Source: a virus
Virus record (IMG/VR): IMGVR_UViG_3300030004_000009
Coordinates: 62,001 to 126,000 of that record
Reading direction: 5' to 3' (one strand)
DNA: 64,000 bases
Shown: positions 1 through 64,000 of the stretch, piece after piece
Numbering within the stretch: position 1 is the first letter of the stretch
Layout: every line of letters begins with the position of its first letter
Made by a program: the position numbers and the translations under genes
The notes under the pieces: generated by a model
The model's input: the letters and a program-made list of their open reading frames with translations, nothing else
Told to the model about the DNA's origin: nothing
Database searches by the model: none

Positions 1-840
1 ACGTCTACAATGAAGCATATTTTTACCATCTATCTTCTGTCCATGACCTTCAATATCAATATAACGTTGTGTATTTCTTTCTTTAAGCCACGTTTCATAT
101 TCCTTATGAGATTTACAGTGCTGAGAATAAGCGTCCTTATTATAATAGACTATACCTAATGAATCAAAACCTTTAGGGATATTAGAAATTCTTATTGAAT
201 TGCTATCATCTAGTTGTATACCTTTAAGTCCAATAGGTTGACTATCTCCATTATGATAGTCAAAGTCATACCATAAAGTATAACAATCCCTAAAATGTTC
301 AATATTAGTGAGTCCACATAACTCTTGATTTAGTTTTTTACCTTTTAAGAAGTTAAGTAAGTTTTCAGCAACACTTTGTCCTCGATAGATATAGTAGAAA
401 TCAATAGGTGTTTTCCGTACTATTTTCTCTTTCTCCCAGTTCATTTTCTTATTAAGACCTCTAGCTTTCTGTATTTGTTGTACAGCATAACCACCAAATG
501 AATTATGACATTTCTTTGTTAAGAACATATCACGTTGACTTCTTATAAGGCCAAAATCATCAGAACATATAAGAATACAATCATTAGGTGAATATAACAT
601 TTCAAGTACTGTAGGATTAGCTGTTTGAAGTAGCTCAATAAATCTACGAACCTCATAATAGACTTCATCTTTACTAATCTCTATTTGAGGTTTATAGTCA
701 AATCCTAATATATCTTGTTTATTTTGAATATATACACCTTTAATGTCTAAATCGCTACCTTCTACATTTTTGGAATAGGCAGTTGAACCCATAATAGCCT
801 TAAATATGAGTTTTCCCGGGATTCTTGCTTGTTCTTCCAT
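1..840 (-). CDS. RlaP-like nucleotidyltransferase (C-terminus beyond window)
   Basis: The open frame runs 280 codons from ATG at 840 off the left window edge. Near the N-terminus it has a polymerase-beta-type nucleotidyltransferase signature: a GST step at about residues 18-20 followed by SDLDIKGVY, whose two aspartates would bind metal. A later stretch, FGGYAVQQIQKAR, fits the helical part of the RNA-repair-pathway nucleotidyltransferase family (PF10127, RlaP). Family members are thought to act on RNA ends, which suits the kinase/phosphatase and RNA ligase at 23861-26117. The start overlaps the stop of the upstream gene (TAATG). Exact substrate unknown; fold call fairly secure. Confidence 0.75.
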   Translation of the reverse strand, partial: MEEQARIPGKLIFKAIMGSTAYSKNVEGSDLDIKGVYIQNKQDILGFDYKPQIEISKDEVYYEVRRFIELLQTANPTVLEMLYSPNDCILICSDDFGLIRSQRDMFLTKKCHNSFGGYAVQQIQKARGLNKKMNWEKEKIVRKTPIDFYYIYRGQSVAENLLNFLKGKKLNQELCGLTNIEHFRDCYTLWYDFDYHNGDSQPIGLKGIQLDDSNSIRISNIPKGFDSLGIVYYNKDAYSQHCKSHKEYETWLKERNTQRYIDIEGHGQKIDGKNMLHCRR

Positions 841-1244
841 TACCAATCTATATTAATTATATAATCTCCTGCTTCAATTAGACCTTTGTTATATAAGTCA
901 TTAGCTACAGTATTAATATCTGGATAAAAGTTTCTTTTCCAAAATAAATTGAGTGCTCCACTATAACTTTGGTTTATTAGAGGTTGTTTAGGATCTCTAG
1001 CTAACCAAACTTTAAACTTCACTCCCATTCGATCTCCATTAACAACTTCAGATATAGAATCGTGCATATATTCATCTTCAGAATCCTCTGAAGGTATTTC
1101 TAAATTAAAGATGCCTCTTGATTGACAACCATCTTGTTGCTGAAAACTATAGGGTCTTCCATAAGACTTTTTAACCAAATCATCCCAATCGCTAACATCT
1201 ACAAATCTTACTATTCGATATTTTAACTTTGTTTGTTCTTCCAT
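840..1244 (-). CDS. Hypothetical protein, 134 aa
   Basis: Not recognised. A soluble, acidic protein opening MEEQTKLKYRIVRF, with no membrane segment or cysteine pair. Its stop codon shares one base with the start of the nucleotidyltransferase downstream, and its start lies inside the 3' end of the preceding gene by 22 nt, indicating translational coupling within one operon. Confidence 0.7.
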   Translation of the reverse strand: MEEQTKLKYRIVRFVDVSDWDDLVKKSYGRPYSFQQQDGCQSRGIFNLEIPSEDSEDEYMHDSISEVVNGDRMGVKFKVWLARDPKQPLINQSYSGALNLFWKRNFYPDINTVANDLYNKGLIEAGDYIINIDW

Positions 1245-1540
1245 GCTTTTAAATCGATAAGTGCATTAGTGATTCCAACCTCTAAACACGCTTCATAATT
1301 TGAGAAATATTCTCTATCATCACTTACTTGTTCGTCTGTATAATAAGGCCAAAAGCTATCATAGTAGTAACGAATATCTTCTATACAAACAATAACCTCA
1401 AAGTTTTCTTCATCTCTTAGATATGTTTGTACTGCACTTAAAGTAGCATTACTGATGTAAATATAGCTTGTATTCAGTTGATTTAATAACTTAATTATAG
1501 TGCTATTAGCGTATTTATCATTTATACTAAAGTTCATCAT
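1223..1540 (-). CDS. Hypothetical protein, 105 aa
   Basis: Not recognised. Tyrosine-rich (a YYYDSFWPYYTDE patch in the middle) and acidic. Two adjacent ATGs (1540 and 1537) are possible starts, so the first residue is uncertain. Overlaps its neighbours at both ends (14 nt upstream, 22 nt downstream), as expected of a real gene in a compact phage operon. Confidence 0.65.
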   Translation of the reverse strand: MMNFSINDKYANSTIIKLLNQLNTSYIYISNATLSAVQTYLRDEENFEVIVCIEDIRYYYDSFWPYYTDEQVSDDREYFSNYEACLEVGITNALIDLKAWKNKQS

Positions 1541-1871
1541 TCATTTCTCCTAGGTTATCAATTATAATTCTTTTTACTTCTTCAATAAAGACTGTGTCTG
1601 TACCTTCATATTCTACACTATATTGATGTAGAAACTCCATAAATATACCTAATTGCATTGCAACTGGTAGTTCATGATATTTAGGTGTAAAAATTTCTAT
1701 TTTATTATCCCCACCAGGATAGTGACTTTTAATAAAAGTCGTATGTGCATTAAATAACTGATACCAATCATTATCTACTTTGTATTTATCTATAAATCTC
1801 AGAAATAGTTCTGCTGCTTTTGGATTAGCGTTTAACACTTCATTCCAAAAGCTCTGTTTATTTAGTTTCAT
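1527..1871 (-). CDS. Hypothetical protein, 114 aa
   Basis: Not recognised. Mixed alpha/beta composition, aromatic-rich, no obvious motif. A leader of about 50 nt separates it from the upstream gene, with AAAATATTAAATG before the start rather than a strong Shine-Dalgarno; weak SD use is usual in Bacteroidota. Confidence 0.65.
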   Translation of the reverse strand: MKLNKQSFWNEVLNANPKAAELFLRFIDKYKVDNDWYQLFNAHTTFIKSHYPGGDNKIEIFTPKYHELPVAMQLGIFMEFLHQYSVEYEGTDTVFIEEVKRIIIDNLGEMNDEL

Positions 1872-1921
1872 TTAATATTTTATCAACTCCTCTAATTACT
1901 TAATTTGTTCAGTTGTAAGTC

Positions 1922-2284
1922 TCATCCTTTATCATTACTTATCATCATTTTAATACTAACGTTATAAGTATAACTAAAGACAGTAGCAGCTCGAGTTAAA
2001 AATGAGTCTAAACTTTGTTTCCATAAATCAACTTCAATGTAATTATCAGATTCTAGATCTTCATACATTCTAATCTTCAAGCCTCCATGATTATTAAATT
2101 CAGGATCGTAACGACTTACATGTCTGTAAATTGCACTATAGTTCTCAGGAGAGACTATGATATCATAGTCTCTCGGTACTTTCTTATCTAAGATATCTCC
2201 AATTGAAGATCCTACTAACCATCCTTTAGAGATCATTAAAATATCTGTTATTTCTTTTGGTAATTCTCTATAAAACTTTCTCAT
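1922..2284 (-). CDS. Small nucleotidyltransferase-fold protein
   Basis: 120 aa. Residues about 22-45 read GWLVGSSIGDILDKK followed by RDYDIIV, resembling the glycine-rich strand and D-x-D metal site of polymerase-beta-superfamily nucleotidyltransferases (the CCA-adding or MNT style). An IEVDLW segment at about 83-88 could supply the third acidic residue. Too short for a substrate-binding domain, so it may work with a partner as MNT/HEPN pairs do; no HEPN partner is visible. Function inferred from motif only. Confidence 0.5.
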   Translation of the reverse strand: MRKFYRELPKEITDILMISKGWLVGSSIGDILDKKVPRDYDIIVSPENYSAIYRHVSRYDPEFNNHGGLKIRMYEDLESDNYIEVDLWKQSLDSFLTRAATVFSYTYNVSIKMMISNDKG

Positions 2285-2413
2285 TTAAATGTCTTCAAAC
2301 CTCTTCATAATTTTACCACCACTCTCTTCGATAGCATGAACTAACATTAAATTCCTACAGTGATCAAAGTCTTCAACTTCAGGATAAATACTATAAAATT
2401 GACTATATAGAAG
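2285..2413 (-). pseudogene. Out-of-frame C-terminal tail of the deoxyribosyltransferase
   Basis: This frame is open from 2413 to a TAA at 2285 and has no good start codon, yet reads YPEVEDFDHCRNLMLVHAI. Nucleoside 2-deoxyribosyltransferases end in a closely similar EDF...NLML segment that contributes to the active site. It continues the protein at 2403-2756 in the +1 frame. Either a +1 frameshift joins them during translation, or the gene carries an indel (natural or a sequencing error). Confidence 0.6.
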
Positions 2414-2756
2414 TTAATTGCTTTAATGTTGTTTTATTAAAGAATGTATAACCATAAATAATCTTACCTTTAGCTCCTGCAAATCCTATCTCAAAAGCTG
2501 TACCATCATCAACATTAGGCCCTCTAAACGGATTTAAGTTAGCTATAACTATATCACATTCATTAAGTAATTGTATATTACCACTAAATATAGCATTAGA
2601 CATTGAACTCTGATTAGTTGCTGTTGGCTCTATTTCATTATCAAGAGGTGATAATCCTATAAAGCCATATTGACTACATAAGTCTTTTAGACCTTGTAAA
2701 TAGTCGGTTGCATCCTTTCTGAACACATCAGGTCCAGCTAGGTAAATTGTTCTCAT
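2403..2756 (-). CDS. Nucleoside 2-deoxyribosyltransferase, main fragment
   Basis: 117 aa. The start MRTIYLAGPDVFR is the family N-terminal strand and loop; GFIGLSPLDNE follows, then ANLNPFRGPNVDDGTAFEIGF at about 72-92, which carries the catalytic glutamate region. The family exchanges or hydrolyses the N-glycosidic bond of deoxynucleosides. The frame stops at TAG 2403, earlier than the usual 140-160 aa, and the missing end is found in the +1 frame at 2285-2413. A role in clearing or salvaging modified nucleosides fits the nucleotide genes around it. Confidence 0.8.
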   Translation of the reverse strand: MRTIYLAGPDVFRKDATDYLQGLKDLCSQYGFIGLSPLDNEIEPTATNQSSMSNAIFSGNIQLLNECDIVIANLNPFRGPNVDDGTAFEIGFAGAKGKIIYGYTFFNKTTLKQLTSI

Positions 2757-3001
2757 TTTTTATATATTTTATAATCACCATCGAATAACGATCCACTTAT
2801 TGTATATTCATTACCTTTATAACTTAAGTCTTGCCAGAAGTCTACTTGCCATCCATTACTCCTATAATCATCATGATCTAGCTCACAACCGTATTGTTTA
2901 CAAGTATCAAATAACAAACATAAGGGAACAACTGGTAAACTGTTAGTAGTTAACTCACCTTCTAATACACGACTAATACTTCCTATTATTTCATCCTCCA
3001 T
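2753..3001 (-). CDS. Hypothetical protein, 82 aa
   Basis: Not recognised. Small acidic protein ending GDYKIYKK, with two cysteines in the middle that do not form a CxxC pair. The stop overlaps the deoxyribosyltransferase start by 4 nt and the start overlaps the upstream gene end by 11 nt, so it belongs to the same transcription unit. Confidence 0.6.
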   Translation of the reverse strand: MEDEIIGSISRVLEGELTTNSLPVVPLCLLFDTCKQYGCELDHDDYRSNGWQVDFWQDLSYKGNEYTISGSLFDGDYKIYKK

Positions 3002-3392
3002 TATAATGTTCGTCTATTTGAATTAATATTTGATTAACACGTTCCTTTGCAGCACCTGTTAGATTTAAGAACTCAGCGAAGTCTGTGTAGAATACATTAA
3101 GCTCATTGTCTTCTCCCTCTGCATCAAACACTTCATACATCATACTTTGAACTGATGGCCAACTATCATTAATACATCTTAGTATCTCTAAATTCTTTTC
3201 TGGATACCTTGCTAATAACCAACCACCATATACTTTATAGTCTACTATACTTTCATGTTGATCCACGAAATCTTCACCAACTGTACACATGTAATCATTA
3301 AATCTATCAAGTGTAATATCTCTTGTAGCTTCTTCCTCGGTCAATTCCCTTAGTGGAATGTTATAACCATTAACTGTCTTTTCTTCTTCCAT
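2991..3392 (-). CDS. Hypothetical protein, 133 aa
   Basis: Not recognised. The start chosen is ATG 3392 (MEEEKTVNG), because it forms a TAATG junction with the small reading frame that ends there; an in-frame ATG at 3404 is less likely. The protein is acidic, soluble and lacks clear motifs. Confidence 0.65.
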   Translation of the reverse strand: MEEEKTVNGYNIPLRELTEEEATRDITLDRFNDYMCTVGEDFVDQHESIVDYKVYGGWLLARYPEKNLEILRCINDSWPSVQSMMYEVFDAEGEDNELNVFYTDFAEFLNLTGAAKERVNQILIQIDEHYNGG

Positions 3393-3496
3393 TATGCGAA
3401 ACAATTATTAATAACACGTGCTGTTCTATCTAACTCTTCATCAATATATGCAATACCACCTCTACATCTAATCTTGGAGTTAATTCGTCTCTCCAT
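3392..3496 (-). CDS. Possible 34-aa ORF, tail of a degraded gene
   Basis: Reads MERRINSK then IRCRGGIAYIDEELDRTARV and ends at 3392 in a TAATG junction with the next gene. The sequence looks protein-like but is too short to name. It overlaps the broken deoxyribosyltransferase start at 3430-3540 in another frame, so it may be the surviving 3' end of a gene lost by deletion. Confidence 0.35.
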   Translation of the reverse strand: MERRINSKIRCRGGIAYIDEELDRTARVINNCFA

Positions 3497-3540
3497 GTGC
3501 TATTTGCACATGTACCACCTAAAAATACTTTATTTGTCAT
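3430..3540 (-). pseudogene. Truncated nucleoside 2-deoxyribosyltransferase-like remnant
   Basis: Begins MTNKVFLGGTCANSTWRDEL, which is the characteristic opening of the Nuc_deoxyri_tr2 family (PF15891; KVFLGGTC then WRDEL). After about 24 residues the similarity ends and the frame stops at TAG 3430, giving 36 aa against a usual 130-150. Only the first strand and nucleotide-binding loop remain, so it cannot be active. It is a second damaged deoxyribosyltransferase within 1 kb. Confidence 0.6.
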
Positions 3541-3548
3541 TCTTCATT

Positions 3549-3839
3549 CTACTCGTCGTATGCTGCTTCACTATAGCAGTCATCGCAATATCGTTGTCCT
3601 TCAAAATCATTATCTTCTGAAGTTCCACACCACCAACCACAAGATTCACATACAAAGATCCAATTATCCAACTCCATGTAATCATCTTCTGTTAGATCAT
3701 CTTCATCCATATCAGGATATTTTGGTGTATAATCATCATTAAGTATACCATCTTCTCCAAAACAACTTGATATTGGGTGTCCACATGTACCTTGAAGATT
3801 CTGTATTACATCTTCTATATCAAAATTCTCTGCTCTCAT
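3549..3839 (-). CDS. Acidic zinc-ribbon-like protein, 96 aa
   Basis: Contains CGHPISSC at about 19-26, CESCGWWC at about 64-71 and CDDC at about 85-88, which could form one or two zinc ribbons. The segment between is strongly acidic (many D and E). Function unknown; small treble-clef or ribbon proteins of this kind in phages are often nucleic-acid or protein binders. It sits directly against the ATP-grasp gene upstream. Confidence 0.6.
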   Translation of the reverse strand: MRAENFDIEDVIQNLQGTCGHPISSCFGEDGILNDDYTPKYPDMDEDDLTEDDYMELDNWIFVCESCGWWCGTSEDNDFEGQRYCDDCYSEAAYDE

Positions 3840-4595
3840 TTAATTAAATTTATTTTCTAATGCTATTAATAGCTTTTGTATATCTACTTTATAAAAACCA
3901 CTACTATTTATACAATTGATTTCTACAATCTTCCAACCATCTGGAGTTTGACAAACATCCATAACAAATGCTGGAGCAACTTTGTATAAATCAACCATTT
4001 GTTGACCAAACTCTAAAGCTTCTGGTTCTACTCCATCTAACCATACAACATTACTATGAAAGAAGTAATAGGAAGAAGTAACAATCTTATCTCCAACTAT
4101 CCATAATCTAACTTCCTTGTAAATAGCTTTTGGAGAAGCTATTTGGATTAATGAATCGTCTGGTATATTTAGACCACTCTGTAGTTTCATATCTTCCCAT
4201 TTAACTTTAGTAAATAGTTTACCATTAAATAACTTACTATCCTTGCACGGCCTAATAAATTTTACTTCATTAAGTTGCCAATCTAAATAGTCTGTATATT
4301 TAATTATTTTACTGTCATAATTTAACATATTATCACCATAATACTTACTATGTATACTAAAATCATGATTACCACCATAAAAAGATCCAGGATAGAAATT
4401 ATATTTTTTAGCTAATCTAGCAAGTTTAACAGAACCAAATACAAATATATCTTTTCTATCTATGTTAAATTCAACTTCTTCAATAAATGGTTTACAATCA
4501 ATAACTTCATAAGCAAGATTAAGACGTTCAAGAGTTTCTATCAGTTTATGATAGTTTTCATACTGAAATGTATTCTTCTGTATTAAATAAAACAT
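3840..4595 (-). CDS. ATP-grasp domain protein (R2K clade)
   Basis: 251 aa. The layout matches the phage ATP-grasp R2K family (PF14243): an N-terminal pre-ATP-grasp region with FVFGSVKLARLAKKY, a middle FTKVKWEDMK segment, IASPKAIYKEVRLWIV at about 155-170 and a C-terminal VMDVCQTPDGWKIVEINCIN, where the acidic and Asn residues bind Mg-ATP. Such enzymes ligate an amine to an acyl-phosphate; the substrates of the phage clade are unknown. It lies 3 nt from the metallophosphoesterase gene. Confidence 0.75.
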   Translation of the reverse strand: MFYLIQKNTFQYENYHKLIETLERLNLAYEVIDCKPFIEEVEFNIDRKDIFVFGSVKLARLAKKYNFYPGSFYGGNHDFSIHSKYYGDNMLNYDSKIIKYTDYLDWQLNEVKFIRPCKDSKLFNGKLFTKVKWEDMKLQSGLNIPDDSLIQIASPKAIYKEVRLWIVGDKIVTSSYYFFHSNVVWLDGVEPEALEFGQQMVDLYKVAPAFVMDVCQTPDGWKIVEINCINSSGFYKVDIQKLLIALENKFN

Positions 4596-4598
4596 AAC

Positions 4599-5249
4599 TT
4601 ATATAAAGTCCTTATAATTTATCATAACTGGATCTCTCACCAGATAATATTGTTCATCTACTAAAGCTACGTTAAGTACTGTTGTCTTATCAGATAAGCT
4701 ATAACAGCCGGCTCCACAATGAATATGCCCACAGATTACTAGTTTAGGATTTACTTCATAAATTCTAGCTAATAACTCTTTATCACCTACTCTTTCAAAG
4801 CTACCTTCTAACTGATCTCCATAACCATATGGTGGACCATGACTGATTAACACATCCGTATCTAATGGCACTTTAGACCATATTTCTTGTAATTCCTGTC
4901 TTGTACTATTAAAAGCCCAACCACAGAAAGCAGGAGTCCATGGAGAACCATAAAACTTAACACCGTCTATGATAACCTCTTCATCTTGAAGATAGATAAT
5001 TGATGGATGCTGTATTAGGGCTTGTCTTATCTTATTCATTCTTATAGGGTCTTCAAAACTTCGTTCGTGGTTTCCTGCACAAAAGATCTTCCAGGTTGCT
5101 GGTTGATTAGCAAACCAGTTTATAAAATCATAGACAACATTAAGTTCACCATTACCTGAAATATCACCTGCATGTATAAGGACATCACATTTTTCAGTTA
5201 TGACTTTACGATGTTGACCATGACTGTCAGCTATTAATTGGAGGAGCAT
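4599..5249 (-). CDS. Calcineurin-like metallophosphoesterase
   Basis: 216 aa with the full metal-binding set in order: DSHG (about 8-11), HAGD (about 26-29), GNHE (about 59-62), SHGPPYG (about 137) and CGHIH (about 173-177). The family hydrolyses phosphomono- or diesters with two metals. The compact size and SHGPP motif resemble the YfcE/Rv0805-like group. Substrate unknown. A second, different metallophosphoesterase lies at 8050-8661. Confidence 0.85.
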   Translation of the reverse strand: MLLQLIADSHGQHRKVITEKCDVLIHAGDISGNGELNVVYDFINWFANQPATWKIFCAGNHERSFEDPIRMNKIRQALIQHPSIIYLQDEEVIIDGVKFYGSPWTPAFCGWAFNSTRQELQEIWSKVPLDTDVLISHGPPYGYGDQLEGSFERVGDKELLARIYEVNPKLVICGHIHCGAGCYSLSDKTTVLNVALVDEQYYLVRDPVMINYKDFI

Positions 5250-5473
5250 TGTGTGGCTAGTTTATGTATTAACTCTTCAGCTTCTACCAGTAAATTATAC
5301 ATTCTATCTTGTTCTTCTTCACTACTATCATGTAGATCTGCTAATTCATCATCGTAGTCTAATATAGACATATGGTCTAGAAATCCAGCAGCATAGTGTA
5401 TAAATTTAGCTTTTATTTGATTATCAGTCATTTTAACTTCTACCATACTGTTCATATTTTCCTCGTATCTCAT
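5234..5473 (-). CDS. Hypothetical protein, 79 aa
   Basis: Not recognised. Predicted largely helical and acidic. It overlaps the 3' end of the adenylyltransferase gene by 41 nt and the phosphoesterase start by 16 nt; internal ATGs at about 5455 could shorten it and reduce the first overlap. Confidence 0.55.
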   Translation of the reverse strand: MRYEENMNSMVEVKMTDNQIKAKFIHYAAGFLDHMSILDYDDELADLHDSSEEEQDRMYNLLVEAEELIHKLATQCSSN

Positions 5474-5981
5474 TTAGTTCTTTATATCTCAACTTAAACT
5501 TACTTCTTAAAAGGCTATATAGTATAGGATTTACTAATCCATCTAAAGGTTGTTCTTTAATTAAAGCTTCACGTACTTGTGTAGCACTTACCAATGGAGT
5601 AGAACCATCATATCTATTAGTAATAGTACAAGTATAACCAGCATCAATTAGTTTTATCACATCTTGTTCATAACCTGAAAAGAATTCAACCTCATGTTTT
5701 CTACAACCCATTAAGGTTATTAAATCCTCTAACATTAGTAACCATTCCTCATCACTATTATGATCTGCTAAACCAATTATATCGAGAATAGGATAAATTT
5801 CTTTAATAAAGCTATGACGATCACTATAGCTAAATAGATTTCTATAATCAAGTGGGCTATTACAACTTCCCAATATCAATTGAGAGTTATGATAATCATA
5901 TTTCTCAAGCATTTGATCAATTATGAACTCATGACCAAGATGTAGTGGGCTAAATCTACCCATATAAATTCCAATTTTCAT
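5433..5981 (-). CDS. NMN adenylyltransferase-like nucleotidylyltransferase
   Basis: 182 aa of the HIGH-type nucleotidylyltransferase superfamily. GRFSPLHLGH at residues 8-17 carries the HxGH ATP site, and SATQVRE near residue 148 is the second signature (ISxTxxR type). Size and motifs fit NadM/NadR-like nicotinamide-nucleotide adenylyltransferases, which make NAD+ from NMN and ATP. It would complete a salvage route with the phosphoribosyltransferase at 54123 and the PRPP-synthetase homologue at 56261. A different nucleotidylyltransferase substrate cannot be excluded. Confidence 0.7.
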   Translation of the reverse strand: MKIGIYMGRFSPLHLGHEFIIDQMLEKYDYHNSQLILGSCNSPLDYRNLFSYSDRHSFIKEIYPILDIIGLADHNSDEEWLLMLEDLITLMGCRKHEVEFFSGYEQDVIKLIDAGYTCTITNRYDGSTPLVSATQVREALIKEQPLDGLVNPILYSLLRSKFKLRYKELNEIRGKYEQYGRS

Positions 5982-6400
5982 AATAGTCCTTTATAAATTA
6001 TTTGTGATGCTACAATCTCATTATCCTGTAGATAATATTTAGTATTAGCTGGTATAATGAATTTACCAACTACATTCTTAAAACCTGTTTGTTTATACAT
6101 TTGTTTACTATACTGTGCAACATACTCATTTAAAGATATAAATGCATGATAACCTTCTTCTATAAAATATAAAGGAGAAGCATTAGTATCTATCTCTTTA
6201 ACTATCAGTTCGACTTTAGGTTGTAACACATTAGCTACATAAATGAAGTCCATTCTACAGATAGGAATAAAGGTTTTATCATCCTTACCTATATCTAGTC
6301 TACCTATTGAGAATAATGTCTTAGGATAACCTAACTTATAAACAGTAATATCAACAGGCTTCACTTTTACAGTACTATCTTTTTTAACTGTTAAACACAT
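5978..6400 (-). CDS. Hypothetical protein, 140 aa
   Basis: Starts MCLTVKKDSTVKV and ends with a beta-rich segment containing FIEEGYHAF and FIIPANTKYYLQDNEIVAS. This arrangement resembles small beta-barrel phage proteins of unknown role that I cannot name. It overlaps the adenylyltransferase start by 4 nt. Confidence 0.65.
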   Translation of the reverse strand: MCLTVKKDSTVKVKPVDITVYKLGYPKTLFSIGRLDIGKDDKTFIPICRMDFIYVANVLQPKVELIVKEIDTNASPLYFIEEGYHAFISLNEYVAQYSKQMYKQTGFKNVVGKFIIPANTKYYLQDNEIVASQIIYKGLL

Positions 6401-6702
6401 GCTTTTATAATATAAAGTTCACTAATTGTTGCTTTCTTTTGTATATATCTTGCTAAGGAACGAGCAGGAATTTGAGCTTCAAGAGCTGTAATACCTATGT
6501 CTTCTGAAAGATAATATGTTGGTATATTAAAAGGATCACCAGGTCCGTCGTCTAATAAATCAATAGCGAACTCATAGGTATCATCTTTAAGTGTAAATCT
6601 ATAGAATAATTGTCCTGCTTTATATCTATTTAGATAAGCAATAGTTTGATCTTTATAAAGATCTTTTATTAATTCATTTATACTTGTTTTATATGCTATC
6701 AT
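6391..6702 (-). CDS. Hypothetical protein, 103 aa
   Basis: Not recognised. No cysteine pair, signal peptide or membrane helix; contains LDDGPGDPFNIPTYY in the centre. Ten-nucleotide overlap with the gene downstream. Confidence 0.6.
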   Translation of the reverse strand: MIAYKTSINELIKDLYKDQTIAYLNRYKAGQLFYRFTLKDDTYEFAIDLLDDGPGDPFNIPTYYLSEDIGITALEAQIPARSLARYIQKKATISELYIIKACV

Positions 6703-6725
6703 ATTAATTTGTTTTCCATCTTATT

Positions 6726-7415
6726 TCATATTAACATTAACCTATCTACACCTATTGCCCAACCGAAGCCATTCTCATAGGCACCTCCTCCACATATTTG
6801 TTTCTGAGTACCTAAAGCATTCCAACTTATCTCAAAATCTTTACCCTCTTTATAATAATCTAAACCTCTTGTGGCTAACTTATTTACTATAAGGTTATTA
6901 TCAATTAACGCACCATAAATATTATCATGATGTTTATAGTCTTCATATATTACACTTCTTATACCAGCTTCTGCAACACCCATATACCAATCGTACCAAG
7001 AGGTTTCATTATAGTCAGGTTCAGGATTTAAGATTTCTACTCCAAATTGAGTAAATTCTCTATAACGTCCAGCCTGGGGCTTCTCAGCTCTAAAGCACTG
7101 TTGAGTGTAGAATAATTTAACATTCTTTTCATATTTAAAGGTTGTAGTTGCAAGTTTCTGTATTACTGTTGTATATTCAGGGGCAAGACATAAATCTCTA
7201 TCACCTAAATCCTTAAAGTTATACATCATATGATTATTCTCTTTACTAAGCTTACCTAAGTATGTCTTCTGGAACTGTAATACTGGTAATATTATTCGTT
7301 TGAACTCGTGTCTCTTAATATGTTCCTCGAGGATCCTTATGATTTCCTGCTTCTTCTCAGCTTCTTCACCAATTAGTATCCTTGTACCTTTTGTAGTTAA
7401 GTTTTCTATAGTCAT
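6726..7415 (-). CDS. Minimal histidyl-tRNA-synthetase-like class II catalytic domain
   Basis: 229 aa from ATG 7415, chosen because it forms a TAATG junction with the upstream gene. FRAEKPQAGRYREFTQFGVE (about 117-136) is an excellent HisRS motif 2, and CGGGAYENG plus GFGWAIGVDRLML near the end correspond to the HisRS glycine loop and motif 3. Full HisRS has about 420 aa with an anticodon-binding domain; this protein stops immediately after motif 3. It could aminoacylate an unusual substrate or act like HisZ, a catalytically inert paralogue. No tRNA-His is seen in the window. Confidence 0.75.
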   Translation of the reverse strand: MTIENLTTKGTRILIGEEAEKKQEIIRILEEHIKRHEFKRIILPVLQFQKTYLGKLSKENNHMMYNFKDLGDRDLCLAPEYTTVIQKLATTTFKYEKNVKLFYTQQCFRAEKPQAGRYREFTQFGVEILNPEPDYNETSWYDWYMGVAEAGIRSVIYEDYKHHDNIYGALIDNNLIVNKLATRGLDYYKEGKDFEISWNALGTQKQICGGGAYENGFGWAIGVDRLMLI

Positions 7416-7771
7416 TAATTTGTATATTGTATATAAATTACATTTGGATAGTGACCTAGGACTAATAAAGTTACTGGACATAACCACAGATCAAACGACT
7501 CTGGTCTTTCTGTCTCAAAATCTGCTCTATACCATGATCCAACCATCTCAAACTCTTCTTGCTCAAAAGGTAACCATCTATGTAATATAACTATTGTATA
7601 AGGTGTTAGTGTATCTGTTAGACTAACTTCAAGAGTACTCTTATTATGTGATAAGACATCACACAAAGAGTCAGCTCCTGATACCATTTCTAGATCGTTT
7701 TTATCTCCTTGATAATCATCAAGAAAAATAAACCATCTATTATCATCTTCTTTTTTAAATATTAGATTCAT
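7415..7771 (-). CDS. Hypothetical protein, 118 aa
   Basis: Not recognised. Acidic alpha/beta protein with LFDDYQGD-type and WLPFEQEEFEMVGSWY segments. Stop overlaps the HisRS-like start, suggesting coupled translation. Confidence 0.6.
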   Translation of the reverse strand: MNLIFKKEDDNRWFIFLDDYQGDKNDLEMVSGADSLCDVLSHNKSTLEVSLTDTLTPYTIVILHRWLPFEQEEFEMVGSWYRADFETERPESFDLWLCPVTLLVLGHYPNVIYIQYTN

Positions 7772-7781
7772 CCTACTTAAT

Positions 7782-8069
7782 TTATAAATAACCTGTTACT
7801 TCGTGTGTATAAGGAAAAACTTCAATAGCCTCTTGATCCCATTCTTCATTATCATCTAAACAGCTATGTAGACTAAATCTAAAGTACTTATTATCAGATA
7901 GCCGTTTAATTATATATTGTATAATTACATAACCTATATAAATATCATAATCTATTACACTCTCCTCTATCATTTCAAAATCTTCAAAACAACCTTCATC
8001 TTCGAGATCGTTAATTAATTCTCTTGTTATTTCAAATGTCTCTCTTGCTTCAACTACCATGTTTATCAA
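7782..8069 (-). CDS. Hypothetical protein, 95 aa
   Basis: Not recognised. Very acidic, ending FPYTHEVTGYL. ATG 8060 (MVVEARE) is an alternative to ATG 8069; both overlap the end of the metallophosphoesterase gene. Confidence 0.55.
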   Translation of the reverse strand: MINMVVEARETFEITRELINDLEDEGCFEDFEMIEESVIDYDIYIGYVIIQYIIKRLSDNKYFRFSLHSCLDDNEEWDQEAIEVFPYTHEVTGYL

Positions 8070-8640
8070 TAATTTTAGGTGTTTTCTTCTCCATTATCTT
8101 CTTCACTTGTTCAAATGAAAGTGGTGTATAGTTATAATCCTTACCGTTAATTCCTACATCAAATGAAAGGGAATTAGGATCATCAGGTAGAGAGTGATGT
8201 GAATGTCCATATAGATGCCAAGTCGATTTGTGTGACTTTCGCCAAGTCCTCATAGCGTAATGACAGAGTACTATATTCTGTTTCTCTACTACTATCTCAG
8301 CTAAGTTACCTAAATAAGTACCATACTTCTTAAAAGATCTAATAGTTTGCTCACTATCATGATTACCATCTATAAAGAACTTATTACCATTTAATCTTTG
8401 TAACCATTCTTCTGTTCTTTTACCATCAAAGGAGAAATCACCTAAGAAATACCAGTCGTCATCATCACTTATAACTGAATTATGATTCTCAATTATAGCA
8501 TTATTCATTTCCTCAACAGAATTGAAAGGTCGATTATCATACTTGATTATGTTAAAATGGGAGAAATGTAAATCTGAAGAAAAGAATGACTGTTTAGTCA
8601 CTCCTTTCTCAGTATTCTTTTTATTTGATGAATTGCTCAT
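8050..8640 (-). CDS. Calcineurin-like phosphoesterase (phage MPE type)
   Basis: About 196 aa from ATG 8640 (an in-frame ATG at 8661 is also possible). It has SSDLHFSH, FLGDFSF, DGNHD, CHYAMRTW and YGHSHH in order, the two-metal phosphoesterase set. The SDLHFSH...GDF...GNHD pattern matches the short phosphoesterases common in phages and bacteria. Substrate not known; cyclic nucleotides or phosphorylated ends are possibilities. Overlaps the upstream gene by about 20 nt. Confidence 0.85.
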   Translation of the reverse strand: MSNSSNKKNTEKGVTKQSFFSSDLHFSHFNIIKYDNRPFNSVEEMNNAIIENHNSVISDDDDWYFLGDFSFDGKRTEEWLQRLNGNKFFIDGNHDSEQTIRSFKKYGTYLGNLAEIVVEKQNIVLCHYAMRTWRKSHKSTWHLYGHSHHSLPDDPNSLSFDVGINGKDYNYTPLSFEQVKKIMEKKTPKIIDKHGS

Positions 8641-8878
8641 TATCGTCATTAAAGTTTTCAAAAATAAACTTCATCTCTTCTTCAGTTGTTATTACACTTT
8701 CTAAAGGAGGATTCTCACTGAAGAACTCATCAAAAGCTAATTCCATTGCTAAATTATCTAACTCTTCAATAGCTTTCATAAGTTTTCTAATGACATGTTG
8801 TTCTCTTATATGTCTAGGTTTATCAATTTCATAAAGTAAGAATTTAAAAACTTCTTTATTTAGTTCCTGTTGTTCCAT
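8621..8878 (-). CDS. Hypothetical helical protein, 85 aa
   Basis: Not recognised. Acidic and almost entirely helix-favouring. Adjoins the next upstream gene without spacer (stop 8879, start 8878). Confidence 0.6.
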   Translation of the reverse strand: MEQQELNKEVFKFLLYEIDKPRHIREQHVIRKLMKAIEELDNLAMELAFDEFFSENPPLESVITTEEEMKFIFENFNDDNEQFIK

Positions 8879-9181
8879 TTAATAATAACTACTTCGTGTA
8901 TTTTCATTTAACTCTTGTGGCTCTAAATCATCAAATAAGTTTAATAACTCATCATAGTTATCAATTGCCTTTTGATAAGCGTCTTGTAGGAAATTAGGAA
9001 TTTCTATCCAAGTATATTGAGGTTCTGAACCTATATAAGAATCCTGCCAAGCTCCGGATATCTGAAAGTCTTTATTAGACTGTTCAAGTTCTTTAATATC
9101 ATCAGTTATAAAAAGAGCAGTTTGTCCATTAATGTCTTCTTTTGCAGAAGACACAATTTCAGTTCGTTTTACTAAATACAT
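8879..9181 (-). CDS. Hypothetical protein, 100 aa
   Basis: Not recognised. Contains a DFQISGAWQDSYIGSEP stretch and an acidic helical C-terminus. Its start codon shares a base with the stop of the CYTH gene. Confidence 0.6.
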   Translation of the reverse strand: MYLVKRTEIVSSAKEDINGQTALFITDDIKELEQSNKDFQISGAWQDSYIGSEPQYTWIEIPNFLQDAYQKAIDNYDELLNLFDDLEPQELNENTRSSYY

Positions 9182-9696
9182 TACTTTATAGGTTGAGCTA
9201 ATTGATAATTACTAAACTCAGGATATGATGTTACATCTGCAAGTATATACTTATCAAAGAACTCTGGTAACTCAAAGTAAGTATCCACTTCTAACAAGTC
9301 TTGATATTTATCCTGAAATTCAATTTCCATTAATAATATATCAACACGTGGACTAACAAACCTTAAATGATCAATTTCATAAGTAAAACCGTCTGCTACA
9401 TTAAGATAAGTCCTACGAACTTTAGTTAACTCTTTATAAGCTGATTTGTGAAGTTTTAGATACTCTTTTTCAGTTATAGTCTTTGATTCCTCAATAGATT
9501 GTCCTTCACCTATCTTATTCTTAATTTGATGAAAATACTCTTTAATCTTTGCTCCTGGTTTACTTATTATACGGAGACGTTCGTCTTTAGATAGATAACT
9601 CTGTACTATCTTCTCTGCTTTGATAAATTCAAAGTTGTGATTTGTTAAATCCGGTATTTCTTTCAACACCCATTTTTTTTCTAGTTCTATTGCCAT
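9181..9696 (-). CDS. CYTH / triphosphate tunnel metalloenzyme
   Basis: 171 aa. Opens MAIELEKKWVL, a form of the ExExK metal-binding signature, followed by QSYLSKDERLRI, KTITEKEYLKL, VRRTYL and YEIDHL, the alternating basic and acidic strands that line the tunnel. The family hydrolyses triphosphates: inorganic triphosphate, thiamine triphosphate or RNA 5' ends. Here an RNA triphosphatase or polyphosphate role is inference only. Spaced 9 nt from the downstream gene. Confidence 0.75.
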   Translation of the reverse strand: MAIELEKKWVLKEIPDLTNHNFEFIKAEKIVQSYLSKDERLRIISKPGAKIKEYFHQIKNKIGEGQSIEESKTITEKEYLKLHKSAYKELTKVRRTYLNVADGFTYEIDHLRFVSPRVDILLMEIEFQDKYQDLLEVDTYFELPEFFDKYILADVTSYPEFSNYQLAQPIK

Positions 9697-9705
9697 TTTT
9701 CTTAT

Positions 9706-9930
9706 TTAAATATCCATATCAATTAGGAAATCCTTTCCTATAAGTTCTGGATAGTTTTCTATTATCCAACTATCTAACTTATCATACACATAATCCTCAT
9801 GCATATCTAAAGTCCATTTTACATAACAATCATTTGGAAATTGTTCAATTTCCAAATGATCTTCTACTAACTCTTGTGGTATTGCATGATAACTTAATAC
9901 CTTTGTGTTTAATTCTATTATTGCTTTCAT
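9706..9930 (-). CDS. Hypothetical protein, 74 aa
   Basis: Not recognised. Short acidic alpha/beta protein starting MKAIIELNTKVLSYH. It lies between two genes with only 2-9 nt spacers. Confidence 0.55.
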   Translation of the reverse strand: MKAIIELNTKVLSYHAIPQELVEDHLEIEQFPNDCYVKWTLDMHEDYVYDKLDSWIIENYPELIGKDFLIDMDI

Positions 9931-9932
9931 AC

Positions 9933-10223
9933 TTACTCGTCTTCACCTAATAGGTTATAAAGATCAATATTTAAATCCTCATATTCATCTTCATCTAAAT
10001 CAAGTTCAAACAAAGCAATATCAACAAACTCCGCAGCTTGTTCAATAATATCCATTAACCTTCGATCAAGAGGTACTATCATTAAATTTGTAAAACCCAA
10101 ACCTTCATAGTCCTCTATAAGAGATCTAGCTTGATCTAAGTCGTCACAAATTAATAAAGAATCATCATACGGATCAGGCATGATCCCTGGTTTGTCTTCT
10201 GTGTTTAATAGTATATATTTCAT
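9933..10223 (-). CDS. Hypothetical acidic protein, 96 aa
   Basis: Not recognised. C-terminal half is a run of acidic residues (FELDLDEDEYEDLNID). Could be a DNA mimic or adaptor purely on composition, but nothing specific supports this. Confidence 0.55.
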   Translation of the reverse strand: MKYILLNTEDKPGIMPDPYDDSLLICDDLDQARSLIEDYEGLGFTNLMIVPLDRRLMDIIEQAAEFVDIALFELDLDEDEYEDLNIDLYNLLGEDE

Positions 10224-10227
10224 AATC

Positions 10228-10470
10228 TTATTTATTTAAATTTAATAATGTTTGTTGTTGATTCCATTCTTCATATTCTTCATCACCATTTGAGTTAGTT
10301 CTTGAATATGAGAACGCTGCCATTTTATCAAAGAATGGCTTTAAGTCACGATATGTCCATGTAGCAGTATGAAAACTAACCAGAAAGTTAGTTAAGATAT
10401 TGACTTGTTCTTTAAATGGTAAGTCTATTAGTTTAAACCTTAAGTCTTCTTCCTCACTTTGCTCTTCCAT
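10228..10470 (-). CDS. Hypothetical protein, 80 aa
   Basis: Not recognised. ATG 10470 (MEEQSEEED) is chosen because AAGGAGAG lies just upstream, an unusually good Shine-Dalgarno for this window; the frame also permits ATG 10485. Overlaps the end of the 47-aa gene upstream. Confidence 0.6.
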   Translation of the reverse strand: MEEQSEEEDLRFKLIDLPFKEQVNILTNFLVSFHTATWTYRDLKPFFDKMAAFSYSRTNSNGDEEYEEWNQQQTLLNLNK

Positions 10471-10597
10471 TACTCTCTCCTTCATAAAACATACGACCTT
10501 TATCTTGTAATATCCATCGTTTATAGATTAATATACCATTTGCATAGATAAATAATTGATTATCTACTATTTCTTTTGTTAATTTTACATGAGTCAT
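10454..10597 (-). CDS. Small hypothetical protein, 47 aa
   Basis: Starts MTHVKLTKEIVDNQLF and contains IYANGILIYKRWILQDKGR, a plausible two-stranded sheet. Placed between genes with 2 nt to its upstream neighbour and 17 nt overlap downstream, so it fills a gap that would otherwise be empty. Function unknown. Confidence 0.5.
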   Translation of the reverse strand: MTHVKLTKEIVDNQLFIYANGILIYKRWILQDKGRMFYEGESNGRAK

Positions 10598-10599
10598 AA

Positions 10600-10707
10600 T
10601 TACCAACCAAATGCTTCTTCCATCCCTTTTCTATTTAAATATGATATAATAATAAGAGTACCAATCACTCCTCCTAATATACCAACTATTAATCCTGTCC
10701 AAAACAT
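10600..10707 (-). CDS. Single-span membrane micro-protein, 35 aa
   Basis: MFWTGLIVGILGGVIGTLII forms one clear transmembrane helix, followed by a short charged tail (SYLNRKGMEEAFGW). Such micro-proteins in phages are often unannotated; a role in membrane remodelling or anti-host activity is only a guess. Confidence 0.5.
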   Translation of the reverse strand: MFWTGLIVGILGGVIGTLIIISYLNRKGMEEAFGW

Positions 10708-10730
10708 ATTATTTCATTATAAAGTGTAAT

Positions 10731-10817
10731 TTAATTATCTAAAGGTTTATAATTTCTATTAATCCATAGAAATTCGTAGATTAAGCCTATTATTATAAAT
10801 AATATTACTATTCCCAT
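10731..10817 (-). CDS. Single-span membrane micro-protein, 28 aa
   Basis: MGIVILFIIIGLIYEFLWIN is a hydrophobic helix with a short polar tail. Supported by its position, in a run of four micro-genes joined by short overlaps, and by the helix itself. Confidence 0.4.
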   Translation of the reverse strand: MGIVILFIIIGLIYEFLWINRNYKPLDN

Positions 10818-10891
10818 TTGCTTATTATTTTATTAAACCAATCCTTACTTTTACCTATTATAAAGCCTATCGCTATTCCTATAAGTATCAT
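10808..10891 (-). CDS. Membrane micro-protein, 27 aa
   Basis: MILIGIAIGFIIGKSKDWFN: a short hydrophobic segment and a basic tail. The start overlaps the upstream stop as ATGA, and the stop overlaps the next micro-gene by 10 nt. This tiling favours genuine coding but the size makes it uncertain. Confidence 0.4.
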   Translation of the reverse strand: MILIGIAIGFIIGKSKDWFNKIISKWE

Positions 10892-11088
10892 TCGTGATAA
10901 TTTTGTAATATTGGTAATATAAAGTCTGCTATTTTATCTCCTTCTTTCTTTTTACCTGCTGGTATTAGAAATGTCTGTTTAAGTTCTTGTTCTTTACCTT
11001 TATCGTTAAGAACAACATTAACTTTTACAATTACATTAGAAGAATATTTACGTTCTTCTAATTCATAATAAGTTCTTAATATCTCCAT
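10888..11088 (-). CDS. Hypothetical protein, 66 aa
   Basis: Not recognised. Beta-rich with a basic centre (FLIPAGKKKEGDKIADF). ATGA junction with the downstream micro-gene. Confidence 0.55.
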   Translation of the reverse strand: MEILRTYYELEERKYSSNVIVKVNVVLNDKGKEQELKQTFLIPAGKKKEGDKIADFILPILQNYHE

Positions 11089-11098
11089 ATTTTGACTA

Positions 11099-11476
11099 TT
11101 ACACTAACCTACATGGTATTGTTAAATCCTCAGATAGATAATAGATACTACACAATCTGTGATAACCATCCGCAATAATTAACTTCTTTCCATATCTTAA
11201 TAAAAGGATAGGTGATAACTTCTTACCACTTTTGACTTTCTTTAAATTTTCTTTAACATGTACATTAGTCTTAGATAATAATGGAAGTCCACTAGCTCGT
11301 AGTATATCTTTAGCCTTTTTAAGAACTGTATCGGTATCTTCTAACTGTTCAATTAAACTTTCTGCAAATGGCCTATTCATTAGCAGTTCTAAATAGTCTA
11401 ATGCAGCAGGAAAGTCATGTTTTAAAGGTTCATCTAACCATATGTCTTTATAATTCTTTTTCCTATTTTTACTCAT
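11099..11476 (-). CDS. ParB/Srx-fold protein
   Basis: 125 aa. The core AKDILRASGLPLL then KKLSPILLLRYGKKLIIADGYHRL has the ParB/sulfiredoxin pattern in which the D-G-Y-H-R turn binds nucleotide or phosphate. A standalone ParB-like family of this size, with the same HDFPAALDYL and IPCRLV ends, is widespread in bacteria and phages; its biochemical role is not settled (nuclease, CTPase or kinase). Start overlaps the upstream stop (ATGA). Confidence 0.7.
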   Translation of the reverse strand: MSKNRKKNYKDIWLDEPLKHDFPAALDYLELLMNRPFAESLIEQLEDTDTVLKKAKDILRASGLPLLSKTNVHVKENLKKVKSGKKLSPILLLRYGKKLIIADGYHRLCSIYYLSEDLTIPCRLV

Positions 11477-11619
11477 ATTAAACTTAACTCTTGACTATCG
11501 TTTATCTTTAATGAAGGATTGTTAGATGGTTTAGTGAATAAACCACTATTATTATCATCATTATCTCTTAATAATTCTATTACAATAAGAAATAGAATTA
11601 TTCCTATAACTATTCCCAT
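11473..11619 (-). CDS. Membrane micro-protein, 48 aa
   Basis: MGIVIGIILFLIVIELL is one membrane helix, followed by a polar Asn/Asp-rich tail. ATGA junction with the ParB-like gene and 10 nt overlap with the gene upstream. Related in style to the micro-protein at 10731-10817 (both open MGIVI). Confidence 0.5.
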   Translation of the reverse strand: MGIVIGIILFLIVIELLRDNDDNNSGLFTKPSNNPSLKINDSQELSLI

Positions 11620-11738
11620 ATTAATTGATTAAACGTTCTATGATCCTTCTCTTGTAGCTGTTCATCCTTTTCTTTTATACTACCTCTTAATTTGTCTAAC
11701 TCATTTATAGTTAGACTTACATTACCATTTACATCCAT
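11610..11738 (-). CDS. Coiled-coil micro-protein, 42 aa
   Basis: Starts MDVNGNVSLTINELDKLRG and continues with a charged heptad-like KEKDEQLQEKDH. Overlaps both neighbours by about 10 nt. Function unknown. Confidence 0.45.
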   Translation of the reverse strand: MDVNGNVSLTINELDKLRGSIKEKDEQLQEKDHRTFNQLIWE

Positions 11739-11929
11739 TGTTCTTTTGGTATTAAAATTGTCTTATTTGTTTTAAGTTTTCTTCTTGTAAATTCGTAGTT
11801 CCATAACTCTTGATTAGCTTTGACTATTTTTTGTCTCAACTCATCCTCTTTATAAAGATACCATTCGTTAAGAGTCATTATAGCTTCTAAATCAATCCAA
11901 TATAATTGTTTATCAAAATCTATTGTCAT
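11729..11929 (-). CDS. Hypothetical protein, 66 aa
   Basis: Not recognised. Helical, Trp-rich (WIDL, WYLY, LWNYEF), basic C-terminus. ATGA overlap with the upstream gene. Confidence 0.5.
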   Translation of the reverse strand: MTIDFDKQLYWIDLEAIMTLNEWYLYKEDELRQKIVKANQELWNYEFTRRKLKTNKTILIPKEQWM

Positions 11930-12153
11930 ATTGGAACTCCATTAACGGTAGAAGGTGAGTTTGGAAAACTAAAAGTTAATTTAACTTCTAGCTCATGACC
12001 ATTATCTGCATAATCTTTACTTACTTCTTCATAAGTATTAAAATTCTTAGTACATTTAATAAGCGCTCTACCATATTCATCTGCTATAAACCACTCCCAT
12101 TTATTGTCTTCTTGTCTATGAAAATAACAGACATTTTGTTTTTTCTTTGCCAT
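11926..12153 (-). CDS. Hypothetical protein, 75 aa
   Basis: Not recognised with confidence. The middle, KWEWFIADEYGRALIKC followed by a YEEVSKDYADN helix, loosely resembles the YegP/DUF1508 repeat that pairs a short sheet with a helix. Starts with a basic MAKKKQN. Confidence 0.5.
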   Translation of the reverse strand: MAKKKQNVCYFHRQEDNKWEWFIADEYGRALIKCTKNFNTYEEVSKDYADNGHELEVKLTFSFPNSPSTVNGVPI

Positions 12154-12395
12154 TATAAATTGATTAATCCAATTTCTCGTTCATAAATAACCTTATAATA
12201 AGTTACGATAGCTTTAGCAATTTCTATACTAGATTGAGCATTAGGTTCTATTATTGTAAATCTATGTGGTTCATTAGTATCTATGTAGAATTGAGGTTTA
12301 ATATTTTCAAAACTTCTAACTAATGCTTCATTCAATAATTTTAATCTCTCATCACTCTTTAAAAGTTCTAAAAACTTCTTTATTTCTTCTATCAT
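12153..12395 (-). CDS. Hypothetical protein, 80 aa
   Basis: Not recognised. Helical, ending in EIGLINL. Starts exactly at the last base of the vWA gene stop and ends at the first base of the next start. Confidence 0.55.
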   Translation of the reverse strand: MIEEIKKFLELLKSDERLKLLNEALVRSFENIKPQFYIDTNEPHRFTIIEPNAQSSIEIAKAIVTYYKVIYEREIGLINL

Positions 12396-12994
12396 TAATG
12401 TGAATTTCTAAGACTTAATGTGTCTGAACTTAACTTGCTATATGTTGCTGTAACACTAGCTCTATCAGCTGTATAACTAGTAAAATTACTAATACCCATT
12501 TGCATACTCTCCCGTTGTGCATCTACATTAGCTCCAAGATAGATGAATTTCCAGTTATACATAGATTCTTGTTGAGTTATTCTAGTTTTAACATCACTTT
12601 TATATTTATGACTCATATTATCTTCACCATCTGTTAAGATAATGAATAGGACATGTTCTGGCCTATCATTTTCATGAAGAACTGCTAACTCTTTACCAGT
12701 TTGATCAATAACCTCACAGATGGCATCATTAAGTGCAGTCATTCCTCTAGGATTAAAATGCTCCATATCAAGATCTCTGATATTTTGAATATCTACAAAT
12801 CTAGTACCATATACATTCTCATTAGGATAACTAACCTCATTAGCAAACTTAGCAAATGTAAATGTACATTTACCTGGTGCTTCTTTCTGATCTTTTAAAA
12901 ATTTATTAAAACTCTCTATTGTCTCTCCTGCTATCTTTGTCATTGATGTAGAGGAATCTAATAGAAATGTTATGTGTGAATAGTTTTGAAGCAT
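12395..12994 (-). CDS. von Willebrand factor A domain protein
   Basis: 199 aa. FLLDSSTSM at about 10-18 is the DxSxS metal-ion-dependent adhesion site, GMTALNDAI at about 84-92 gives the threonine, and ILTDGEDN at about 118-125 the final aspartate. A single vWA domain with no membrane segment, so intracellular. vWA proteins of this kind accompany AAA+ ATPases or tellurite-type stress genes; here a TerD homologue lies at 60488 and an AAA+ ATPase at 36418. A functional link to either is inference. Confidence 0.85.
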   Translation of the reverse strand: MLQNYSHITFLLDSSTSMTKIAGETIESFNKFLKDQKEAPGKCTFTFAKFANEVSYPNENVYGTRFVDIQNIRDLDMEHFNPRGMTALNDAICEVIDQTGKELAVLHENDRPEHVLFIILTDGEDNMSHKYKSDVKTRITQQESMYNWKFIYLGANVDAQRESMQMGISNFTSYTADRASVTATYSKLSSDTLSLRNSH

Positions 12995-13407
12995 TATATT
13001 TTTGATTTAGCTATGTCTAATAGTTTAAGTAATATAGCGCCTACAACTGTAGAGTTAGTTCTAACTGATAATACATCATTAACTGATAAAACTGGTTTGT
13101 GATTAGATATATAATAGGTAGTATCTTCATAAGTTAGAAAATATTTAGCAGTTTTACTAAATTCTTGACTACTAATTAACTCTGCTTTAAAAGGTCCATT
13201 ACTTACATAACGATTTGGGGCACCAGTACACTTATTAGTAAATACTACAAAGTAAGTATCTCCTTCATAAATAGGAGTTCCATCTATAGTAGTTATAAGT
13301 GGTTCTTTAGCTGGTTCCCAAAACTCAGGGTATCGTGAATGATCATCTATTGATTCATAACCTAGTTCTGGCGAGCCGGGATAGCTTTTTATAAGTTTAT
13401 ATTTCAT
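12994..13407 (-). CDS. Hypothetical protein, 137 aa
   Basis: Not recognised. Beta-rich, with PLITTIDGTPIYEGDTYFVV reading like a small SH3 or barrel fold. Shares its stop base with the vWA start. Confidence 0.6.
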   Translation of the reverse strand: MKYKLIKSYPGSPELGYESIDDHSRYPEFWEPAKEPLITTIDGTPIYEGDTYFVVFTNKCTGAPNRYVSNGPFKAELISSQEFSKTAKYFLTYEDTTYYISNHKPVLSVNDVLSVRTNSTVVGAILLKLLDIAKSKI

Positions 13408-13410
13408 TAA

Positions 13411-13683
13411 TTATGGATTTATTATATTAAATGTGTTTATAAAGTCAATGATAGCATCAAAGACTTTAGATCTTTCAAATGAGAGGACTGCATCTCTTGT
13501 ATGTTGACGTAAATCAACAAGTAATCTACGTTCATGAGTTGTAATCTTATCACCAAAGTTATTAAGTTTAGTGCATATAATTTTAGCTACATACATCAAG
13601 TCAACCCAGTTTTTTTCGTAATTGGAATTACTTCTTTTTTCTCCAATGAAGTCTTCAATTATCTTTTTCTTATCGTTGTTCAT
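13411..13683 (-). CDS. Hypothetical protein, 90 aa
   Basis: Not recognised. Basic and helical at the N-terminus (MNNDKKKIIEDFIGEKR). Overlaps the upstream gene by 14 nt. Confidence 0.55.
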   Translation of the reverse strand: MNNDKKKIIEDFIGEKRSNSNYEKNWVDLMYVAKIICTKLNNFGDKITTHERRLLVDLRQHTRDAVLSFERSKVFDAIIDFINTFNIINP

Positions 13684-13978
13684 CTTTCTCTTTAATAAAT
13701 TTTAATACAAGTTCATACATAGCATCAAGTCTAGTTTTATCACTTATTATAGGAATATTATCAAATGGTGGATTAATACCATTAAAACCAACCACATGTC
13801 TACGACCTTTACTATTATTTGTAGTAATCAAAGTAAAAGTATAACCTAAGTCTTGAATTTTAGTTATAATTCTATCTACTTCATCATAATTATTATAAGG
13901 ACGGCTAAATGGATTTACATCTCCAGTAAACTTCATTATAGCTCTAGTTTCGTTAGTTAGTTTCTCAGCCTTTGTCAT
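13670..13978 (-). CDS. Hypothetical protein, 102 aa
   Basis: Not recognised. Mixed fold with NNSKGRRHVVGFNGI in the centre. ATGA overlap with the upstream gene. Confidence 0.55.
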   Translation of the reverse strand: MTKAEKLTNETRAIMKFTGDVNPFSRPYNNYDEVDRIITKIQDLGYTFTLITTNNSKGRRHVVGFNGINPPFDNIPIISDKTRLDAMYELVLKFIKEKDEQR

Positions 13979-14421
13979 TTTAAGAATGTTATCTTATAAA
14001 TAGTCTGATCAAGTGTACTTATAAAATTATCAATCTCGTTATGTACATTAGTTAGTTCACGAGGTACTATATCATAACGATTATTACAAATAGCACTCTT
14101 CAGCTCTGATAAATAATCAAGACACCTACCATGATAATCTATACCAAATATTAAAGTTACCGTGTCATATTGAACTATCTCTTTAGTACAGCCTTGATAT
14201 ACCTCTATTATTTTATCTGCATTCTTTTGTTGTCCTTTATAAAACTCATCAAGTGCTATATGTTCTGCAAATTCATCACATTGTAAATGTAATATATGTC
14301 CAGTTAACTTAGCACCAAGAATTAGTGAAAAGAATGCTTTTTTATCAATCTTAGTTACATTACCTTCATCAGTAGGTATTTGTTCTTGTTTCTTTTTAGG
14401 TACTATCCTACGCTCTTCCAT
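13975..14421 (-). CDS. Hypothetical protein, 148 aa
   Basis: Not recognised. N-terminus is basic and Lys/Gln-rich (MEERRIVPKKKQEQ), the remainder helical with several His/Cys residues but no zinc motif. Overlaps the nucleotidase gene by 19 nt. Confidence 0.6.
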   Translation of the reverse strand: MEERRIVPKKKQEQIPTDEGNVTKIDKKAFFSLILGAKLTGHILHLQCDEFAEHIALDEFYKGQQKNADKIIEVYQGCTKEIVQYDTVTLIFGIDYHGRCLDYLSELKSAICNNRYDIVPRELTNVHNEIDNFISTLDQTIYKITFLK

Positions 14422-14858
14422 TTAATATTTTCTTTTTGTGTAAGATAAAATATGATGTCACGCCAAGTCTCAAATGGTGCTTTACCAAACTGTATTTGTT
14501 CACCTTTAAATTTAGGCCATAAAGTATCATCAATTAAATAATCTGCATCACTTCTATGTTTATGGCAGGTAAAGTGTAAGTTATTAAGCATATCCTCACC
14601 AAAGTGTTGCTTAACCCATGCTGCTTTCTCTGTATAACATAATAAGTTCTTTATAGAAGGTCTTGTTACTATATGAACATCAAAGTGTCGCTGTAATAAA
14701 CTGATATAAAATAGAGCTCCTTCAATAGGTTTAAGCCCACTAAAGAAGCCATATTGTGATTGAGGATACTTTATACCTGGATTTACACTTAACGCTTGAT
14801 TATAAGCACTTTTAAAGTCACACAGGACATCATCCATGTCAATATCAACTATCTTCAT
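14403..14858 (-). CDS. 5'(3')-deoxyribonucleotidase, HAD superfamily (NT5C type)
   Basis: 151 aa. Motif I is DIDMDDVLCDF at residues 5-15, HAD motif II is in VHIVTRPS, and YLIDDTLWP supplies motif IV acids. This layout matches the NT5C family (PF06941), which removes phosphate from pyrimidine deoxynucleotides. It may balance dNTP pools with dUTPase, ThyX and RNR. Another HAD domain of the same kind is fused to a pyrophosphohydrolase at 40181-41311. Confidence 0.8.
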   Translation of the reverse strand: MKIVDIDMDDVLCDFKSAYNQALSVNPGIKYPQSQYGFFSGLKPIEGALFYISLLQRHFDVHIVTRPSIKNLLCYTEKAAWVKQHFGEDMLNNLHFTCHKHRSDADYLIDDTLWPKFKGEQIQFGKAPFETWRDIIFYLTQKENIKWKSVG

Positions 14859-14985
14859 CTGTTAGCTTCCTATAATGTTCATCAACTGCTATATTATACT
14901 TATCATTAATTTCACTAATGATTTCACTTTCGTTAAAGTTATTAGTATAACATATAAAAAGGTTAATTATTTCTTGCTTATCCAT
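14845..14985 (-). CDS. Hypothetical protein, 46 aa
   Basis: Starts MDKQEIINLFICYTNNFNE and is acidic and helical. It fills the gap between the nucleotidase and the next gene, overlapping them by 14 and 8 nt. Function unknown. Confidence 0.5.
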   Translation of the reverse strand: MDKQEIINLFICYTNNFNESEIISEINDKYNIAVDEHYRKLTDEDS

Positions 14986-15178
14986 TATGTTTAATTATAG
15001 TATCGTTTAAGTACATAACTACACTTGTTTCAAGTTTTTCATCATAATCGCTTTGTAGTTTTGCAACATAACGACGCCACTTATCTACATTCTCACGATT
15101 AGTATGACTTTTATCCATATCACGTAGATAAATTATAGCTTGATTTAATAACGATTTTAATTCTTCTAACTCTTTCAT
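14978..15178 (-). CDS. Hypothetical helical protein, 66 aa
   Basis: Not recognised. Continuous helix-forming sequence with charged residues, possibly a coiled coil. ATGA overlap with the upstream gene. Confidence 0.5.
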   Translation of the reverse strand: MKELEELKSLLNQAIIYLRDMDKSHTNRENVDKWRRYVAKLQSDYDEKLETSVVMYLNDTIIKHNG

Positions 15179-15465
15179 TTCTTTACCCTTAATCTAAATT
15201 TCTTATTTATGTTAGTTGTGCCTGTCCATTGACCATTATCAGGTCTTTCTGGATGAAATACTGGGATTATATACTGAACCTCACTTAAATAAACTATATG
15301 AGGATGACTACAAAAGTTAGGACTTAATGATGGATATTCAAAATATTTACCATTAAATGTAACTTGTCTTACTTCATTACCAAAGGCTATCCAATATTCA
15401 TCATTATTATATAACTTTATATCTTCAAGTAGTTGCCACTTTTGTGGTGATTTATCATATCTCAT
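15175..15465 (-). CDS. Hypothetical protein, 96 aa
   Basis: Not recognised. Beta-rich, with FEYPSLSPNFCSHPHIVYL in the centre and a basic C-terminal FRLRVKK. Separated by 1 nt from the upstream gene. Confidence 0.55.
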   Translation of the reverse strand: MRYDKSPQKWQLLEDIKLYNNDEYWIAFGNEVRQVTFNGKYFEYPSLSPNFCSHPHIVYLSEVQYIIPVFHPERPDNGQWTGTTNINKKFRLRVKK

Positions 15466-15466
15466 A

Positions 15467-15757
15467 TCATTTTGCGAGTCGCCTCAGTAATTGGTTACTA
15501 AATTTATTTTGTGGTTTTAATTTGCGCTTTAACTTACGTGGAGCTTTATTAAAGAGTTCTGTTATATTTTGCTCCATTTCTTCTCTTTTCTCTTCACCAT
15601 ATTCAGTTCCAAGAGTTCTAACAAGATCTTGCATTTGTGGTGGAAGCGCTTCAAATTCAGCATCTAACTGTTTATCAGATTTAGCTAGTTCTTCAAATGA
15701 TTGTGGAGATTTCCACTTATCATCTAATGGTATTTTAAAATTGTCTTCACTATTCAT
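15467..15757 (-). CDS. Hypothetical protein, 96 aa
   Basis: Not recognised. Acidic N-terminal half and a strongly basic C-terminus (KAPRKLKRKLKPQNK), a layout suited to nucleic-acid or protein contacts. Overlaps the end of DNA ligase by 8 nt. Confidence 0.55.
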   Translation of the reverse strand: MNSEDNFKIPLDDKWKSPQSFEELAKSDKQLDAEFEALPPQMQDLVRTLGTEYGEEKREEMEQNITELFNKAPRKLKRKLKPQNKFSNQLLRRLAK

Positions 15758-17883
15758 ACGACCTTATACATTTCATTGTATTAATAAAGGGAATGCCCTC
15801 AGGAGTTAAATTAAAGAACTTGACTGTTGCCATCTTACCTATAATATTTTTTTCATCCTTTATGTATCTAAACTTTTGTTCTCTTGTACCTATAGGTTTA
15901 GAATCAAATTCTTTACCATCTTTAGTTATACACTTAAATGTCATATCTTCAGGGCGGACATTATCATTATTAAGACCTATGATTTCAAACTCTTCTTCCT
16001 GGAATTCTTTAACTTTAACCATCCTATCATCACGTGTTCCGTATCCATATAACCTAGAAGCATCACGACAAATAGCGCCTTCAAACCCATCTCTAACCCA
16101 TAGATCATGTATTGTTTTAATTGTTTCATAGCTTGATAGCTTAATTTGCGCATTAATTTTTATATTGTCTTCTTTATCAAAATGACCGTCTAATGAGTTA
16201 AGCAAGATTGCACGTTCTTCTGCATTTCGAGAGTTATCGGCAAAGTCAAATATCCAAAATTCTAAGTCTCCATGTCTTTCTTCTTCGTATTCGTGTTTCT
16301 GAGATAAGCCAGATAATACTTGTAACGGCACACCATGTATATAGAGCTCCCCATCCACCATAATATTATCACCATTTTCATTCTGTAGTTTTTTAAAGAA
16401 ACTCTTCCACTTTTTACTTTTAAAGATCTTTTCGAAGGCTGGATCTAAACTTTTTCCCCTTCTACTAATAGAAGTTAATTTACTTTCTTGGTAGTAAATA
16501 CCTGCTCTTATCAATTTTATTATCTTATAGGCTCTTTATCCTATAACTCTATAGATTATCATTCTCTATAGTTTGGACTATATCTTTATTATTTACATAA
16601 GTTAAAATGTTCTTAGCAAAAGTTTTAAGTTCTTCTGGAGAAGCGTCAGATTTCATTGTATTAGCCATTCTAGATATTACACGAACATTACCTTTTACAT
16701 ACCCTAGTTCAGGAATGATTTTATCTAAAGTCATAGAGTTGAATTCAGATCTACCTTCGTTTTGAATCATTTCTATACCTAATATAGGACAGTATTTAGT
16801 AATTATAATATCTTCAAGATCAAGATTGAAAGGAATATTTTTTTCTGAAGCTCTAACTCTAGCTCCAGCCCACATAAAATATCCAGGATGTCTAGTTCTT
16901 AAAATTTCAAGACCTTCTTTGGTACGTTCTTTATATTGTATAAAGCGTTCACCATTTTCTTCTTTCATTTTATCGTAATACCTTTTACTACGAATGGCAA
17001 CTTTCTCTTGCCATTCTGGATCATTAGCTCGCCTCCACTGTTCATGTTCTCGTCTCTCTTCTTTATGTTCTTGACGATACTCTTGATTCTTGGCCATTGT
17101 GCAAGTTTTACATCTTGCTTGCTTTCCGTCCTTTTTAACTCTTTTATCATTAAAATACTGATCTAATGGTTTTTCGATTTTACACTTTGTGCAGATTTTA
17201 CTTGTCATACTTTCTCTTTGTTTTTACACAAAGATACGAAATATTTCTGAAACCATCAAGTTTTTTAACAAATTTATTTTCAACTTATATAAATAACACT
17301 CTGCTTTCGTGGAGGATTATTATCCGTTCTGGATTCACCTCTAGTCTCTACACACACTCTAGTATCCCTACTAGGCTTGGCTCGGTATTCTCATTTCAGA
17401 GTTCACCGAATTAACAGAGTTTAATGACGGCAAAGATTCACCGTCCAACTTCCTAGAAACCCACCACTCTTTATTCCAATCAAAGCCCTTTTTAGACTTG
17501 ACAGTTTTTGGATCTTTAGCTAACATTAATTGACGACTACCATCAGCGTATTCCTTACCTTTTGGTAACATTGAATCTATAAAGTCATAGTCATTAAGAT
17601 TAGCTTCCCATCCTTCAACTGCTGTTACTTCAGGGCATAACTCTTGTAATGTTTTATAACCTTTATCTTTTTGTTTATTTATTAATGATCTAAACTCTAA
17701 TTGTGCTTGTTGTTCTAAAGTCCTTTTAACCTTGCCCTTACTTATTATAAGGTCCGGTTGCTTAGTTAACTTACCGTTTAGAACACCAGTTTCTTTAGTA
17801 ATCTTATAATAATTACTAAACTTAATAACCTTCACAATCATAGTTCGTATCTTACCTGAGCTATCACGATTATATAACTGCAA
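15750..17883 (-). CDS. ATP-dependent DNA ligase interrupted by a group I intron
   Basis: Exon 1 is 17883-17440 and exon 2 is 16511-15750. Joined, they give about 401 aa. Exon 1 ends WWVSRKLDG, motif I with the nucleotidylated lysine, and exon 2 resumes IRAGIYYQE, so the joint reads KLDGIRAG as in known ligases. Exon 2 holds motif III (VDGELYIHG), motif IV (DGFEGAICRD) and motif V (MVKVKEF). The protein seals nicks during phage replication. Without splicing, exon 1 reads into intron sequence and stops after about 22 foreign residues. Junction placement is supported by intron base pairing at 17426-17445. Confidence 0.88.
16549..17208 (-). CDS. HNH homing endonuclease (intron-encoded)
   Basis: 219 aa. 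The N-terminal zinc module reads CTKCKIEKPLDQYF with CKTC further on, and a basic, Arg/Glu-rich linker follows. The C-terminal part, CPILGIEM then SMTLDKIIPELGYVKGNVRV, is a variant HNH core like that of phage and bacterial HNH nucleases with this ending. It would cut intron-less ligase alleles and spread the intron. It has its own promoter at 17229-17260, a 20 nt leader with AAAGAGAAAG, and its 3' end overlaps the intron P7 strand. Confidence 0.85.
   Translation of the reverse strand: MTSKICTKCKIEKPLDQYFNDKRVKKDGKQARCKTCTMAKNQEYRQEHKEERREHEQWRRANDPEWQEKVAIRSKRYYDKMKEENGERFIQYKERTKEGLEILRTRHPGYFMWAGARVRASEKNIPFNLDLEDIIITKYCPILGIEMIQNEGRSEFNSMTLDKIIPELGYVKGNVRVISRMANTMKSDASPEELKTFAKNILTYVNNKDIVQTIENDNL
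17229..17260 (-). promoter_or_regulatory. Bacteroidota-type promoter for HNH gene
   Basis: Minus strand: CTTG at 17260-17257, 20 nt, then TATCTTTG at 17236-17229, matching TAnnTTTG. It is preceded by the A/T-rich AAAATAAATTTG seen at the other promoters of this window. The start codon lies 20 nt downstream. Confidence 0.75.
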
Positions 17884-17888
17884 TTGAT

Positions 17889-18143
17889 TTAAAACTTTAT
17901 TTCATAACAGGTTTCATTATAACCTGACATTTGACGTTTAACTGAATATCCTAACGATTCAAGATATTTTTGTACTATCTCTGGTAAACTGTCGTAATAA
18001 TAAAACACATGTTCACCTTTACTTATAACTATGTCAATACTTTTCTGTATTCCAGGTAAGTACTTTAACATAGCTTCGTTATTTAAGTCAAGATGTGTTT
18101 TATCTGCTTTTTCAGCAGCCTCTTTCGCTGTCATCATTACCAA
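17889..18143 (-). CDS. Hypothetical protein, paralogue of next gene upstream
   Basis: About 84 aa. Aligns by eye with the gene at 18137-18385: both begin near a T/NAKE motif and share the order helix, AI..K...V, DSL, K.LE.LGY/EYKV, then a short sheet ending in Y.I. Function unknown; similar small two-layer proteins occur in many phages. Several clustered Met codons make the exact start uncertain. Confidence 0.6.
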   Translation of the reverse strand: MVMMTAKEAAEKADKTHLDLNNEAMLKYLPGIQKSIDIVISKGEHVFYYYDSLPEIVQKYLESLGYSVKRQMSGYNETCYEIKF

Positions 18144-18385
18144 CTAATTATATAACCACTCTGATATTCACCTTGTCTTTGATCGAATACCATATTTGAA
18201 TTAACTTTATACTCTAATGCTTTAAGTTTAATTTTTGCTAAATCACTAAGTGAATCTAATGTAACACTTGCTTTATTTTTAGTAATAGCATTTGCCATTG
18301 CTAACTCTATCTTTCTCATTTCTTCATCTATAGCTACATTTTGTTTAGAGGACAGTAGTGCCCTCATCTCTTTTGCATTTATCAT
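18137..18385 (-). CDS. Hypothetical protein, paralogue of next gene downstream
   Basis: 82 aa. The tandem partner of 17889-18143 and overlapping it by 7 nt, suggesting a local duplication followed by divergence. ATGA junction with the nucleotidyltransferase-fold gene upstream. Function unknown. Confidence 0.6.
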   Translation of the reverse strand: MINAKEMRALLSSKQNVAIDEEMRKIELAMANAITKNKASVTLDSLSDLAKIKLKALEYKVNSNMVFDQRQGEYQSGYIISW

Positions 18386-19266
18386 GGTAATTTTAATAGT
18401 TTAGTGTACTCTTTATTATAATTATTTAAAACTGTGAAGTAGTTATCTATACTGAATTGTCTAAAAAACCCTGACGTAAGTGTAGTACACACGCGCATAA
18501 GAGCCCATTTAAAAGCTTCATGTGCAGGAAATCTTGCTCTATCACCTTTAATAGTTGGTATTATATGACGTTCTAATGCTATCGTATAACACTCTTCCAT
18601 CACACAATGAATTTTATCTTCATAGCTAAATGCATCCCATAAATCTTTATGACATTCTACTTTAGTATGATCACGTTGCATATACCAATACATAGGATGT
18701 TCTTTATGAGCAACCATGTAATGAATATCGTCATGGATTAAATACTTCTTCACGTTATCATCAAAGAACTGCTCTTTACTAACACCTTTAAGTTTAGGTA
18801 ATCTTTGTTTACCTATACGTTCTTCTGTACACTTTCTATGAAGTTTGATTCGTTCTTGAGTTTCTTCAGGAAAGCCTTCATAAGTCCAAAGTACACTAGA
18901 TTCCACTAGTTTCTTTAAGAAATGATAGTCGCCAATGTGCTTTCCCCATTGCCTATGTGGAAAGGTTATATGACCTGCTTTGATAATGAAAAGTTCTATA
19001 GGATCAGCAATTACACTATCCCATTTCTCACGAAGTTCGCCTTTTAATAAGTAAGCTAAACTCTCTTGTTTATCAGCTAAAAGACATTCTATTTTTCTAC
19101 CTTGATACATAAAAGAGCAAACATAATCATCACCATTTGTAATTTCTACTTCAATGTCTTCTTTATAACAGATAATATCAATATCCTTAGCAGGTCTTAT
19201 ACCTAAAGCATAACTTCCAATTATTAAGTACCTACTCACAGGCAGGTTTAGTAGATTTGTGTTCAT
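18382..19266 (-). CDS. Nucleotidyltransferase-fold protein, 294 aa
   Basis: YLIIGSYALGIRPAKDIDII near the N-terminus has the GS...DxD pattern of polymerase-beta-type nucleotidyltransferases. The rest is a long helical domain rich in His, Trp and Arg (HRQWGKHIGDYHFLKK, HDDIHYMVAH) that could bind nucleic acid or nucleotide. It resembles an uncharacterised family carried by large phages. Distinct in sequence from the RlaP-like protein at the left edge. Confidence 0.6.
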   Translation of the reverse strand: MNTNLLNLPVSRYLIIGSYALGIRPAKDIDIICYKEDIEVEITNGDDYVCSFMYQGRKIECLLADKQESLAYLLKGELREKWDSVIADPIELFIIKAGHITFPHRQWGKHIGDYHFLKKLVESSVLWTYEGFPEETQERIKLHRKCTEERIGKQRLPKLKGVSKEQFFDDNVKKYLIHDDIHYMVAHKEHPMYWYMQRDHTKVECHKDLWDAFSYEDKIHCVMEECYTIALERHIIPTIKGDRARFPAHEAFKWALMRVCTTLTSGFFRQFSIDNYFTVLNNYNKEYTKLLKLP

Positions 19267-19268
19267 CT

Positions 19269-19748
19269 TTATTCATAAACTATTATTGTCTTTTCTCTTG
19301 GTGTAACAATTCTCCAGTCACTTAAGTCAGTAACTCCCTCATATGAGTAATATTTACCATCTGATCGTACATACTTGTCAAAGTCTTTAAAGTATAACAC
19401 TAAATGATAACTCTCACCATTTCCTTCACTACCGCCTTCTTCTTCAACTACTTCAAATTCACCAGCAGATTTTAAGATAGACTTTATTAATTCTTCTTCT
19501 AATTTACAGATTTCGTTATTTATAGCATTGACTTCTGGAGAAATTTTGTAATGATTATAACTAGGAACACTCTTTATGATGTCTTTCTGATCTTTAAGTT
19601 CTTCTATCCTAATTTTTATTTGTTCTGCAATTCCATTGAGATTATAGTCATCTTCAAGATAATAATCTATATCATACTGTTCATCAACATAGAATGTAGG
19701 AGTAAATCCTACATTCTTCAATAATTCTAAAAATTCTTTGTCTTCCAT
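19269..19748 (-). CDS. Hypothetical protein, 159 aa
   Basis: Not recognised. Acidic helical N-terminal half, then a beta-rich C-terminal half (SYHLVLYFKDFDKYVRSDGKY). Located 2 nt from each neighbour. Confidence 0.6.
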   Translation of the reverse strand: MEDKEFLELLKNVGFTPTFYVDEQYDIDYYLEDDYNLNGIAEQIKIRIEELKDQKDIIKSVPSYNHYKISPEVNAINNEICKLEEELIKSILKSAGEFEVVEEEGGSEGNGESYHLVLYFKDFDKYVRSDGKYYSYEGVTDLSDWRIVTPREKTIIVYE

Positions 19749-19750
19749 AA

Positions 19751-19966
19751 TTAATAAAATACTTCTCTATATGAGTCTTCATAACTGTCTTCGTATGAGT
19801 TATAATCTGATTCATAACTTACTTTAGCTTTATATTGATCTATAACTTCATAACTAGGTTCTCTATCAAAAGTTCTCCTAAAAAGTTCTTCAAATGCACC
19901 TACATTATCTCTATTATTTGTTAAACCAAATAATTCAATTAGAAATAAATCTAACTCCCCTTTCAT
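19751..19966 (-). CDS. Hypothetical protein, 71 aa, preceded by tandem start-site repeats
   Basis: Starts MKGELDLFLIELFGL and ends in a Tyr/Asp/Ser-rich repeat (YEDSYEDSY). The ATG falls inside the last of three 14-nt direct repeats (19959-20000) that each contain AATTATGAAAGG. Function unknown. Confidence 0.55.
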   Translation of the reverse strand: MKGELDLFLIELFGLTNNRDNVGAFEELFRRTFDREPSYEVIDQYKAKVSYESDYNSYEDSYEDSYREVFY

Positions 19967-20000
19967 AATTATCCTTTCATAATTATCCTTTCATAATTAT
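19959..20000 (-). repeat. Three perfect 14-nt tandem repeats holding start codons
   Basis: On the minus strand the unit is ATAATTATGAAAGG, repeated three times without change. Each unit carries an ATG followed by AAAGG; the first two ATGs give only Met-Lys-Gly-stop, while the third opens the 71-aa gene. It may be replication slippage or a translation-control device with decoy starts. Confidence 0.9.
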
Positions 20001-20009
20001 CCATTAATT

Positions 20010-20315
20010 TTATATATGCTTATCAAATGTATTAATTAATTTCTGATTCTCAGTATTTAAGAAAGCAAAAATATCTACTAACTTATCTAACTTATTTAAA
20101 TGACCACTGGGATCTGGTGGAGTTTCTTTCACACTAGGTGTAGGTTTAGGAATTGGCATTAATTTATCTATAACTTTCTCATAATCATATGTAATCGTAG
20201 AATATCTATCTAATTGATAAAGTAAACTATCTATTATACTCTCTAATGTAGTACTTTGTTTTTCTGATAGATCACTACCATATCCTACTGATTCTTTTAT
20301 TTGTGGTATTCCCAT
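20010..20315 (-). CDS. Hypothetical protein, 101 aa
   Basis: Not recognised. Helical, with a proline-rich linker (PIPKPTPSVKETPPDPSG) between two helical halves. Starts on the last base of the GIY-YIG gene upstream. Confidence 0.55.
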   Translation of the reverse strand: MGIPQIKESVGYGSDLSEKQSTTLESIIDSLLYQLDRYSTITYDYEKVIDKLMPIPKPTPSVKETPPDPSGHLNKLDKLVDIFAFLNTENQKLINTFDKHI

Positions 20316-20920
20316 TATTTCTTTATTACTCTATTATCACTCTTATTCTCACCTTCTATCTCTTTAACTTCGTGATATCTCCATTTAAATCCGAAAGCAC
20401 TTTTTCTCTTTCCTTTACAACATGAACCAATAGTACTAGTAAAGCTTGCATCTTTTCCTACAGATTTACACGCATCACTAATTGATATAAATGTATCGAC
20501 TAATTCTAAAGTGTTATAGTCTAATTTGTCTACAGGTAATCTCTTAGATTCATAAGTACAAGCTGGAGGTCTAATATTATGTTCTTTCGCATAAGCTCTA
20601 AGTTTATCTTTGGTTTCTTCACTCATTACTTTACCAACTTGTGAGTAAGCTTTAGGACAAATGTTATATTTTGGAGTTAAACTATCTAAATAATGATTCT
20701 CTCTATCACATAAATCTTCTCTTTCACATTCTTCTATCACATTAAAGGTAAAAGAATCTTTACCATATTTATCATATGCTCTCTGTAATATGATAGAATG
20801 ATGTCTATTGCCTTTTAAATCTTTTTTATGCCTTTTAAATCTTTCCTGGATATTGACTGATGAACCAATGTAACAGTCTCCGTTTGTCTCGTTTAGTATT
20901 TTATATACACCTGAACTCAT
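20315..20920 (-). CDS. GIY-YIG homing endonuclease, free-standing
   Basis: 201 aa. GVYKILNETNGDCYIGSS at residues 4-21 gives the GVY...YIG core, followed by ERFKRHKKDL with the catalytic Arg, and Glu in RENHYLDSL. The C-terminus ends with SAFGFKWRYHE, a repeat-type DNA-binding module of intron-encoded GIY-YIG proteins. It lies directly after the ThyX C-terminal fragment and has its own promoter with the ATG only 7 nt past the -7 box. Probably inserted next to thyX by homing. Confidence 0.88.
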   Translation of the reverse strand: MSSGVYKILNETNGDCYIGSSVNIQERFKRHKKDLKGNRHHSIILQRAYDKYGKDSFTFNVIEECEREDLCDRENHYLDSLTPKYNICPKAYSQVGKVMSEETKDKLRAYAKEHNIRPPACTYESKRLPVDKLDYNTLELVDTFISISDACKSVGKDASFTSTIGSCCKGKRKSAFGFKWRYHEVKEIEGENKSDNRVIKK

Positions 20921-20927
20921 AATAGTT

Positions 20928-20959
20928 CAAAGGTAGTAAAAATACTCCATTAAAACAAA
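20928..20959 (-). promoter_or_regulatory. Bacteroidota-type promoter for GIY-YIG gene
   Basis: Minus strand TTTG (20959-20956), 20 nt, TACCTTTG (20935-20928), preceded by TTAAAATAAA. Both boxes match the Bacteroidota sigma-70 consensus with exact 20-nt spacing. Confidence 0.8.
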
Positions 20960-20960
20960 T

Positions 20961-21305
20961 TTATTTTAAAATAACTCTTGGATCACGCAGATTCTCTTCA
21001 GGTATAGTTTTACGGTGCTGTAGAAATCCTTTAAAGTTTCCTGACCAAATACTACTTGAAAGCGCTTGTGCAACATGTTCAAATGGACTGAGATGCTTAG
21101 AAGTTAAAAGAGTATTATACAATTTTATATCTGCTTCATAGTCGTCTTTACCTTCAAAGTTAAGATAACTCACGCGGGCGCAGTGAGCTACACGTATCAT
21201 TAAAGCTATCTGTTCTAATGATTTGAATTCACTATTTCCAAATTTAGCTATAGCTAATGGTGTTAATCTATTTATATCTAATCCTGCGATACTATGTATT
21301 TCCAT
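20961..21305 (-). CDS. thyX: ThyX flavin-dependent thymidylate synthase, C-terminal fragment
   Basis: 114 aa. VAHCARVSYLNFEGK, HLSPFEHVAQA and SGNFKGFLQHRKTIPEEN are the C-terminal conserved blocks of the longer phage-type ThyX. The ATG overlaps the end of the GIY-YIG gene that separates it from the N-terminal fragment at 22152-22715. Its stop is formed by the TTAAAATAAATTTG sequence that precedes the next endonuclease promoter, so the far C-terminus may also be trimmed. The two halves could assemble, as in split phage enzymes. Confidence 0.8.
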   Translation of the reverse strand: MEIHSIAGLDINRLTPLAIAKFGNSEFKSLEQIALMIRVAHCARVSYLNFEGKDDYEADIKLYNTLLTSKHLSPFEHVAQALSSSIWSGNFKGFLQHRKTIPEENLRDPRVILK

Positions 21306-22087
21306 TTCTTATGTTTATCATTCCCTTTTAATCTATGTATCGTAGTAGTATGAATACCAGCTAATATAGATAGTTGTTCTATACTATCAGCTTCTATTAA
21401 TTCATTAGTTATTTTATTTAATAACTTACAAGCTACTCTATTATGAGGAACTCTACCACTAACATTAAAATTATCTCCACGTCTACTAGTATAAGGTTCA
21501 ATTTTTAAAAGAGGTACCTCGGTGAATTTTTGAAACATGAAGTTATTTCTACTCCATTTCTTTTTATGACAACGATGAATATCGTTGTCAGGTATTCCAG
21601 TTTGACGGGATGCTTCCATCACTGACTCAAACTCTTCAATGAAGTTACCTTCTAGGTCATATTTAGCAACTTTTACTTTCTTTGATCCAGCGATGCGATT
21701 AAGTGTATTTTCAGGAGTAGCCTTACCTCTTCCACCACCTTCAGTTAAATTATATCCGACTCCATTAGTACTAGATTTAAATAAATCTATATAATAGACC
21801 TCTTTCTCATTTAACTCCTTCTCATCAGTTACTTCATCTAGTATTTCAATAGTAAAGTTTTCCGCTCCATACTTAAGTATAGCTTTATGAATATAACATA
21901 TACTTTTAGTTCTATTGGTTGTACAATCAGTATGTTCCTTAACTCTAACACGAAATCTTGTAGTTATACCTATATAGATCTTATGATTTACTAAATTGGT
22001 AATCTTATAAATTATATTTTTTCCTGTGTAACAATCTAATTGCTTTCTTGCTTTTAATGGTTTTAATTCTTCTAATGTGGCTTTCAT
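21278..22087 (-). CDS. GIY-YIG homing endonuclease inside thyX
   Basis: 269 aa. KNIIYKITNLVNHKIYIGIT supplies the IYK...YIG core and RFRVRVKEH the catalytic Arg region; ELNEKEVYYIDLF carries the Glu. The C-terminal part has a nuclease-associated modular repeat (VAKYDLEGNFIEEFESV) and a helix-turn-helix-like end (SIEQLSILAGIHTTTIHRL). It sits between the two thyX fragments, overlapping the second by 28 nt, and has its own promoter at 22107-22138. Confidence 0.88.
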   Translation of the reverse strand: MKATLEELKPLKARKQLDCYTGKNIIYKITNLVNHKIYIGITTRFRVRVKEHTDCTTNRTKSICYIHKAILKYGAENFTIEILDEVTDEKELNEKEVYYIDLFKSSTNGVGYNLTEGGGRGKATPENTLNRIAGSKKVKVAKYDLEGNFIEEFESVMEASRQTGIPDNDIHRCHKKKWSRNNFMFQKFTEVPLLKIEPYTSRRGDNFNVSGRVPHNRVACKLLNKITNELIEADSIEQLSILAGIHTTTIHRLKGNDKHKKWKYIVSQD

Positions 22088-22106
22088 TTTTCTCTTTGTT
22101 TTTACA

Positions 22107-22138
22107 TAAAGATACGAAACTATTTCCAGATATGCAAG
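22107..22138 (-). promoter_or_regulatory. Bacteroidota-type promoter for thyX-inserted GIY-YIG
   Basis: Minus strand CTTG (22138-22135), 20 nt, TATCTTTA (22114-22107), one mismatch from TAnnTTTG. The downstream leader GTAAAAACAAAGAGAAA is almost identical to that of the HNH gene at 16549-17208. Confidence 0.65.
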
Positions 22139-22151
22139 TATTTAATCATAT

Positions 22152-22715
22152 TTATTTTAATTTAGAGAAATCAGGTATATGATACTCTCCACCTTTTAAC
22201 AACTTTGGTTCACTCTCATTATAAGCTATTAACATCTTTTCTGCTAAATCTGCTATATGAATCTCAGCTTGAGGATGAGCACGTAATGCAAAGAAATTCT
22301 CATATTCACTGGCAGTACAAATGACTGTATGATACAGGAAAGGTTCTAATAGACGATTACATAATTGTTTAGTTACTCCTAGATTCGACAACTCTTCTGC
22401 CATCAAAGCTGCTGCTTTTGCAGATTGTATCCACCACTCTTGTCTCTTTAATAACTCCTCACCTTCAAAGTATTCAGTACCCTGCATTCCCTTATGCTCA
22501 CGAAGAAATTTTATAGGCACAAACGGTTCCTCTTGTACTTTCTTCAACATAGTTTTAAAAGGAATTGCTCTAGAACTTGCACTATTGCGTGAAAGCATTC
22601 TGTGTGTATTTAGCTCAGCTAAAACAATTCTAGGAAATACAAGTACAAATGTTGTCAATCTATCTCCAAACTCATTTAAGCTATCCGCTATTATTTTAGC
22701 ACTAATTCTATTCAT
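22152..22715 (-). CDS. thyX: ThyX flavin-dependent thymidylate synthase, N-terminal fragment
   Basis: 187 aa. LAELNTHRMLSRNSASSRAI (about 33-52) is the ThyX signature region that binds FAD and dUMP, followed by NFFALRAHPQAEIHIADLA. The protein ends LLKGGEYHIPDFSKLK, where intact phage ThyX would continue. The missing part is the fragment at 20961-21305. The stop lies in the AT-rich sequence leading into the GIY-YIG promoter, consistent with insertion breaking one gene into two. Confidence 0.82.
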   Translation of the reverse strand: MNRISAKIIADSLNEFGDRLTTFVLVFPRIVLAELNTHRMLSRNSASSRAIPFKTMLKKVQEEPFVPIKFLREHKGMQGTEYFEGEELLKRQEWWIQSAKAAALMAEELSNLGVTKQLCNRLLEPFLYHTVICTASEYENFFALRAHPQAEIHIADLAEKMLIAYNESEPKLLKGGEYHIPDFSKLK

Positions 22716-23392
22716 TATTTCTTTAAGAATTTAGTGGCTGCTTCACCCACCTCAATTGCAGTCTTTAAATCTATAAGTTGACAACCTACTTTAACACCAT
22801 ATTCTGAAATGAAAGCTTTATAATCACCAACACCTTTTATTAGTTCAAACTTAAAGTCATCAGTTTTTTCAATAACAAAGAAAGGTACAAAATAAGTATC
22901 AACAATATCGATATCATCTGAGTCTAATATGTCATTTACAAATTTAAGTTCATAACCATAAGTATTACCAACACTTTCAACAATAGCTATTTCTTCATTC
23001 TCCCATTTATGTTCTAAATCATAATCCCATTTACCATTCCATCCAAATTGTTCATCTGTTGCATAAGCGATTAACTTTACTGTATCGCCAACTTTAATAT
23101 CGACTTGATTTTGTAGTTTAGTATATAATTCTCGTGGAGTTAATTTCTCCTTTTCAACTTCTTTTGTCATAATTTCTTCAACTATTAAGTGTAATGCATC
23201 GGTGGGATAATACCACCATGTACTTGATCCATCTATTGTCACTGCTGTCGCTATTGCACCATAAGGATAAATGATTTCCTCTACAGTCCCTTCTTTATCA
23301 ACATGATCGTACATACAATTATTCCAACTACAATAATCTTCTTCTCGTTTTGATCGTATTAATTTAACACGATCACCTTTTTTAAAATTCAT
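22715..23392 (-). CDS. Protein with two SH3/KOW-like domains
   Basis: 225 aa. Two similar modules begin FKKGDRVKLI (about residue 3) and IKVGDTVKLI (about residue 98), each followed by a G/V/E-rich beta segment, as in small SH3-like barrels. A helical C-terminus follows. No enzyme motif. Shares a base with the thyX start. Confidence 0.6.
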   Translation of the reverse strand: MNFKKGDRVKLIRSKREEDYCSWNNCMYDHVDKEGTVEEIIYPYGAIATAVTIDGSSTWWYYPTDALHLIVEEIMTKEVEKEKLTPRELYTKLQNQVDIKVGDTVKLIAYATDEQFGWNGKWDYDLEHKWENEEIAIVESVGNTYGYELKFVNDILDSDDIDIVDTYFVPFFVIEKTDDFKFELIKGVGDYKAFISEYGVKVGCQLIDLKTAIEVGEAATKFLKK

Positions 23393-23393
23393 A

Positions 23394-23852
23394 TTACCAT
23401 CCTAAGAACTTTACTGTGTTATTAAATATATTTGTTAATTGATCACTTAATTTAAATCGATCTCTATTTGCAGTTATTGAATGACAAATATTGCCATTAC
23501 TATGACGCTCTGATGCAGCTTTCCAGTCAAAAAACATCTCAACTATATCAAAGAGATTCATACCATCTATTCCATCTGGATAATGTTGAGGATGATGTGA
23601 GTTCTTTGCATAATGATGTTCAAGAGCTGGTTCTAATTGTTTTAGAAATTGCTTATATTCATCTGAATTATATGTGCATGCTGATAAACCACCTGTAGTT
23701 ATATCAAACAAACTCTTTTCAGGTTCTTTTAATTTAGAATCATCATGAATTTGAGCTCTTTTTATTAATTCCACACATGCAGCAGTTAATAACTGATTTA
23801 CCCTTTTAATGTGTAAGAGGGTATCTGATGTGCTATCGTATTTACTTTCCAT
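23394..23852 (-). CDS. DUF5662-family protein
   Basis: 152 aa. LLHIKRVNQLL at the start, RAQIHDDSKL, LEPALEHHYAKNSHHPQHY and a conserved MNLFDIVEMFFDWKAA match the DUF5662 family found in phages and bacteria. The array of His and Asp residues (IHDDSK, HHY, SHHPQHY) suggests an HD-like metal-binding helical fold, possibly a nucleotide hydrolase; not proven. Confidence 0.7.
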   Translation of the reverse strand: MESKYDSTSDTLLHIKRVNQLLTAACVELIKRAQIHDDSKLKEPEKSLFDITTGGLSACTYNSDEYKQFLKQLEPALEHHYAKNSHHPQHYPDGIDGMNLFDIVEMFFDWKAASERHSNGNICHSITANRDRFKLSDQLTNIFNNTVKFLGW

Positions 23853-23860
23853 TATTCTTA

Positions 23861-24778
23861 TTAAAAATCACCATAAGCAACTTGTGCTACTTTTAATCCT
23901 AACTCTTCTCTATACATCTGTACAACACAATTTCTATCGTCAAATAGCATCTCGATATAGTAGTTAGGTCGTATAAACTCATTAAAAATACGTTTCTTAA
24001 TTACTGTATCCTTTTCAAAATTACCAGCTGGACGCATATATAAGTGTTCGTAAATAATACCTACATGTTTTATTAACCATTGTCTTGTCAACTCTCTACA
24101 TGATTCATCACGACCACTTACAAAAATAATTTTATATTCTTTAGATAAACATTGTATTATACTGATAACTTCTTCAATTGGTTTATCAAGATAAACACTT
24201 TTCCAATCATAAGGGCTCCTTAGACCTTCGTGGTCACAAATTGTACCATCTAGATCTACAATTATAGCTTTAGGAAGTGTCTTATCTTGTTTTTTAATAT
24301 CCCAACTTTCTATTTGTAAATGACTATTAATTAAATCATGAATCTTAGATTGTTCACTTTCTAATTGTCTAAACTGTTTATACATTTTAGATAAGACACT
24401 TTCAGGAACTTTCTTTTCACGTTTATTATTACGTTCAATTAAATCAAGTAAAGATAACTCTTGTCCTATGAATTTAACTTTGATTTCAGCTTTACCTTTA
24501 AATTTGGTGAAGAGCTCTTTGATATATTCAAATTTACAATGTGTATTATCAATTACTACATTAAACTTAGATAAAGCTAATTCTACTTGTGAATTCTGTA
24601 TCTTAGTGATTAAATCTTCAACTTCTTTAGACGTTGTATAACTACCTGTTAATTGCATTCGTAAATCATCACGATTTATTCTAACCCATGTAGGATTCTC
24701 TTTAATCAGATTTAAAGCAAATGTTGTCTTACCTGATCCTGGTGAACCTATTAAACATAGTATCTGTCTATTTTGCAT
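23861..24778 (-). CDS. pseT: Polynucleotide 5'-kinase/3'-phosphatase (PNKP)
   Basis: 305 aa from ATG 24778. The kinase half has Walker A GSPGSGKTT near the N-terminus, NRDDLRMQLTG and VVIDNTH, as in T4 Pnk. The C-terminal half is a HAD phosphatase: IVDLDGTICDHEG, FVSGRDESCR and MLFDDRNCVV. T4 Pnk heals cut tRNA ends before an RNA ligase seals them, undoing anticodon nucleases. The RNA ligase gene directly upstream overlaps by 11 nt, giving a complete repair pair. Confidence 0.92.
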   Translation of the reverse strand: MQNRQILCLIGSPGSGKTTFALNLIKENPTWVRINRDDLRMQLTGSYTTSKEVEDLITKIQNSQVELALSKFNVVIDNTHCKFEYIKELFTKFKGKAEIKVKFIGQELSLLDLIERNNKREKKVPESVLSKMYKQFRQLESEQSKIHDLINSHLQIESWDIKKQDKTLPKAIIVDLDGTICDHEGLRSPYDWKSVYLDKPIEEVISIIQCLSKEYKIIFVSGRDESCRELTRQWLIKHVGIIYEHLYMRPAGNFEKDTVIKKRIFNEFIRPNYYIEMLFDDRNCVVQMYREELGLKVAQVAYGDF

Positions 24779-26117
24779 TCTCTTCTTGTTCCTCCATATC
24801 AACTATACCTTCATCTTTAGCTTTACTTTCATGTAGTTTATAACCATCATTAATCATTTTTAATGCAAATGCAGACAATCCTTCTACTCGAACCACTATA
24901 CCTTCTTCAATAACTTTGTTACGACAAAAGATCGATTGTTGATTTTTGACATATGTAGTTTTAAGAAAGTGATAAAAAGTCTCTTGCCATCTAATAATCC
25001 AATTATCACCGTCTACATTAGTTATATTAACTAAATCTTTAGCTTTACCATAATAGATTAAGGGTACTGGTTGAATATTTAACTCTTTACATCTTTGTTG
25101 CATTAAACGATAAGGAAGATCAATAGTATTACCATCTTCACCTGTATAAGTTATACGATATACAAATGCCTTGTGTTCTTCTGGTAGACATCCATAATCA
25201 TATTTTGCTTGAATTGCACCTCCAGATGGGGTGAAACCCACAATTTCTCCATATATGGACTCTCCTGCAAATAATTTGTCCTTAAGGGTTTCATTAACCA
25301 TCCCATAAATATCCTCTTTATAATATCCACCTCTTTCCTTCTCTGATGTCTCATTCTTTATTACAGTCCTGCTGCTATAAAGGTTAGCTTGTTCTTTCTC
25401 TATAATAGCTACTCCGAATCGTTTAAGTAGTTTTTCAAACCAGTTAAGTCTTCGTTTACAAAGTACTTTAGAGGATATGAAACTAGTACCGTGGAGTTTC
25501 CACGTAATAGAGATAAGGTCTTCCGGTTCCAGTCTATGGAGATTCTTATCGAGATGGGCCGTGCTTGAATGGAATTTGAATTGTTTCTCAATGATTCTAC
25601 TTTCATACTTTTTATAGTGTTTGTCTCTACTGTTAGGAATTCCTACTTTATTCTGACTCACTTGACTAGGAGCTATATACTTAGAAAGTAATATAAAATC
25701 TCCTATCTGATCAAACTCTTCATTAATATGATATTTTAATTTTAAATACTTATCACCTATTATAGGCTCTAGAGTTTCAATTGGTGCAACGTAGCCGTCA
25801 CTCATATTACCCTTAAACTTAACAGGCTTTACACGTGCTGATTGTTCAAAGAACCCACCTTTAGCTAATCTATCTTCGTTAAGTTGAAGATCAGCTCTAA
25901 ACTCATTGTTTTTTGAAAGATAAAGTGGATTAAGTTTTGAACCTGATGGGAAGTATATTGCTATACTTCCTGGTACTGTATTTCTTGACGTAAGTATAGG
26001 ACGTCTATCTATTGTTATCTCGACTAAATTATCTAAACCTTTTATTTCTCTTGGCTCTGGAACCACTATGACCTTACAGAGATAGTTTTCATTATGTCCT
26101 TCTGATTTCTTTAACAC
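24768..26117 (-). CDS. RNA ligase
   Basis: 449 aa. The nucleotidyl lysine lies in TWKLHGTSF (about 207-215), with SIYGEIVGF (motif III type) at about 290, EEGIVVRVEG (motif IV) and FALKMINDGYKLHESKAKDE (motif V) at the end. KLHGTS in place of KxDG is typical of several phage and bacterial RNA ligase families. The N-terminal 180 residues may be an added OB or recognition domain. Forms the sealing step after the kinase/phosphatase downstream. Confidence 0.85.
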   Translation of the reverse strand: MLKKSEGHNENYLCKVIVVPEPREIKGLDNLVEITIDRRPILTSRNTVPGSIAIYFPSGSKLNPLYLSKNNEFRADLQLNEDRLAKGGFFEQSARVKPVKFKGNMSDGYVAPIETLEPIIGDKYLKLKYHINEEFDQIGDFILLSKYIAPSQVSQNKVGIPNSRDKHYKKYESRIIEKQFKFHSSTAHLDKNLHRLEPEDLISITWKLHGTSFISSKVLCKRRLNWFEKLLKRFGVAIIEKEQANLYSSRTVIKNETSEKERGGYYKEDIYGMVNETLKDKLFAGESIYGEIVGFTPSGGAIQAKYDYGCLPEEHKAFVYRITYTGEDGNTIDLPYRLMQQRCKELNIQPVPLIYYGKAKDLVNITNVDGDNWIIRWQETFYHFLKTTYVKNQQSIFCRNKVIEEGIVVRVEGLSAFALKMINDGYKLHESKAKDEGIVDMEEQEENAK

Positions 26118-26366
26118 TTAATTATAAGTACCATTATTCGTTTGACTTTTATATTTATCTGTTTGTATAAATAAGTTCCCTACATATTCGTCTGACTCAT
26201 CATAACTATATTGTTTCTTACAGTATGGGCATTCAAATATACCTGTTTCCTTATCTATCATGACTTCAACTAATAGATCTTCTGGAGTTATAGATTCTCC
26301 ATTATTTCTTCGTGCTGTGCAACTCACACAACTACATAATACTGATTTTCCGCAATGTGGACACAT
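26118..26366 (-). CDS. Zinc-ribbon protein, 82 aa
   Basis: CPHCGK at residues 2-7, a CSCVSC cluster, then ECPYCKKQY at about 45-53. These cysteines form two probable zinc sites. The rest is acidic. Function unknown; it is directly next to the RNA ligase start. Confidence 0.65.
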   Translation of the reverse strand: MCPHCGKSVLCSCVSCTARRNNGESITPEDLLVEVMIDKETGIFECPYCKKQYSYDESDEYVGNLFIQTDKYKSQTNNGTYN

Positions 26367-26367
26367 A

Positions 26368-26694
26368 TTATTTCTTTACTACTTTACAGTTAAACTTATT
26401 AAGACTACTTAACATTCGTAAATACCTATATTTACTTAATTCAAGTGAATCTATAATCTGATCTAAAGTTTCTTCTTGAGTATAATCTAAGATATACTTT
26501 CTCCCTGTAGTTAGTTCTATTTGACTAATGTATGATACTTGCTCTAACTTCTTAAAAGGCCAACTTCCTACTTTCACTTTTTGATCTTTTTCAGTATAAC
26601 CTTTTAATGAGTAAACTGAGCCATCACTATCTAGTAATAACAGACCTTTTAAGTCATTAAGTCTTTTTATTATTTCTATATATTTCTCTTTCAT
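26368..26694 (-). CDS. Hypothetical protein, 108 aa
   Basis: Not recognised. Mixed fold with LLLLDSDGSVYSLKGYTEKD early on and a basic C-terminus. One nucleotide separates it from the downstream gene. Confidence 0.55.
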   Translation of the reverse strand: MKEKYIEIIKRLNDLKGLLLLDSDGSVYSLKGYTEKDQKVKVGSWPFKKLEQVSYISQIELTTGRKYILDYTQEETLDQIIDSLELSKYRYLRMLSSLNKFNCKVVKK

Positions 26695-27282
26695 CTACAT
26701 ATTTCTAAATGATGTTTTTAAATCAAATCCTGCTGCTACTATCTTTTCTTTATTCTCTCTATTATCAACATACTCTTCTTTAGGTGCTAACCATGCAGAT
26801 AACATTAAAAAGATTTCTTGAGGTGGTAATATAGAGTTTATATTTAACTCTTTTAAACATGGATAATATATAAACTTTGTCTGATCGTAATTAGTAGGTA
26901 TCATTATAGGACATTGTTCTCGTGTATTAGGTTTTCTATCATGAACGTAACCCTTTAGAAGAAATGAAGTATAGTGAGTTCCTCTTTGCTTATCACCTTT
27001 CTCAGTTTTAATAGATACACTAATATAGTTCTTTTGCTCTTCTAATTCTTCTGGATTTAAAAGTTGAAGTAAATCTTTACCCCAATAATATTTACCATTA
27101 GTATAATAGCCTTCATAAACTATATCACAAATAAAGACTTGTACTTTACTTCCAAAATAGTTAGAAGAAATATAAGGTTTAAATGTTCCAGAACTTCTCC
27201 TATCAAGTACTGTATTATCATCTATCCCGTAAATACCAACGAGATAGTCATAGTAATCTTTATACTTTGATAATATCCTCAT
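26695..27282 (-). CDS. Hypothetical protein, 195 aa
   Basis: Start chosen at ATG 27282 (MRILSKYKDYYDYLVGIYG) because it forms an ATGA junction with the upstream gene; the frame extends further but lacks support. The N-terminus, KDYYDYLVGIYGIDDNTVLDRR, belongs to a family often seen as 'hypothetical' in large phages. Function unknown. Confidence 0.6.
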   Translation of the reverse strand: MRILSKYKDYYDYLVGIYGIDDNTVLDRRSSGTFKPYISSNYFGSKVQVFICDIVYEGYYTNGKYYWGKDLLQLLNPEELEEQKNYISVSIKTEKGDKQRGTHYTSFLLKGYVHDRKPNTREQCPIMIPTNYDQTKFIYYPCLKELNINSILPPQEIFLMLSAWLAPKEEYVDNRENKEKIVAAGFDLKTSFRNM

Positions 27283-27704
27283 ATTATTAAATTTAAAGCT
27301 TCTTTTAGTGCTTCTTCTAAAGTACATTCATAAGTATCAGATGATAAATCTTCTATACGTAGTATTTCATTTTCATGAACCTTACAATAGTAGTAATCAT
27401 TTATTAGTGGATTAAAATCTCTATTTGTATTAGGATAGAACGCTATACATACGTTAATTTTATGAGTTTCTCTTAACCATCGTTGTAATAAACTTTGACT
27501 TGGTGCTGTACAAACTACATTTTCAATACTAAAGTAAGCATTAGCTATCTCTGAGTTTTTAACCTCACCTCCAGATTCATAATAAGCTAATTCGTCTAGA
27601 TAATCACAACCACTTGTGTGTGAAAACACATGATTACACTCTTCATCAAATCCTTTTTTCTTAGCTAATAAAGCTGTCTGATATTTTATAAGTTCTTCTT
27701 TCAT
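27279..27704 (-). CDS. Hypothetical protein, 141 aa
   Basis: Not recognised. Contains a helical N-terminus, then VCTAPSQSLLQRWLRETHKI and an EALKEALNLII end. The middle is reminiscent of small helper proteins in phage operons but no name can be supported. Confidence 0.55.
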   Translation of the reverse strand: MKEELIKYQTALLAKKKGFDEECNHVFSHTSGCDYLDELAYYESGGEVKNSEIANAYFSIENVVCTAPSQSLLQRWLRETHKINVCIAFYPNTNRDFNPLINDYYYCKVHENEILRIEDLSSDTYECTLEEALKEALNLII

Positions 27705-27883
27705 CCTTCTAAGATATATTCATGAGTAGTTATTGATTGTAAAGCTTCTATTAGATCATTAAGTTCTATGATAGCTGAATACCATCTCTTAGATTCTATA
27801 AGAGATTTAACTTTATCTAAGTGTTGTGGTAATAATGCTATTGATGAATCTAATGACTCTTGTACTTCTTGTTCTGTTAACAT
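27701..27883 (-). CDS. Small helical protein, 60 aa
   Basis: Helix-rich, starting MLTEQEVQESLDSSIALLP. It resembles the next upstream protein in length and pattern (E-x-L early, IE.K.W/FY/DA.. in the middle), so the two may be diverged duplicates. Shares one base with its neighbour. Confidence 0.5.
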   Translation of the reverse strand: MLTEQEVQESLDSSIALLPQHLDKVKSLIESKRWYSAIIELNDLIEALQSITTHEYILEG

Positions 27884-28068
27884 TATTCTTTCTCTAATAT
27901 AAAGTCAATAATAGGTATAAGGCTTATATTTGCAAGTAGTTTTGCTGCTTTTTCTGATGCCGCATCAAATTTATCATTTTCTATGAGTGCTACTATTTTA
28001 GTAGCTATTTCAAGCAATTGTGGTTTGACATCAATTGCTAATTGCTTTAATTCTTCTTGTGTTTTCAT
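27883..28068 (-). CDS. Small helical protein, 61 aa
   Basis: Helix-rich, MKTQEELKQLAIDVKPQLL at the start. Possible paralogue of the gene at 27701-27883. Lies just after the terminator that follows phoH, so it may open a new transcription unit or depend on read-through. Confidence 0.5.
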   Translation of the reverse strand: MKTQEELKQLAIDVKPQLLEIATKIVALIENDKFDAASEKAAKLLANISLIPIIDFILEKE

Positions 28069-28083
28069 AATTTTGACTAATGA

Positions 28084-28111
28084 AAAAGGAGACCGTTTCT
28101 GATCTCCTTTT
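28084..28111 (-). terminator. Intrinsic terminator after phoH
   Basis: Minus strand AAAGGAGATC, six-base loop AGAAAC, GGTCTCCTTT, then more T residues. A 10-bp stem with a U-tract, located right after the phoH stop codon. Confidence 0.8.
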
Positions 28112-28116
28112 AGTTT

Positions 28117-28842
28117 TTATTTTTCTTTAAGTTGTTCATCTATTATGTCCATGATTTCTAAGGCCAATTTCGACCTAAAGTTCTCTGTAAGTTCAAATGA
28201 ACCTACTCCTTCTAACTTCATAATAGATTGGAAGAAATAACCTGCACTCTGATGTTTATCAACTAAATCAATTTGAGCTATATCAGATGTAAACAACATA
28301 TATGCATCTTTACATATACGGGTTGTAAGAGCTTTAAGCTCATGAGCAGTTAAATTTTCCGCTTCATCAATAATTACAACGCAGTCTTCAAAGTTTAAAC
28401 CACGTACAAATTGAATAGGTACTATAGTTATTTTCTCTTCTTTGATCCAAGTATCAATACTTACCTTATCCTTTAATCTATAAAGTGCTTGAATAATAGG
28501 AGCCATGTATGGTTGCATTTTACCTTCAGTAAAACTCATCGCAACTCCTGGAAGGAAACCCATAGTCTTACCAACGTCAACCATTGGTCTAGTTACTACA
28601 ATTTTACTTACTGCTCCTGTTTGAAGTAAGTGACATGCAATATTACACGCTAGCAATGTTTTAGATGTACCAGCACGTCCTGTAAAGATAGTAACTTGAT
28701 TTTCTAAGGCAATTGCCTTAGCTCTCTTTTGTTCTTCTGTTAACTTAACATGAAATGTTGGAACTGTCTTAAGAATTTTTTTAGTCTTCTGCTTTGGTTC
28801 CTTCTCACGAGAAGAGTCTTCAATCTTGTTTAGTTCTATCAT
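28117..28842 (-). CDS. phoH: PhoH-like ATPase
   Basis: 241 aa. Walker A is FTGRAGTSKTLLA (about 53-65), VVTRPMVDVGKTMGFLPG is the family hallmark, and VVIIDEAEN is Walker B. Related to the C-terminal ATPase half of RecD-like/PhoH proteins and widespread in phages, where it is linked to RNA metabolism or stress. Followed by a strong terminator. Confidence 0.9.
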   Translation of the reverse strand: MIELNKIEDSSREKEPKQKTKKILKTVPTFHVKLTEEQKRAKAIALENQVTIFTGRAGTSKTLLACNIACHLLQTGAVSKIVVTRPMVDVGKTMGFLPGVAMSFTEGKMQPYMAPIIQALYRLKDKVSIDTWIKEEKITIVPIQFVRGLNFEDCVVIIDEAENLTAHELKALTTRICKDAYMLFTSDIAQIDLVDKHQSAGYFFQSIMKLEGVGSFELTENFRSKLALEIMDIIDEQLKEK

Positions 28843-28851
28843 TTAGCTCTA

Positions 28852-29433
28852 TTAGTTAACTCCTGTACTACCAAATCCGCCTTGACCTCTATCGGTATCG
28901 CTTAATTTATCTACTGGAATCCATTTAATCTGGGCGTATTCTGATAATACAAATTGTGCTATACGATCACCATTATTAATTTCAAAAGCTTTATCACCAT
29001 GATTAATAAGTAAAACTTTAATTTCGTTCCTATAGTCAGAATCCACCAAACCTGGTGAGTTAGCAACAGTTATCCCATGTTTAAAAGCAAGACCACTCCT
29101 TGGATAGATTTCTAGCTTGTATCCTTTTGGTATAGCTGCAAATATACCTGTAGGTATTAATTTACGTTGACCTGGTTCTAAAATTATTGGATAATCTAAT
29201 AATGCTCTTATATCCGCACCTGCAGAACCACTAGTCTCGTATTGTGGTAACTTGCTAACAGGACACTTGTTAGGATCTGAATTAAGAACTTCAACATTTC
29301 TTTCACCCATATTTATAACTTGTGAATAACCACTAGTAAAGGTAAAATTTCCACCTTCAAATCCTTTAACTGTATAATCTTCTAACCATTCTCTTGTGAT
29401 TGCTGTATCTTTAACACTGTGTATTTGAGTCAT
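28852..29433 (-). CDS. dut: dUTPase (trimeric type)
   Basis: 193 aa. Conserved motifs: SGSAGADIRA, PRSGLAFKHG, NSPGLVDSDYRNEIKV, NGDRIAQFV and RGQGGFGSTG. Hydrolyses dUTP to dUMP, supplying ThyX and keeping uracil out of DNA. It carries about 45 extra N-terminal residues (MTQIHSVKDTAITREWLEDY) not needed for catalysis. Overlaps the upstream gene by 4 nt. Confidence 0.95.
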   Translation of the reverse strand: MTQIHSVKDTAITREWLEDYTVKGFEGGNFTFTSGYSQVINMGERNVEVLNSDPNKCPVSKLPQYETSGSAGADIRALLDYPIILEPGQRKLIPTGIFAAIPKGYKLEIYPRSGLAFKHGITVANSPGLVDSDYRNEIKVLLINHGDKAFEINNGDRIAQFVLSEYAQIKWIPVDKLSDTDRGQGGFGSTGVN

Positions 29434-29720
29434 AACTTTGCATTTATTCTATCAACTGTGATAGGTCCTTCTTCAGAATATACTGCTGCATATTCTTGCT
29501 TATCTTCAGGTAAACTATCATCTATTAAAAGTACAAATGGTAACTTAGTAACTGCATATTTATGCATAACTGTAGTTGCATCGCGTCGAGTTGTAAAATC
29601 TTTACAGTCAACACTAAGAAGCTCAAAGAACAATTGTTCTTTAAACTTCTTTGAATGCATCATTAATCTATCAACATATGGCCTTACCTCTTTATTTGAT
29701 ATAAATTTTATGATTTTCAT
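29430..29720 (-). CDS. Thioredoxin-fold-like protein without CxxC
   Basis: 96 aa from ATG 29720, an ATGA junction with the RNR stop. The sequence has a strand-helix start (MKIIKFISNKEVRPYVDRL), LLSVDCKDF, then KYAVTKLPFVLLIDD, which looks like the cis-proline loop of thioredoxins. The usual CxxC is absent, with one cysteine. Its position after RNR suggests a relation to reductant delivery, but this is weak. Confidence 0.4.
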   Translation of the reverse strand: MKIIKFISNKEVRPYVDRLMMHSKKFKEQLFFELLSVDCKDFTTRRDATTVMHKYAVTKLPFVLLIDDSLPEDKQEYAAVYSEEGPITVDRINAKL

Positions 29721-32700
29721 ATGACACAACCATCTTGACCTGAACACGCTAGTGCTCCCATACTATCTGCATTACGTAGATCTTCATTAAGCTCTACTTT
29801 GCTCCAGTCTACAGTTTGCCAATTACGACAAATCTTTATCCATTTATGATAGTTCTGCACATCTTTTAAGCAATAAGTCATCTTCTCTAAATCTCCATTA
29901 AAATTATTAGCTGCAAATTGCTTTGCTCTCCTAATCCAATCAACTTTAGCTGAGAATTTAAATACTGTGCTTCTTAAATCATTTGATAAAAACTCTCTAT
30001 ATGCTTTCCTAGGTGGTTTAACACCCAAACCTTTCATATTCTTCGCGTATTCTTCATCAGCTTTGAGTTGTAACCACATAGTACCAATATCCATAGTACC
30101 CATTACCTTCTCAACTTCTTCATCAGTATAAACTAGCTTTTCGCCTCTATCAAGTACTGTATCACATGCTGTCCATAAAGTATCGAATACCTCAAGAGCA
30201 TCGACAATTAATCCAGAAGCAAATATTGCGGCAGAACCGTACATTTCGACCATCTCCTGTGGCGTATATACTGCAGTATTTGGTGCTTGGTTATAGTTCC
30301 TATCACCTCCTCTTGCCATAGTTGATATACCAGCAAACCATTGACGATTCTCATATACATACTTAGTAAATACATCCCAATCATCAATATCAACAGTATT
30401 TGACACATTATGTCTTAAATAAGGTTTTGTGCATAAATCAATATTTGTACCTTCTTCAATCCAGTTTTGTTGAATTGATTTGATAATCTCAAGATGTTTT
30501 ACATTAAATATATCACTCTTATAAAGTTCAGTACCTTTAGTTACTATTGGAAAAGCTAAACAATAATCAGTACCACTAGAAGACCATACAGACTGTTCTA
30601 CTGCGTTTGGATTTAAATCCTTAAATACTTGAGCACCTAACTCTTGTCTATTAGCTTGTACATGTCGTATATACATATGTGAATGTTCAGGTGATACACC
30701 AGAAGTTGTTTCAAGTAGAATTGCGGTATTACCTGCTGGTTTAGAACATGTAGTTCGAGCAGATTGATTAATACCAATCATTTCAGCAACTATCTTATTC
30801 CAATATTTTACAATTCTAGCACCTTCTCGTTGTACTTCTTCGTTTAAAAGAACATCAGGTTGAGTTAGCCACCCAGTCACAGATACACCAAGTAGAGCTT
30901 CATGTTCAAATATCTTCTTAGTGGCCTCAGTTACATACTTAAAGTTAGTAAACCCAGCCTGAAGAGTTCCCATGATTGCACCAGCTTTACAAGCTTGATA
31001 AAAGGTTTCAGGAGTATTACAACGAACTCCAGCAATTTCAACAAGATTACAACCTTGCCAGCCTGATTCTCCAGTTATTGTTTGTGGATGCATGGAGATT
31101 TCAACACAGTTTCCAGTTAGAATGCCATTAAACATACCCATATGCCTTAAAGGTTCATTAAAGCAATAAGTATCATCATATCGATTTTCATCGATTATTT
31201 CTAATACTTTTGTAAATTGACCTGCATCACGCTCTGGTTTCTTAGCTTCATAAACTAATCTATGAGTTATTAAACCTAGTTGAGATAACTTATGAAGATT
31301 AACTGAAGATATTAATATCCTATAACACTTCTTAGTATCGTAGTCTTTATACTCACCTGTACCATCATTTTTTGGTAAACTAGATTTACCAGCTTCTCTT
31401 GCAGTTTTTACTTTACTTCTAATACCTAATGTTTGTAACATTAATTGTACTTCCTTTAGAAAATCTAAATGAATAGAAGATATTTGTAAGCCTTCATTAC
31501 CATCTCTTTTGTCTCTTGCAACACAACCATCAGAATCTAATAGACCTGCAAACCATTGAAGCCTACTTTCTATAGTATATCGTGCATCTGGTACAAAAAA
31601 CTTAGCTTGTAAACCTTTAACATTACCAAATGTAATCCTTTCATTATTTTCACTTCTAAAAGAATTTCCTGATTCTATGAAAGGTTCTAATAGTTTCTTT
31701 TCAGAGTATAGATATATTATAGCATTATTTTCAAAGAAGCAACCATCACCAGAGTAGAACCCATTAGTATAAGCTTTACTTAATTGTTGATCCCCTTCTA
31801 TAATAGGTAGATCATACTTTATTAATTTATCACCAATCTCTAATCCACTAGTTTCAATCTTTTTATATTGTGGTTTACCTTTATGAATTCCATCATATAT
31901 ATACCACTTATGATAAGGTGTACATTCAAGTAGAGTGCCATCATCTAAAATCACTTTTAATATTTTCTGGTTTTCACCTGTTTTCTTAATTGTAACTTCA
32001 GACCATTGTTCTCCATTCCATATCTTAGTAATTTGATCTTCTAGAGTTGAAATTTGTTGATATCCAATTTCAGTTAGCACATTCGTCTCTGGAGTGACGC
32101 AGGGATTGAAAACTGTGTCTTCATCATCAACAAAGATAAAACCAGGTTCTCCAAAGATTTTAGCATTATTAACTAAGGCTTCAAATTCACTTAATGTGAC
32201 CTTACTTCTCATAAGGGCACACGAATTGTTGCTACGTCCCCTTTGTGCCTGATCAATGAACCAATTGCCAGTTTTAGCTTGTGCCATCTTAGTATCAGTA
32301 GGTGAAAATAGAAATATAGTTGCACTACGACGTACACCACCACTAAGAACTGCATCAGCAATATGCATTACTATATCATAAGAGTCAATAGTCTCTAATT
32401 TACCACTTTGTTGATTAACAACTCGATTAAGTAAATCTTCAATTTTCTCTAATGACTTCTTAAGACCGTTTGGTCCAGGAGCTTTAAAGCCACCAGATAT
32501 AAGAGCTCCTTCTTCACGAATTAAAGAATAATCCATATGAACTATCTTTCCAGAGTATTCAGGAAATGTACCATGTTCTTTAGAAAGGAATGAGGATATT
32601 AAGACACCTACACTATCAGCCCAACCTTCTATACTATCAGGAATTTGATAAGTTTTTGTAGCTTTTCCCCTTTTAATAAGTAAGGGAAGTTTGTCATGAT

Positions 32701-33097
32701 GTTTATACTGAACACTAGTTCCAGTACCGCATCCGCATAAAAGTAAATACATACACTCTTGAAAGTACCTAGGTCTATCACAATACGACGATAAGCAATT
32801 GTAAACTTTCATCTCATGTTTAAGAACTTGAGGTCCTCCAAACTGCAATATACGTTGAGATGCTAAAACTAACCTATCTTTATAAGCTTCTCTTGCAAAC
32901 TCAATAAGTTCACGTAACTCTGCATTCTTAACTACTATATCTTTATATTTAGTAATATAAGTTTGATTAAAGACTCTATCTACTGCCTCATCCCATGTCT
33001 CTTTACGATTCTGTCCTTCAACTTTACGTAAATAAGCACTAAAGAGTTTATATTCTGCTAGTTCATGTCTTGTATTTAATTCTTCGTTATAGGCCAT
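29717..33097 (-). CDS. nrdJ: Class II ribonucleoside-triphosphate reductase with intein
   Basis: 1126 aa precursor: N-extein residues 1-332, intein 333-663, C-extein 664-1126, so mature enzyme about 795 aa. The N-extein has GCGTGTSVQYKHH and ADAVLSGGVRRSA; the C-extein resumes CVEISMHPQT and includes GCNLVEI and QTEPC-like later blocks (TTCSKPAGNTAI). This matches monomeric adenosylcobalamin-dependent RTPR rather than class I. It makes dNTPs from host NTPs and needs host B12. The intein sits exactly between Pro and the conserved Cys of the NPC motif. Confidence 0.92.
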   Translation of the reverse strand: MAYNEELNTRHELAEYKLFSAYLRKVEGQNRKETWDEAVDRVFNQTYITKYKDIVVKNAELRELIEFAREAYKDRLVLASQRILQFGGPQVLKHEMKVYNCLSSYCDRPRYFQECMYLLLCGCGTGTSVQYKHHDKLPLLIKRGKATKTYQIPDSIEGWADSVGVLISSFLSKEHGTFPEYSGKIVHMDYSLIREEGALISGGFKAPGPNGLKKSLEKIEDLLNRVVNQQSGKLETIDSYDIVMHIADAVLSGGVRRSATIFLFSPTDTKMAQAKTGNWFIDQAQRGRSNNSCALMRSKVTLSEFEALVNNAKIFGEPGFIFVDDEDTVFNPCVTPETNVLTEIGYQQISTLEDQITKIWNGEQWSEVTIKKTGENQKILKVILDDGTLLECTPYHKWYIYDGIHKGKPQYKKIETSGLEIGDKLIKYDLPIIEGDQQLSKAYTNGFYSGDGCFFENNAIIYLYSEKKLLEPFIESGNSFRSENNERITFGNVKGLQAKFFVPDARYTIESRLQWFAGLLDSDGCVARDKRDGNEGLQISSIHLDFLKEVQLMLQTLGIRSKVKTAREAGKSSLPKNDGTGEYKDYDTKKCYRILISSVNLHKLSQLGLITHRLVYEAKKPERDAGQFTKVLEIIDENRYDDTYCFNEPLRHMGMFNGILTGNCVEISMHPQTITGESGWQGCNLVEIAGVRCNTPETFYQACKAGAIMGTLQAGFTNFKYVTEATKKIFEHEALLGVSVTGWLTQPDVLLNEEVQREGARIVKYWNKIVAEMIGINQSARTTCSKPAGNTAILLETTSGVSPEHSHMYIRHVQANRQELGAQVFKDLNPNAVEQSVWSSSGTDYCLAFPIVTKGTELYKSDIFNVKHLEIIKSIQQNWIEEGTNIDLCTKPYLRHNVSNTVDIDDWDVFTKYVYENRQWFAGISTMARGGDRNYNQAPNTAVYTPQEMVEMYGSAAIFASGLIVDALEVFDTLWTACDTVLDRGEKLVYTDEEVEKVMGTMDIGTMWLQLKADEEYAKNMKGLGVKPPRKAYREFLSNDLRSTVFKFSAKVDWIRRAKQFAANNFNGDLEKMTYCLKDVQNYHKWIKICRNWQTVDWSKVELNEDLRNADSMGALACSGQDGCVI
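31109..32101 (-). mobile_element. LAGLIDADG intein in RNR
   Basis: 331 residues. Block A starts CVTPETNVLTE, block B includes LLECTPYHKW, endonuclease motifs are NGFYSGDGCFF and FAGLLDSDGCVA, and the end is YCFNEPLRHMGMFNGILTGN followed by the extein Cys. The two LAGLIDADG-like helices support homing activity. The penultimate residue is Gly instead of the usual His, seen in some inteins and sometimes slowing Asn cyclisation. Confidence 0.93.
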
Positions 33098-33386
33098 TAA
33101 TTATTTGATCAAATGTGCATAAGCCGTATCGATCTCCAAATATCTCTATAAAACTTGTATATTCACTATCTGTTAATTCTATTACTTCTATACCTTCCAT
33201 AATATCACTATAGGATTCAAATGAAAGAAACTCATTATCAATACTTACTTCAATATAGAACTCATCATCTACGAAAGCTTGTTCTAACTCGTCGAGGGCT
33301 ATCTCATAGTCCTCTTTTGTCATTATAACAAAACCATCATAATGACAATGAAAATCATAACTTGTTTTTATTAATAAATTACTCAT
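33087..33386 (-). CDS. Hypothetical protein, 99 aa
   Basis: Not recognised. Acidic, with several EL/DEF segments. Overlaps the RNR start by 11 nt and the upstream micro-gene by 8 nt. Confidence 0.55.
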   Translation of the reverse strand: MSNLLIKTSYDFHCHYDGFVIMTKEDYEIALDELEQAFVDDEFYIEVSIDNEFLSFESYSDIMEGIEVIELTDSEYTSFIEIFGDRYGLCTFDQIINGL

Positions 33387-33549
33387 AACGTCTCCTTAAT
33401 ATAGCTTGAATGTTTGGTTCAAGCTGTTTCTTAACTAATAATTCATCTCTTATTATAGCAGTCTCTTTTTCAGTTATGACAAAGTTACCAGTTGCACTAA
33501 TATCTATTCTACCACCTTCTTTAAGAACTACTAATATGTATTCTTCCAT
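33379..33549 (-). CDS. Hypothetical protein, 56 aa
   Basis: Starts MEEYILVVLKEGGRIDISAT and ends in basic LRRRYE. A short beta-rich N-terminal half and helical C-terminal half. It fills the gap between 33386 and 33551 and ends with the overlapping GAGTAA/ATGAG junction. Confidence 0.55.
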   Translation of the reverse strand: MEEYILVVLKEGGRIDISATGNFVITEKETAIIRDELLVKKQLEPNIQAILRRRYE

Positions 33550-33550
33550 T

Positions 33551-33808
33551 TTATAAATAGTTTAAAGGATTAAAACCGGTTTCAAGTTTAAAGTAATCAA
33601 ATACTTTAATAGCACTTTCATTACTAGTTATAGGTTGAAAATCTTTAGCACCTAATTTTACAATAAGTCCAGCATATTTAGGTAAATATTTACTTAAAGG
33701 AACTGTTTTACCCATTACTTTTTTAAGTTCTTCATTGTCAGCTATAAATAAACCTTCAAGTCTTATCTTATCTTCATAAGACCATTTATATCTATAGATA
33801 CTTCTCAT
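33551..33808 (-). CDS. Hypothetical protein, 85 aa
   Basis: Not recognised. Basic, opening MRSIYRYKWSYEDKI, with KLGAKDFQPITSNESAIKVF. ATGA overlap with the upstream gene. Confidence 0.55.
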   Translation of the reverse strand: MRSIYRYKWSYEDKIRLEGLFIADNEELKKVMGKTVPLSKYLPKYAGLIVKLGAKDFQPITSNESAIKVFDYFKLETGFNPLNYL

Positions 33809-34023
33809 CGATCAGATACAATTGGTGTATTGTAAATATAACCTTCACCTCTATAAAGCTCATAGGCTACTTGTGTATCATTAGCTACTTTAGCATCATT
33901 TTCACTTACCTTTGACTCCTTACTTAAAGCAAACTTAACTTCTTGAGTTTCACTATCACGCCATATAACTAATTGTTCTTCATTAAGACAAGCTATAATA
34001 TGTGTTAATTCTTGTTTAGTCAT
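33805..34023 (-). CDS. Hypothetical protein, 72 aa
   Basis: Not recognised. Helical N-terminus (MTKQELTHIIACLNEEQ) then polar. ATGA overlaps on both sides. Confidence 0.5.
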   Translation of the reverse strand: MTKQELTHIIACLNEEQLVIWRDSETQEVKFALSKESKVSENDAKVANDTQVAYELYRGEGYIYNTPIVSDR

Positions 34024-34787
34024 CTTATCCCAAGTAACTTGTTGATCATCATAGTCTTTTCAAAGGAATTTAGGAAATCTTTCTTATCATCAGTTATAAT
34101 CTGAGTAAAAGCATTATAGACATCAAACATTGATGCTTCTTCTGTTTTGGGAACATAGTAAGGAGATTCCTCTTGAAGATAGAGGCTCTTATAAGCTTCT
34201 ACAACTACATTAGGTGAAATCTTAACTGCTTGTACACCATTATAGTGATATTCTGTAAGTGAGTTGTGAACCCATGAACCTAAATTATTATGAATGCATT
34301 CTCTACCTATAAAAGTATCTTTAAGTTGCTTAATTTGACTTTCAAAGTTATTTGGAAGTTCAAGCATTTTTCGTCCATCAATACGTATTAATTCTCCTGG
34401 TTTTATTTCATTAACTTGTAACCATTGACTATTAAAGACACAAAGATTAGTACAAGCTTGATTTAAGTATCCTCTATATAATTTTGACACTGGTTTTCTA
34501 GTGTCTAATCCATATAAAAATCCTATGACTTCATCATGCTTCTCAATACAATGAGAAGCTGGAAGTACTGCCTCAATTAATACACGATTATAAGTTATAT
34601 CTTTGGTGTTAGTAATCGTCATCTGTTGAGGTAACTTAGCTTTGATCCTAAAGTCAGAAGTAAATTTACTCATTTGGTCAATAAAAGGCTGTACATAATC
34701 TTTAGTCGAGAGATACTCTCTCTTATTAATTGTAGTAGCTTTACCTTCAAGTAAAGCTTGTAGATTTATTTCGTCTTGCATTATCAT
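34020..34787 (-). CDS. Hypothetical protein, 255 aa
   Basis: No confident family. The C-terminal SMFDVYNAFTQIITDDKKDF and central DGRKMLELPN segments recall the arrangement of DUF932-type phage/plasmid proteins, but the match by eye is weak. No ATPase or nuclease motif. Confidence 0.55.
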   Translation of the reverse strand: MIMQDEINLQALLEGKATTINKREYLSTKDYVQPFIDQMSKFTSDFRIKAKLPQQMTITNTKDITYNRVLIEAVLPASHCIEKHDEVIGFLYGLDTRKPVSKLYRGYLNQACTNLCVFNSQWLQVNEIKPGELIRIDGRKMLELPNNFESQIKQLKDTFIGRECIHNNLGSWVHNSLTEYHYNGVQAVKISPNVVVEAYKSLYLQEESPYYVPKTEEASMFDVYNAFTQIITDDKKDFLNSFEKTMMINKLLGIR

Positions 34788-35663
34788 TTATACTGAAGTG
34801 TTAACTTCATTTTTACCATTATTATCTATAAAATCTTGCAAAGAAACATTTGAATAATTCTTCCATAACTCCTTACACTTAGTAACATTAGTACCAGTTA
34901 AAATATTTGTAGCACGTTGTATATCATCATATACCCAATCCCTAGATAAAATTAAGAGATCTTTATACTCAATAAATGTACCATTCTCAACAAGTTCTTC
35001 CCTTGCTCTTTTAACATATTGTGCAGCTTCTTTAGATAAAACCTTACTAACTTTAGAATCCTTGTGAATTATAAGTTTACCTTCTATATAAGTCCCTATT
35101 AGTTCACACTTCTTGATGCCTTTTAAGAAGAAACGAGAATCTTGTGGCTTACCAAATTGAGTTATTAAAAAGCGACCACTTGATGCTTGAGATATTATGT
35201 TAATAATAGTATCACCATAATTCTCACACTCTTCGCTTTCATCTTCATTTAAATTCCCTTTAGTTGGTACTACATCATTATCTACTATAATATTAGGAGA
35301 AATCCTAAATCTATTATAAAGCATATTCTCTATATGAGAAGCTTGAGAATCTCCAAAGGAATTGTCATTTGTAGTTATAATAAAAAGCTCTGTAAAGAAG
35401 TCTTTGTCTTTATCTTTTTTATGCTTATTAACCCTTTCAAGCACATTACCTGATTTCCCAACATACACTACTGTTTGTCCTAAATCATTAACACCTATTA
35501 GGATATAAACACCTGTGTTGTCTACATACTTTATATTTTCAAGGTTTGGTAAAAATTCTCTGAAAGTCCTTACTACTTGTATATATTTTAGGTAAATGTC
35601 ATTATATCTATATATTCCATCTGCGATAACAGAAGATTTTATTTTCTTTCCAAATTGGTGCAT
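34788..35663 (-). CDS. GIY-YIG nuclease with DUF4357-like C-terminus
   Basis: 291 aa. GVYILIGVNDLGQTVVYVGK (about 51-70) is the GIY...YVG core, followed by VLERVNKHKKDKD and a Glu in ASHIENMLYNRF. The C-terminal SRDWVYDDIQRATNILTG then ELWKNY resembles DUF4357, a domain frequently fused to GIY-YIG nucleases. Unlike the other GIY-YIG genes here it has no TAnnTTTG promoter directly upstream and does not break a recognised gene, so it may have another role. Confidence 0.8.
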   Translation of the reverse strand: MHQFGKKIKSSVIADGIYRYNDIYLKYIQVVRTFREFLPNLENIKYVDNTGVYILIGVNDLGQTVVYVGKSGNVLERVNKHKKDKDKDFFTELFIITTNDNSFGDSQASHIENMLYNRFRISPNIIVDNDVVPTKGNLNEDESEECENYGDTIINIISQASSGRFLITQFGKPQDSRFFLKGIKKCELIGTYIEGKLIIHKDSKVSKVLSKEAAQYVKRAREELVENGTFIEYKDLLILSRDWVYDDIQRATNILTGTNVTKCKELWKNYSNVSLQDFIDNNGKNEVNTSV

Positions 35664-35722
35664 TCATCATTCTTAACATAACCATATTTAAATCTAAACA
35701 TTAAGAATCTTTTTAAAAAAGA

Positions 35723-35750
35723 AAAGCTCTAATATTCCTATTAGAGCTTT
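35723..35750 (-). terminator. Strong intrinsic terminator
   Basis: Minus strand AAAGCTCTAAT, six-base loop, ATTAGAGCTTT, an 11-bp perfect stem followed by TTCTTTTTT. It ends the transcript of the gene at 35772-36329. Confidence 0.9.
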
Positions 35751-35771
35751 CTATATTATATGATGTGTTAA

Positions 35772-36329
35772 TTAAGCAGCATCACGTTCGTAACCAAATA
35801 CGATGTAAGTACCTAAAGTGGCAGCTGCTGATGGAGCATAGTCTATAATTGCAGCTACTGGTTGTCCTTCAGTTACAAGTTTAACTAAGCGTAATATAAC
35901 ACGAGCATCACGATGATCAGTTACATATTCTTTAGCTTTCTTTATACCAGCTGCTTTATCGTCTGCTATAAATACAATAGTACCAGTCTTACCTTTATCA
36001 TCACCACCTACTAAACCTTCGTAGAAACTAGTATATTTACGAGTACCTTCTGTTGGAATGTTGGTTTCTTTATAAGGCCTTTCACGAGTATCAGGAACAC
36101 CAGGTTCAACAGTTACTGTAAAACCAATTCCTTCAATACCTTTAACTTTTTTATTAATATATTCTTCAGCAAACGCTTTAAAATATGTTGATTTTGGATC
36201 TGGTGTTCCTTCTTTCTTCCATGCTTGTGTAGCATCATATTTTACATCTAAAAATTTTGCTAAACCTGATTTAGCAACTGCGTTTTCTTTGGTGTCGCCA
36301 CTGACTGACACGATTTTTAACTTACTCAT
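35772..36329 (-). CDS. Hypothetical protein, 185 aa, own transcription unit
   Basis: Not recognised. Starts MSKLKIVSVSGDTKENAV; beta-rich, with many Gly, Ala and Thr, and GKTGTIVFIADDKAAGIKK in the middle. It is framed by a consensus promoter at 36380-36411 and a strong terminator at 35723-35750, with a 50-nt leader, so it is likely made in large amounts alone. Possible DNA-binding or host-takeover factor; no motif decides. Confidence 0.7.
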   Translation of the reverse strand: MSKLKIVSVSGDTKENAVAKSGLAKFLDVKYDATQAWKKEGTPDPKSTYFKAFAEEYINKKVKGIEGIGFTVTVEPGVPDTRERPYKETNIPTEGTRKYTSFYEGLVGGDDKGKTGTIVFIADDKAAGIKKAKEYVTDHRDARVILRLVKLVTEGQPVAAIIDYAPSAAATLGTYIVFGYERDAA

Positions 36330-36379
36330 TTATTAGTTCTTATTATTTATTACTTTTACCTTGTATATCTTTAATAATA

Positions 36380-36411
36380 CAAAGGTAAGAAAAACATTTT
36401 GAATCTCCAAA
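36380..36411 (-). promoter_or_regulatory. Bacteroidota-type promoter
   Basis: Minus strand TTTG (36411-36408), 20 nt, TACCTTTG (36387-36380), with TAAAATAAA just upstream. It drives the isolated 185-aa gene and also forms the 3' end of the AAA+ ATPase region. Confidence 0.85.
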
Positions 36412-36417
36412 TTTATT

Positions 36418-37386
36418 TTACTTTTTTGTAAAGGTAAAACCCATTGTCTCATCTCTTTTTCTTAGGCGTTTAGATGTATTATTAATAACAGCTGCTGCTT
36501 GTTCATTAACCTTTTTCTTTGCCTTCTCATAATCTATATCTAAAAGCACTACAGCAACAAATAACTCTTTAATTTCAGCTAAACTAAAACCATCAGTACT
36601 ATTAGCCCATTTATGTGCAGTATCCTTATCTAATCCTTTAGCAATAAGATAAGCTTCTTTCTTTGCTGGAATGGGTTTACCAACCTCGATGTGTATATCT
36701 AAACGACCAGGACGAAGTAAGAGATCACTTAATTCATCATAATGATTGGTTGTAGCTATAACAAATTGATGATTTATAGCATCTGAACCAGCTAACCAAT
36801 TAAGAATTGTTCTTTCAACATTCTCATTCTGACAATAGGTATCGATATCTTCTATAATCACTATAACATCACGTTCTGGATCAGCTATACGTAAATTATC
36901 CTGCATAAATGATATATACCACATTAGTTCGTTAGTATTTGTAATTACAAATACTAAACCTCCACGTTTTACTAATTTCTGTGCTAATTGATCTATGATT
37001 GCTGTCTTTCCATTTCCTCCTGAACCATGTAATAAGCAACCACGAGAGTGAATGAAGTTATACTTTTTAAACTCTACTGCCTTACTCCAAAATTTCTCAG
37101 ATTCTGCAATTAGTTCGTCAATATGATTATCAGGTAAATCAAATAATTCATCAGCACTAATAGTAAAAACACTTGCGTGAAGGCCACCTCTATTATCTTG
37201 TGATAGAGCATACATACCAGGTTCTATTCGATCGACAGTTTCACTATCTTGAACCATTGCATATACACCCTCCTTACTCTTGAGCCACTTGTAATTACTC
37301 TTAACCCCTTCCTCTACATAAGCAGGTTGTCCTACATTATGTGGTGTATCTAACTCTATCATAAAAGCTAATGTTCCTTCATCCAT
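36418..37386 (-). CDS. AAA+ ATPase (BCS1/FtsH-like core)
   Basis: 322 aa. Walker A HGSGGNGKTA at about 121-130, Walker B VIVIIEDID, sensor-type FVIATTNHYDEL and the arginine finger LLRPGRLD, in the order of classical AAA+ remodelling ATPases. About 110 N-terminal residues form a separate domain. No protease or membrane segment. Might act as a chaperone in replication or with the vWA protein; not shown. Confidence 0.88.
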   Translation of the reverse strand: MDEGTLAFMIELDTPHNVGQPAYVEEGVKSNYKWLKSKEGVYAMVQDSETVDRIEPGMYALSQDNRGGLHASVFTISADELFDLPDNHIDELIAESEKFWSKAVEFKKYNFIHSRGCLLHGSGGNGKTAIIDQLAQKLVKRGGLVFVITNTNELMWYISFMQDNLRIADPERDVIVIIEDIDTYCQNENVERTILNWLAGSDAINHQFVIATTNHYDELSDLLLRPGRLDIHIEVGKPIPAKKEAYLIAKGLDKDTAHKWANSTDGFSLAEIKELFVAVVLLDIDYEKAKKKVNEQAAAVINNTSKRLRKRDETMGFTFTKK

Positions 37387-37389
37387 TAT

Positions 37390-37776
37390 TTAAAAGGGTA
37401 ACCATTCGTCTACTGTTCTTTTTATCTCTTTCATCATATCCTTAACTGTTGTTGCTCCATAAGTGTCAAACTTAGCATCATTACTTATTACAAGGTCACA
37501 ATGTAAAGCTATACTTTCATATATCTCTTTAGTTGTTTCTGTATCAACTTTACCACATGCGTTATTAAGTATAACTAATGGGGTAATTAGTTTTGGATCT
37601 TTCTTATCTTTTTCTGCTTTTGCTCGATATAACATAGTTAAATGAGACACTAATGAGATAAGACGCATTAAATCTTCTCCTTCTATGTTTGTACCAGGCA
37701 TTTTAACATAAGTTTCTAAAAACTCATATTTCTCATTATACGGTAACTCTGAAAACTTAAAAGGATATTCTATCAT
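37390..37776 (-). CDS. Hypothetical protein, 128 aa
   Basis: Not recognised. Helical and acidic, opening MIEYPFKFSELPYNEKYEF. ATGA overlap with the nuclease gene upstream suggests a shared operon. Confidence 0.55.
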   Translation of the reverse strand: MIEYPFKFSELPYNEKYEFLETYVKMPGTNIEGEDLMRLISLVSHLTMLYRAKAEKDKKDPKLITPLVILNNACGKVDTETTKEIYESIALHCDLVISNDAKFDTYGATTVKDMMKEIKRTVDEWLPF

Positions 37777-38933
37777 ATTTCTGTAACGCTATTAAAATCC
37801 ATTTCTACAAACTTATCAAAACCACGTAATTTATGATAAGATACACGTTTAAGTAAGTTTACAAACTCATCATAACCTGTTTTAATCCACTTATTACCAA
37901 CTTTAAAAGCATGACTCATGTGAGGTTTGTTAGTTTCCACTACAATCACATTAACAACGAATTTCCAGCTATTGTCAACTCCATGTACATGTTCAACGTA
38001 TTTCTTTAACATAAAGAGATATTGGGCGAATTGGCGATAATAATGATATGACTGAAACGATCCTTTCTCAAAGACATTGTAAGTATCGCCATTAACGTCA
38101 GTACGTTGTGTTGTGATACCAGGAAAAGTATTAAGTGGCTTTCCAGTAGTCTTTAAGTCATTAAGTGTTACTATTTTCCTTGTAAAATCTATAGACCAAT
38201 TATCAATTTTAGCCTTAAGTTTTAACCTTATAACTTCATTAAATAGAGGATCATCAAACTCTTCATTTGGAATAGAAGCTACAAACTCCATTATCATAAC
38301 ATCCTCATGATAGCTTACAATATCAACAGCTTCTCTGCAACCTAAATCATCTTCAATATAAGGTGGTGGAAAAAGCAGATCCATTAAGAGCTTGTTATGC
38401 TTTACACTACTGAGACAACCATCAAGTTTCTCTTTCTGTAATTCAGTAAGAACTATAGCTCCAGGTTGTTCATCCTGTATCTTTAAGAACTCAAGATACT
38501 CTTGACCTTTAGAAAGTACATCATCGTACTTCTTTTGAGTCATTTTGCCTTTATAGTAATCCTCTTCTTCACAAGCCATTGTGAGTGCAATTTGTTCACT
38601 ATAACCTTCATTTTTATATTTATAAAGTAAGTCACATATAGCACCTACTTTACCTGATGGTTTATCTACAGGACTAAGGAAATATTTATCTTTTTCAAGT
38701 ATCATCTGATGTACTGCGGATCCAAGTTCTAAAGCTGGAGATTTAGAGTCACTAGAGAAACCTTCAAGGAATCTTGTTGGTGCTCCCCCTTCTTCTGGAT
38801 TAATTAGCTTAAGTTGAGAATTACTTATAAAGTCACGATAGGCTGAGCCAAAGTATTCTTCATCGGGTACATTCTCAAGTCTAGTAGCAGTATCTGTTAA
38901 GAATTCAATTTGTATTTTACTTAAGTCGTACAA
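37773..38933 (-). CDS. PD-(D/E)XK exonuclease, RecE/RecB-like
   Basis: 386 aa. A SNSQLKLINPEEGG entry motif and LELGSAVHQMIL near residues 77-88, then KAKIDNWSID...TLNDLKTTGK, which is the D-x(n)-D-x-K nuclease core, followed by YHYYRQFAQYLFML, the Q-x3-Y helix. This is the layout of RecE and RecB C-terminal nucleases. With the Sak4-like ATPase and SSB it could form a recombination set. Confidence 0.8.
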   Translation of the reverse strand: MYDLSKIQIEFLTDTATRLENVPDEEYFGSAYRDFISNSQLKLINPEEGGAPTRFLEGFSSDSKSPALELGSAVHQMILEKDKYFLSPVDKPSGKVGAICDLLYKYKNEGYSEQIALTMACEEEDYYKGKMTQKKYDDVLSKGQEYLEFLKIQDEQPGAIVLTELQKEKLDGCLSSVKHNKLLMDLLFPPPYIEDDLGCREAVDIVSYHEDVMIMEFVASIPNEEFDDPLFNEVIRLKLKAKIDNWSIDFTRKIVTLNDLKTTGKPLNTFPGITTQRTDVNGDTYNVFEKGSFQSYHYYRQFAQYLFMLKKYVEHVHGVDNSWKFVVNVIVVETNKPHMSHAFKVGNKWIKTGYDEFVNLLKRVSYHKLRGFDKFVEMDFNSVTEI

Positions 38934-39098
38934 TTAATCTTCGTCTTCATCGTCAAAGTTATCATAATCTTCATCCATTACACGATCAAGAAATTCCTCC
39001 CAATCTTTGTCATCGTTATCATCCCAACCTTCTTCGAATGGATCAGTCGCTACATCCCTCTCAAATTGTTGTTTTGCTTTCAAATCTGTCTTACTCAT
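38934..39098 (-). CDS. Acidic micro-protein, 54 aa
   Basis: Starts MSKTDLKAKQQFERDV and ends in an almost purely acidic tail (DEDYDNFDDEDED). It directly abuts the nuclease gene. Such tails can mimic DNA or contact basic proteins. Confidence 0.55.
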   Translation of the reverse strand: MSKTDLKAKQQFERDVATDPFEEGWDDNDDKDWEEFLDRVMDEDYDNFDDEDED

Positions 39099-39104
39099 AT
39101 TGAT

Positions 39105-39305
39105 TTATTTACCCATAGCAACCTTAAGAGAGCTCTTAGCTGTTTCAAGTTCACTTATCTGGTCTGAACATATCTCATACTCTTTTTTGTAATTCTTAAG
39201 CTCAGCCTCAGCTTCATCAACTTTATCTTCTAATTGTTCTCCTAATCCATAAAGTTCTTCTAGTGCTGTTTCAACTAGATCAAGTGCGTCTTGTAATTCG
39301 TCCAT
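39105..39305 (-). CDS. Coiled-coil protein, 66 aa
   Basis: Continuous acidic coiled coil from MDELQDALDLVETALEEL onward with regular Leu/Ile spacing. First of a run of seven small helical genes (39105-40184). Function unknown. Confidence 0.6.
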   Translation of the reverse strand: MDELQDALDLVETALEELYGLGEQLEDKVDEAEAELKNYKKEYEICSDQISELETAKSSLKVAMGK

Positions 39306-39309
39306 TTTC

Positions 39310-39474
39310 TTATTGCCATTGTTTTATTAACTCTAAAGCATCTTCTAAATCTTCTTTCTCATCGCTATATTTCATATATAAATCACTATCTTCCTCATCA
39401 AGATCATTAATTAGATCATTAAGTTCAAATAAGCGATCGCTTAAACAATCATAAGCTAAACTTACTGCTGTCAT
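39310..39474 (-). CDS. Small helical protein, 54 aa (type B)
   Basis: Starts MTAVSLAYDCLSDRLFELND; acidic, ends LEDALELIKQWQ. The shape (short helix, acidic turn, helix ending DL..AL..L) recurs in the neighbours at 39471-39638 and 39814-39990. Confidence 0.5.
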   Translation of the reverse strand: MTAVSLAYDCLSDRLFELNDLINDLDEEDSDLYMKYSDEKEDLEDALELIKQWQ

Positions 39475-39638
39475 TTATAATCTTTTAGATAGTTTAATGC
39501 TGTTTTTAAATCTGCAACTTCATTTTCATATTCAATAGCCTCTTCACCATCTTGATAATCAGTCATATCAACTAATTGTTGTGCAAATTTTACTCGTTCT
39601 TCTATAAGATCTATAGCTTGTTTAATTAAGTAACCCAT
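39471..39638 (-). CDS. Small helical protein, 55 aa (type B)
   Basis: MGYLIKQAIDLIEERVKFAQ at the start and EYENEVADLKTALNYLKDYK at the end. Resembles the 58-aa protein at 39814-39990 (M.Y.IK..ID, then EI/VADL...L..L). ATGA and TAATG junctions on each side. Confidence 0.5.
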   Translation of the reverse strand: MGYLIKQAIDLIEERVKFAQQLVDMTDYQDGEEAIEYENEVADLKTALNYLKDYK

Positions 39639-39814
39639 TAGTAAATATTACTTAAAGTTTCCTCTAAATTAGCAATCTCATCTAAATCTCCAAGTAAGTC
39701 TTGAATGCTTTCATCTTTCTCATGCCTCTCAGCAGTAATTATTATACGTTTATAAACTCCGTCTTTAGCTGTCTTTACTATATCACTTATAGCATCAATA
39801 TATTTCTGTTCCAT
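39638..39814 (-). CDS. Small helical protein, 58 aa (type A)
   Basis: Start ATG 39814 (MEQKYIDAISDIVKTAKDG). Clearly similar to the protein at 39987-40184: both have Y.DAI..I/VLK.A...VY/LY..I......E...D..I/VQ.L..D...I/L. Indicates duplication of an A-B gene pair. Confidence 0.55.
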   Translation of the reverse strand: MEQKYIDAISDIVKTAKDGVYKRIIITAERHEKDESIQDLLGDLDEIANLEETLSNIY

Positions 39815-39990
39815 TATACCCAATTATTTAGAAGCCTTACTACTTCAGTTAAATCATCTATTTCTTCTTCAACATTACCCCATTGATCTCCATCTGGATC
39901 GGTTTGCTCATTATATCCCTCTTGTTCTTCTTTAAGAATATAAATACGTCCTCTTAATTGATCAATTATACTTTTAATTTGATAGCTCAT
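39814..39990 (-). CDS. Small helical protein, 58 aa (type B)
   Basis: MSYQIKSIIDQLRGRIYILK start, GDQWGNVEEEIDDLTEVVRL end. Paralogue-like to 39471-39638. Overlaps both neighbours by one to four bases. Confidence 0.5.
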   Translation of the reverse strand: MSYQIKSIIDQLRGRIYILKEEQEGYNEQTDPDGDQWGNVEEEIDDLTEVVRLLNNWV

Positions 39991-40184
39991 ATAACATCAT
40001 TCATTCGTCTTATAATATCTTGATAATCATCAAGTGTACGTATATCTTCAATTAAGCCTTGTACATCATCAATATCGAGTTCTTCTCTTTGAACTACATA
40101 AACTATCGAATTATAAAGAGCATTTCTAGCTATTTTCAAAACATTATTAATAGCATCTTCATATTGTTCTTTTTCGTCCATCAC
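39987..40184 (-). CDS. Small helical protein, 65 aa (type A)
   Basis: MDEKEQYEDAINNVLKIARN start, ending DDYQDIIRRMNDVI. The upstream member of the A-B-A-B array. ATGs at 40184 and 40181 are both possible. Confidence 0.55.
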   Translation of the reverse strand: MMDEKEQYEDAINNVLKIARNALYNSIVYVVQREELDIDDVQGLIEDIRTLDDYQDIIRRMNDVI

Positions 40185-41311
40185 CTTATTATATTTTTTA
40201 ATTTTAAATCATAAATCCTTCTATAGCCAACATTATAAAATAAATTATGTGGTGCTGACATTAAAAAGCTACAGATACCTGCTGATTGAACTTCTGAAAA
40301 ATTAGAAAATCTATCATCTATAAAGAATTCAGTACCTATTGATTTAAGAACTTCTACTTTTGAAGTATCAAATGGTACATGATAAACAGGACGACATGGA
40401 AGTTCATTCTTTTCTAACCATTCTTGAGTCCATTCAACTGGAATACTCCTTGAAGATACATATGCATGAGGTACAAAGTCTGGTTTACGTATTACTGGTA
40501 AAGATAACCAAAACTCTTTATTCTTAGCTAATTCATCAAGTTCACTAGTAAATCCATAGCGTGAATCCCAATAAGTTGACTGTATATCCTTACCTGTGAA
40601 ATCCTTATAGCCCTGAGCCCAACCACATACTACTTCATCAATATCTAGGACTACTTTTGGAAGTTTCAAATAACTTTTAATACGATCATCAAATTGAGGA
40701 TTTGACTTATAGTAATCAACTAATATCATAGCGTTCCATATGACTGCTGTCATGTGAAATGCTCTAGAATGATTTTTACAATCTCCTGCTATACATCCAG
40801 GACAGTCTTTGTCGTAATCGTAATCTTCTCCAGCACGATATGCTTCTAAATGACGTATTAAAGAGTCTGCTACATCACTCCACGGATGTCCTTTTTTCCA
40901 ATTATTTGGTGCGTACTTCTTAGCCCCATATGTAAACAATTTAGCCAATTGTTCTAATGGATAAGGTGGAATTAGGTCGTATCGCAACTTCCCTTCATTG
41001 AAACGGTCTGCTCTTGCTGGTTCTTGTGTTAATTCACCTTTTTTAAACTTATAGAATTCTGGTAAAGGATCTGGTTTAGAAACTTCTTCTAATGGGTCAG
41101 ACTTTAACTCTTTATTCTTTGTTTTAAATTGCATATCAAATAAATCATCTCCTTTAGTACATTGTTGAGGCCATAATTCACTTTTAAGTTGTGTCTTTAA
41201 AGCTTCATTCTGTAATTGCATTACTGTCTTTCTTGGAGTATACCAATGAGGAGTTGTAGTCTGTTGATTTGAAGCACAATTATTTGCTTGATTCTTTTCT
41301 TTTTCTAACAT
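40181..41311 (-). CDS. dATP/dGTP diphosphohydrolase-like fused to HAD nucleotidase
   Basis: 376 aa with three parts. Residues 1-95 are polar and low-complexity. Residues about 98-205 (RADRFNEGKLRYDLIPPYPL, FTYGAKKYAPNNW, HMTAVIWNAMILVDYY) match the phage MazG-like dATP/dGTP diphosphohydrolase (DUF5664) family. Residues about 218-376 are a HAD domain starting VVLDIDEVVCGW and including FFIDDRF. The fusion would convert dNTP to dNMP and then to nucleoside, or sense them. A related HAD protein is at 14403-14858. Confidence 0.75.
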   Translation of the reverse strand: MLEKEKNQANNCASNQQTTTPHWYTPRKTVMQLQNEALKTQLKSELWPQQCTKGDDLFDMQFKTKNKELKSDPLEEVSKPDPLPEFYKFKKGELTQEPARADRFNEGKLRYDLIPPYPLEQLAKLFTYGAKKYAPNNWKKGHPWSDVADSLIRHLEAYRAGEDYDYDKDCPGCIAGDCKNHSRAFHMTAVIWNAMILVDYYKSNPQFDDRIKSYLKLPKVVLDIDEVVCGWAQGYKDFTGKDIQSTYWDSRYGFTSELDELAKNKEFWLSLPVIRKPDFVPHAYVSSRSIPVEWTQEWLEKNELPCRPVYHVPFDTSKVEVLKSIGTEFFIDDRFSNFSEVQSAGICSFLMSAPHNLFYNVGYRRIYDLKLKNIIR

Positions 41312-41331
41312 GTTCCTTACTCATTATAAGG

Positions 41332-41535
41332 TTAACTTAATACATCTATTTCATAAAGAGCTCTCTCCAAACCATCAAAAAAACCAATGTCTTCACTTTC
41401 ATCTTCATCTATCACAACAGATAAAGCTTCGGATAGATCATCTAAAGCTAAAGTGTAAGCCATTTCCATTAATGCGAGTACTTTCACACCTTGATTGTGA
41501 TTTATTATTTCTTGTAATCTTTGTTGTTTAGTCAT
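41332..41535 (-). CDS. Hypothetical protein, 67 aa
   Basis: Not recognised. Helical and acidic (MTKQQRLQEIINHNQGVKVL). It lies just after the terminator at 41549-41572 and before the fusion enzyme. Confidence 0.5.
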   Translation of the reverse strand: MTKQQRLQEIINHNQGVKVLALMEMAYTLALDDLSEALSVVIDEDESEDIGFFDGLERALYEIDVLS

Positions 41536-41548
41536 AATTTTAAATGAA

Positions 41549-41572
41549 AAGAGAGACTATTTAGTCTCTCTT
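41549..41572 (-). terminator. Intrinsic terminator overlapping the RusA-like stop
   Basis: AAGAGAGACTA, two-base loop, TAGTCTCTCTT, an 11-bp perfect stem followed by TTTT on the minus strand. The ascending arm includes the last codons and stop of the resolvase gene. Confidence 0.85.
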
Positions 41573-42010
41573 AATTTGTAATTTTAATTTTTCATATTCT
41601 TCTTTAACACTCTCTGCATTAATTATAAAGGTTCCTGGATTTAACTTATCATAATGATAACCTAAAAATACAGGTCTTATTTCATCAGCATTATCATCGT
41701 CAATCCATTCATACTTAATCATCTGATCAAAAATTATTTGTGCAGCATTAATCTCATCGAATTTATGTTTTGATTTACGTATAAAATAGAGTCCTATATG
41801 CCAAGGTTTTGAACCAGTAAACAAAGTTTCAAAATACTCACGTTTATCAATCCACTCCATCTGAGTATTTTCATAGTATTCTTTACATTGTTTTGAAGCA
41901 ATTATAAAACCACTCTTAGTTATCTGTTTGGAGTTTTTTAAAGACGGAGTATTACCTGGCATCCATATAGCTTTAGAAAGGGGCTTCGTCTGTTGTATCG
42001 TGTTTATCAC
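41561..42010 (-). CDS. RusA-like Holliday junction resolvase
   Basis: 149 aa. PGNTPSLKNSKQI near residue 18 is the RusA-type entry, IGLYFIRKSKHKFDEINAAQ and the acidic WIDDDNADEI at about 100-110 provide the metal-binding aspartates. RusA enzymes cut four-way DNA junctions, suiting a recombination-dependent replication mode. Overlaps the primase by 38 nt. Confidence 0.75.
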   Translation of the reverse strand: MINTIQQTKPLSKAIWMPGNTPSLKNSKQITKSGFIIASKQCKEYYENTQMEWIDKREYFETLFTGSKPWHIGLYFIRKSKHKFDEINAAQIIFDQMIKYEWIDDDNADEIRPVFLGYHYDKLNPGTFIINAESVKEEYEKLKLQIKRD

Positions 42011-43001
42011 TTAATAATTTATACTTTAATTCTTCAATAAGTTCTTTTGCTTTATCTATTCCTTTTTTCTTTATAAAATCTGAAATGTCTTTAGCAAATT
42101 CCTTCTTATTGGTAAATGACAAACATTCTAAACCAAACTTCTTTCTATATTCTATCATTGAACGTTGACCACTTCTATCCCAGTCATAGTTGACTATAAT
42201 GTACTTAAACCTTTTAGTAAGAGCTACATATTGTTTGGTGGAGATAATAATAGATTCAGCTTGTGGAGCAACTGCTGGTATTCCTAGTTCATAAAAAGAC
42301 ATTACATCTTTCAACGATTTAGTTATAACAACTATATTACCTATTTTAGGAAGTTGTTTAGCTCCTTGAAGTTTATTAGTATTTAATAAGAACCGATAGT
42401 GTTTTCTAATTGGAAAGTACATTTTCCATAATTCACGACCTTCTTCTTTACCAAAATAATAACCATAAATAGGACTTTTAATTGTAGATGAATAGAGATA
42501 ATTACCATTAAGAAATACAGATTTAATAGAGTGAACATTAAACTTATCGAGTGTAGATTTAGTTATACCAAATTGTAACCACCATTGAAGTTGTTCTTCT
42601 CTAAAATCTTGTATTTCAGCTTGTATTATTGTATAAGTTTTATTATTTATAATAGACCCATCATATTGAATTGCTGGTTCATTTGTAGTAAAACCACGTT
42701 TCTTCTCAATATTAAAGTCATGAGAAATGATATTAATAGCTTTACCATAACTAACCTTATATTTCTCCATTACAATATCTATAAAGTTTCCATGAAAGCC
42801 ATTACTCCAATCTTTGAAAATAAGTTCCTTATTTGCTGCTCGATAAAACGAAGCGGTAGGATGTTTATCTTCTCGAAGTGGGTTTATATGAAGGTTTCTA
42901 TCTGGGATTATCCCAAGATAGAAACTCATAACTTCTTCTTCTTTTAACTTATCTAATAAAAATTGTTTGGTAATACGAGGTGAACTAATACTTATTTGCA
43001 T
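41973..43001 (-). CDS. DnaG-type TOPRIM primase
   Basis: 342 aa. N-terminal INPLREDKHPTASFYR and LIFKDWSNGFHGNFIDIV correspond to the primase zinc-domain region but without zinc cysteines. The TOPRIM part has IGNIVVITKSLKDVMSFYEL (where a Glu is usual, Thr-Lys is seen) and IIVNYDWDRSGQR, the DxD of TOPRIM. It lies next to a promoter (43009-43040) positioned so that the transcript would begin near the start codon. Confidence 0.8.
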   Translation of the reverse strand: MQISISSPRITKQFLLDKLKEEEVMSFYLGIIPDRNLHINPLREDKHPTASFYRAANKELIFKDWSNGFHGNFIDIVMEKYKVSYGKAINIISHDFNIEKKRGFTTNEPAIQYDGSIINNKTYTIIQAEIQDFREEQLQWWLQFGITKSTLDKFNVHSIKSVFLNGNYLYSSTIKSPIYGYYFGKEEGRELWKMYFPIRKHYRFLLNTNKLQGAKQLPKIGNIVVITKSLKDVMSFYELGIPAVAPQAESIIISTKQYVALTKRFKYIIVNYDWDRSGQRSMIEYRKKFGLECLSFTNKKEFAKDISDFIKKKGIDKAKELIEELKYKLLSDKHDTTDEAPF

Positions 43002-43008
43002 TTAACTG

Positions 43009-43040
43009 CAAAGATACACTAAACTAAGTCTAAATCTAAA
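43009..43040 (-). promoter_or_regulatory. Bacteroidota-type promoter for primase
   Basis: TTTA (43040-43037), 20 nt, TATCTTTG (43016-43009) inside the 3' end of the SSB-like gene. The primase ATG is 7 nt beyond the -7 box. The upstream box is one mismatch from TTTG. Confidence 0.6.
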
Positions 43041-43705
43041 TCATCATCAACATCAAGGTTAGATTTAGCGTTCTGAGTTGCTTTTTGTTTTGCCATATCA
43101 GTTGGTTTAGCTGTAGCTTGATTATTGATCTTTTCAAGTTCTTTAGCAGTAAAAGTTAAATCCTTACCAATAAAATTAGTACGAGGAAATGTATCATTAC
43201 CTTCTTCATCAGCTTCTTTACGAAGACCAAGTACAAATGATGGGAATACACCTTTACCATCTTTATTTGGTACAAGTTTAATTTGAGTTTGTACACCTGC
43301 TGACTTCGCAGTAGCTTTAAGCATAAACGCTTTGATATTCTTCCAACCATCAAGATTGACTTTACCTTTCTTAGCTATTTCTTGTGCAGTTTGTGCTGCT
43401 ACAGCTTCAATTAAGTGAGAGAATAGATGACCTGTTTCTTCAGCATTAGAAGGATTCTTACCACCAAAGGTATTATCTTTACGTTCATCATCACCTGGTT
43501 TTGGTTCAAATACTGTATGCTCATAAGTCTTACCAGCTAAGTCGCCTACGCCTTCAAATTTTATCTTTATAACGTCGAATGACGCTGATTTATCTTTCTT
43601 TTCAATAGTTTCGTTAGTTAAACTAACAAACCTTACATCATGAATACCTGGAGTTAATTGTCCACCTTGTTTAGATTGGGTGTTTCCACCTAATGTCATT
43701 TTCAT
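43019..43705 (-). CDS. Probable ssDNA-binding protein
   Basis: 228 aa. A beta-rich core (GIHDVRFVSLTNETIEKK, YEHTVFEP, GLRKEADEEGN) and a C-terminal acidic tail DVDDDLDLDLV, as in SSBs that recruit replication proteins. It lies between the primase and the Sak4-like ATPase, where phage SSBs normally are. No direct OB-fold proof. Confidence 0.6.
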   Translation of the reverse strand: MKMTLGGNTQSKQGGQLTPGIHDVRFVSLTNETIEKKDKSASFDVIKIKFEGVGDLAGKTYEHTVFEPKPGDDERKDNTFGGKNPSNAEETGHLFSHLIEAVAAQTAQEIAKKGKVNLDGWKNIKAFMLKATAKSAGVQTQIKLVPNKDGKGVFPSFVLGLRKEADEEGNDTFPRTNFIGKDLTFTAKELEKINNQATAKPTDMAKQKATQNAKSNLDVDDDLDLDLV

Positions 43706-43717
43706 ACTTCTACTTAA

Positions 43718-44284
43718 TTAATCAATATCGAGTTCAAAATTAATCTCTTCACCTTCTTCTATATCAGCAAGAAAGTCATCGTCATCTAAATCTCCAATTG
43801 TTTCATCTTTTAAAGTGGCTTTACTATCTACATACTCATTGTAATCTTGTTCATCAGTATTTTCAACTTCTTGCCTTATAAGTTGTAAGTATCCTTCTGA
43901 TTTAAGTTTATATTTAAACTCAGCTCCCGGAGCTCCAAGCTGTTCACTGTTCTTACCTTTAACTGATACAGTTAAACCTTTCGTAATTAAATTACCACCT
44001 TTTGGTTCTTTAGCTACAAGTGGATTAAGTAACACAGGTTCTGGATTAAAACGTACACATACACGATCACCAACAATTAAACCCATAAGCCCTAAGACTT
44101 CTTCATTAAGTTGTAATGATGCACCATTATATGTTACTTTATCTGTCACTAAAGCTTCTTTCTTCTTTCGAGGTTTAGAAGCCTTCTTTTCTTTTGGTTT
44201 CTCTACTTGTTCAGTAGCACCATTTACACTAACTTCTGAGACAGCGTTCGTCTCAGGATCAAAATTAAAACTTATTTTTATCAT
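43718..44284 (-). CDS. Hypothetical protein with basic linker and acidic tail, 188 aa
   Basis: N-terminal strand, then KPKEKKASKPRKKKE, a middle beta domain (IVGDRVCVRFNPEPVLLNPL) and an acidic C-terminus (DDDDFLADIEEGEEIN). The layout resembles a replication accessory factor. Located immediately after the intron-split ATPase gene. Confidence 0.55.
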   Translation of the reverse strand: MIKISFNFDPETNAVSEVSVNGATEQVEKPKEKKASKPRKKKEALVTDKVTYNGASLQLNEEVLGLMGLIVGDRVCVRFNPEPVLLNPLVAKEPKGGNLITKGLTVSVKGKNSEQLGAPGAEFKYKLKSEGYLQLIRQEVENTDEQDYNEYVDSKATLKDETIGDLDDDDFLADIEEGEEINFELDID

Positions 44285-45874
44285 TTATTCGTTATAAGCG
44301 TTTATAGCATCTACAACAAATTGTAGATCATTTGGTATTAACTGATCTTTAAAACAATCCATAGGAGTTTTTGCAGTAGTAGTACCGTCATTTTGAGTTT
44401 CAAAATAATAACCTACCTTATCAGAATCTTCCTCACGTACTATTTTAGTAAAGAACACATAAGTAAACAAACCTTCAATACTGATCGCATTATCTAGTAA
44501 TTTCATAATTTTTGAATAAGCTTTTCTTGGTGTCGTCAACACACTTATTCTCCAGTGTTTCCACTGGTATGGGTCATATCTTTAAATTCGTTATAATCCT
44601 CCAAATACATCCATTTATAACCGGCAGACTTTTTAAATTTCCCTTGGCAACATCTCATTAAAGAACTTGAGTCAACACTATAAAATCTAGCAGGATCTAT
44701 AATACATTCCCACTCTTTTATAAACTCTAAAGTTTTTAAATCTAATTGTACTACCTTTCTACCTTGATTCTTTACTACTACAGCTCTTATATTAGCTTTA
44801 GCTGTATCTGATTTAGGTATACCTTTTAGTAATTTAGAATGTCTCTCTTTAAATTCATCAGTTCTCTTTTGTCCTCTGTTAGCAGCAGCTCTTTTTTCAA
44901 TACTTTCTGCTGAGAAAACTTGTCCTTTATTGCCATCTCCACCATTAGTTAGATTGGTAAGTCTGAATCCCCAAGCTCTAAATTGAGCTATCCAGTAACT
45001 TTCTAACCATTCCCAATCATCTGTACTCTCTATAGAATCGAGAAGTTCTATTTTAGGGAATAAATCTAATTTGAGTAAAGATTGAATCCAATTACAATTG
45101 TGATTTTTATATCTCTTAACTCTGGCATCAGAAATGTGGTTAGTTAATCTTTGGTTTAACGTACGGGATGTTTTACCGATATATCTGATTTCATTGGTTC
45201 TGGGATCGCTTAGCGTATAGATATTAATCATAACGCAAAGATACGAATTTATCTACTGTTTTGCAAATTTATTTTAACATTTAAATTCACTACTTCCCGT
45301 CAAGGGAATGACCTCCACACACGCCTGGGATTAATCCCTGCTTGGCTCGGTATTGCCATATCCATAGGACTTAGGTTTCACCGAATTAAATAGATACAGG
45401 CAATTACTTACCAATAGTCTTGAACTTTCTTTGTGGATTTAAAACATCGCCAACATTCTCTTCATGACCAAATACAAAAATCTTTAAATCTTCTCTTAAA
45501 TCAGATGCTGTAGATAAGATATTATAGAATTCAGATGCCATCTCAGTAAAACGACCATAGCCTTTATCGTTAATCTTATCCATATTACTAAAGGCCATAA
45601 CATAACCAGCGTCATCTAAGATAACTTGTTTAATATCAGGACGCTTTTGATCAATATACTTCAAGACTTGAACTATATTACCACTTTTAGAAGTATTTAA
45701 AAGATTACCTTTTTCCTTATCTACTGTAAAGGAGTGATAATTCTTCTTATAACCTTTTATTGGAAGTGGTTTCTTTGCAACATTTATAATAAAGGTTTCT
45801 TGTGGATCTAGAGTACGAATACTTGATGACTTGCCTGTTCCTGGAGGCCCAATTACAGCGATTAATTCACTCAT
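44285..45874 (-). CDS. Sak4-like RecA-fold ATPase interrupted by a group I intron
   Basis: Exon 1 is 45874-45410 (155 codons) and exon 2 44503-44285, together about 227 aa. Exon 1 has Walker A IGPPGTGKSSS, Walker B VILDDAG and FVFGHEE, matching the AAA_24/Sak4 group of single-strand annealing ATPases. The joint reads KTIGKLLDNAIS, and exon 2 adds LFTYVFFTKIV and the acidic end. Without splicing exon 1 would stop after KTIGK. It sits beside SSB and helicase genes, as Sak4 homologues do. Confidence 0.82.
44545..45231 (-). CDS. GIY-YIG homing endonuclease (intron-encoded)
   Basis: 228 aa. INIYTLSDPRTNEIRYIGKT provides the IYT...YIG core; LNQRLTNHISDAR has the catalytic Arg and WLESYWIAQF the Glu. 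NGGDGNKGQVFSAES and RTDEFKERHSKLLKG are the NUMOD-like repeats of group I intron endonucleases. It has its own promoter; the ATG follows the -7 box after only four bases, so the mRNA may be leaderless. Confidence 0.9.
   Translation of the reverse strand: MINIYTLSDPRTNEIRYIGKTSRTLNQRLTNHISDARVKRYKNHNCNWIQSLLKLDLFPKIELLDSIESTDDWEWLESYWIAQFRAWGFRLTNLTNGGDGNKGQVFSAESIEKRAAANRGQKRTDEFKERHSKLLKGIPKSDTAKANIRAVVVKNQGRKVVQLDLKTLEFIKEWECIIDPARFYSVDSSSLMRCCQGKFKKSAGYKWMYLEDYNEFKDMTHTSGNTGE
45236..45267 (-). promoter_or_regulatory. Bacteroidota-type promoter for intron GIY-YIG
   Basis: TTTG (45267-45264), 20 nt, TATCTTTG (45243-45236), with TTAAAATAAA upstream. Full consensus match. Confidence 0.85.
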
Positions 45875-45932
45875 TTACATTTAACATATTTAATTAACTT
45901 TGTCGATCTTGTCTTTAAGGTTAATCTCTATA

Positions 45933-48027
45933 TTAAAATCTCATTTTAAAATTAACTGGAGTAGGTTTAACTTCTACTTCTTTCTTTGGTGGTTGTAAGT
46001 GAAGGAACTGTTCCATATCATTTTCTTGTAAACTCCTTGGTTCAGGCATTTCACGCCATAGTCCAATACTTCCAAAGAAATTAAGACCTATACTTTTATC
46101 ACTTTCTCCAAGTCTAGCTTTTAGTACTTGAACTGCTCGATAATGATTTTTAAGTATACGTATGTTATAATCTTTATGTGAAGTCATCTTCTCTCTCCAA
46201 GGATGAAATATTGCAAGAACAACTTCTGCGTCTTCTGAAGGTCCACCACTATCTTTAATATCACTAAGTTCTATTTCCTGTCTACTCTCTTTAACACGAA
46301 GCATATTAGCTTGACCTCTATTAATTTGAAGTAAAACTAAAGGTGAATAAGCGCATTTATTCCTAAATCGTAAAAGATATTTTGATGTTAAATCCATAGC
46401 ATCTTTTTTAGTCTGACCCTGTAATAAGTTAATCAAACCTAAGTGATCGACAACAATAAGAACAAGTTCATCCTTTATGTACGGTTCGTACACATCACTG
46501 TATTCACCTTCTATAAATGTACCATGGCTCTTAGAGTACTCACTTAATGAAGCATAGATACCTGATGAAGATACATTCTTGTCTACTATTAGAAGTTGCT
46601 TCTCAAACTGTTCTAGCCAAGGCTCACAACTTTCAACAAGTGCCAAATGTTTATCAGATAAAATTTCCTGTCTTGACATAATCTGCTTATAGCTTAACTC
46701 CACTCCATAAGTCTCAAAGATATGTAGAGATAGTATTTTTGCCATTAATATTTCACCTGTCATTTCAAGAGAGTAGTAAACTACTCTATATCGCATATCA
46801 CCTAAATGATCTGCAATTAGACGATAAACGTAACTATATAACGCTAGTGTTGTTTTACCAGCATTTGTGTTCAATAGAATTCGTTAATTTCTATCTGTTA
46901 TTTTATAACTACTATATATCACTATATAGATCAGACTATATCTTCATCTTTCGATGTCCCCCGTTTCGAATCACTTGATTCTACGCTTTTCAGCTAGTCG
47001 TTACACCTTCATCTTTCGATGCTTGGCTCGGTATTGTCTCAGCCTTGAGATCGTCCACCGAATTAGAGGGATTTATACTGAGCCTACTTATTTCGTAAAC
47101 TCCTTGATATAATGTCTTCTTTTTAAGAAAGTAATCAAAGGTTGATACACTACAATTAAAATATCTAGCAAACGCAACTCTACTTTCAATTTCTATGGCA
47201 CTATTGTCACGAATATCTCTAACTAATACAGCAGTCATGTTCTTTCTTTTTGGTGCTTTAAACTCACCAACTTTAGACCAGACAAATCCTTTATAAGATT
47301 GAATTCTATCTTGTTTACAAGCTTCATGAATTTTCTTTTCCATATTAGATATATTACCTTCAAATTGCTTAGCTGCATCTGTTACCGCATCCCAAATTTT
47401 ATAAGTTGTACCATCTAAGTTAAACTGCCATACTTTAGTAATCGCAGTTCTCTTAATTTCACCACTCTTATATTTAGCTTTGAGAGTATCAGATATTTTA
47501 ACTTTCATTTCTTCAGTGATCTCACAATCAATAACATTTTGAACTACGTTAAATTCTGGTTTAAGTTTATTAATCCAGTGTTGTTCTCTTTCAAAACGTT
47601 CATCCTCCTCACAATACTCCATAATTTCTATAATGAATGATTCTTCACCATATTTATTAAAAGAGTTCTGTAAGTTTTTATTGTCATGTGTATTACTTTT
47701 TAGATCTGACTTATGTCTGTGTAATCTATAATATATTGATTTTGAAGAACCAATATATCTTTTACCATTGTTTTTGCAGGTTATTTTATAAACACCTGCT
47801 TTTCTTTCTGTACTTATGTCTATTTGCATAGACAAAGATACGAATAATTATTGGAATTTGCAAATTTATTTTGAATTTAACCCAGTACCTCCGCAAATTA
47901 TAGAATATGTCTGACGTTGTATTCCATCCATTAAAGCCTCAAGACGAGGCAAACCCATTGATAAACCTTTATTTAGGCCAAGTATTCCACGCTTGACCAT
48001 ATTGTACATACGTTTTATAAAACTCAT
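45933..48027 (-). CDS. DnaB-like replicative helicase interrupted by a group I intron
   Basis: Exon 1 is 48027-47880 and exon 2 46861-45933; spliced length 358 aa. Exon 1 reads GLPRLEALMDGIQRQTYSII then CGGTG; exon 2 supplies the rest, so the joint makes the Walker A motif GGTGSGKTT across codon TCT. Walker B is ELVLIVVDHLGLI; QINRGQ and the R-finger SGGPSEDAEVVL follow. The DnaB N-terminal collar domain is absent, as in several phage helicases. ATG 48027 overlaps the preceding stop (TAATG). Confidence 0.88.
46990..47829 (-). CDS. GIY-YIG homing endonuclease (intron-encoded)
   Basis: 279 aa from ATG 47829 (MQIDISTERKAGVYKI). GVYKITCKNNGKRYIGSS is the core, YRLHRHKSDL the Arg helix and FEREQHWINKL the Glu. 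Modular DNA-binding repeats follow (VWQFNLDGTTYKIWDAVTDA, YKGFVWSKVGEF). The ATG is 3 nt after the -7 box, suggesting a leaderless transcript. The 3' end overlaps the ribozyme core including one P7 strand. Confidence 0.9.
   Translation of the reverse strand: MQIDISTERKAGVYKITCKNNGKRYIGSSKSIYYRLHRHKSDLKSNTHDNKNLQNSFNKYGEESFIIEIMEYCEEDERFEREQHWINKLKPEFNVVQNVIDCEITEEMKVKISDTLKAKYKSGEIKRTAITKVWQFNLDGTTYKIWDAVTDAAKQFEGNISNMEKKIHEACKQDRIQSYKGFVWSKVGEFKAPKRKNMTAVLVRDIRDNSAIEIESRVAFARYFNCSVSTFDYFLKKKTLYQGVYEISRLSINPSNSVDDLKAETIPSQASKDEGVTTS
47833..47864 (-). promoter_or_regulatory. Bacteroidota-type promoter for dnaB-intron GIY-YIG
   Basis: TTTG (47864-47861), 20 nt, TATCTTTG (47840-47833), preceded by CAAAATAAA. 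Located at the very 5' end of the intron, immediately after exon 1. Confidence 0.85.
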
Positions 48028-48656
48028 TAAATATCCTCTAATGTGTTAACGCGTACAATAAACTTACCAATCTCACCACTCTCCATCATTCTTATATGAT
48101 CTTCCCACTTTCTAGTTATTACATATTCAGGTATCATATAATTGATTAATTCATTCTCTTTAGCCCACTCCAAACTCTCCATAACCTTTTTATGAGTCTC
48201 TGGATCATTTTTAATAGCTTTACCATAAGCAAAGAAGAAGTCTTCAAGTGAAAGGAACCCTCCGCGTGTTATGTTCTTAGCAGGGAGTAATTTGTCAGTA
48301 GAACTCTGTAGAAAGTCACAATATGCATACCACAGTTCTCTTCCTGCTTCTTGACTCTCTTTAAAATAATACTTAATAAAGGTATTATTCCACTCAACTG
48401 CTTCAAGATCAAAGTCTTCACCCTCTTTAGGAATCTTATAGCTTTTAGCTAGAATATTCTTATCTTTTAATATTTGGAGTGTATCTCGTGGTAAGCTCTT
48501 CTTAGCACACTCAGTAAAGTATTTATACATATACTCTGGATGCGGTTCGTCTTCAGTTGCAAGGAATAATAGCTCTATAAAAAGCCACTGTTCTGCATCT
48601 AATCCGTACTTACTCATTATAAGGAGTTTTCTTTCTAACTCAATAGATAACTTCAT
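48027..48656 (-). CDS. Hypothetical protein, possible helicase loader, 209 aa
   Basis: Helical throughout, acidic, no Walker motif. It lies directly before dnaB with a TAATG junction and directly after the UvsW-like helicase, a position often held by helicase-loading or primosome proteins. That role is only positional inference. Confidence 0.55.
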   Translation of the reverse strand: MKLSIELERKLLIMSKYGLDAEQWLFIELLFLATEDEPHPEYMYKYFTECAKKSLPRDTLQILKDKNILAKSYKIPKEGEDFDLEAVEWNNTFIKYYFKESQEAGRELWYAYCDFLQSSTDKLLPAKNITRGGFLSLEDFFFAYGKAIKNDPETHKKVMESLEWAKENELINYMIPEYVITRKWEDHIRMMESGEIGKFIVRVNTLEDI

Positions 48657-49874
48657 TTAAAATCTAAATAAGAATTGTTTCTCTTTATGTATTTTATCTG
48701 TTATTTCACCTGTTTCTAAGAATTGAGTGAGTTGTGCTTCATTAATAGTTTTATACTTTAAACCACCTGAGCTTTTACGGAACCATTCCTCATCAACGGT
48801 ATTCCGAATTATGAGTTGCCAAAGTTCTGCAATTTGTTCATCTTGCTTCCTAAGTGCTCTACCTACAGCTTGTCGTTTAGTAATAGATGAAGAGTCTCCT
48901 GATAGAATAATAGCTACATTAACACCTCTAATGTCTGCACCAACCGTTAAAGCTTTGCAACTATTTAGTACGCCAGTATGAGCTTCATTAAAAGCTTCCA
49001 TCATTTTCTCCTTTTTCTTCTTCGTTATCTTACCATGATAGATATCACCACAACAAATTTGTTGAGCATGTTCTACTGTTTTAGTAAATGTAATGATTTT
49101 CTTGTCTTTACGAGCATTTATTATCTGATTTGCAACCTCTATTTTCTTAGGGTGGTCATAGATAAAGCTTTTTCTGGCTTTCATTGCTCGTAGAAATCCA
49201 AGACCTGCAATCATCACATCTTTATTCTCCATTCCATGTTCTCTTGCCCATCTAGCTCGGTATTCCCAGTTAGTTGCACAAGCCATTGCATCATTAAAGT
49301 CGAAACCAAAGTAACTAAAATAGTGAAGAAATTTAGTATTCTCTTTATTATATTCTGTTAAGTCTACATCAAGAAATACCTTGTATTGTTGATAATCAGA
49401 AATCCAACCGTTCTTTATGGCTTCTTCTAAAGTAATAGTATCACAAATTGGTGCGTACTTCAACAGTACTTGTTCCTTACCATCTAAACGGTCAATAGTT
49501 CCAGTTAATCCTAAAAGTAACTTATATTTGACTTTCTCAAAGATCTGAACAAACGTATCAGCTGCCATACCATGGATTTCGTCTAGAACCAGTAGATCAT
49601 AAATACTTTCGTTCTTAACTGCTGTATTGATTACAAGTACCTTTACATTACTGCTAAGTTTCCAGTTATTAAGTTGTAACACCCATTGCCCTAAAAGATA
49701 ATCTGTCGGTACTACTACTAAAACTTTATAATTAGGTCTTTGTGTTAATATCCTAGATATAATCTTAAGCGCTACAGTTGTTTTTCCGTACCCGGTCGGA
49801 TAGAGACAGGTACATTTACCACCTCCTTTCTTCCACTTCTCAATTCCAAGTGCCTGACGCTCATCTCTTGTCAA
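48657..49874 (-). CDS. SF2 DNA/RNA helicase, UvsW-like
   Basis: 405 aa. Walker A LYPTGYGKTTVA (about 24-35), VVVPTDYLLGQW (Ia), LLVLDEIHGM (II), LGLTGTIDRLDG (III), then FTKTVEHAQQ (IV) and QAVGRALRKQDEQ (VI). T4 UvsW and related enzymes unwind branched DNA and R-loops, moving replication from origin to recombination-driven initiation. ATGA overlap with the polymerase. Confidence 0.87.
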   Translation of the reverse strand: MTRDERQALGIEKWKKGGGKCTCLYPTGYGKTTVALKIISRILTQRPNYKVLVVVPTDYLLGQWVLQLNNWKLSSNVKVLVINTAVKNESIYDLLVLDEIHGMAADTFVQIFEKVKYKLLLGLTGTIDRLDGKEQVLLKYAPICDTITLEEAIKNGWISDYQQYKVFLDVDLTEYNKENTKFLHYFSYFGFDFNDAMACATNWEYRARWAREHGMENKDVMIAGLGFLRAMKARKSFIYDHPKKIEVANQIINARKDKKIITFTKTVEHAQQICCGDIYHGKITKKKKEKMMEAFNEAHTGVLNSCKALTVGADIRGVNVAIILSGDSSSITKRQAVGRALRKQDEQIAELWQLIIRNTVDEEWFRKSSGGLKYKTINEAQLTQFLETGEITDKIHKEKQFLFRF

Positions 49875-51865
49875 AACAATAGCTGTTGTCTTGGTTCTAA
49901 CTTTTCTATAATCTCAGTTGCTTGTCTTATATAGTATTCATATTGTATATTATAATCAACCATTGGTTTTTCTTCATACTCGTTAAATAGTGTAACTCCA
50001 TAACCTTTAAGTACACTTTCAGGTTTCTTAACTGTTATGGTGCTATTTGATCTCTCATCGAATTTATCTTTAGTCTTAATTTTATAGAGATAAGCTCCTT
50101 TTTTTGAGACATAGAAGCGGTTAATATGCTGCTGTAACTCTTGGTTATGCATTACTTCGTACTGTTTACCAACCTTCTGAAATATAATGAAATCCCATAT
50201 ATTATCACAACCTAAGATTGTCTGTTTAATTGGTATACCTTTACCAAAGTAATCAATAAGAGCCTTGGGTACTATTAAGCTATCTAAGCCTTTACCAAGT
50301 CTAAGATATGGTATAAAGAACCCTTTAGTTTTAATATACTTATCAATTAATAGAGCGTCTTCTGTAGATTTAACAAAAGTATAATTATACTCTATCCAAT
50401 TAGTTGGATAAGGCCATACTAGTTTGTCTTTAACTTCGAAGTAACCTTTCTTATAGGCTACATAATCATTGACTCCAGTAATTACCATTTTTTCGTATTC
50501 TACAAATTCTAAATCAATCTTAGTTAACTTTTCCCATTCTTTACAAATTTTATAATAAGTGTCGACTTTAGATTTATGTATATATACACTACAACCATCT
50601 GTATTAGATTGTATGACTTCTATACCTGCCAATTCAAGTTTTTCAATAAGTATTGCTAAGAATAGTTGACCATTTACACAAATAGCTGTATTAGCTTCTG
50701 GTGCAAAATAAGGACTATATTCATTACGGAGATTTCCTAATATTGAGTTTAAACTCAATTTCATTGACTTATCCTTAACTTTATTACCACTCTTCTTAGC
50801 TTCAATACGACCATCTCTTAATTTAGACATTACGTGTAAGAAAGCTTCTTTAAATCCTTTAGGACCAAACTCCCATGCTATACAGACTGCTGGGTACATT
50901 GAACTTACATCAAGATCGAGAATAAGCCATTCACCATTATCAGAACTCTTATAAATATTAGGTTGATTTTGAGAATGTAACCCACCAATACCAAATGTAT
51001 GTCTTAATTTTCCACATAAAGCAGTAGTACTCCATTCTTTAATATTAGTTTGACCTTTATCATCAAGTATTAAATTATTAAAATCTTTTAAAACATCTTG
51101 AAATGGTTTTGTCTTAAACTTAATATTAGGAAGTATAAAATCCTTAACAGGTATTGTAGTGAAATTATCCATATAACTATAGAGTTGCTTCTCATTATAG
51201 ATACCTAACTCTTCACATATATACTTACTAAAGATAGCAACTCCTACTGCTACAGGATCCTTCGACAGACAACGAATTTTAAATTCCTTTTGAATATCCA
51301 TTCGTAACTTTATGTCACTTATTAGAAGATGATACAATTCAGCAGTACTATCAATATCATTAAAACAATACTTAATAACATCGTCAATACGATCAACTTC
51401 AATTGGTTTAGACCAATCAATCATCATTTCCTTAACATTTCTAAAACACATAGTTACTTGTAGACTCTTTAAACTAGTTCTAAGATTCTTAGAGCTCATC
51501 ATAGTCATTAAGTCTATATATTTAAAATAGTTAAGAAATGCATATTCATATGCTGCCTGTCCATCATGTCTTACAATCTGAGATGATAGCTTATGTGCAG
51601 CATTAGTTAATAAAGAATAGTCACCTTGTAAGAAGTAAGAAATGTTTTGTATTATCATATTCATAATTGGAGTATCATACATACCACAATTATAACCTAT
51701 AAATGTATACTTATTAGACATAAAGAAATCATACATCTCTTGAAGTTGATTCTTACGCTCACTTATCTCAAATGTTATATTATCTTTTTCACCTATTACT
51801 TTACAGCAACAGATGAAGCAGTTTGAAAAAACTTCCTCATCAAACTCACAAGGTTTACGTGCCAC
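49871..51865 (-). CDS. Family B DNA polymerase
   Basis: 664 aa. Exonuclease motifs: FDEEVF near the start, FIGYNCGMYDTPIM (Exo II), YCFNDIDSTAEL (Exo III). Polymerase motifs: LDLDVSSMYPAV (A), KLSLNSILGNLRN (B), IQSNTDGCSVYI (C, in which TDG replaces the usual DTDS but keeps the Asp). This is a compact protein compared with T4 gp43 (about 900 aa), similar in scale to polymerases of crAss-like and other Bacteroidota phages. Confidence 0.9.
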   Translation of the reverse strand: MARKPCEFDEEVFSNCFICCCKVIGEKDNITFEISERKNQLQEMYDFFMSNKYTFIGYNCGMYDTPIMNMIIQNISYFLQGDYSLLTNAAHKLSSQIVRHDGQAAYEYAFLNYFKYIDLMTMMSSKNLRTSLKSLQVTMCFRNVKEMMIDWSKPIEVDRIDDVIKYCFNDIDSTAELYHLLISDIKLRMDIQKEFKIRCLSKDPVAVGVAIFSKYICEELGIYNEKQLYSYMDNFTTIPVKDFILPNIKFKTKPFQDVLKDFNNLILDDKGQTNIKEWSTTALCGKLRHTFGIGGLHSQNQPNIYKSSDNGEWLILDLDVSSMYPAVCIAWEFGPKGFKEAFLHVMSKLRDGRIEAKKSGNKVKDKSMKLSLNSILGNLRNEYSPYFAPEANTAICVNGQLFLAILIEKLELAGIEVIQSNTDGCSVYIHKSKVDTYYKICKEWEKLTKIDLEFVEYEKMVITGVNDYVAYKKGYFEVKDKLVWPYPTNWIEYNYTFVKSTEDALLIDKYIKTKGFFIPYLRLGKGLDSLIVPKALIDYFGKGIPIKQTILGCDNIWDFIIFQKVGKQYEVMHNQELQQHINRFYVSKKGAYLYKIKTKDKFDERSNSTITVKKPESVLKGYGVTLFNEYEEKPMVDYNIQYEYYIRQATEIIEKLEPRQQLLF

Positions 51866-52729
51866 TTATAAAGTTATACCTTTAAATTCAGCTACTTCTT
51901 TAATCTGTGTTACTCGTTCTTCCCATTGTTGTATGTGAAACATTATATCATCCTCAAGAGCGAATAATATTATATTTCTTAAAGTGCGAAGTTGCTCAGT
52001 TGTAAGTTCATTATAATAACGTGATTTAAGGGTCATCATAGCACGAAGTTGTGTATAACTTAAACCTTTAGCATCGAGTTTAACTCTCATATGATCAACT
52101 ATATTAAGACGTTCACGAATAACCTCAATATAATTACGTTTAATTCTATTACCTCTATCATCAAGATCATATTCTATAAGGTCTTGTTCTTCTTCTTCAT
52201 TTATCTTTAAACCTTGTTTAAGTATAAATGTAAGTGTAATATGAGATTTGTCAAACTTACCTAGACGTTGCATACAACCTTCTTGTACTAACTTTATAGG
52301 TAAATCTTCAAACTGAGAACTCACTTTAATAAAGTCTTTAAGAGTATATTTTTTAACTTGATCATTTGTAATACCACTAAACATAATAGTTTTCTTAATG
52401 TTTTCTAAGATACTATAACGTGATATATTTTGTGATTCTGATTCACGTAGGTAAAGCTCAACCCCACATCTATCTTTCTGTGACTGTACAATATCAAGTA
52501 AAGGGCGTCTTCCAGGATTTTGCCTATCTTGATTGTACAACATAGAGATACAATGTTGATAGAACCGACGAAGTTGTTCCTCTGTTGCATCTGCTAATGC
52601 AACTATTTCTTGTGTAAAGTTCCCAGAAGCATCCTTCTCCTTCTTACCTTTCCAAATGTAATTTTTTGTAAAATAGCTACCTTGTTCAATTGCCATTTCT
52701 AATTTTTCCCCAAAAGCTGTCTCGCTCAT
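51866..52729 (-). CDS. Hypothetical protein, 287 aa
   Basis: Not recognised. Highly helical and charged, without Walker or zinc motifs. Contiguous with the polymerase gene (no spacer), so it is probably a replication accessory factor. A RRFYQHCISMLYNQDR segment is among the most conserved-looking parts. Confidence 0.6.
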   Translation of the reverse strand: MSETAFGEKLEMAIEQGSYFTKNYIWKGKKEKDASGNFTQEIVALADATEEQLRRFYQHCISMLYNQDRQNPGRRPLLDIVQSQKDRCGVELYLRESESQNISRYSILENIKKTIMFSGITNDQVKKYTLKDFIKVSSQFEDLPIKLVQEGCMQRLGKFDKSHITLTFILKQGLKINEEEEQDLIEYDLDDRGNRIKRNYIEVIRERLNIVDHMRVKLDAKGLSYTQLRAMMTLKSRYYNELTTEQLRTLRNIILFALEDDIMFHIQQWEERVTQIKEVAEFKGITL

Positions 52730-52730
52730 C

Positions 52731-53063
52731 TTATAGTGTATATAATAAAACCTCTCTCAATTTATCTAGTATATCTTTTACATATTTGCTATCAAATTTC
52801 TTCTTAGCAAATTCAATATCATCTGTCCATGATATAGATTCTATATTGTTTATCTTAGCATATGATTTACAACATAGCTTACTGTGTTCTATCTCAACCA
52901 AATTATTGATACCTACATTATCTGTTGACGTTATAGGTACAACTAACCAATCATAAGGTACACCTACTTTATTAGTAAAGATGTGTATACATATGTATGG
53001 TCTTTTCTTTGTTGTGTCATTCTTATCCTTTATGAATAAGAGATTACCGACCTCTGCTTTCAA
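52731..53063 (-). CDS. PemK/MazF-fold-like protein
   Basis: 110 aa. GNLLFIKDKNDTTKKRPYIC then DWLVVPITSTD and SYAKINNIESISW follow the strand order of PemK/MazF or related SH3-like toxins (GD/N..., KRP, P.TS, ...). Key RNase residues are not certain. No antitoxin is evident next to it, so it may be an adapted fold in phage biology. The call is tentative. Confidence 0.45.
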   Translation of the reverse strand: MKAEVGNLLFIKDKNDTTKKRPYICIHIFTNKVGVPYDWLVVPITSTDNVGINNLVEIEHSKLCCKSYAKINNIESISWTDDIEFAKKKFDSKYVKDILDKLREVLLYTL

Positions 53064-53186
53064 TGTTCTTCTCTCCTATTACAGGCAATGAACTGGTTAA
53101 TACTGATGTTTACATTACTCAATGTATTTTATGTATTTTGTTTATCATCATTAAATAAATGTTTAGATTGCTGTTATACAGCTTTA

Positions 53187-53528
53187 TTAAGAAACTTTTA
53201 ATGTATTACTACTAGTTACAAAACCATTAGTTAATACATGTGTAATAGGGACAAAACTCAGAAAGTAAATAGCTGTATAGCTGTACAGTTTATATGTTTG
53301 AGCTTGATTACACCAATAGGTGTCTTTACCTGCTTCAACATACTTATAAGTTACAAATCCTTCTTGCATGGGTATTATTTCTTGACTATTCCAATTAGGA
53401 CACTTAGTCATAGTTATAAATTGATGCTTTCGATTTGTAAATAATAGATCTTCAAATACGTATTTAACATACGATCCTTCATCTAATCTTCCAACTAATC
53501 TTGCTTTAATACACTGTTCTTGTTCCAT
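53187..53528 (-). CDS. Hypothetical protein, 113 aa
   Basis: Not recognised. Beta-rich and Tyr-rich in the middle (YKYVEAGKDTYWCNQAQTYK). The 123 nt between its end and the next start hold no ORF, promoter box or stable hairpin that I can support. Confidence 0.55.
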   Translation of the reverse strand: MEQEQCIKARLVGRLDEGSYVKYVFEDLLFTNRKHQFITMTKCPNWNSQEIIPMQEGFVTYKYVEAGKDTYWCNQAQTYKLYSYTAIYFLSFVPITHVLTNGFVTSSNTLKVS

Positions 53529-53557
53529 TCAATCCTCACTCCATTATGTTAGATTAA

Positions 53558-53591
53558 AAGGTGAAGCTTAACGGAGTAAAAACTCCACCTT
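53558..53591 (-). terminator. Possible terminator or attenuator
   Basis: Minus strand AAGGTG and CACCTT arms enclose a smaller GGAG/CTCC hairpin, followed by TTTT. The two stems share a base pair and may be alternatives. It follows the small membrane protein gene at 53602-53796. Confidence 0.45.
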
Positions 53592-53601
53592 AATTGTTAT
53601 C

Positions 53602-53796
53602 TTAATTTAAAAGCCTTCTGCTTTTGATCCATTTTGTTGCCATGTGAAGAGTATAACAAATTGCTACTATCACAAATATTACTACTAATATAAAGATATA
53701 GAGCATCACTTTAAGTAAGAAGTACACTAATACAGCTAGTACTATAGCTATAATAATCGATAGGAGAATTACTCCTATAGTTTTAATTATTTTCAT
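53602..53796 (-). CDS. Membrane protein, 64 aa, two spans
   Basis: Two hydrophobic stretches: IGVILLSIIIAIVLAVLVYF and LYIFILVVIFVIVAICYTL, then a basic tail (KWIKSRRLLN) likely on the cytoplasmic side. Overlaps the MazG-like gene by 14 nt. Function unknown. Confidence 0.6.
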   Translation of the reverse strand: MKIIKTIGVILLSIIIAIVLAVLVYFLLKVMLYIFILVVIFVIVAICYTLHMATKWIKSRRLLN

Positions 53797-54139
53797 ATCT
53801 TGGTTTTAATTTTTGTTTTTCTCTTATTTTGATTATAGCTTCAGGTAGAGAGATCCTACTTAATTCTAATTGTTTACAAACTTCTAGATTCTCTCCAAAA
53901 CATGTACACAAAGCTGCTAAAGTAACTATAACTCCACCAACTTCTTGATAAACTTCACCTACTGGTCTATTGTATACATAATCAACCAGCTTTAATACAG
54001 TTTCTCTAGATAGACCAGTTGATTGTACAAGTTCTATAGCTTCTTCAATGAATCTCTGACCTCTCTCATGTTTATCAAATAGAATCTCTTCTCCAAAACA
54101 CTCTATAACCCAATTGTTAACTTTAGTTTGAAAGCTCAT
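53783..54139 (-). CDS. MazG-like nucleotide pyrophosphohydrolase
   Basis: 118 aa. ERGQRFIEEAIELVQSTG (about 25-42) contains the EExxE helix and GEVYQEVGGVIVTLAALC the second acidic helix (E-x-x-x-E/D) of all-alpha NTP pyrophosphatases. MazG proteins hydrolyse NTPs or (p)ppGpp-related nucleotides and are common in phages. It lies beside the NAD module. Confidence 0.65.
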   Translation of the reverse strand: MSFQTKVNNWVIECFGEEILFDKHERGQRFIEEAIELVQSTGLSRETVLKLVDYVYNRPVGEVYQEVGGVIVTLAALCTCFGENLEVCKQLELSRISLPEAIIKIREKQKLKPRYENN

Positions 54140-55772
54140 TTAAAGTTTTATTAATGTTTTCATTAATCCTAGCACGTATCTCAGCTAAAGTTGGATCAAC
54201 TAACAGATAACCATCTTCAAATACAGGTATTAATTCACCACCTTCTTCCTCTTCTTGTGTTACCTGATCAGTTAGGTAGAATTTACCTGATGGGTCTTTG
54301 TCAACTCGAAGTAAACCTTTTGCTGATTTCTTAGTTCCATCGTCTGTAATTGGATCTTTAAAGATTTCACGTTGCTCTATTTCATAGATTGGGTGTTCAG
54401 CTAGCATACCTCCTACAAATTGTTCAATAGGAAAACCTATAAGTTCTAACTCTGTCCCATCTTCTCTTACACCAAAGACTTTATCATCATGGTTAGTTAG
54501 AGTTAATGGATAAGCTACTTCACAATAAGTTGATTTAACTGCAATACCCAGGGAGTCTCTCGTCTGATAATTAAAAGTATAACTGCCTATTCCTAGAACA
54601 ATGTTTGTAGATGCAAAACCTTTAGCTTCAAGACGTTGACAGATTTCTTCTGCACGTTTTAAAGTAATAGAGTCTCCATAGATAGCACCAATATGTGGAT
54701 CAAGAACTTTATAACCTTGTTCATTGATAGTTCCACCAAATACATCCCAAAGAAGTTCAATTACACCTTTTCTAATAGGTGAATTATCGTTTACTGGTGA
54801 GTACCATGCATTTACACCATGTATACTTGTATTAGTTCCACATATAATATCAACTGGATCACCACTATCAGGACGAAGAACAGCTTTACCATCACGTGCT
54901 AAAATTTCATCCTTCAAAATAGGTAAGAATTCAGTTAAAACCTTCCATAGATCATAACTATCACTTACCATTGATACTATACCTGTAGGAAATTGTTGTA
55001 ATATCCTTCTAAATGATAGAAGTTCATTCTCTTTTCCATATGAGGTTGCTATAGAATGCTCGCTAGCAGGAACTGATGAGCCAACAAGCTCCTTCTCTAT
55101 GTTTGCATTATAGTATTCTTCGAGCATTAATACTGCTGGTATTGTATCAGTTCCAGTAAAAGATAGAAGATGACCTGCCTGATTTTGTGTCGACTCTGTA
55201 GAACTACGACCTCTTTGACTAAAGTCATGTCCTTGCCACTGTACTCCTTCAACACTACCTGTAGTTTTCAATGCCCACTTACTCAATAAAAGGCGATACT
55301 GATAACTAACTGTTGCAACTGTAGTTAGATCCCAAATTACTGTTGACATTTGAGTCTCAAGGAAGTTAACTAACCAAGCAAAGTCTGGATGTGTATTTGT
55401 AATTGTGTAGAATGGTACTTTAATTGGAACTATCGAACCTTCTGGTAATGCTTTAATTAGAAGTGGAAGATAACCTAACTCATGTAGTTTCTCTATATGG
55501 TCAGTTGTTACATCCACAAAACTAAAATGTTTATGGAAGCGTTTATATTCTTTAACTATATCCTCAATAGGACGATCAAAGAATAATTCATTCCATTGTT
55601 TATGTAAATATTCTTTAAGATAATAGTTTAAACCAAACCATATCGCATAATCTGTTCCTAACCTTGATGAACGAGGTGTCATATTAGAATATAACTTTGT
55701 CATTCCTTTAGGATAGAATAAATGGTGAAATTGCTTATAGGAATCTGACAGTAATACTGGTAATATTTTCAT
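54123..55772 (-). CDS. nadV: Nicotinamide phosphoribosyltransferase homologue (NadV/Nampt; possibly Namat)
   Basis: 549 aa. DSYKQFHHLFYPKGM at the start, GVQWQGHDFSQRGRSS with the catalytic His/Asp region, MVSDSYDLWKVL, AVLRPDSGDP and GIGSYTFN correspond to conserved blocks of Nampt. The usual product is NMN from nicotinamide and PRPP. In the phage NARP1 pathway a Nampt homologue (Namat) instead joins nicotinamide to ADP-ribose pyrophosphate. The PRPP-synthetase homologue two genes away makes both readings possible. Confidence 0.88.
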   Translation of the reverse strand: MKILPVLLSDSYKQFHHLFYPKGMTKLYSNMTPRSSRLGTDYAIWFGLNYYLKEYLHKQWNELFFDRPIEDIVKEYKRFHKHFSFVDVTTDHIEKLHELGYLPLLIKALPEGSIVPIKVPFYTITNTHPDFAWLVNFLETQMSTVIWDLTTVATVSYQYRLLLSKWALKTTGSVEGVQWQGHDFSQRGRSSTESTQNQAGHLLSFTGTDTIPAVLMLEEYYNANIEKELVGSSVPASEHSIATSYGKENELLSFRRILQQFPTGIVSMVSDSYDLWKVLTEFLPILKDEILARDGKAVLRPDSGDPVDIICGTNTSIHGVNAWYSPVNDNSPIRKGVIELLWDVFGGTINEQGYKVLDPHIGAIYGDSITLKRAEEICQRLEAKGFASTNIVLGIGSYTFNYQTRDSLGIAVKSTYCEVAYPLTLTNHDDKVFGVREDGTELELIGFPIEQFVGGMLAEHPIYEIEQREIFKDPITDDGTKKSAKGLLRVDKDPSGKFYLTDQVTQEEEEGGELIPVFEDGYLLVDPTLAEIRARINENINKTLNELSN

Positions 55773-55816
55773 TTACATTTATTTAAAATTTATTGTTTAA
55801 ATTCGACTACTATTAA

Positions 55817-55888
55817 CTATCTAAAGACTTTACGGAGATTTTCCTTAGCTAGAGATATGAGATTCCCTTCTATATAATTAAGTTCCAC
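55817..55888 (-). other. Short macro-domain-like fragment
   Basis: A GTG-initiated frame of 23 codons reading VELNYIEGNLISLAKENLRK. Macro-domain proteins that bind ADP-ribose begin with a similar NYIEGNLL strand. The rest of a macro domain is missing, so this is either a remnant or coincidence. It sits inside the gap between the NAD phosphoribosyltransferase and the gene upstream. Confidence 0.25.
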
Positions 55889-56264
55889 TTTCTTCCTCCT
55901 CATAGATCTCAACATTATCTCTTACCCATTGCGCTATCTGATGAAAGGTAAAACCTTCATCGTCGTTTAAAAATGATAACATGTTTGATAAATCATTATG
56001 GTTGTTGTGTTCCCACATTAGTTCTTTAGGAACTCTATAACCTTTAGTGTTATTACTATTTAAATAATCACCATATAGATTATGGCTATGAATACCGCAA
56101 ACTAAACCAGCTACTCCTATACAACAGTATCCTATACCTACAGGTCCATATAAATTACGTTTTAAAGCTTCTTTTGCTTGTTTGTATTCACCGCTCTCTA
56201 AAGCCTCAAGCCATTTATCAGCAAACCATTTAGGTAATCTATATTGTTTTTCTGTTTCTATCAT
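55878..56264 (-). CDS. Hypothetical protein, 128 aa
   Basis: WLEALESGEYKQAKEALK then GYCCIGVAGLVCG is the pattern of a small family repeatedly annotated as hypothetical in large phages; function unknown. It lies between the two NAD-module enzymes, overlapping the PRPP-synthetase homologue by 4 nt, so it may be part of that pathway. Confidence 0.6.
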   Translation of the reverse strand: MIETEKQYRLPKWFADKWLEALESGEYKQAKEALKRNLYGPVGIGYCCIGVAGLVCGIHSHNLYGDYLNSNNTKGYRVPKELMWEHNNHNDLSNMLSFLNDDEGFTFHQIAQWVRDNVEIYEEEESGT

Positions 56265-57160
56265 AATTGTATTACATTAAAGTTTCTTCTATCAGTTTGT
56301 TCTTGATAAGAATTTGTTGTATAAATTTCATTTAAGTAACTACCTTCATCATTCTCTTTAAGTAGTATCTCAACACTCTTACTAAAGATCCCATGAGTTA
56401 CAAATAAAGTAATGTGTTTAACAATACTTGCTCCTTCTATTGGTAACCCTAACCTTGTGTGAATAGTTGGATATTTTAAAGTTCTCAATGTTTTAGCTAA
56501 TTCAGTAAATGTACGACCACCATCACATAAATCATCATAAATAATCACATTCTGTTTTAGTAAATCAGGATTAAGTATATCAATACCTGTTATTTCACCT
56601 GTTAAGACATTACGATGTTTATTTGAATAAACAATGTTAATATCTCGCTTAATAATACTTAAGAAATTCTCAATGCGCTTAACTGCTCCGAAGTCTGGAA
56701 CTACAAAGCAAACTTCACTATCTTTATAATCATTTAATTTTAACATTACTTCACTGTCAAGTGGATGTCTTACTTCACAATTACTAAGTAAAGTAGTTGT
56801 AACATTAGAATGCGGTTCATACACAATCACCTTATTAAACTTTAAAGAGTCAATGTCATTACATACTGTCTTAAGATCAAAGCTATCGTGTTCAAACATA
56901 GAACGATCATAACGTGAAGCTAATAAATAGAAAATATGAAGTTGAATATTTATACTTGGATTTACACTTCGTATTATACTTACTAATTGCTTAAGGATGA
57001 AAATATCATCATAATTCTTAATTCTAGTTTTAATAGTAAGATCCTCACTACTTAAAAGGTAATGAGGTTGATCAAGTTTAATATGCTTATGTCCATCAGG
57101 AAATTTAAGAATTTCATATTTAAGACTAAGCTTTGAACTATCAGTTAGGTCTATTATCAT
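56261..57160 (-). CDS. prs: PRPP synthetase homologue (Prs; possibly Adps)
   Basis: 299 aa. NVIIYDDLCDGGRTFTELAK is the PRPP-binding loop, VTHGIFSKSVEILL the C-terminal signature, and RYDRSMFEHDSFDL and VVPDFGAVKRIENF match other Prs blocks. Prs makes PRPP from ribose-5-phosphate and ATP. In NARP1 phages a Prs homologue (Adps) instead pyrophosphorylates ADP-ribose. Its position near nadV supports a joint NAD+ role. Confidence 0.85.
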   Translation of the reverse strand: MIIDLTDSSKLSLKYEILKFPDGHKHIKLDQPHYLLSSEDLTIKTRIKNYDDIFILKQLVSIIRSVNPSINIQLHIFYLLASRYDRSMFEHDSFDLKTVCNDIDSLKFNKVIVYEPHSNVTTTLLSNCEVRHPLDSEVMLKLNDYKDSEVCFVVPDFGAVKRIENFLSIIKRDINIVYSNKHRNVLTGEITGIDILNPDLLKQNVIIYDDLCDGGRTFTELAKTLRTLKYPTIHTRLGLPIEGASIVKHITLFVTHGIFSKSVEILLKENDEGSYLNEIYTTNSYQEQTDRRNFNVIQL

Positions 57161-57498
57161 ATTTTAAATGTTGTTTGAAAATCCGCTAAGTCTTGGTAGT
57201 ATCCTGAGACTTGTAATTGGTTATCAATATAAAATTCAATGTTAGTTCCATATTCAGGATCTACATCATAAACTTTAAATTTGATTACTCTTGTTAATTC
57301 ACCTGTTGGAGCACCAGTCATAGGGTTTTGACTATAAACCTTCTCTTCTTTAATAAAGACTCCAGGTTCTTCTTCTTTAAATTTGTGATTAGTAAAGTAT
57401 TTACTATCTGCAAAAGGTGCTATTGGTTTTATCTCTTTTGGTTCTCTTGTTAACTTATCAAAATGATTTAGATAGAGTTGTTTCTCATATGGTGTCAT
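57157..57498 (-). CDS. Hypothetical protein, 113 aa
   Basis: Not recognised. Beta-rich, with NPMTGAPTGELTRVIKFKVYD. ATGA overlaps with both neighbours place it in the NAD operon. Confidence 0.55.
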   Translation of the reverse strand: MTPYEKQLYLNHFDKLTREPKEIKPIAPFADSKYFTNHKFKEEEPGVFIKEEKVYSQNPMTGAPTGELTRVIKFKVYDVDPEYGTNIEFYIDNQLQVSGYYQDLADFQTTFKI

Positions 57499-57767
57499 AT
57501 TAGAATATTCTTTACTTGCTCAATTGTTATATCGTCAAATGCAAACTTGAATATAGGTTTTAGAATTTCTAGATTCTTAGGATTATTCAACATATCATAA
57601 TCTATCTTATACCTACCTTCTATTTCCTCGACTTTATCTTCATATTGCTCATGTGATACATAGCCTTCACAAGAATCATTATATGAAGTTAATAATTCTT
57701 CACGTCTCATGAGAGCTCTAATGGTCATTATATAGAGTTCTTCTATTTCCTCTGTCATTCTACCCAA
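57495..57767 (-). CDS. Hypothetical protein, 90 aa
   Basis: Not recognised. Helical, Glu-rich, opening MGRMTEEIEELYIMT. Overlaps neighbours by 4 and 13 nt. Confidence 0.5.
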   Translation of the reverse strand: MGRMTEEIEELYIMTIRALMRREELLTSYNDSCEGYVSHEQYEDKVEEIEGRYKIDYDMLNNPKNLEILKPIFKFAFDDITIEQVKNILI

Positions 57768-57952
57768 TCTTTAAATATGAATTGATTAATAAGGGTGAGC
57801 ACTAACATAATTGGTGCAAACATTACACAAGGTACTATTACTACATCATCATCAAACTGTGGTCTGTCATATGCAATAGAAAGTTTAAAGTTTATCCAAA
57901 AACCAATTATAACCCATAGTATAATACTTAATATGATTTCAAGTAGTGTCAT
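57755..57952 (-). CDS. Two-span membrane protein, 65 aa
   Basis: Hydrophobic stretches LLEIILSIILWVIIGFWI and IVPCVMFAPIMLVLTLINQF separated by an acidic loop (RPQFDDDV). ATGA overlap with the SemiSWEET-like gene. Function unknown, but location suggests it may support the transporters. Confidence 0.55.
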   Translation of the reverse strand: MTLLEIILSIILWVIIGFWINFKLSIAYDRPQFDDDVVIVPCVMFAPIMLVLTLINQFIFKDWVE

Positions 57953-58185
57953 TTATTTTTAATTTTATAATGTAACATAAGGACTAACTGTAATACATTA
58001 AATGTATTACTACCTAAAAGCGGCCAATCTCTTGTTTGTATAGCATAAATAGACCACAATATTTTAGCAGTTAATAAAATTGTTAATGTAGTCCAAGTAA
58101 GTGTACATCTTTTAGTCTTAAAAGTATCATACACTTGTGGGAGAAATGCAATTGTAATTAATATTGCGGCTATATATCCTATCAT
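57949..58185 (-). CDS. SemiSWEET-like transporter, copy 1
   Basis: 78 aa, three transmembrane helices: IGYIAAILITIAFLPQVYDT with the PQ motif at about 16-17, LTWTTLTILLTAKILWSIYA, and a third span near the C-terminus (NTFNVLQLVLMLHY). SemiSWEETs are 3-TM sugar or metabolite facilitators that work as dimers. Phage examples are unusual. The tandem partner is at 58182-58427; the pair could form homo- or heterodimers. Confidence 0.8.
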   Translation of the reverse strand: MIGYIAAILITIAFLPQVYDTFKTKRCTLTWTTLTILLTAKILWSIYAIQTRDWPLLGSNTFNVLQLVLMLHYKIKNK

Positions 58186-58427
58186 AATCTCTGTTTTTTA
58201 ATTTTGTAAAGGGAAAGTATAAACAATTGCATAAAACTAAGCATACTACTTATAAAAAGTGACCAATCACTACAATCCATAGCGTGCATAGTCCATAATA
58301 ACATAGCAGTTAGTAAAATTAATAGTGTAGCCCAACTTAACGCACACTTATGTGTTATAAAAATAGTTATATAAAGTTGAGGTAAATAAGCTATTGTGAC
58401 TAATATTGCTGCAATATAACCTATCAT
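58182..58427 (-). CDS. SemiSWEET-like transporter, copy 2
   Basis: 81 aa. MIGYIAAILVTIAYLPQLYI shows the same opening and PQ motif as copy 1, followed by LSWATLLILLTAMLLWTMHA. Two close copies joined by ATGA imply tandem duplication. A role in moving sugars or an NAD precursor across the host inner membrane is a hypothesis from the nearby NAD genes. Confidence 0.8.
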   Translation of the reverse strand: MIGYIAAILVTIAYLPQLYITIFITHKCALSWATLLILLTAMLLWTMHAMDCSDWSLFISSMLSFMQLFILSLYKIKKQRL

Positions 58428-58708
58428 TTAAGTAAAGCTTCAATCTTATCTGCAATAGTTTCATTAATTTTTCTAGCAGCATTCAGTGCTGCTTTCTCTG
58501 CATTAGCAAGATCAATCTTAGCTTGTGCAATTGCAACATTTGCATCATGTTTTAATGCTGTTGCGTCAATTTTAGCATTCAGAGCTTTTAATTTGTCTGC
58601 TGCTTCTGTGAATGTCTTTAAAATTTCAACTTTTTCTTTACTTAGAGCTTCTGCTGACTTGATGAATAAACTCTTAATAAATTCAATTAACTTTTCCATT
58701 TTCTTCAT
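58424..58708 (-). CDS. Ala/Lys-rich amphipathic helical protein, 94 aa
   Basis: Almost a single long helix, with repeats of AL/AK/AE (AALKAL..., ANAEKAALNAARKIN). No signal peptide. The composition resembles phasin-like or histone-like proteins. Function unknown. Confidence 0.55.
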   Translation of the reverse strand: MKKMEKLIEFIKSLFIKSAEALSKEKVEILKTFTEAADKLKALNAKIDATALKHDANVAIAQAKIDLANAEKAALNAARKINETIADKIEALLK

Positions 58709-58964
58709 ATTTATTTTCTAATAACCATATTAATGATGCTGCTATTAGTTTTATGTGTTTAACATACTTTATCTTTTTCTTATTAAAATATCTAGTTATA
58801 TCTTTAGTAAATTTTGATGTTGATATATACTTACTGTCTTCTAAAGTATAACTCTTTTGAGTTATCTTATAGATAAGTACTTCATATACGAAAGTATTAT
58901 ATAAGAGCAACTTAGAGTCGCCCTTATAAAATACCTTTCTCCCTTTATTAGCTTGCTTTACCAT
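58683..58964 (-). CDS. Hypothetical protein, 93 aa
   Basis: Not recognised. Basic (start MVKQANKGRKVFYKG from ATG 58964) with a hydrophobic segment near the end (HIKLIAASLIWLLE). The frame stays open further upstream but would overlap the next gene heavily. Confidence 0.5.
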   Translation of the reverse strand: MVKQANKGRKVFYKGDSKLLLYNTFVYEVLIYKITQKSYTLEDSKYISTSKFTKDITRYFNKKKIKYVKHIKLIAASLIWLLENKYEENGKVN

Positions 58965-59565
58965 ATATAGTCTTACCCAGATGGTAGTACTTAGTAACAT
59001 AATTAAGTACATGATCATCTGTTTTATTCAGATTCAGATTAATAATAGTAGCTAATACTTGAAAAATTTCATGCACTGCCACTGCACTAAATGAATAAGT
59101 AGTTTTAAATACATTGAAGTTTTCTCCTTTTCTTTTATTTTTTAAGTGAACTATTAAATCACCTTTAGGACTAATTGTTGGTGTAGAAACCCATTTACCT
59201 GGATGAGGTTTATTAGTGTGTACTCCACGAATCTTATCATCACCGTAAAGCTGAATACGCTCTTCTTCTGTTTTTTCAAATCGACCGATAGTACGTATAA
59301 CTACAGTTTCTTCTAAACCTGTTTCCTCATTTAGTTGTTTTGCAGTTATCTTTTCAAGTTGATGTTGATACTCAGGTCGAGTCCCTTCAGCAATCTTCTG
59401 TTCTTCTGTTAATCCTTTAATGAAGATACGTTCTTTTTCACCAGTTTTATGATTGGTTATAACACGCATTACATCATTATAAGGTGGTGTGTCTTTATCA
59501 GAGATACAAGGAAAGTATTTTTCCTTGTATCTGTTAGTTTGTTTATTAGAAACTTTATTTTGCAT
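58948..59565 (-). CDS. Hypothetical protein, 205 aa
   Basis: Not recognised. Basic, beta-rich in the middle (GRFEKTEEERIQLYGDDKIRG), and ending YYHLGKTIYGKAS. No motif for an enzyme. Confidence 0.6.
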   Translation of the reverse strand: MQNKVSNKQTNRYKEKYFPCISDKDTPPYNDVMRVITNHKTGEKERIFIKGLTEEQKIAEGTRPEYQHQLEKITAKQLNEETGLEETVVIRTIGRFEKTEEERIQLYGDDKIRGVHTNKPHPGKWVSTPTISPKGDLIVHLKNKRKGENFNVFKTTYSFSAVAVHEIFQVLATIINLNLNKTDDHVLNYVTKYYHLGKTIYGKAS

Positions 59566-59579
59566 TTTTTGTACTTTAA

Positions 59580-60023
59580 TTAAGTAATTCGAGGAGTTAA
59601 TTTTGAAGCTGATACTTTAATAAACCTATCAGGATTATCGATAATCCTTTTAAGTTGTATATCAAGTATACCTTTGGCAGTATCATCACCAAAGAATCGA
59701 TTAGTTGTAAAAAGAGTTACTAATGCTTTAGTAGGTTTCAATGCTCTACCTTTAGCTCTTATTTTACCCTCTTCAAAATGACCTATATCTATAGGATTAA
59801 GAACACTTAAACCAATACTAAAAGTAGCTTTATACGTATCAACTTCTTCTTCTGTATAGATATGTACTTTCACTCTTTTAAGATTTATAATCTTACTGTC
59901 ATGTACAGTATCTACACCACTTTCTTCAATTAAGACACCGACTAACGTAACATTACGTGTTTGGCCATCTCTTAGAGCAGTAGTTACACCTGTAACTACA
60001 TACTCGCGTATTTTAGGATTCAT
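59580..60023 (-). CDS. Hypothetical protein, 147 aa
   Basis: Not recognised. Beta-rich with VVTGVTTALRDGQTRNVTL near the N-terminus; no hydrophobic leader. Confidence 0.6.
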   Translation of the reverse strand: MNPKIREYVVTGVTTALRDGQTRNVTLVGVLIEESGVDTVHDSKIINLKRVKVHIYTEEEVDTYKATFSIGLSVLNPIDIGHFEEGKIRAKGRALKPTKALVTLFTTNRFFGDDTAKGILDIQLKRIIDNPDRFIKVSASKLTPRIT

Positions 60024-60069
60024 ATTTGATTTTAATTATTTATTTTAAAAGTTTAATTAATGTCACTAA

Positions 60070-60267
60070 TTAAGCAGCATTAGGTGGATGGTCATCAGGA
60101 AGTTCTACAAGAGAACTTATAGAGTTATTAAAAGCTACATAAAGCTTATTGTTAAATTGTTCTCTATAAATTGATACGACAGTTGACCGTTTAAATAGTA
60201 AGCGATAAATTGCTACTAAAATACATATAAGTAACAATACTTGTATGCAATAATATAATGTATCCAT
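60070..60267 (-). CDS. Single-span membrane protein, 65 aa
   Basis: LYYCIQVLLLICILVAIYRLLF forms the span, followed by a polar tail ending DDHPPNAA. A short leader (46 nt) separates it from its downstream neighbour. Confidence 0.55.
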   Translation of the reverse strand: MDTLYYCIQVLLLICILVAIYRLLFKRSTVVSIYREQFNNKLYVAFNNSISSLVELPDDHPPNAA

Positions 60268-60272
60268 TACTG

Positions 60273-60422
60273 TTATAATAAATTTATAATTCTAAAACTA
60301 GACCTTCCAGTTGTAGTTGAAAATGACAAGTAAATGCCATTTACTTTTCTTTCAACTTTGGGTTGAAAGACTAGGTATAATGCAATAAGTACTATACCTA
60401 TGATAATCCAAAATGACCACAT
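60273..60422 (-). CDS. Single-span membrane protein, 49 aa
   Basis: MWSFWIIIGIVLIALYLVF then a basic polar tail (QPKVERKVNG). Five bases from the next gene, in the space after the terD terminator. Confidence 0.5.
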   Translation of the reverse strand: MWSFWIIIGIVLIALYLVFQPKVERKVNGIYLSFSTTTGRSSFRIINLL

Positions 60423-60441
60423 AGTTTTCTTTGTTTTAATT

Positions 60442-60463
60442 AAGAGTGGCTTTCACCACCCTT
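60442..60463 (-). terminator. Probable terminator after terD
   Basis: Minus strand AAGGGTGG, loop TGAAAG, CCACTCTT with one mismatch, followed by TTAATT. A short stem just past the terD stop codon. Confidence 0.55.
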
Positions 60464-60487
60464 AATGTTAATAATTAATACATGCGT

Positions 60488-61018
60488 TTACTCAAATCGA
60501 CGGATAATGTTTGCGATTTCACCATTGGTGTCTGATGACATTTCACCCAGGGCCTGGTATTGCCAGGTACCTTGTTCTTTATAGAACTCACCGAGAAAAA
60601 TACAATTCGCATCATTGAAACCTTCAGTGATATCAAAGTTGGCCAGTGTAGTATGTTCGTCGTCATAAACACCTGTAGTGATATCTTTAATGTCACTAAA
60701 CTTAGTGCCATCTTTGATATTCACAATGTTTAACATACTAGTGCAAGTAACTGGTAATTCATGGAATTTAATGAATATAACATCACCATCCAGAGCCAGG
60801 CCGGGTAGTTCTTGGCGGTTATAGTATAACAACGCGTTATCTGGCCCTAAAACCTTACCACCAGAACCAGCTCGACCACCGGTTAAACATAAAATCGAGA
60901 ATTCAAGGTTCACAGGATTATCTCCTGTATTCCAATCCAGCCCAATGCGTGCATTTTCAAAAGCATCTCCTAGAGAAGTTTTGAGGGTGAGAACATCACC
61001 CTTAATTAAATTTTTCAT
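60488..61018 (-). CDS. terD: TerD-family protein
   Basis: 176 aa. IKGDVLTLKTSLGDAFENAR at the start, then ARIGLDWNTGD, LEFSILCL, GPDNALLYYNRQE, DDEHTT and a Ca-binding-type NDANCIFLGEFY near the end are TerD blocks. Ter proteins bind calcium and act in tellurite or phage-stress responses with TerY-like vWA partners. Codon and base composition (CTGGCC, GGCCGGG, CAGAGCC runs) are richer in G+C than the rest, suggesting recent acquisition. Confidence 0.85.
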   Translation of the reverse strand: MKNLIKGDVLTLKTSLGDAFENARIGLDWNTGDNPVNLEFSILCLTGGRAGSGGKVLGPDNALLYYNRQELPGLALDGDVIFIKFHELPVTCTSMLNIVNIKDGTKFSDIKDITTGVYDDEHTTLANFDITEGFNDANCIFLGEFYKEQGTWQYQALGEMSSDTNGEIANIIRRFE

Positions 61019-61049
61019 TATAATTTATTGTTTTACCACATCTGTGGTG

Positions 61050-61123
61050 TTATGAAGGTGAGATTCGGACTCACGACTTTCTCCATATCAGGGAGATACT
61101 CTAGCCAGCTGAGTTACTTCATA
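61050..61123 (-). tRNA. tRNA-Ile (anticodon GAT)
   Basis: Acceptor TATGAAG/CTTCATA, D-arm ACTC/GAGT, anticodon stem TCTCC/GGAGA with loop CTGATAT, T-arm GTGAG/CTCAC with loop TCCGAAT, discriminator A. All stems pair, giving a 74-nt tRNA that reads AUC/AUU, common codons in this AT-rich genome. Confidence 0.93.
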
Positions 61124-61129
61124 AAATTT

Positions 61130-61310
61130 ATCTGTCTTTCCAGATTGTCATAAGGTTACTCTTGCTTGGCTTCCCTTCAACTTACCAAGTCCCTAGAGCT
61201 GGGTCTACACCGTGTCAGTCATATTGTGTAGCGTTCTTGTTTCTCTTAACTTCCTAAGCAAATCACACGTGATTACTTACTTGTACAGCTCTTTACGACT
61301 GAAAGAATCG
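61130..61310 (-). ncRNA. Structured spacer RNA between tRNAs
   Basis: No protein frame. Hairpins include CTACAC...GTGTAG, the palindrome AATCACGTGTGATT and CTCT/CTTGG...CCAAG/AGAG. It could be a processing signal or an unnamed small RNA. Neither a third tRNA nor a known family is recognised. Confidence 0.4.
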
Positions 61311-61311
61311 G

Positions 61312-61388
61312 TGCTCCCTCCTGAATTTGAATCAGGGACCTCCAAATTATGAGTTTGTTGCTCTAAAACCGGACTGAGCTAAGGGAGC
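61312..61388 (-). tRNA. tRNA with anticodon CAT (Met type)
   Basis: Acceptor GCTCCCT/AGGGAGC, D-arm GCTC/GAGC, anticodon loop CTCATAA on a stem with one A-G mismatch, T-arm CCTGA/TCAGG with loop TTCAAAT, then A. 77 nt. Elongator, initiator or lysidine-modified Ile type cannot be decided by eye. Confidence 0.9.
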
Positions 61389-61403
61389 TTGAATCTTATA
61401 TCT

Positions 61404-61646
61404 CTAAATTATCAAGTTATCAAGTTCATCATAAATACAACCAAACTCATCTACTACATATTCCGTAGCTGTAAAGTCATTTATACTATCTTCTATAGTA
61501 GATTCATTAGCTATTTTAGCTACTTCCGAGTATGATAGATTGCCGAAGAATTGCTTTATCAGTTGAAATTCTCTTTTGGTTTTAATAGAGATTACTAAGT
61601 CTATTGGTTTAAAAACGTCTTGTTGTTGGATTACTTTTATGTCCAT
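61404..61646 (-). CDS. Hypothetical protein, 80 aa
   Basis: Not recognised. Alpha/beta, with LSYSEVAKIANESTIEDSI in the middle. First gene after the terminator at 61672-61699 and directly ahead of the tRNAs. Confidence 0.5.
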   Translation of the reverse strand: MDIKVIQQQDVFKPIDLVISIKTKREFQLIKQFFGNLSYSEVAKIANESTIEDSINDFTATEYVVDEFGCIYDELDNLII

Positions 61647-61671
61647 TATTTAATTTTTAAATTTTAAAATA

Positions 61672-61699
61672 AACCAGAGACTCGTGAAAGTCTCTGGTT
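61672..61699 (-). terminator. Intrinsic terminator after lysis genes
   Basis: AACCAGAGAC, eight-base loop, GTCTCTGGTT, then TTATTTT on the minus strand. The 10-bp perfect stem separates the lysis operon from the tRNA region. The 178 nt between it and the glucosaminidase stop hold no supported gene. Confidence 0.85.
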
Positions 61700-61877
61700 C
61701 CTTGATTAGGTAATACAATACTTTTCGCGTCGCAATGTAAAAGAGCTAACTGCGAAGGTTTCATATATTTAGGATTACTCCAAAGCTCACATGAAGACCT
61801 ACAAACATAAACTCAAACCATATTATTTATTAGTTTTTACGAAACTACTATATAACGGTTCTCAAACTTCTAAAACG

Positions 61878-62339
61878 TCACGATCTTTCAAACAACTTGT
61901 TAAGGTGTTTTGATTTGGTAATTTTATTTATTATCATACTATAACCACAAGTTTGTGAAAACTTACGATTAAGATATTTTAAATATTCACGTTTTGAATA
62001 TTTATGTTTTTTAAATAACTTTGATTGGAATAAATAATAATCATCAATTGATGATTGCCAACTACTATAAGTAACATAACCTTTAGTTTTGAATAAAGCA
62101 GTTGTCTGTCTATTATACATATAATGCATACCAAACAGATTATGTCTCTTCTGACACAACCTGCTCCTAAAAGAGTTAGTCTCTATTAAAATTTGCGCGT
62201 ACACTATATCCTTATATTTAATATTCGACTTATTAAGATAGTTAACTACATTTACTCGTGTAAGCTTTGTAGTATCAACTGTTGTGCTATCTTGTAAACA
62301 AGATAACTGTAAGAGTGTAATAAATATAAGTTTAAGCAT
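61878..62339 (-). CDS. Lipoprotein glucosaminidase-type endolysin
   Basis: 153 aa. MLKLIFITLLQLSC is a lipoprotein signal with cysteine at the lipobox. AQILIETNSFRSRLCQKR and HNLFGMHYMY are the catalytic Glu and NLFG block of the glucosaminidase family (PF01832), and YVTYSSWQSSIDDYYLFQ continues the fold. It would cleave peptidoglycan glycan strands, attached to the membrane, during lysis or entry. Confidence 0.82.
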   Translation of the reverse strand: MLKLIFITLLQLSCLQDSTTVDTTKLTRVNVVNYLNKSNIKYKDIVYAQILIETNSFRSRLCQKRHNLFGMHYMYNRQTTALFKTKGYVTYSSWQSSIDDYYLFQSKLFKKHKYSKREYLKYLNRKFSQTCGYSMIINKITKSKHLNKLFERS

Positions 62340-62373
62340 AATCTTTTATTTTAAGTTAATATTAACACTATTG

Positions 62374-62682
62374 TTAATATTTTTCAGCTATTAGAAACCA
62401 ATCATTAGCTCCTCCATCTAAGTCTGAGCCACTAACACGAATATTTACATAACCATCTCTAGTTAATGTAGTGACCTCGTTATTTATAGTTTCAAGACTA
62501 TTATATATACCATGATATATAATTTTGGGTATTGCTGGTCTAGTGATAACTACCTTTTCAACTACTTGCATGTCTGCCTTAGCTGATTCAATTTGACATA
62601 TAGCCAAACCAAATAGAAGGAAACCCATCATAAGGGTACATACTGTATACATGATAGGGTTAAACCATTTGCTTCTTTCCAT
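62374..62682 (-). CDS. Membrane-anchored protein, spanin-like inner partner
   Basis: 102 aa. One N-terminal helix (YTVCTLMMGFLLFGLAIC) followed by an extracytoplasmic domain of about 75 residues. The gene starts on the last base of the lipoprotein gene upstream. The arrangement of a type II membrane protein plus a small lipoprotein beside an endolysin is typical of i-spanin/o-spanin pairs, though no coiled coil is obvious. Confidence 0.5.
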   Translation of the reverse strand: MERSKWFNPIMYTVCTLMMGFLLFGLAICQIESAKADMQVVEKVVITRPAIPKIIYHGIYNSLETINNEVTTLTRDGYVNIRVSGSDLDGGANDWFLIAEKY

Positions 62683-62876
62683 TACCTTTTATGATATACG
62701 TGATGAACTGTTGTTACACGATGAACTACAACTACATGTTGTATTGTCACATGGTGTACTACTCGATGAGTAGGTACTACAATATAAGGGTGTACACTAT
62801 AAATGTGTGGACGATTAGCTGGTTGAGTACAGCTAAATAAGCCAAGTATGGTTATGAATAAAATTAGTTTTTTCAT
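62682..62876 (-). CDS. His/Val-repeat lipoprotein, possible o-spanin
   Basis: 64 aa. MKKLILFITILGLFSCTQ is a lipoprotein signal peptide with the lipobox LFSC. The mature part is a repetitive run: HRVVHHVTIQHVVVVHRV and more, about a third His or Val in alternation. Such a strand could form a beta-array and bind metal. Function unknown; its position suits an outer-membrane spanin. Confidence 0.6.
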   Translation of the reverse strand: MKKLILFITILGLFSCTQPANRPHIYSVHPYIVVPTHRVVHHVTIQHVVVVHRVTTVHHVYHKR

Positions 62877-62973
62877 ATTTTAATTTGCCATTTGTTTTTA
62901 AATTAACAAGTAAACAGTGCTCAGATGGCTTTAGGCGTACGAACACATAGATTAAAAGACCTTTAATCATAGA

Positions 62974-63306
62974 TTAAAATCCTCGTAATGTAATAAACCA
63001 TTGTCTTAAACCATCATCCCCAATATCACTCGATTTGTACTTTGTGTACTTAACTAAAATAATATTTTTCATTACTACCTTCTGTGAATCAGGCGCTGTA
63101 GTGTATTGCTGATAATCAGCTGCTAAAGAAGAATTAAATCCTTCAATATAACTTGGACTACCTTCAAATACTTTACGTTCAACTGCTGCTTGTTTTGGAG
63201 CCCAAAATGCATAATTTCCTGTAGCAATTCCATTACCTAGAAAGGTAAGAATTCCTACTCCTAGCATAACTAGGATTATGATTCCGAATACTTTTAATGC
63301 GTTCAT
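62974..63306 (-). CDS. Membrane-anchored protein, 110 aa
   Basis: One N-terminal span (VFGIIILVMLGVGILTFLGN) then a soluble domain with EGFNSSLAADYQQYTTAPD, ending FITLRGF. Known only as a hypothetical family in bacteria and phages. A T/A-rich leader precedes the start. Confidence 0.6.
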   Translation of the reverse strand: MNALKVFGIIILVMLGVGILTFLGNGIATGNYAFWAPKQAAVERKVFEGSPSYIEGFNSSLAADYQQYTTAPDSQKVVMKNIILVKYTKYKSSDIGDDGLRQWFITLRGF

Positions 63307-63334
63307 TGTTGTGTTGTTTTTAAATTTAATTTAT

Positions 63335-63795
63335 AAATAGAGGAAGGTTACCGTCCTTCTTAGATTCACCTGGTGATAGTGGGCTTCAACTCTATTTAAT
63401 TGTTTGTCCTAAAAGTGTGTTGTTACACCAAAAGAAAATGACTTTAGGCTTTTACGGTCCTTTGCTAGTAAGATGATCGGTCTGTTCACGTCGCCTGCCT
63501 TATTACTAAACCCATTACTATCCGCTGACTTATATAACTTATTATCCTTTGATGTAGTAGTGGATGCAATTACATTCCGAACTATCGGACGTTGCCACAT
63601 TATGACCAATCAAAAATTCTCTTCCTGTATTTCATATAGTCATATTCTATCATTACAATAGACGTATCGTTACCTACAGACTTCAAATACACCTAATAAT
63701 TAAGTAATATCGCTATTACAATGCAGCTTCGTTCTACTCTTTAAAAGGTGCATACTGTCAATGCTACTTCCTCTCAGAATCTAAACAATATCTTT
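63335..63795 (-). ncRNA. Candidate structured non-coding RNA
   Basis: About 460 nt with no supported protein frame between a CDS ending at 63800 and the next gene. Minus-strand hairpins: a three-way junction closed by GTGG/CCAC holding TCCGA-TAGT-TCGGA, GTGTAACAACAC, TCACCAGGTGA and a terminator-like GAAGG...CCTTC at the 3' end. It contains more G+C and unusual codons than the genes around it. Might be related to large phage RNAs found near tRNAs; not identified. Confidence 0.45.
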
Positions 63796-63799
63796 TAAG

Positions 63800-64000
63800 T
63801 TACATTTCTATTTTAAACGGTAAGACTGTCACCTTAGGTTCAAAATAACAGACTTTAGGTTGTCCAGTTGGATCTATCATAACAACCCACGTACCTTCAG
63901 CAGATGCTGGCATAAATAACCCATTAGGTTCTGATTGAGGTATTGGTGTATAACTACTATTACCACTATAAATCAACTTTTCTGGATTGCTTCTTTGAGT
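63800..64000 (-). CDS. Unknown protein, C-terminal 66 aa (starts beyond window)
   Basis: Open from the right edge to TAA at 63802-63800. The fragment is beta-rich and polar, with YSGNSSYTPIPQSEPNGLF and MIDPTGQPKVCYFEPK. No family recognised from this part. Confidence 0.55.
   Translation of the reverse strand, partial: TQRSNPEKLIYSGNSSYTPIPQSEPNGLFMPASAEGTWVVMIDPTGQPKVCYFEPKVTVLPFKIEM

Follow-up and report, generated by a model that had tools for sequence, protein, structure and literature searches.

A replicative helicase gene of a crAss-like phage is very likely interrupted, within the codons for its Walker A motif, by a mobile group I intron (subgroup IA, to judge by its hairpins) that would splice between the T and the CT of a single codon and home by means of a GIY-YIG endonuclease. 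The sequence is from a metagenome assembly, and the window is the whole stretch of 64,000 nt that was analyzed, that is, bases 62001–126000 of a 176.7-kb IMG/VR virus record. The nearest matches of the window helicase are crAss-like gut phage helicases and, by this homology, the phage is crAss-like. The helicase, the endonuclease, the intron, and the neighboring genes under study all lie on the minus strand; the main features are given below in window coordinates.

47880–48027, minus strand: 5' exon of the DnaB-type replicative helicase, with its ATG at 48027 and ending ...GGA GGT ACT GGG T
46862–47879, minus strand: group I intron of 1,018 nt (Rfam Intron_gpI match at 47135–46912; junction scan)
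45933–46861, minus strand: 3' exon of the helicase, beginning CT GGT AAA ACA ACA ...; the spliced product matches DnaB_C
46990–47829, minus strand: GIY-YIG homing endonuclease ORF of 279 aa, with its ATG at 47829 (a TTG at 47835 is also possible)
47833–47864, minus strand: match to the Bacteroidota-type promoter consensus, TTTG-N20-TATCTTTG, inside the intron, ending 3 nt ahead of the endonuclease ATG

The 5' exon ends in ACTGGGT, the intron runs from TAAATTC to ACAAATG, and the 3' exon starts with CTGGTAAAAC, the Walker A Ser codon (helicase residue 50) being interrupted after its first base. T/CT across the joint is TCT (Ser), and therefore the joined frame reads CGGTGSGKTTLALYSYVY; the spliced cDNA predicted across the joint is ACTGGGTCTGGTAAAAC, and the Walker A motif of the spliced helicase is GGTGSGKTT. 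Only one of the 19 register-preserving joints (±9 nt) has a 5' exon ending in U and an intron ending in G, namely the proposed one, in which the terminal G is G46862 and the host frame is restored, as in group I introns. The other joints within 9 nt on either side were ruled out by this U/G rule. The sequence-only reading had placed the intron at exactly these coordinates; its split codon with the restored motif was borne out by the register scan and by intron-free homologues, and its final G by the uniqueness of the U/G joint. The endonuclease in the P1 loop with its overlap of the core, the intronic promoter, and the near-identical intron sites in related phages go beyond that reading.

A group I intron spliced one base earlier (GGG/TTAAA ... 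AAT/GCT GGT) is a very improbable alternative. Its product, GGTGAGKTT, is an acceptable P-loop, and many relatives do have Ala at that position (SNSGAGKTS), but with this joint the 5' exon would end in G rather than U and the intron in U rather than G, the U.G pair would be forfeited along with the first pair of P10, and the product would disagree with the closest relative, which has Ser. Translation from the 5' exon into the unspliced RNA meets a stop four codons into the intron, as is usual for such introns (PMC3073962). An intein was considered and rejected, given this in-frame stop and the lack of an open frame continuous with the exteins.

The joined exons of the favored T/CT splice encode 358 residues that match Pfam DnaB_C (1.4e-17) and the PHROG DnaB-like helicase (4.8e-21). 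As had been suggested, we compared the product with intron-free homologues, which read through the site without an insert or a gap: MT836666.1, with a single uninterrupted helicase ORF, aligns without a gap at the joint, and 40 relatives have residues 40–62 without an insertion, though several of these contigs are near-duplicates and the 40 should not be counted as 40 independent cases. The closest relative (L023, 60% identical) reads GGTGSGKTTFALYSYVY and shares its P-loop with the spliced product; at the DNA level it agrees with the window as far as ACTGG and then again from GGTAAAAC. A closely matching pair of alleles with and without the window intron was not found, the nearest empty site being this one, 60% identical in protein.

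One might also suppose that the helicase is truly split by an endonuclease cassette, and that the phage uses the pieces, or another helicase, with no RNA splicing. Plain ORF calling does give an endonuclease ORF and a 3' helicase ORF that, as foreseen, starts at an in-frame TTG (45933–46874, MNTNAGKTT) and is missing the front half of the P-loop. We hold this to be no more probable than the shifted joint: an intact Walker A motif is essential for DnaB ATPases, the exons are in register and otherwise undamaged, and there would be no reason for a split gene to keep an entire ribozyme core together with a fitting P1 and P10. Least probable of all is a degenerate, non-splicing relic or an assembly chimera between phages; the sequence is of metagenomic origin and ribozyme activity is here only predicted, but no conserved element of the core is damaged, the reading frame of the endonuclease is intact, the two exon flanks read as a single gene and each has relatives, and independent isolates have a similar arrangement.

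The group I identity of the intron, which is our preferred explanation, is upheld by both Rfam and the helix map. When the 1.4-kb region was scanned alone, model RF00028 (Intron_gpI) matched at 73.6 bits (E 1.9e-18; gathering score 50; model positions 1–253), far above what chance would give. Two Rfam scans of the whole window missed the intron; absence from such scans should therefore be given little weight. The following elements were placed by the helix map, and the core also by the Rfam match.

47880–47886, minus strand: P1 5' strand, exonic ACUGGGU
47077–47083, minus strand: internal guide sequence, the P1 3' strand GCUCAGU, with U47880.G47083 at the splice site
47084–47086, minus strand: P10 strand UAG, pairing with the CUG that opens the 3' exon (46861–46859)
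46912–47071, minus strand: catalytic core
47071–47066 with 46962–46957, minus strand: P3
47061–47057 with 47032–47028, minus strand: P4
47050–47046 with 47041–47037, minus strand: P5
47027–47025 with 47007–47005, minus strand: P6
47021–47018 with 47013–47010, minus strand: P6a
46999–46995 with 46938–46934, minus strand: P7
46994–46992 with 46987–46985, minus strand: P7.1
46981–46977 with 46972–46968, minus strand: P7.2
46956–46953 with 46948–46945, minus strand: P8
46929–46923 with 46918–46912, minus strand: P9

The map thus holds the conserved P3–P8 core with a G-binding P7, and the U.G pair of P1 with an internal guide sequence, that define group I. The P1 pairing proposed earlier (ACTGGGT with GCTCAGT) forms seven of seven pairs with U.G at the cleavage site; a comparable 7-bp P1 in the 60 nt before P3 was found in 2.6% of shuffles. 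P7.1 and P7.2 hairpins are a trait of subgroup IA, present in the T4 introns, and two hairpins (46994–46985 and 46981–46968) do lie between the P7 5' strand and the P3 3' strand; as drawn, rather than through a subgroup-specific model, they point to subgroup IA. Both hairpins have been used for classing introns (PMC3984707). DNA resembling this core is present in many phage introns, often within DNA polymerase genes.

In splicing, the helicase pre-mRNA would fold to bring the exon end ACUGGGU into pairing with the guide GCUCAGU, and exogenous guanosine would attack behind the U at 47880. From this anatomy, the freed 3'-OH of the exon is then expected to attack behind the terminal G46862, joining T to CT and restoring GGTGSGKTT.

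The endonuclease ORF occupies the P1 loop, the stretch that separates the 5' splice site from the guide sequence. Its product has Pfam GIY-YIG (1e-12) and NUMOD1 domains and matches I-TevI, its only solved relative (1mk0, 7.4e-11); the catalytic Arg, Glu, and Asn of the GIY-YIG domain are present in that alignment, the residues being assigned by eye. The last 94 nt of the ORF overlap the guide sequence, P3, P4, P5, P6, the P7 5' strand, and P7.1. Such overlap with the core ("core creep") is known, the largest in the published table being 81 nt (PMC3073962). We infer that the enzyme cuts intronless helicase alleles, into which the intron would be copied by homing. The window has three further GIY-YIG ORFs on the minus strand (20315–20920, 21278–22087, and 34788–35663, the third below the Pfam cut-off), of which 20315–20920 has a promoter match, TTTG-N20-TACCTTTG, 7 nt before its ATG.

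The TTTG and TAnnTTTG boxes within the intron are those of the Bacteroides sigma consensus (PMC7366714). Across the whole source record, TTTG-N18..22-TAnnTTTG occurs at 15 sites, several of them directly preceding ORFs; the spacer is exactly 20 nt in 12 of the 15, a regularity that suggests a genuine class of promoters. TTTG-N20-TAnnTTTG precedes all six intron endonucleases checked, four of them with one mismatch in the -33 box and one of these (cr111_1) with a further mismatch in the -7 box (two in total). In the phages frurule, PhiCrAssBcn16, cr112_1, and cr111_1, the box pair, with its 20-nt spacer, stands 16–23 nt before the ATG, against a background rate of 0.3% of 80-nt stretches; these four Steigviridae introns are related and should not be taken as four independent observations. 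The endonuclease is probably transcribed from a host-type promoter of its own within the intron. An I-TevI-like autorepressor operator over the promoter was sought and is unsupported (best identity 12/20 versus a shuffle average of 12.6).

The P-loop of the helicase is interrupted in other phages as well. The Kolpuevirus frurule, cultured on B. cellulosilyticus, and PhiCrAssBcn16 each have three CDSs in the order helicase, GIY endonuclease, and helicase; in the uncultured cr112_1 and cr111_1 the helicase is split likewise, and the 5' piece is without an annotated helicase CDS. In the records of these four phages, no feature in these regions is labeled as an intron, although the note on the cr111_1 endonuclease reads "intron endonuclease," and the main text of the papers on the cultured isolates does not discuss a helicase intron. 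Recognizing the intron corrects the gene model of the helicase in a crAss-like phage and in several GenBank records that list it in pieces around an endonuclease. Exact empty sites are found in cr126_1 and PhiCrAssBcn17, which are intron-free, the latter having exons 98–99% identical to those of PhiCrAssBcn16. PhiCrAssBcn16 and PhiCrAssBcn17 are cultured and infect one Bacteroides intestinalis strain, and this natural pair with and without the intron would allow intron homing in gut phages to be tested directly by co-infection. The element type is well known; what makes the window case directly testable is that relatives in culture either carry or lack an insert at the P-loop.

Comparison with the empty sites puts the Steigviridae introns behind ...AAAAGGT, either exactly at GGT AAA or one base ahead of it. 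Their Intron_gpI scores are 50.1 bits (cr112_1), 49.2 bits (PhiCrAssBcn16), and 36.5 bits (frurule), the last two being below the gathering score, and the window and frurule endonucleases are 39% identical over 144 aa. Directly behind the GGT codon, 5 nt from the window site, MT835492.1 (L003, about 3620–4000) carries an ORF-less insert of ~400 nt; Rfam does not recognize it, yet P1–P4 and P6–P8 can be drawn by hand, and we class it as no more than group I-like. Measured from the opening base of the invariant GGT codon, the insertions fall at -2 (the window), -1, 0, and +3, and in all four cases the 5' exon ends in GGU.

What is new is the repeated interruption of crAss-like helicase P-loops in these genomes, with four insertion positions inside a span of 6 nt. 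The P-loop may be a target because its sequence cannot diverge and because its Gly codon supplies the GGU needed by P1. On balance we lean toward the wider reading that the Walker A codons of crAss-like DnaB are a recurrent group I target, entered by at least two to three separate lineages within 6 nt in different phage groups, and that the endonucleases are expressed apart from the helicase through the host sigma factor and an intron-borne promoter, in the window case from a near-leaderless mRNA. Different introns clustered in the P-loop would make a clear case of selfish elements choosing a sequence that the host cannot change.

Known systems share parts of this arrangement. The T4 td intron with I-TevI (group IA2) has the same group I core, P7.1/P7.2-type hairpins, and a related GIY-YIG endonuclease; it also has an endonuclease promoter within the intron, which in T4 is middle and late (PMC2988022), and an ORF whose 3' end extends into the core (PMC3073962). 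It differs in its host gene (thymidylate synthase rather than a DnaB helicase) and in its ORF, which lies in the P6 loop and overlaps by 20 nt, as against the P1 loop and 94 nt here; the window promoter is of the host Bacteroidota type, and no operator resembling the homing site was detected over it. The Steigviridae introns share the gene, the P-loop, the GIY-YIG endonuclease, and the promoter with a 20-nt spacer, but are inserted 1–2 nt away and have cores that are weaker against Rfam (36–50 bits). Inteins favor the P-loops of DnaB and terminases (PMC5050341) and are likewise selfish homing elements in the Walker A motif, but they splice as protein and keep an open frame, whereas the window insert has stops and a ribozyme core. 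Endonuclease ORFs in P1 are found in the Synechocystis tRNA-fMet and Physarum LSU introns (PMC3073962, Table 1), which differ in having PD-(D/E)XK and His-Cys endonucleases, RNA host genes, and overlaps of 61 and 0 nt, respectively. Group I splicing in another gut phage clade is supported by metatranscriptomes (PMC12363816).

The Zeta and Delta crAss-like phages are intron-rich, and their dense group I introns have been described in part of a published study (Yutin et al. 2021, PMC7886860). Our phage resembles them in its large genome (176.7 kb; Zeta 145–192 kb) and in the many inteins and group I introns that interrupt its core genes, a likeness that consists of helicase homology, genome size, and intron density. 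The intron hosts named in that part of the study differ, being MCP, PolB, primase, ATP_43b, and TerL and not the DnaB P-loop (PMC7886860).

Several other interrupted genes were seen. The helicases of L053–L058 carry another group I intron at residue 257/258 (70.2 bits in L055), with a large ORF in L053 and L054 and in an ORF-less, 249-nt form in L055–L058. In L083 (PQ867851.1), a member of the Zobellviridae unrelated to crAss-like phages, the primase/helicase appears as three CDSs with an intron-like core between them. The neighboring Sak4/AAA_24 gene of the window has a second group I-like intron of 906 nt (44504–45409, minus strand), to which Rfam gives no score; it holds a GIY-YIG ORF (44545–45231) with a promoter match at 45267–45236, 4 nt before the ATG, and joining GGT to AAA across an intron that ends in ATG yields a full-length Sak4-like protein, of which MT836666.1 has an intact version. 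Outside the window, the first 5 kb of the source record (G000:C1:1-5000) contain four full and one partial Intron_gpI matches, which probably belong to a single gene or operon with many interruptions. Within the window, a ribonucleotide reductase of 1,126 aa (29717–33097, minus strand) contains a LAGLIDADG domain that is likely an intein.

Follow-up and report, generated by a model that had tools for sequence, protein, structure and literature searches.

Sequence hallmarks of a NARP1-type NAD+ restoration module in a crAss-like phage

Among the described systems closest to the locus reported here, the NARP1 pair of Bacillus phage SPbetaL1 consists of two directly overlapping genes, encoding Adps and Namat. 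Structures of SPbetaL1 Namat have defined 20 NAD+-contacting residues and a selectivity clamp by which Namat, whose substrate is ADPR-PP, can be told from Nampt, which uses PRPP; the clamp helix follows the published consensus GSX-Phi1-X-Phi2-X-Phi3-TRD, and in vitro the enzyme can, in addition, convert PRPP and nicotinamide to NMN (PMC12774641). In Vibrio phage ICP1, the homologues NrsA and NrsB, again encoded by neighbouring genes, sustain NAD+ in infected cells carrying the NAD+-depleting Nezha system (PMC11559045). NARP1 operons can also harbour further genes: in mycobacteriophage DyoEdafos, the inserted RyDEP gene has been shown to be functional, supplying the pathway with ADPR (PMC13232231), and a Macro gene near NARP1 in Pseudomonas phage Adele has been suggested to release ADPR for it (PMC12846349).

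The window analysed here, 64,000 nucleotides long, runs from position 62001 to position 126000 of a virus record of 176,703 bp (IMGVR_UViG_3300030004_000009). The terminase of this phage matches those of crAss-like phages, with 25-28% identity to named ones and 41% to a gut phage, and a Bacteroidota host is therefore likely. A sequence-only reading of the window had singled out a Nampt-like, a Prs-like and an intervening 128-aa gene, together with an NMN-adenylyltransferase-like gene about 49 kb away. All four proved to be real genes at the positions it gave, all of them on the minus strand, and the long distance to the fourth was confirmed. The features discussed below are:

5433-5981, minus strand: probable NMN adenylyltransferase (P0003), 182 aa, a NadM-like domain without a Nudix domain, assigned from motifs, profiles and fold
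53783-54139, minus strand: 118-aa gene (P0005, phrog_14118/8593) overlapping the 3' end of the Namat gene, MazG-like by eye only
54123-55772, minus strand: Namat homologue (P0001; nicotinamide ADP-ribose transferase, Nampt fold), 549 aa, assigned from homology, NAD contacts and clade
54555-54587, minus strand: encodes GSYTFNYQTRD, the selectivity-clamp helix motif of Namat (residues 396-406), matching the published consensus
55878-56264, minus strand: 128-aa 'CCxGV' family protein (P0004, phrog_18067) between Adps and Namat, probably no dedicated NARP1 component
56261-57160, minus strand: Adps homologue (P0002; ADP-ribose pyrophosphate synthetase, Prs fold), 299 aa, assigned from homology and catalytic motifs
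57157-57498, minus strand: 113-aa open reading frame overlapping the 5' end of the Adps gene

The genes around the pair are co-directional and tightly packed: Adps shares 4 bp with its upstream neighbour and another 4 bp with the 128-aa gene, an intergenic stretch of 105 bp lies between the 128-aa gene and Namat, and Namat overlaps the downstream 118-aa gene by 17 bp. No NAD+ riboswitch or other regulatory RNA was detected within the window, and promoters near the operon showed no excess over shuffled sequence. The 118-aa gene was rejected as a NARP1 component, as none of the 87 other Namat-family loci contains a homologue.

The Nampt-like protein matches PHROG 448 (E=7.5e-180) and the Pfam family NAPRTase (E=6.6e-37). 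Its best match among solved structures is 9w5x/9w5w, at an E-value of about 1e-150, with human and other Nampts following at about 1e-63; we take 9w5x/9w5w to be SPbetaL1 Namat, because their clamp residues, GSFTYQYNTRD, equal the translation of the SPbetaL1 record. When the window's protein is aligned to SPbetaL1 Namat, to which it is 48% identical, 18 of the 20 NAD+ contacts are identical and the remaining two are conservative exchanges (A362 to S368, F392 to Y398); the catalytic histidine, H239, is conserved, and R37 aligns with the clamp-loop stacking residue of SPbetaL1, Arg40. The clamp motif fits the consensus and carries aromatic residues at positions 3 and 7, with a less usual Gln at Phi3, for which mainly Asn or Val is given (PMC12774641). 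In contrast, four phage Nampts (QD01, phiKp_10, EC-W1 and GAP32) show GG/GK and have neither the clamp motif nor an aromatic residue at the clamp positions. A FastTree phylogeny computed from 80 sequences places the window's protein with SPbetaL1 Namat in a 48-member clade (support 0.946), every member of which has the clamp motif; felixounavirus wV8 Namat lies outside this clade, and the transferases of two other loci, L071 and L077, fall into a clade whose members are devoid of the motif. The window's Namat is 58 residues longer than that of SPbetaL1, with the extra segment located at about residues 418-464. Interrupted Namat genes occur in some relatives, where we obtained no Rfam match to a group I intron (L041, L043 and L044) and no Pfam match to an intein domain (L038).

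The Prs-like protein matches PHROG 619 (E=5.9e-66). Its best matches are the 'Prs' proteins of felixounaviruses, at 37% identity, and its matches are phage 'Prs' proteins that are paired with Namat. All expected Prs-type catalytic motifs are in place, RxDR, PHS, PDxGA and KxR among them, and the motifs FPDG20, RYDR83, EPHS115, PDFGA155, KHR181, DDLCDGGRTF209 and VTHGIFSK254 are common to the SPbetaL1, ICP1, wV8 and Thibault homologues. As we found no published sequence signature in the literature that tells Adps from Prs, we named the protein Adps by homology and by its Namat partner, one gene away. This partnership is widespread: among 88 Namat-family loci, counting that of the window, 79 also encode an Adps homologue, in each case on the same strand as Namat, and three of the remaining records carry one elsewhere.

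In its homology, its clamp and catalytic residues, its phylogenetic placement and its gene order, the pair is strongly supported as one bearing the sequence hallmarks of Adps and Namat, rather than those of ordinary Prs and Nampt. It shares with SPbetaL1 NARP1 both enzymes, the clamp motif, the clamp arginine and the NAD-contact residues, but differs from it in that an unrelated 128-aa gene splits the pair, in the greater length of Namat, and in the additional presence of an NMN adenylyltransferase in the phage. The ICP1 pair, for which there is evidence of NAD+ restoration, is similar in having the two homologues as neighbours, but its identity to the window's proteins is only about 47% for Namat and 30% for Adps, and it has no gene in between.

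We consider it very probable that the pair constitutes a NARP1 module that restores NAD+ after the action of host NADase defences; its substrates and its role in vivo we infer as follows. Adps would move pyrophosphate from ATP onto ADP-ribose, a product of the host NADase defence, yielding ADPR-PP, and Namat would then join this compound to nicotinamide, the other NADase product, such that NAD+ is released directly. In this way, the phage could keep its NAD+ up while TIR, SIR2 or similar effectors destroy it, which would add a crAss-like phage to those apparently able to rebuild NAD+ from the debris of defence. One may object that many nucleotide-metabolism genes are found in large phages, and that PaP1 possesses these very genes, yet NAD+ falls during its infection (PMC12846349), as might be expected if the pair served general metabolism by supplying NAD+ for phage replication, rather than counter-defence. 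We regard such a role as unlikely, since ADPR-PP chemistry is sensible mainly where ADP-ribose accumulates, since operons of relatives contain ADP-ribose-handling genes (Macro, NADAR), and since NARP1, in the cases tested, relieves NADase toxicity or sustains NAD+ (PMC12774641, PMC11559045).

The 128-aa gene, which the sequence-only reading had considered a possible new component, is probably not a dedicated part of NARP1. A search with the single sequence returned nothing, and an alignment-based pattern scan yielded 255 relatives, which form a widespread phage family. In the co-occurrence survey envisaged for this gene, the full NARP1 pair turned up no further than 8 kb away in just 2 of 80 family loci (L121 and L124), and other phages have paralogues elsewhere in their genomes. 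The protein has no match in Pfam, NCBIfam or PDB, the Pfam RyR domain PF02026 included; its low-confidence model gave no fold match, and a search for RyR in the phage's own genome, run without a positive control, came back empty. The protein thus differs from RyDEP of the DyoEdafos operon in lacking an RyR domain and belonging to a different family, even though both are encoded by an extra small gene inside a NARP1 operon. It is this position, together with the 4-bp overlap with Adps, that could still mark the protein as a third NARP1 component, which might, for instance, liberate ADP-ribose from a host signal in the manner of RyDEP; moreover, the stretch between Adps and Namat in L124 includes a family member alongside several other genes, and RyDEP, NADAR, Macro, NMN adenylyltransferase and HAD genes take the same slot elsewhere. 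Considering the rarity of the NARP1 pair near its family, the empty domain and fold searches, and the fact that the closest relatives carry different genes in this slot, we nevertheless find a third-component role improbable; most likely, the 128-aa gene would be a passenger at a site whose content differs from phage to phage.

Between Adps and Namat, the closest relatives encode a HAD-superfamily protein (L011, L016) or a NADAR domain (L012), and this place is taken in more distant loci by Macro domains (L024, L054) or, in L077, by an NMN adenylyltransferase. The wider value of the comparison lies in this variable accessory slot, where such genes recur. The HAD-superfamily proteins form a phosphatase-like family of 130-145 aa with intact catalytic motifs, and the conservation of D-x-D-x-T in 124 of 125 members suggests an active phosphohydrolase. 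The name given to this family in PHROGs, 'phosphoheptose isomerase' (phrog_1238), is not supported by its HAD motifs. We searched for the family with its own alignment, which is independent of NARP1 sequence; since its seeds were taken from among the neighbours of NARP1, the family is defined from that side, and loci were cut at contig ends. Within this frame, Adps and Namat accompany it in 118 of 138 phage and bacterial loci. Both genes lie within 6 kb in 65 of the 79 viral loci, compared to 2 of 80 for the 128-aa family in the viral collection, and in all 65 they are on the same strand; the gap is below 100 bp in 52 of them, and the HAD gene stands between the pair in 48. At 90% identity these 65 loci collapse into 52 clusters, and at 50% into 12. 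In bacteria, mainly Bacteroidota and Paenibacillaceae, 53 of 59 loci contain all three genes, again within 6 kb. Among cultured phages, the three are adjacent in the crAss-like Bacteroides phage DAC15, where the HAD gene is KNU90_gp037, in Aeromonas phage PhAER-3 and in Vibrio phage VPT02, and in Tenacibaculum phage PTm1 the HAD gene adjoins Namat only.

We found no mention of a link between HAD proteins and NARP1 in the literature searched, with the original NARP1 paper outside that search. It seems likely to us that NARP1 is often a three-gene system, with a small, HAD phosphatase-like protein as a functional component that is usually encoded between Adps and Namat. As a guess at its substrate, it perhaps frees ADP-ribose from phosphorylated derivatives, such as 2'-phospho-ADPR from NADP+, or removes pyrophosphate, which makes the family a candidate third pathway enzyme that can be tested directly in cultured phages. 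This three-gene reading applies to the relatives; the phage of the window has the 128-aa gene in the slot, and searches of its own genome, one of them run without a positive control, found no member of the HAD family.

The sequence-only reading had further proposed that the phage is equipped for NARP1, for an NMN route, or for both. The clamp, the NAD+ contacts, the clade and the Adps motifs bear out the first of these, and the NMN route is only possible. The distant gene most likely encodes an NMN adenylyltransferase: its product matches Pfam CTP_transf_like (E=1e-7) and contains GRFSPLHLGH at position 8 and SATQVR at position 132, fitting the motifs GRFxPxHxGH and SxTxxR; a profile built with two homologues ranks NMN adenylyltransferases first (E=6e-13), NCBIfam scores favour the same assignment, albeit below curated cut-offs, and the top 10 PDB fold matches of its model (pLDDT 69, moderate confidence) are all NMN adenylyltransferases, with PPAT ranking behind them. 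The gene is only weakly tied to NARP1, because none of the 26 other clamp-type Namat records searched, some of them possibly fragments, contains a homologue, which also led us to reject NMN adenylyltransferase as a conserved NARP1 partner. A scan of close relatives likewise found none, and among the records searched divergent homologues are confined to L071 and L077, where they lie beside or inside the operon and the transferase lacks the clamp motif. With regard to a cooperation with the pair, we infer that the adenylyltransferase could plausibly add a side route in which PRPP, nicotinamide and ATP are converted via NMN; this second route is possible because SPbetaL1 Namat can still use PRPP in vitro (PMC12774641), and it may thus also be open to this crAss-like phage.

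That the pair is instead an ordinary Prs and Nampt, forming with the distant enzyme a self-contained, NARP2-like NMN salvage with its own PRPP supply, is highly improbable: the window does hold an NMN adenylyltransferase gene, such a gene adjoins or splits the Prs-like and Nampt-like genes of L071 and L077, and SPbetaL1 Namat can itself make NMN from PRPP, but the window's transferase groups with Namat and has the full clamp that phage Nampts lack, L071 and L077 sit in the clade without the clamp motif, and the adenylyltransferase is 49 kb off and missing from the other clamp-type relatives searched. Compared with the NARP2 or NadV plus NadM salvage of phages such as GAP32, the NARP1-type phage described here is alike in encoding an NMN adenylyltransferase, but differs in that its transferase is a clamp-type Namat, not a Nampt, and in that its adenylyltransferase is unlinked and devoid of a Nudix domain; a separate Nudix gene is located just outside the window, at 127141-127614 of the genome.

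A small HAD-superfamily protein with intact catalytic motifs is encoded together with Adps and Namat, the Prs-like and Nampt-like enzymes of NAD+ rebuilding by NARP1, in 65 of 79 viral loci (both within 6 kb) and 53 of 59 bacterial loci (all three genes present), and its gene mostly lies between the two. None was found in the window's genome. Examples, with about 110 more loci, are (coordinates within each relative's locus):

L016:7257-7673, HAD gene
L011:7016-7462, HAD gene
L008:5484-5915, HAD gene
L337:3453-3881, HAD gene of phage DAC15

In other phages, further accessory genes lie within Adps-Namat operons or next to them:

L012:6693-7193, NADAR
L024:5881-6417 and L054:7259-7768, Macro
L077:7380-7958 and L071:10240-10830, NMN adenylyltransferase

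In phage Phass-1, Adps, Namat and the HAD gene are directly preceded by an annotated nicotinamidase gene (L342:363-908).

The Namat-like proteins of L055, L060, L064, L066 and L069-L088 form one clade, mostly with an Adps partner, in which the published selectivity-clamp motif is absent and the stretch before TRD is altered or longer. Elsewhere, the Namat gene itself is split by about 0.8-0.95 kb, around residue 245 in L041, L043 and L044 and at the clamp motif in L038. The first three show no group I intron by Rfam, and L038 no intein by Pfam; the L038 insert keeps an open frame and ends in SHN followed by Thr, in the manner of an intein.

Several further genes belong to the window's phage, the first three grouped around its probable NMN adenylyltransferase gene:

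3840-4595, ATP-grasp (R2K)
4599-5249, metallophosphoesterase
6726-7487, HisRS-like protein
52731-53063, roughly 1 kb downstream of Namat, a PemK/MazF-like protein whose Pfam match (E=1.6e-4) falls just short of the curated cut-off
genome 127141-127614 (L116:2141-2614), Nudix hydrolase (Pfam E=9.9e-13), just beyond the window

The Nudix hydrolase may have ADP-ribose or a similar nucleotide as its substrate. Nucleotide-metabolism genes co-occur in this phage with RNA-repair-type genes, namely RlaP, a PNKP phosphatase domain and an RNA ligase among the scanned ORFs, mostly those of the window.
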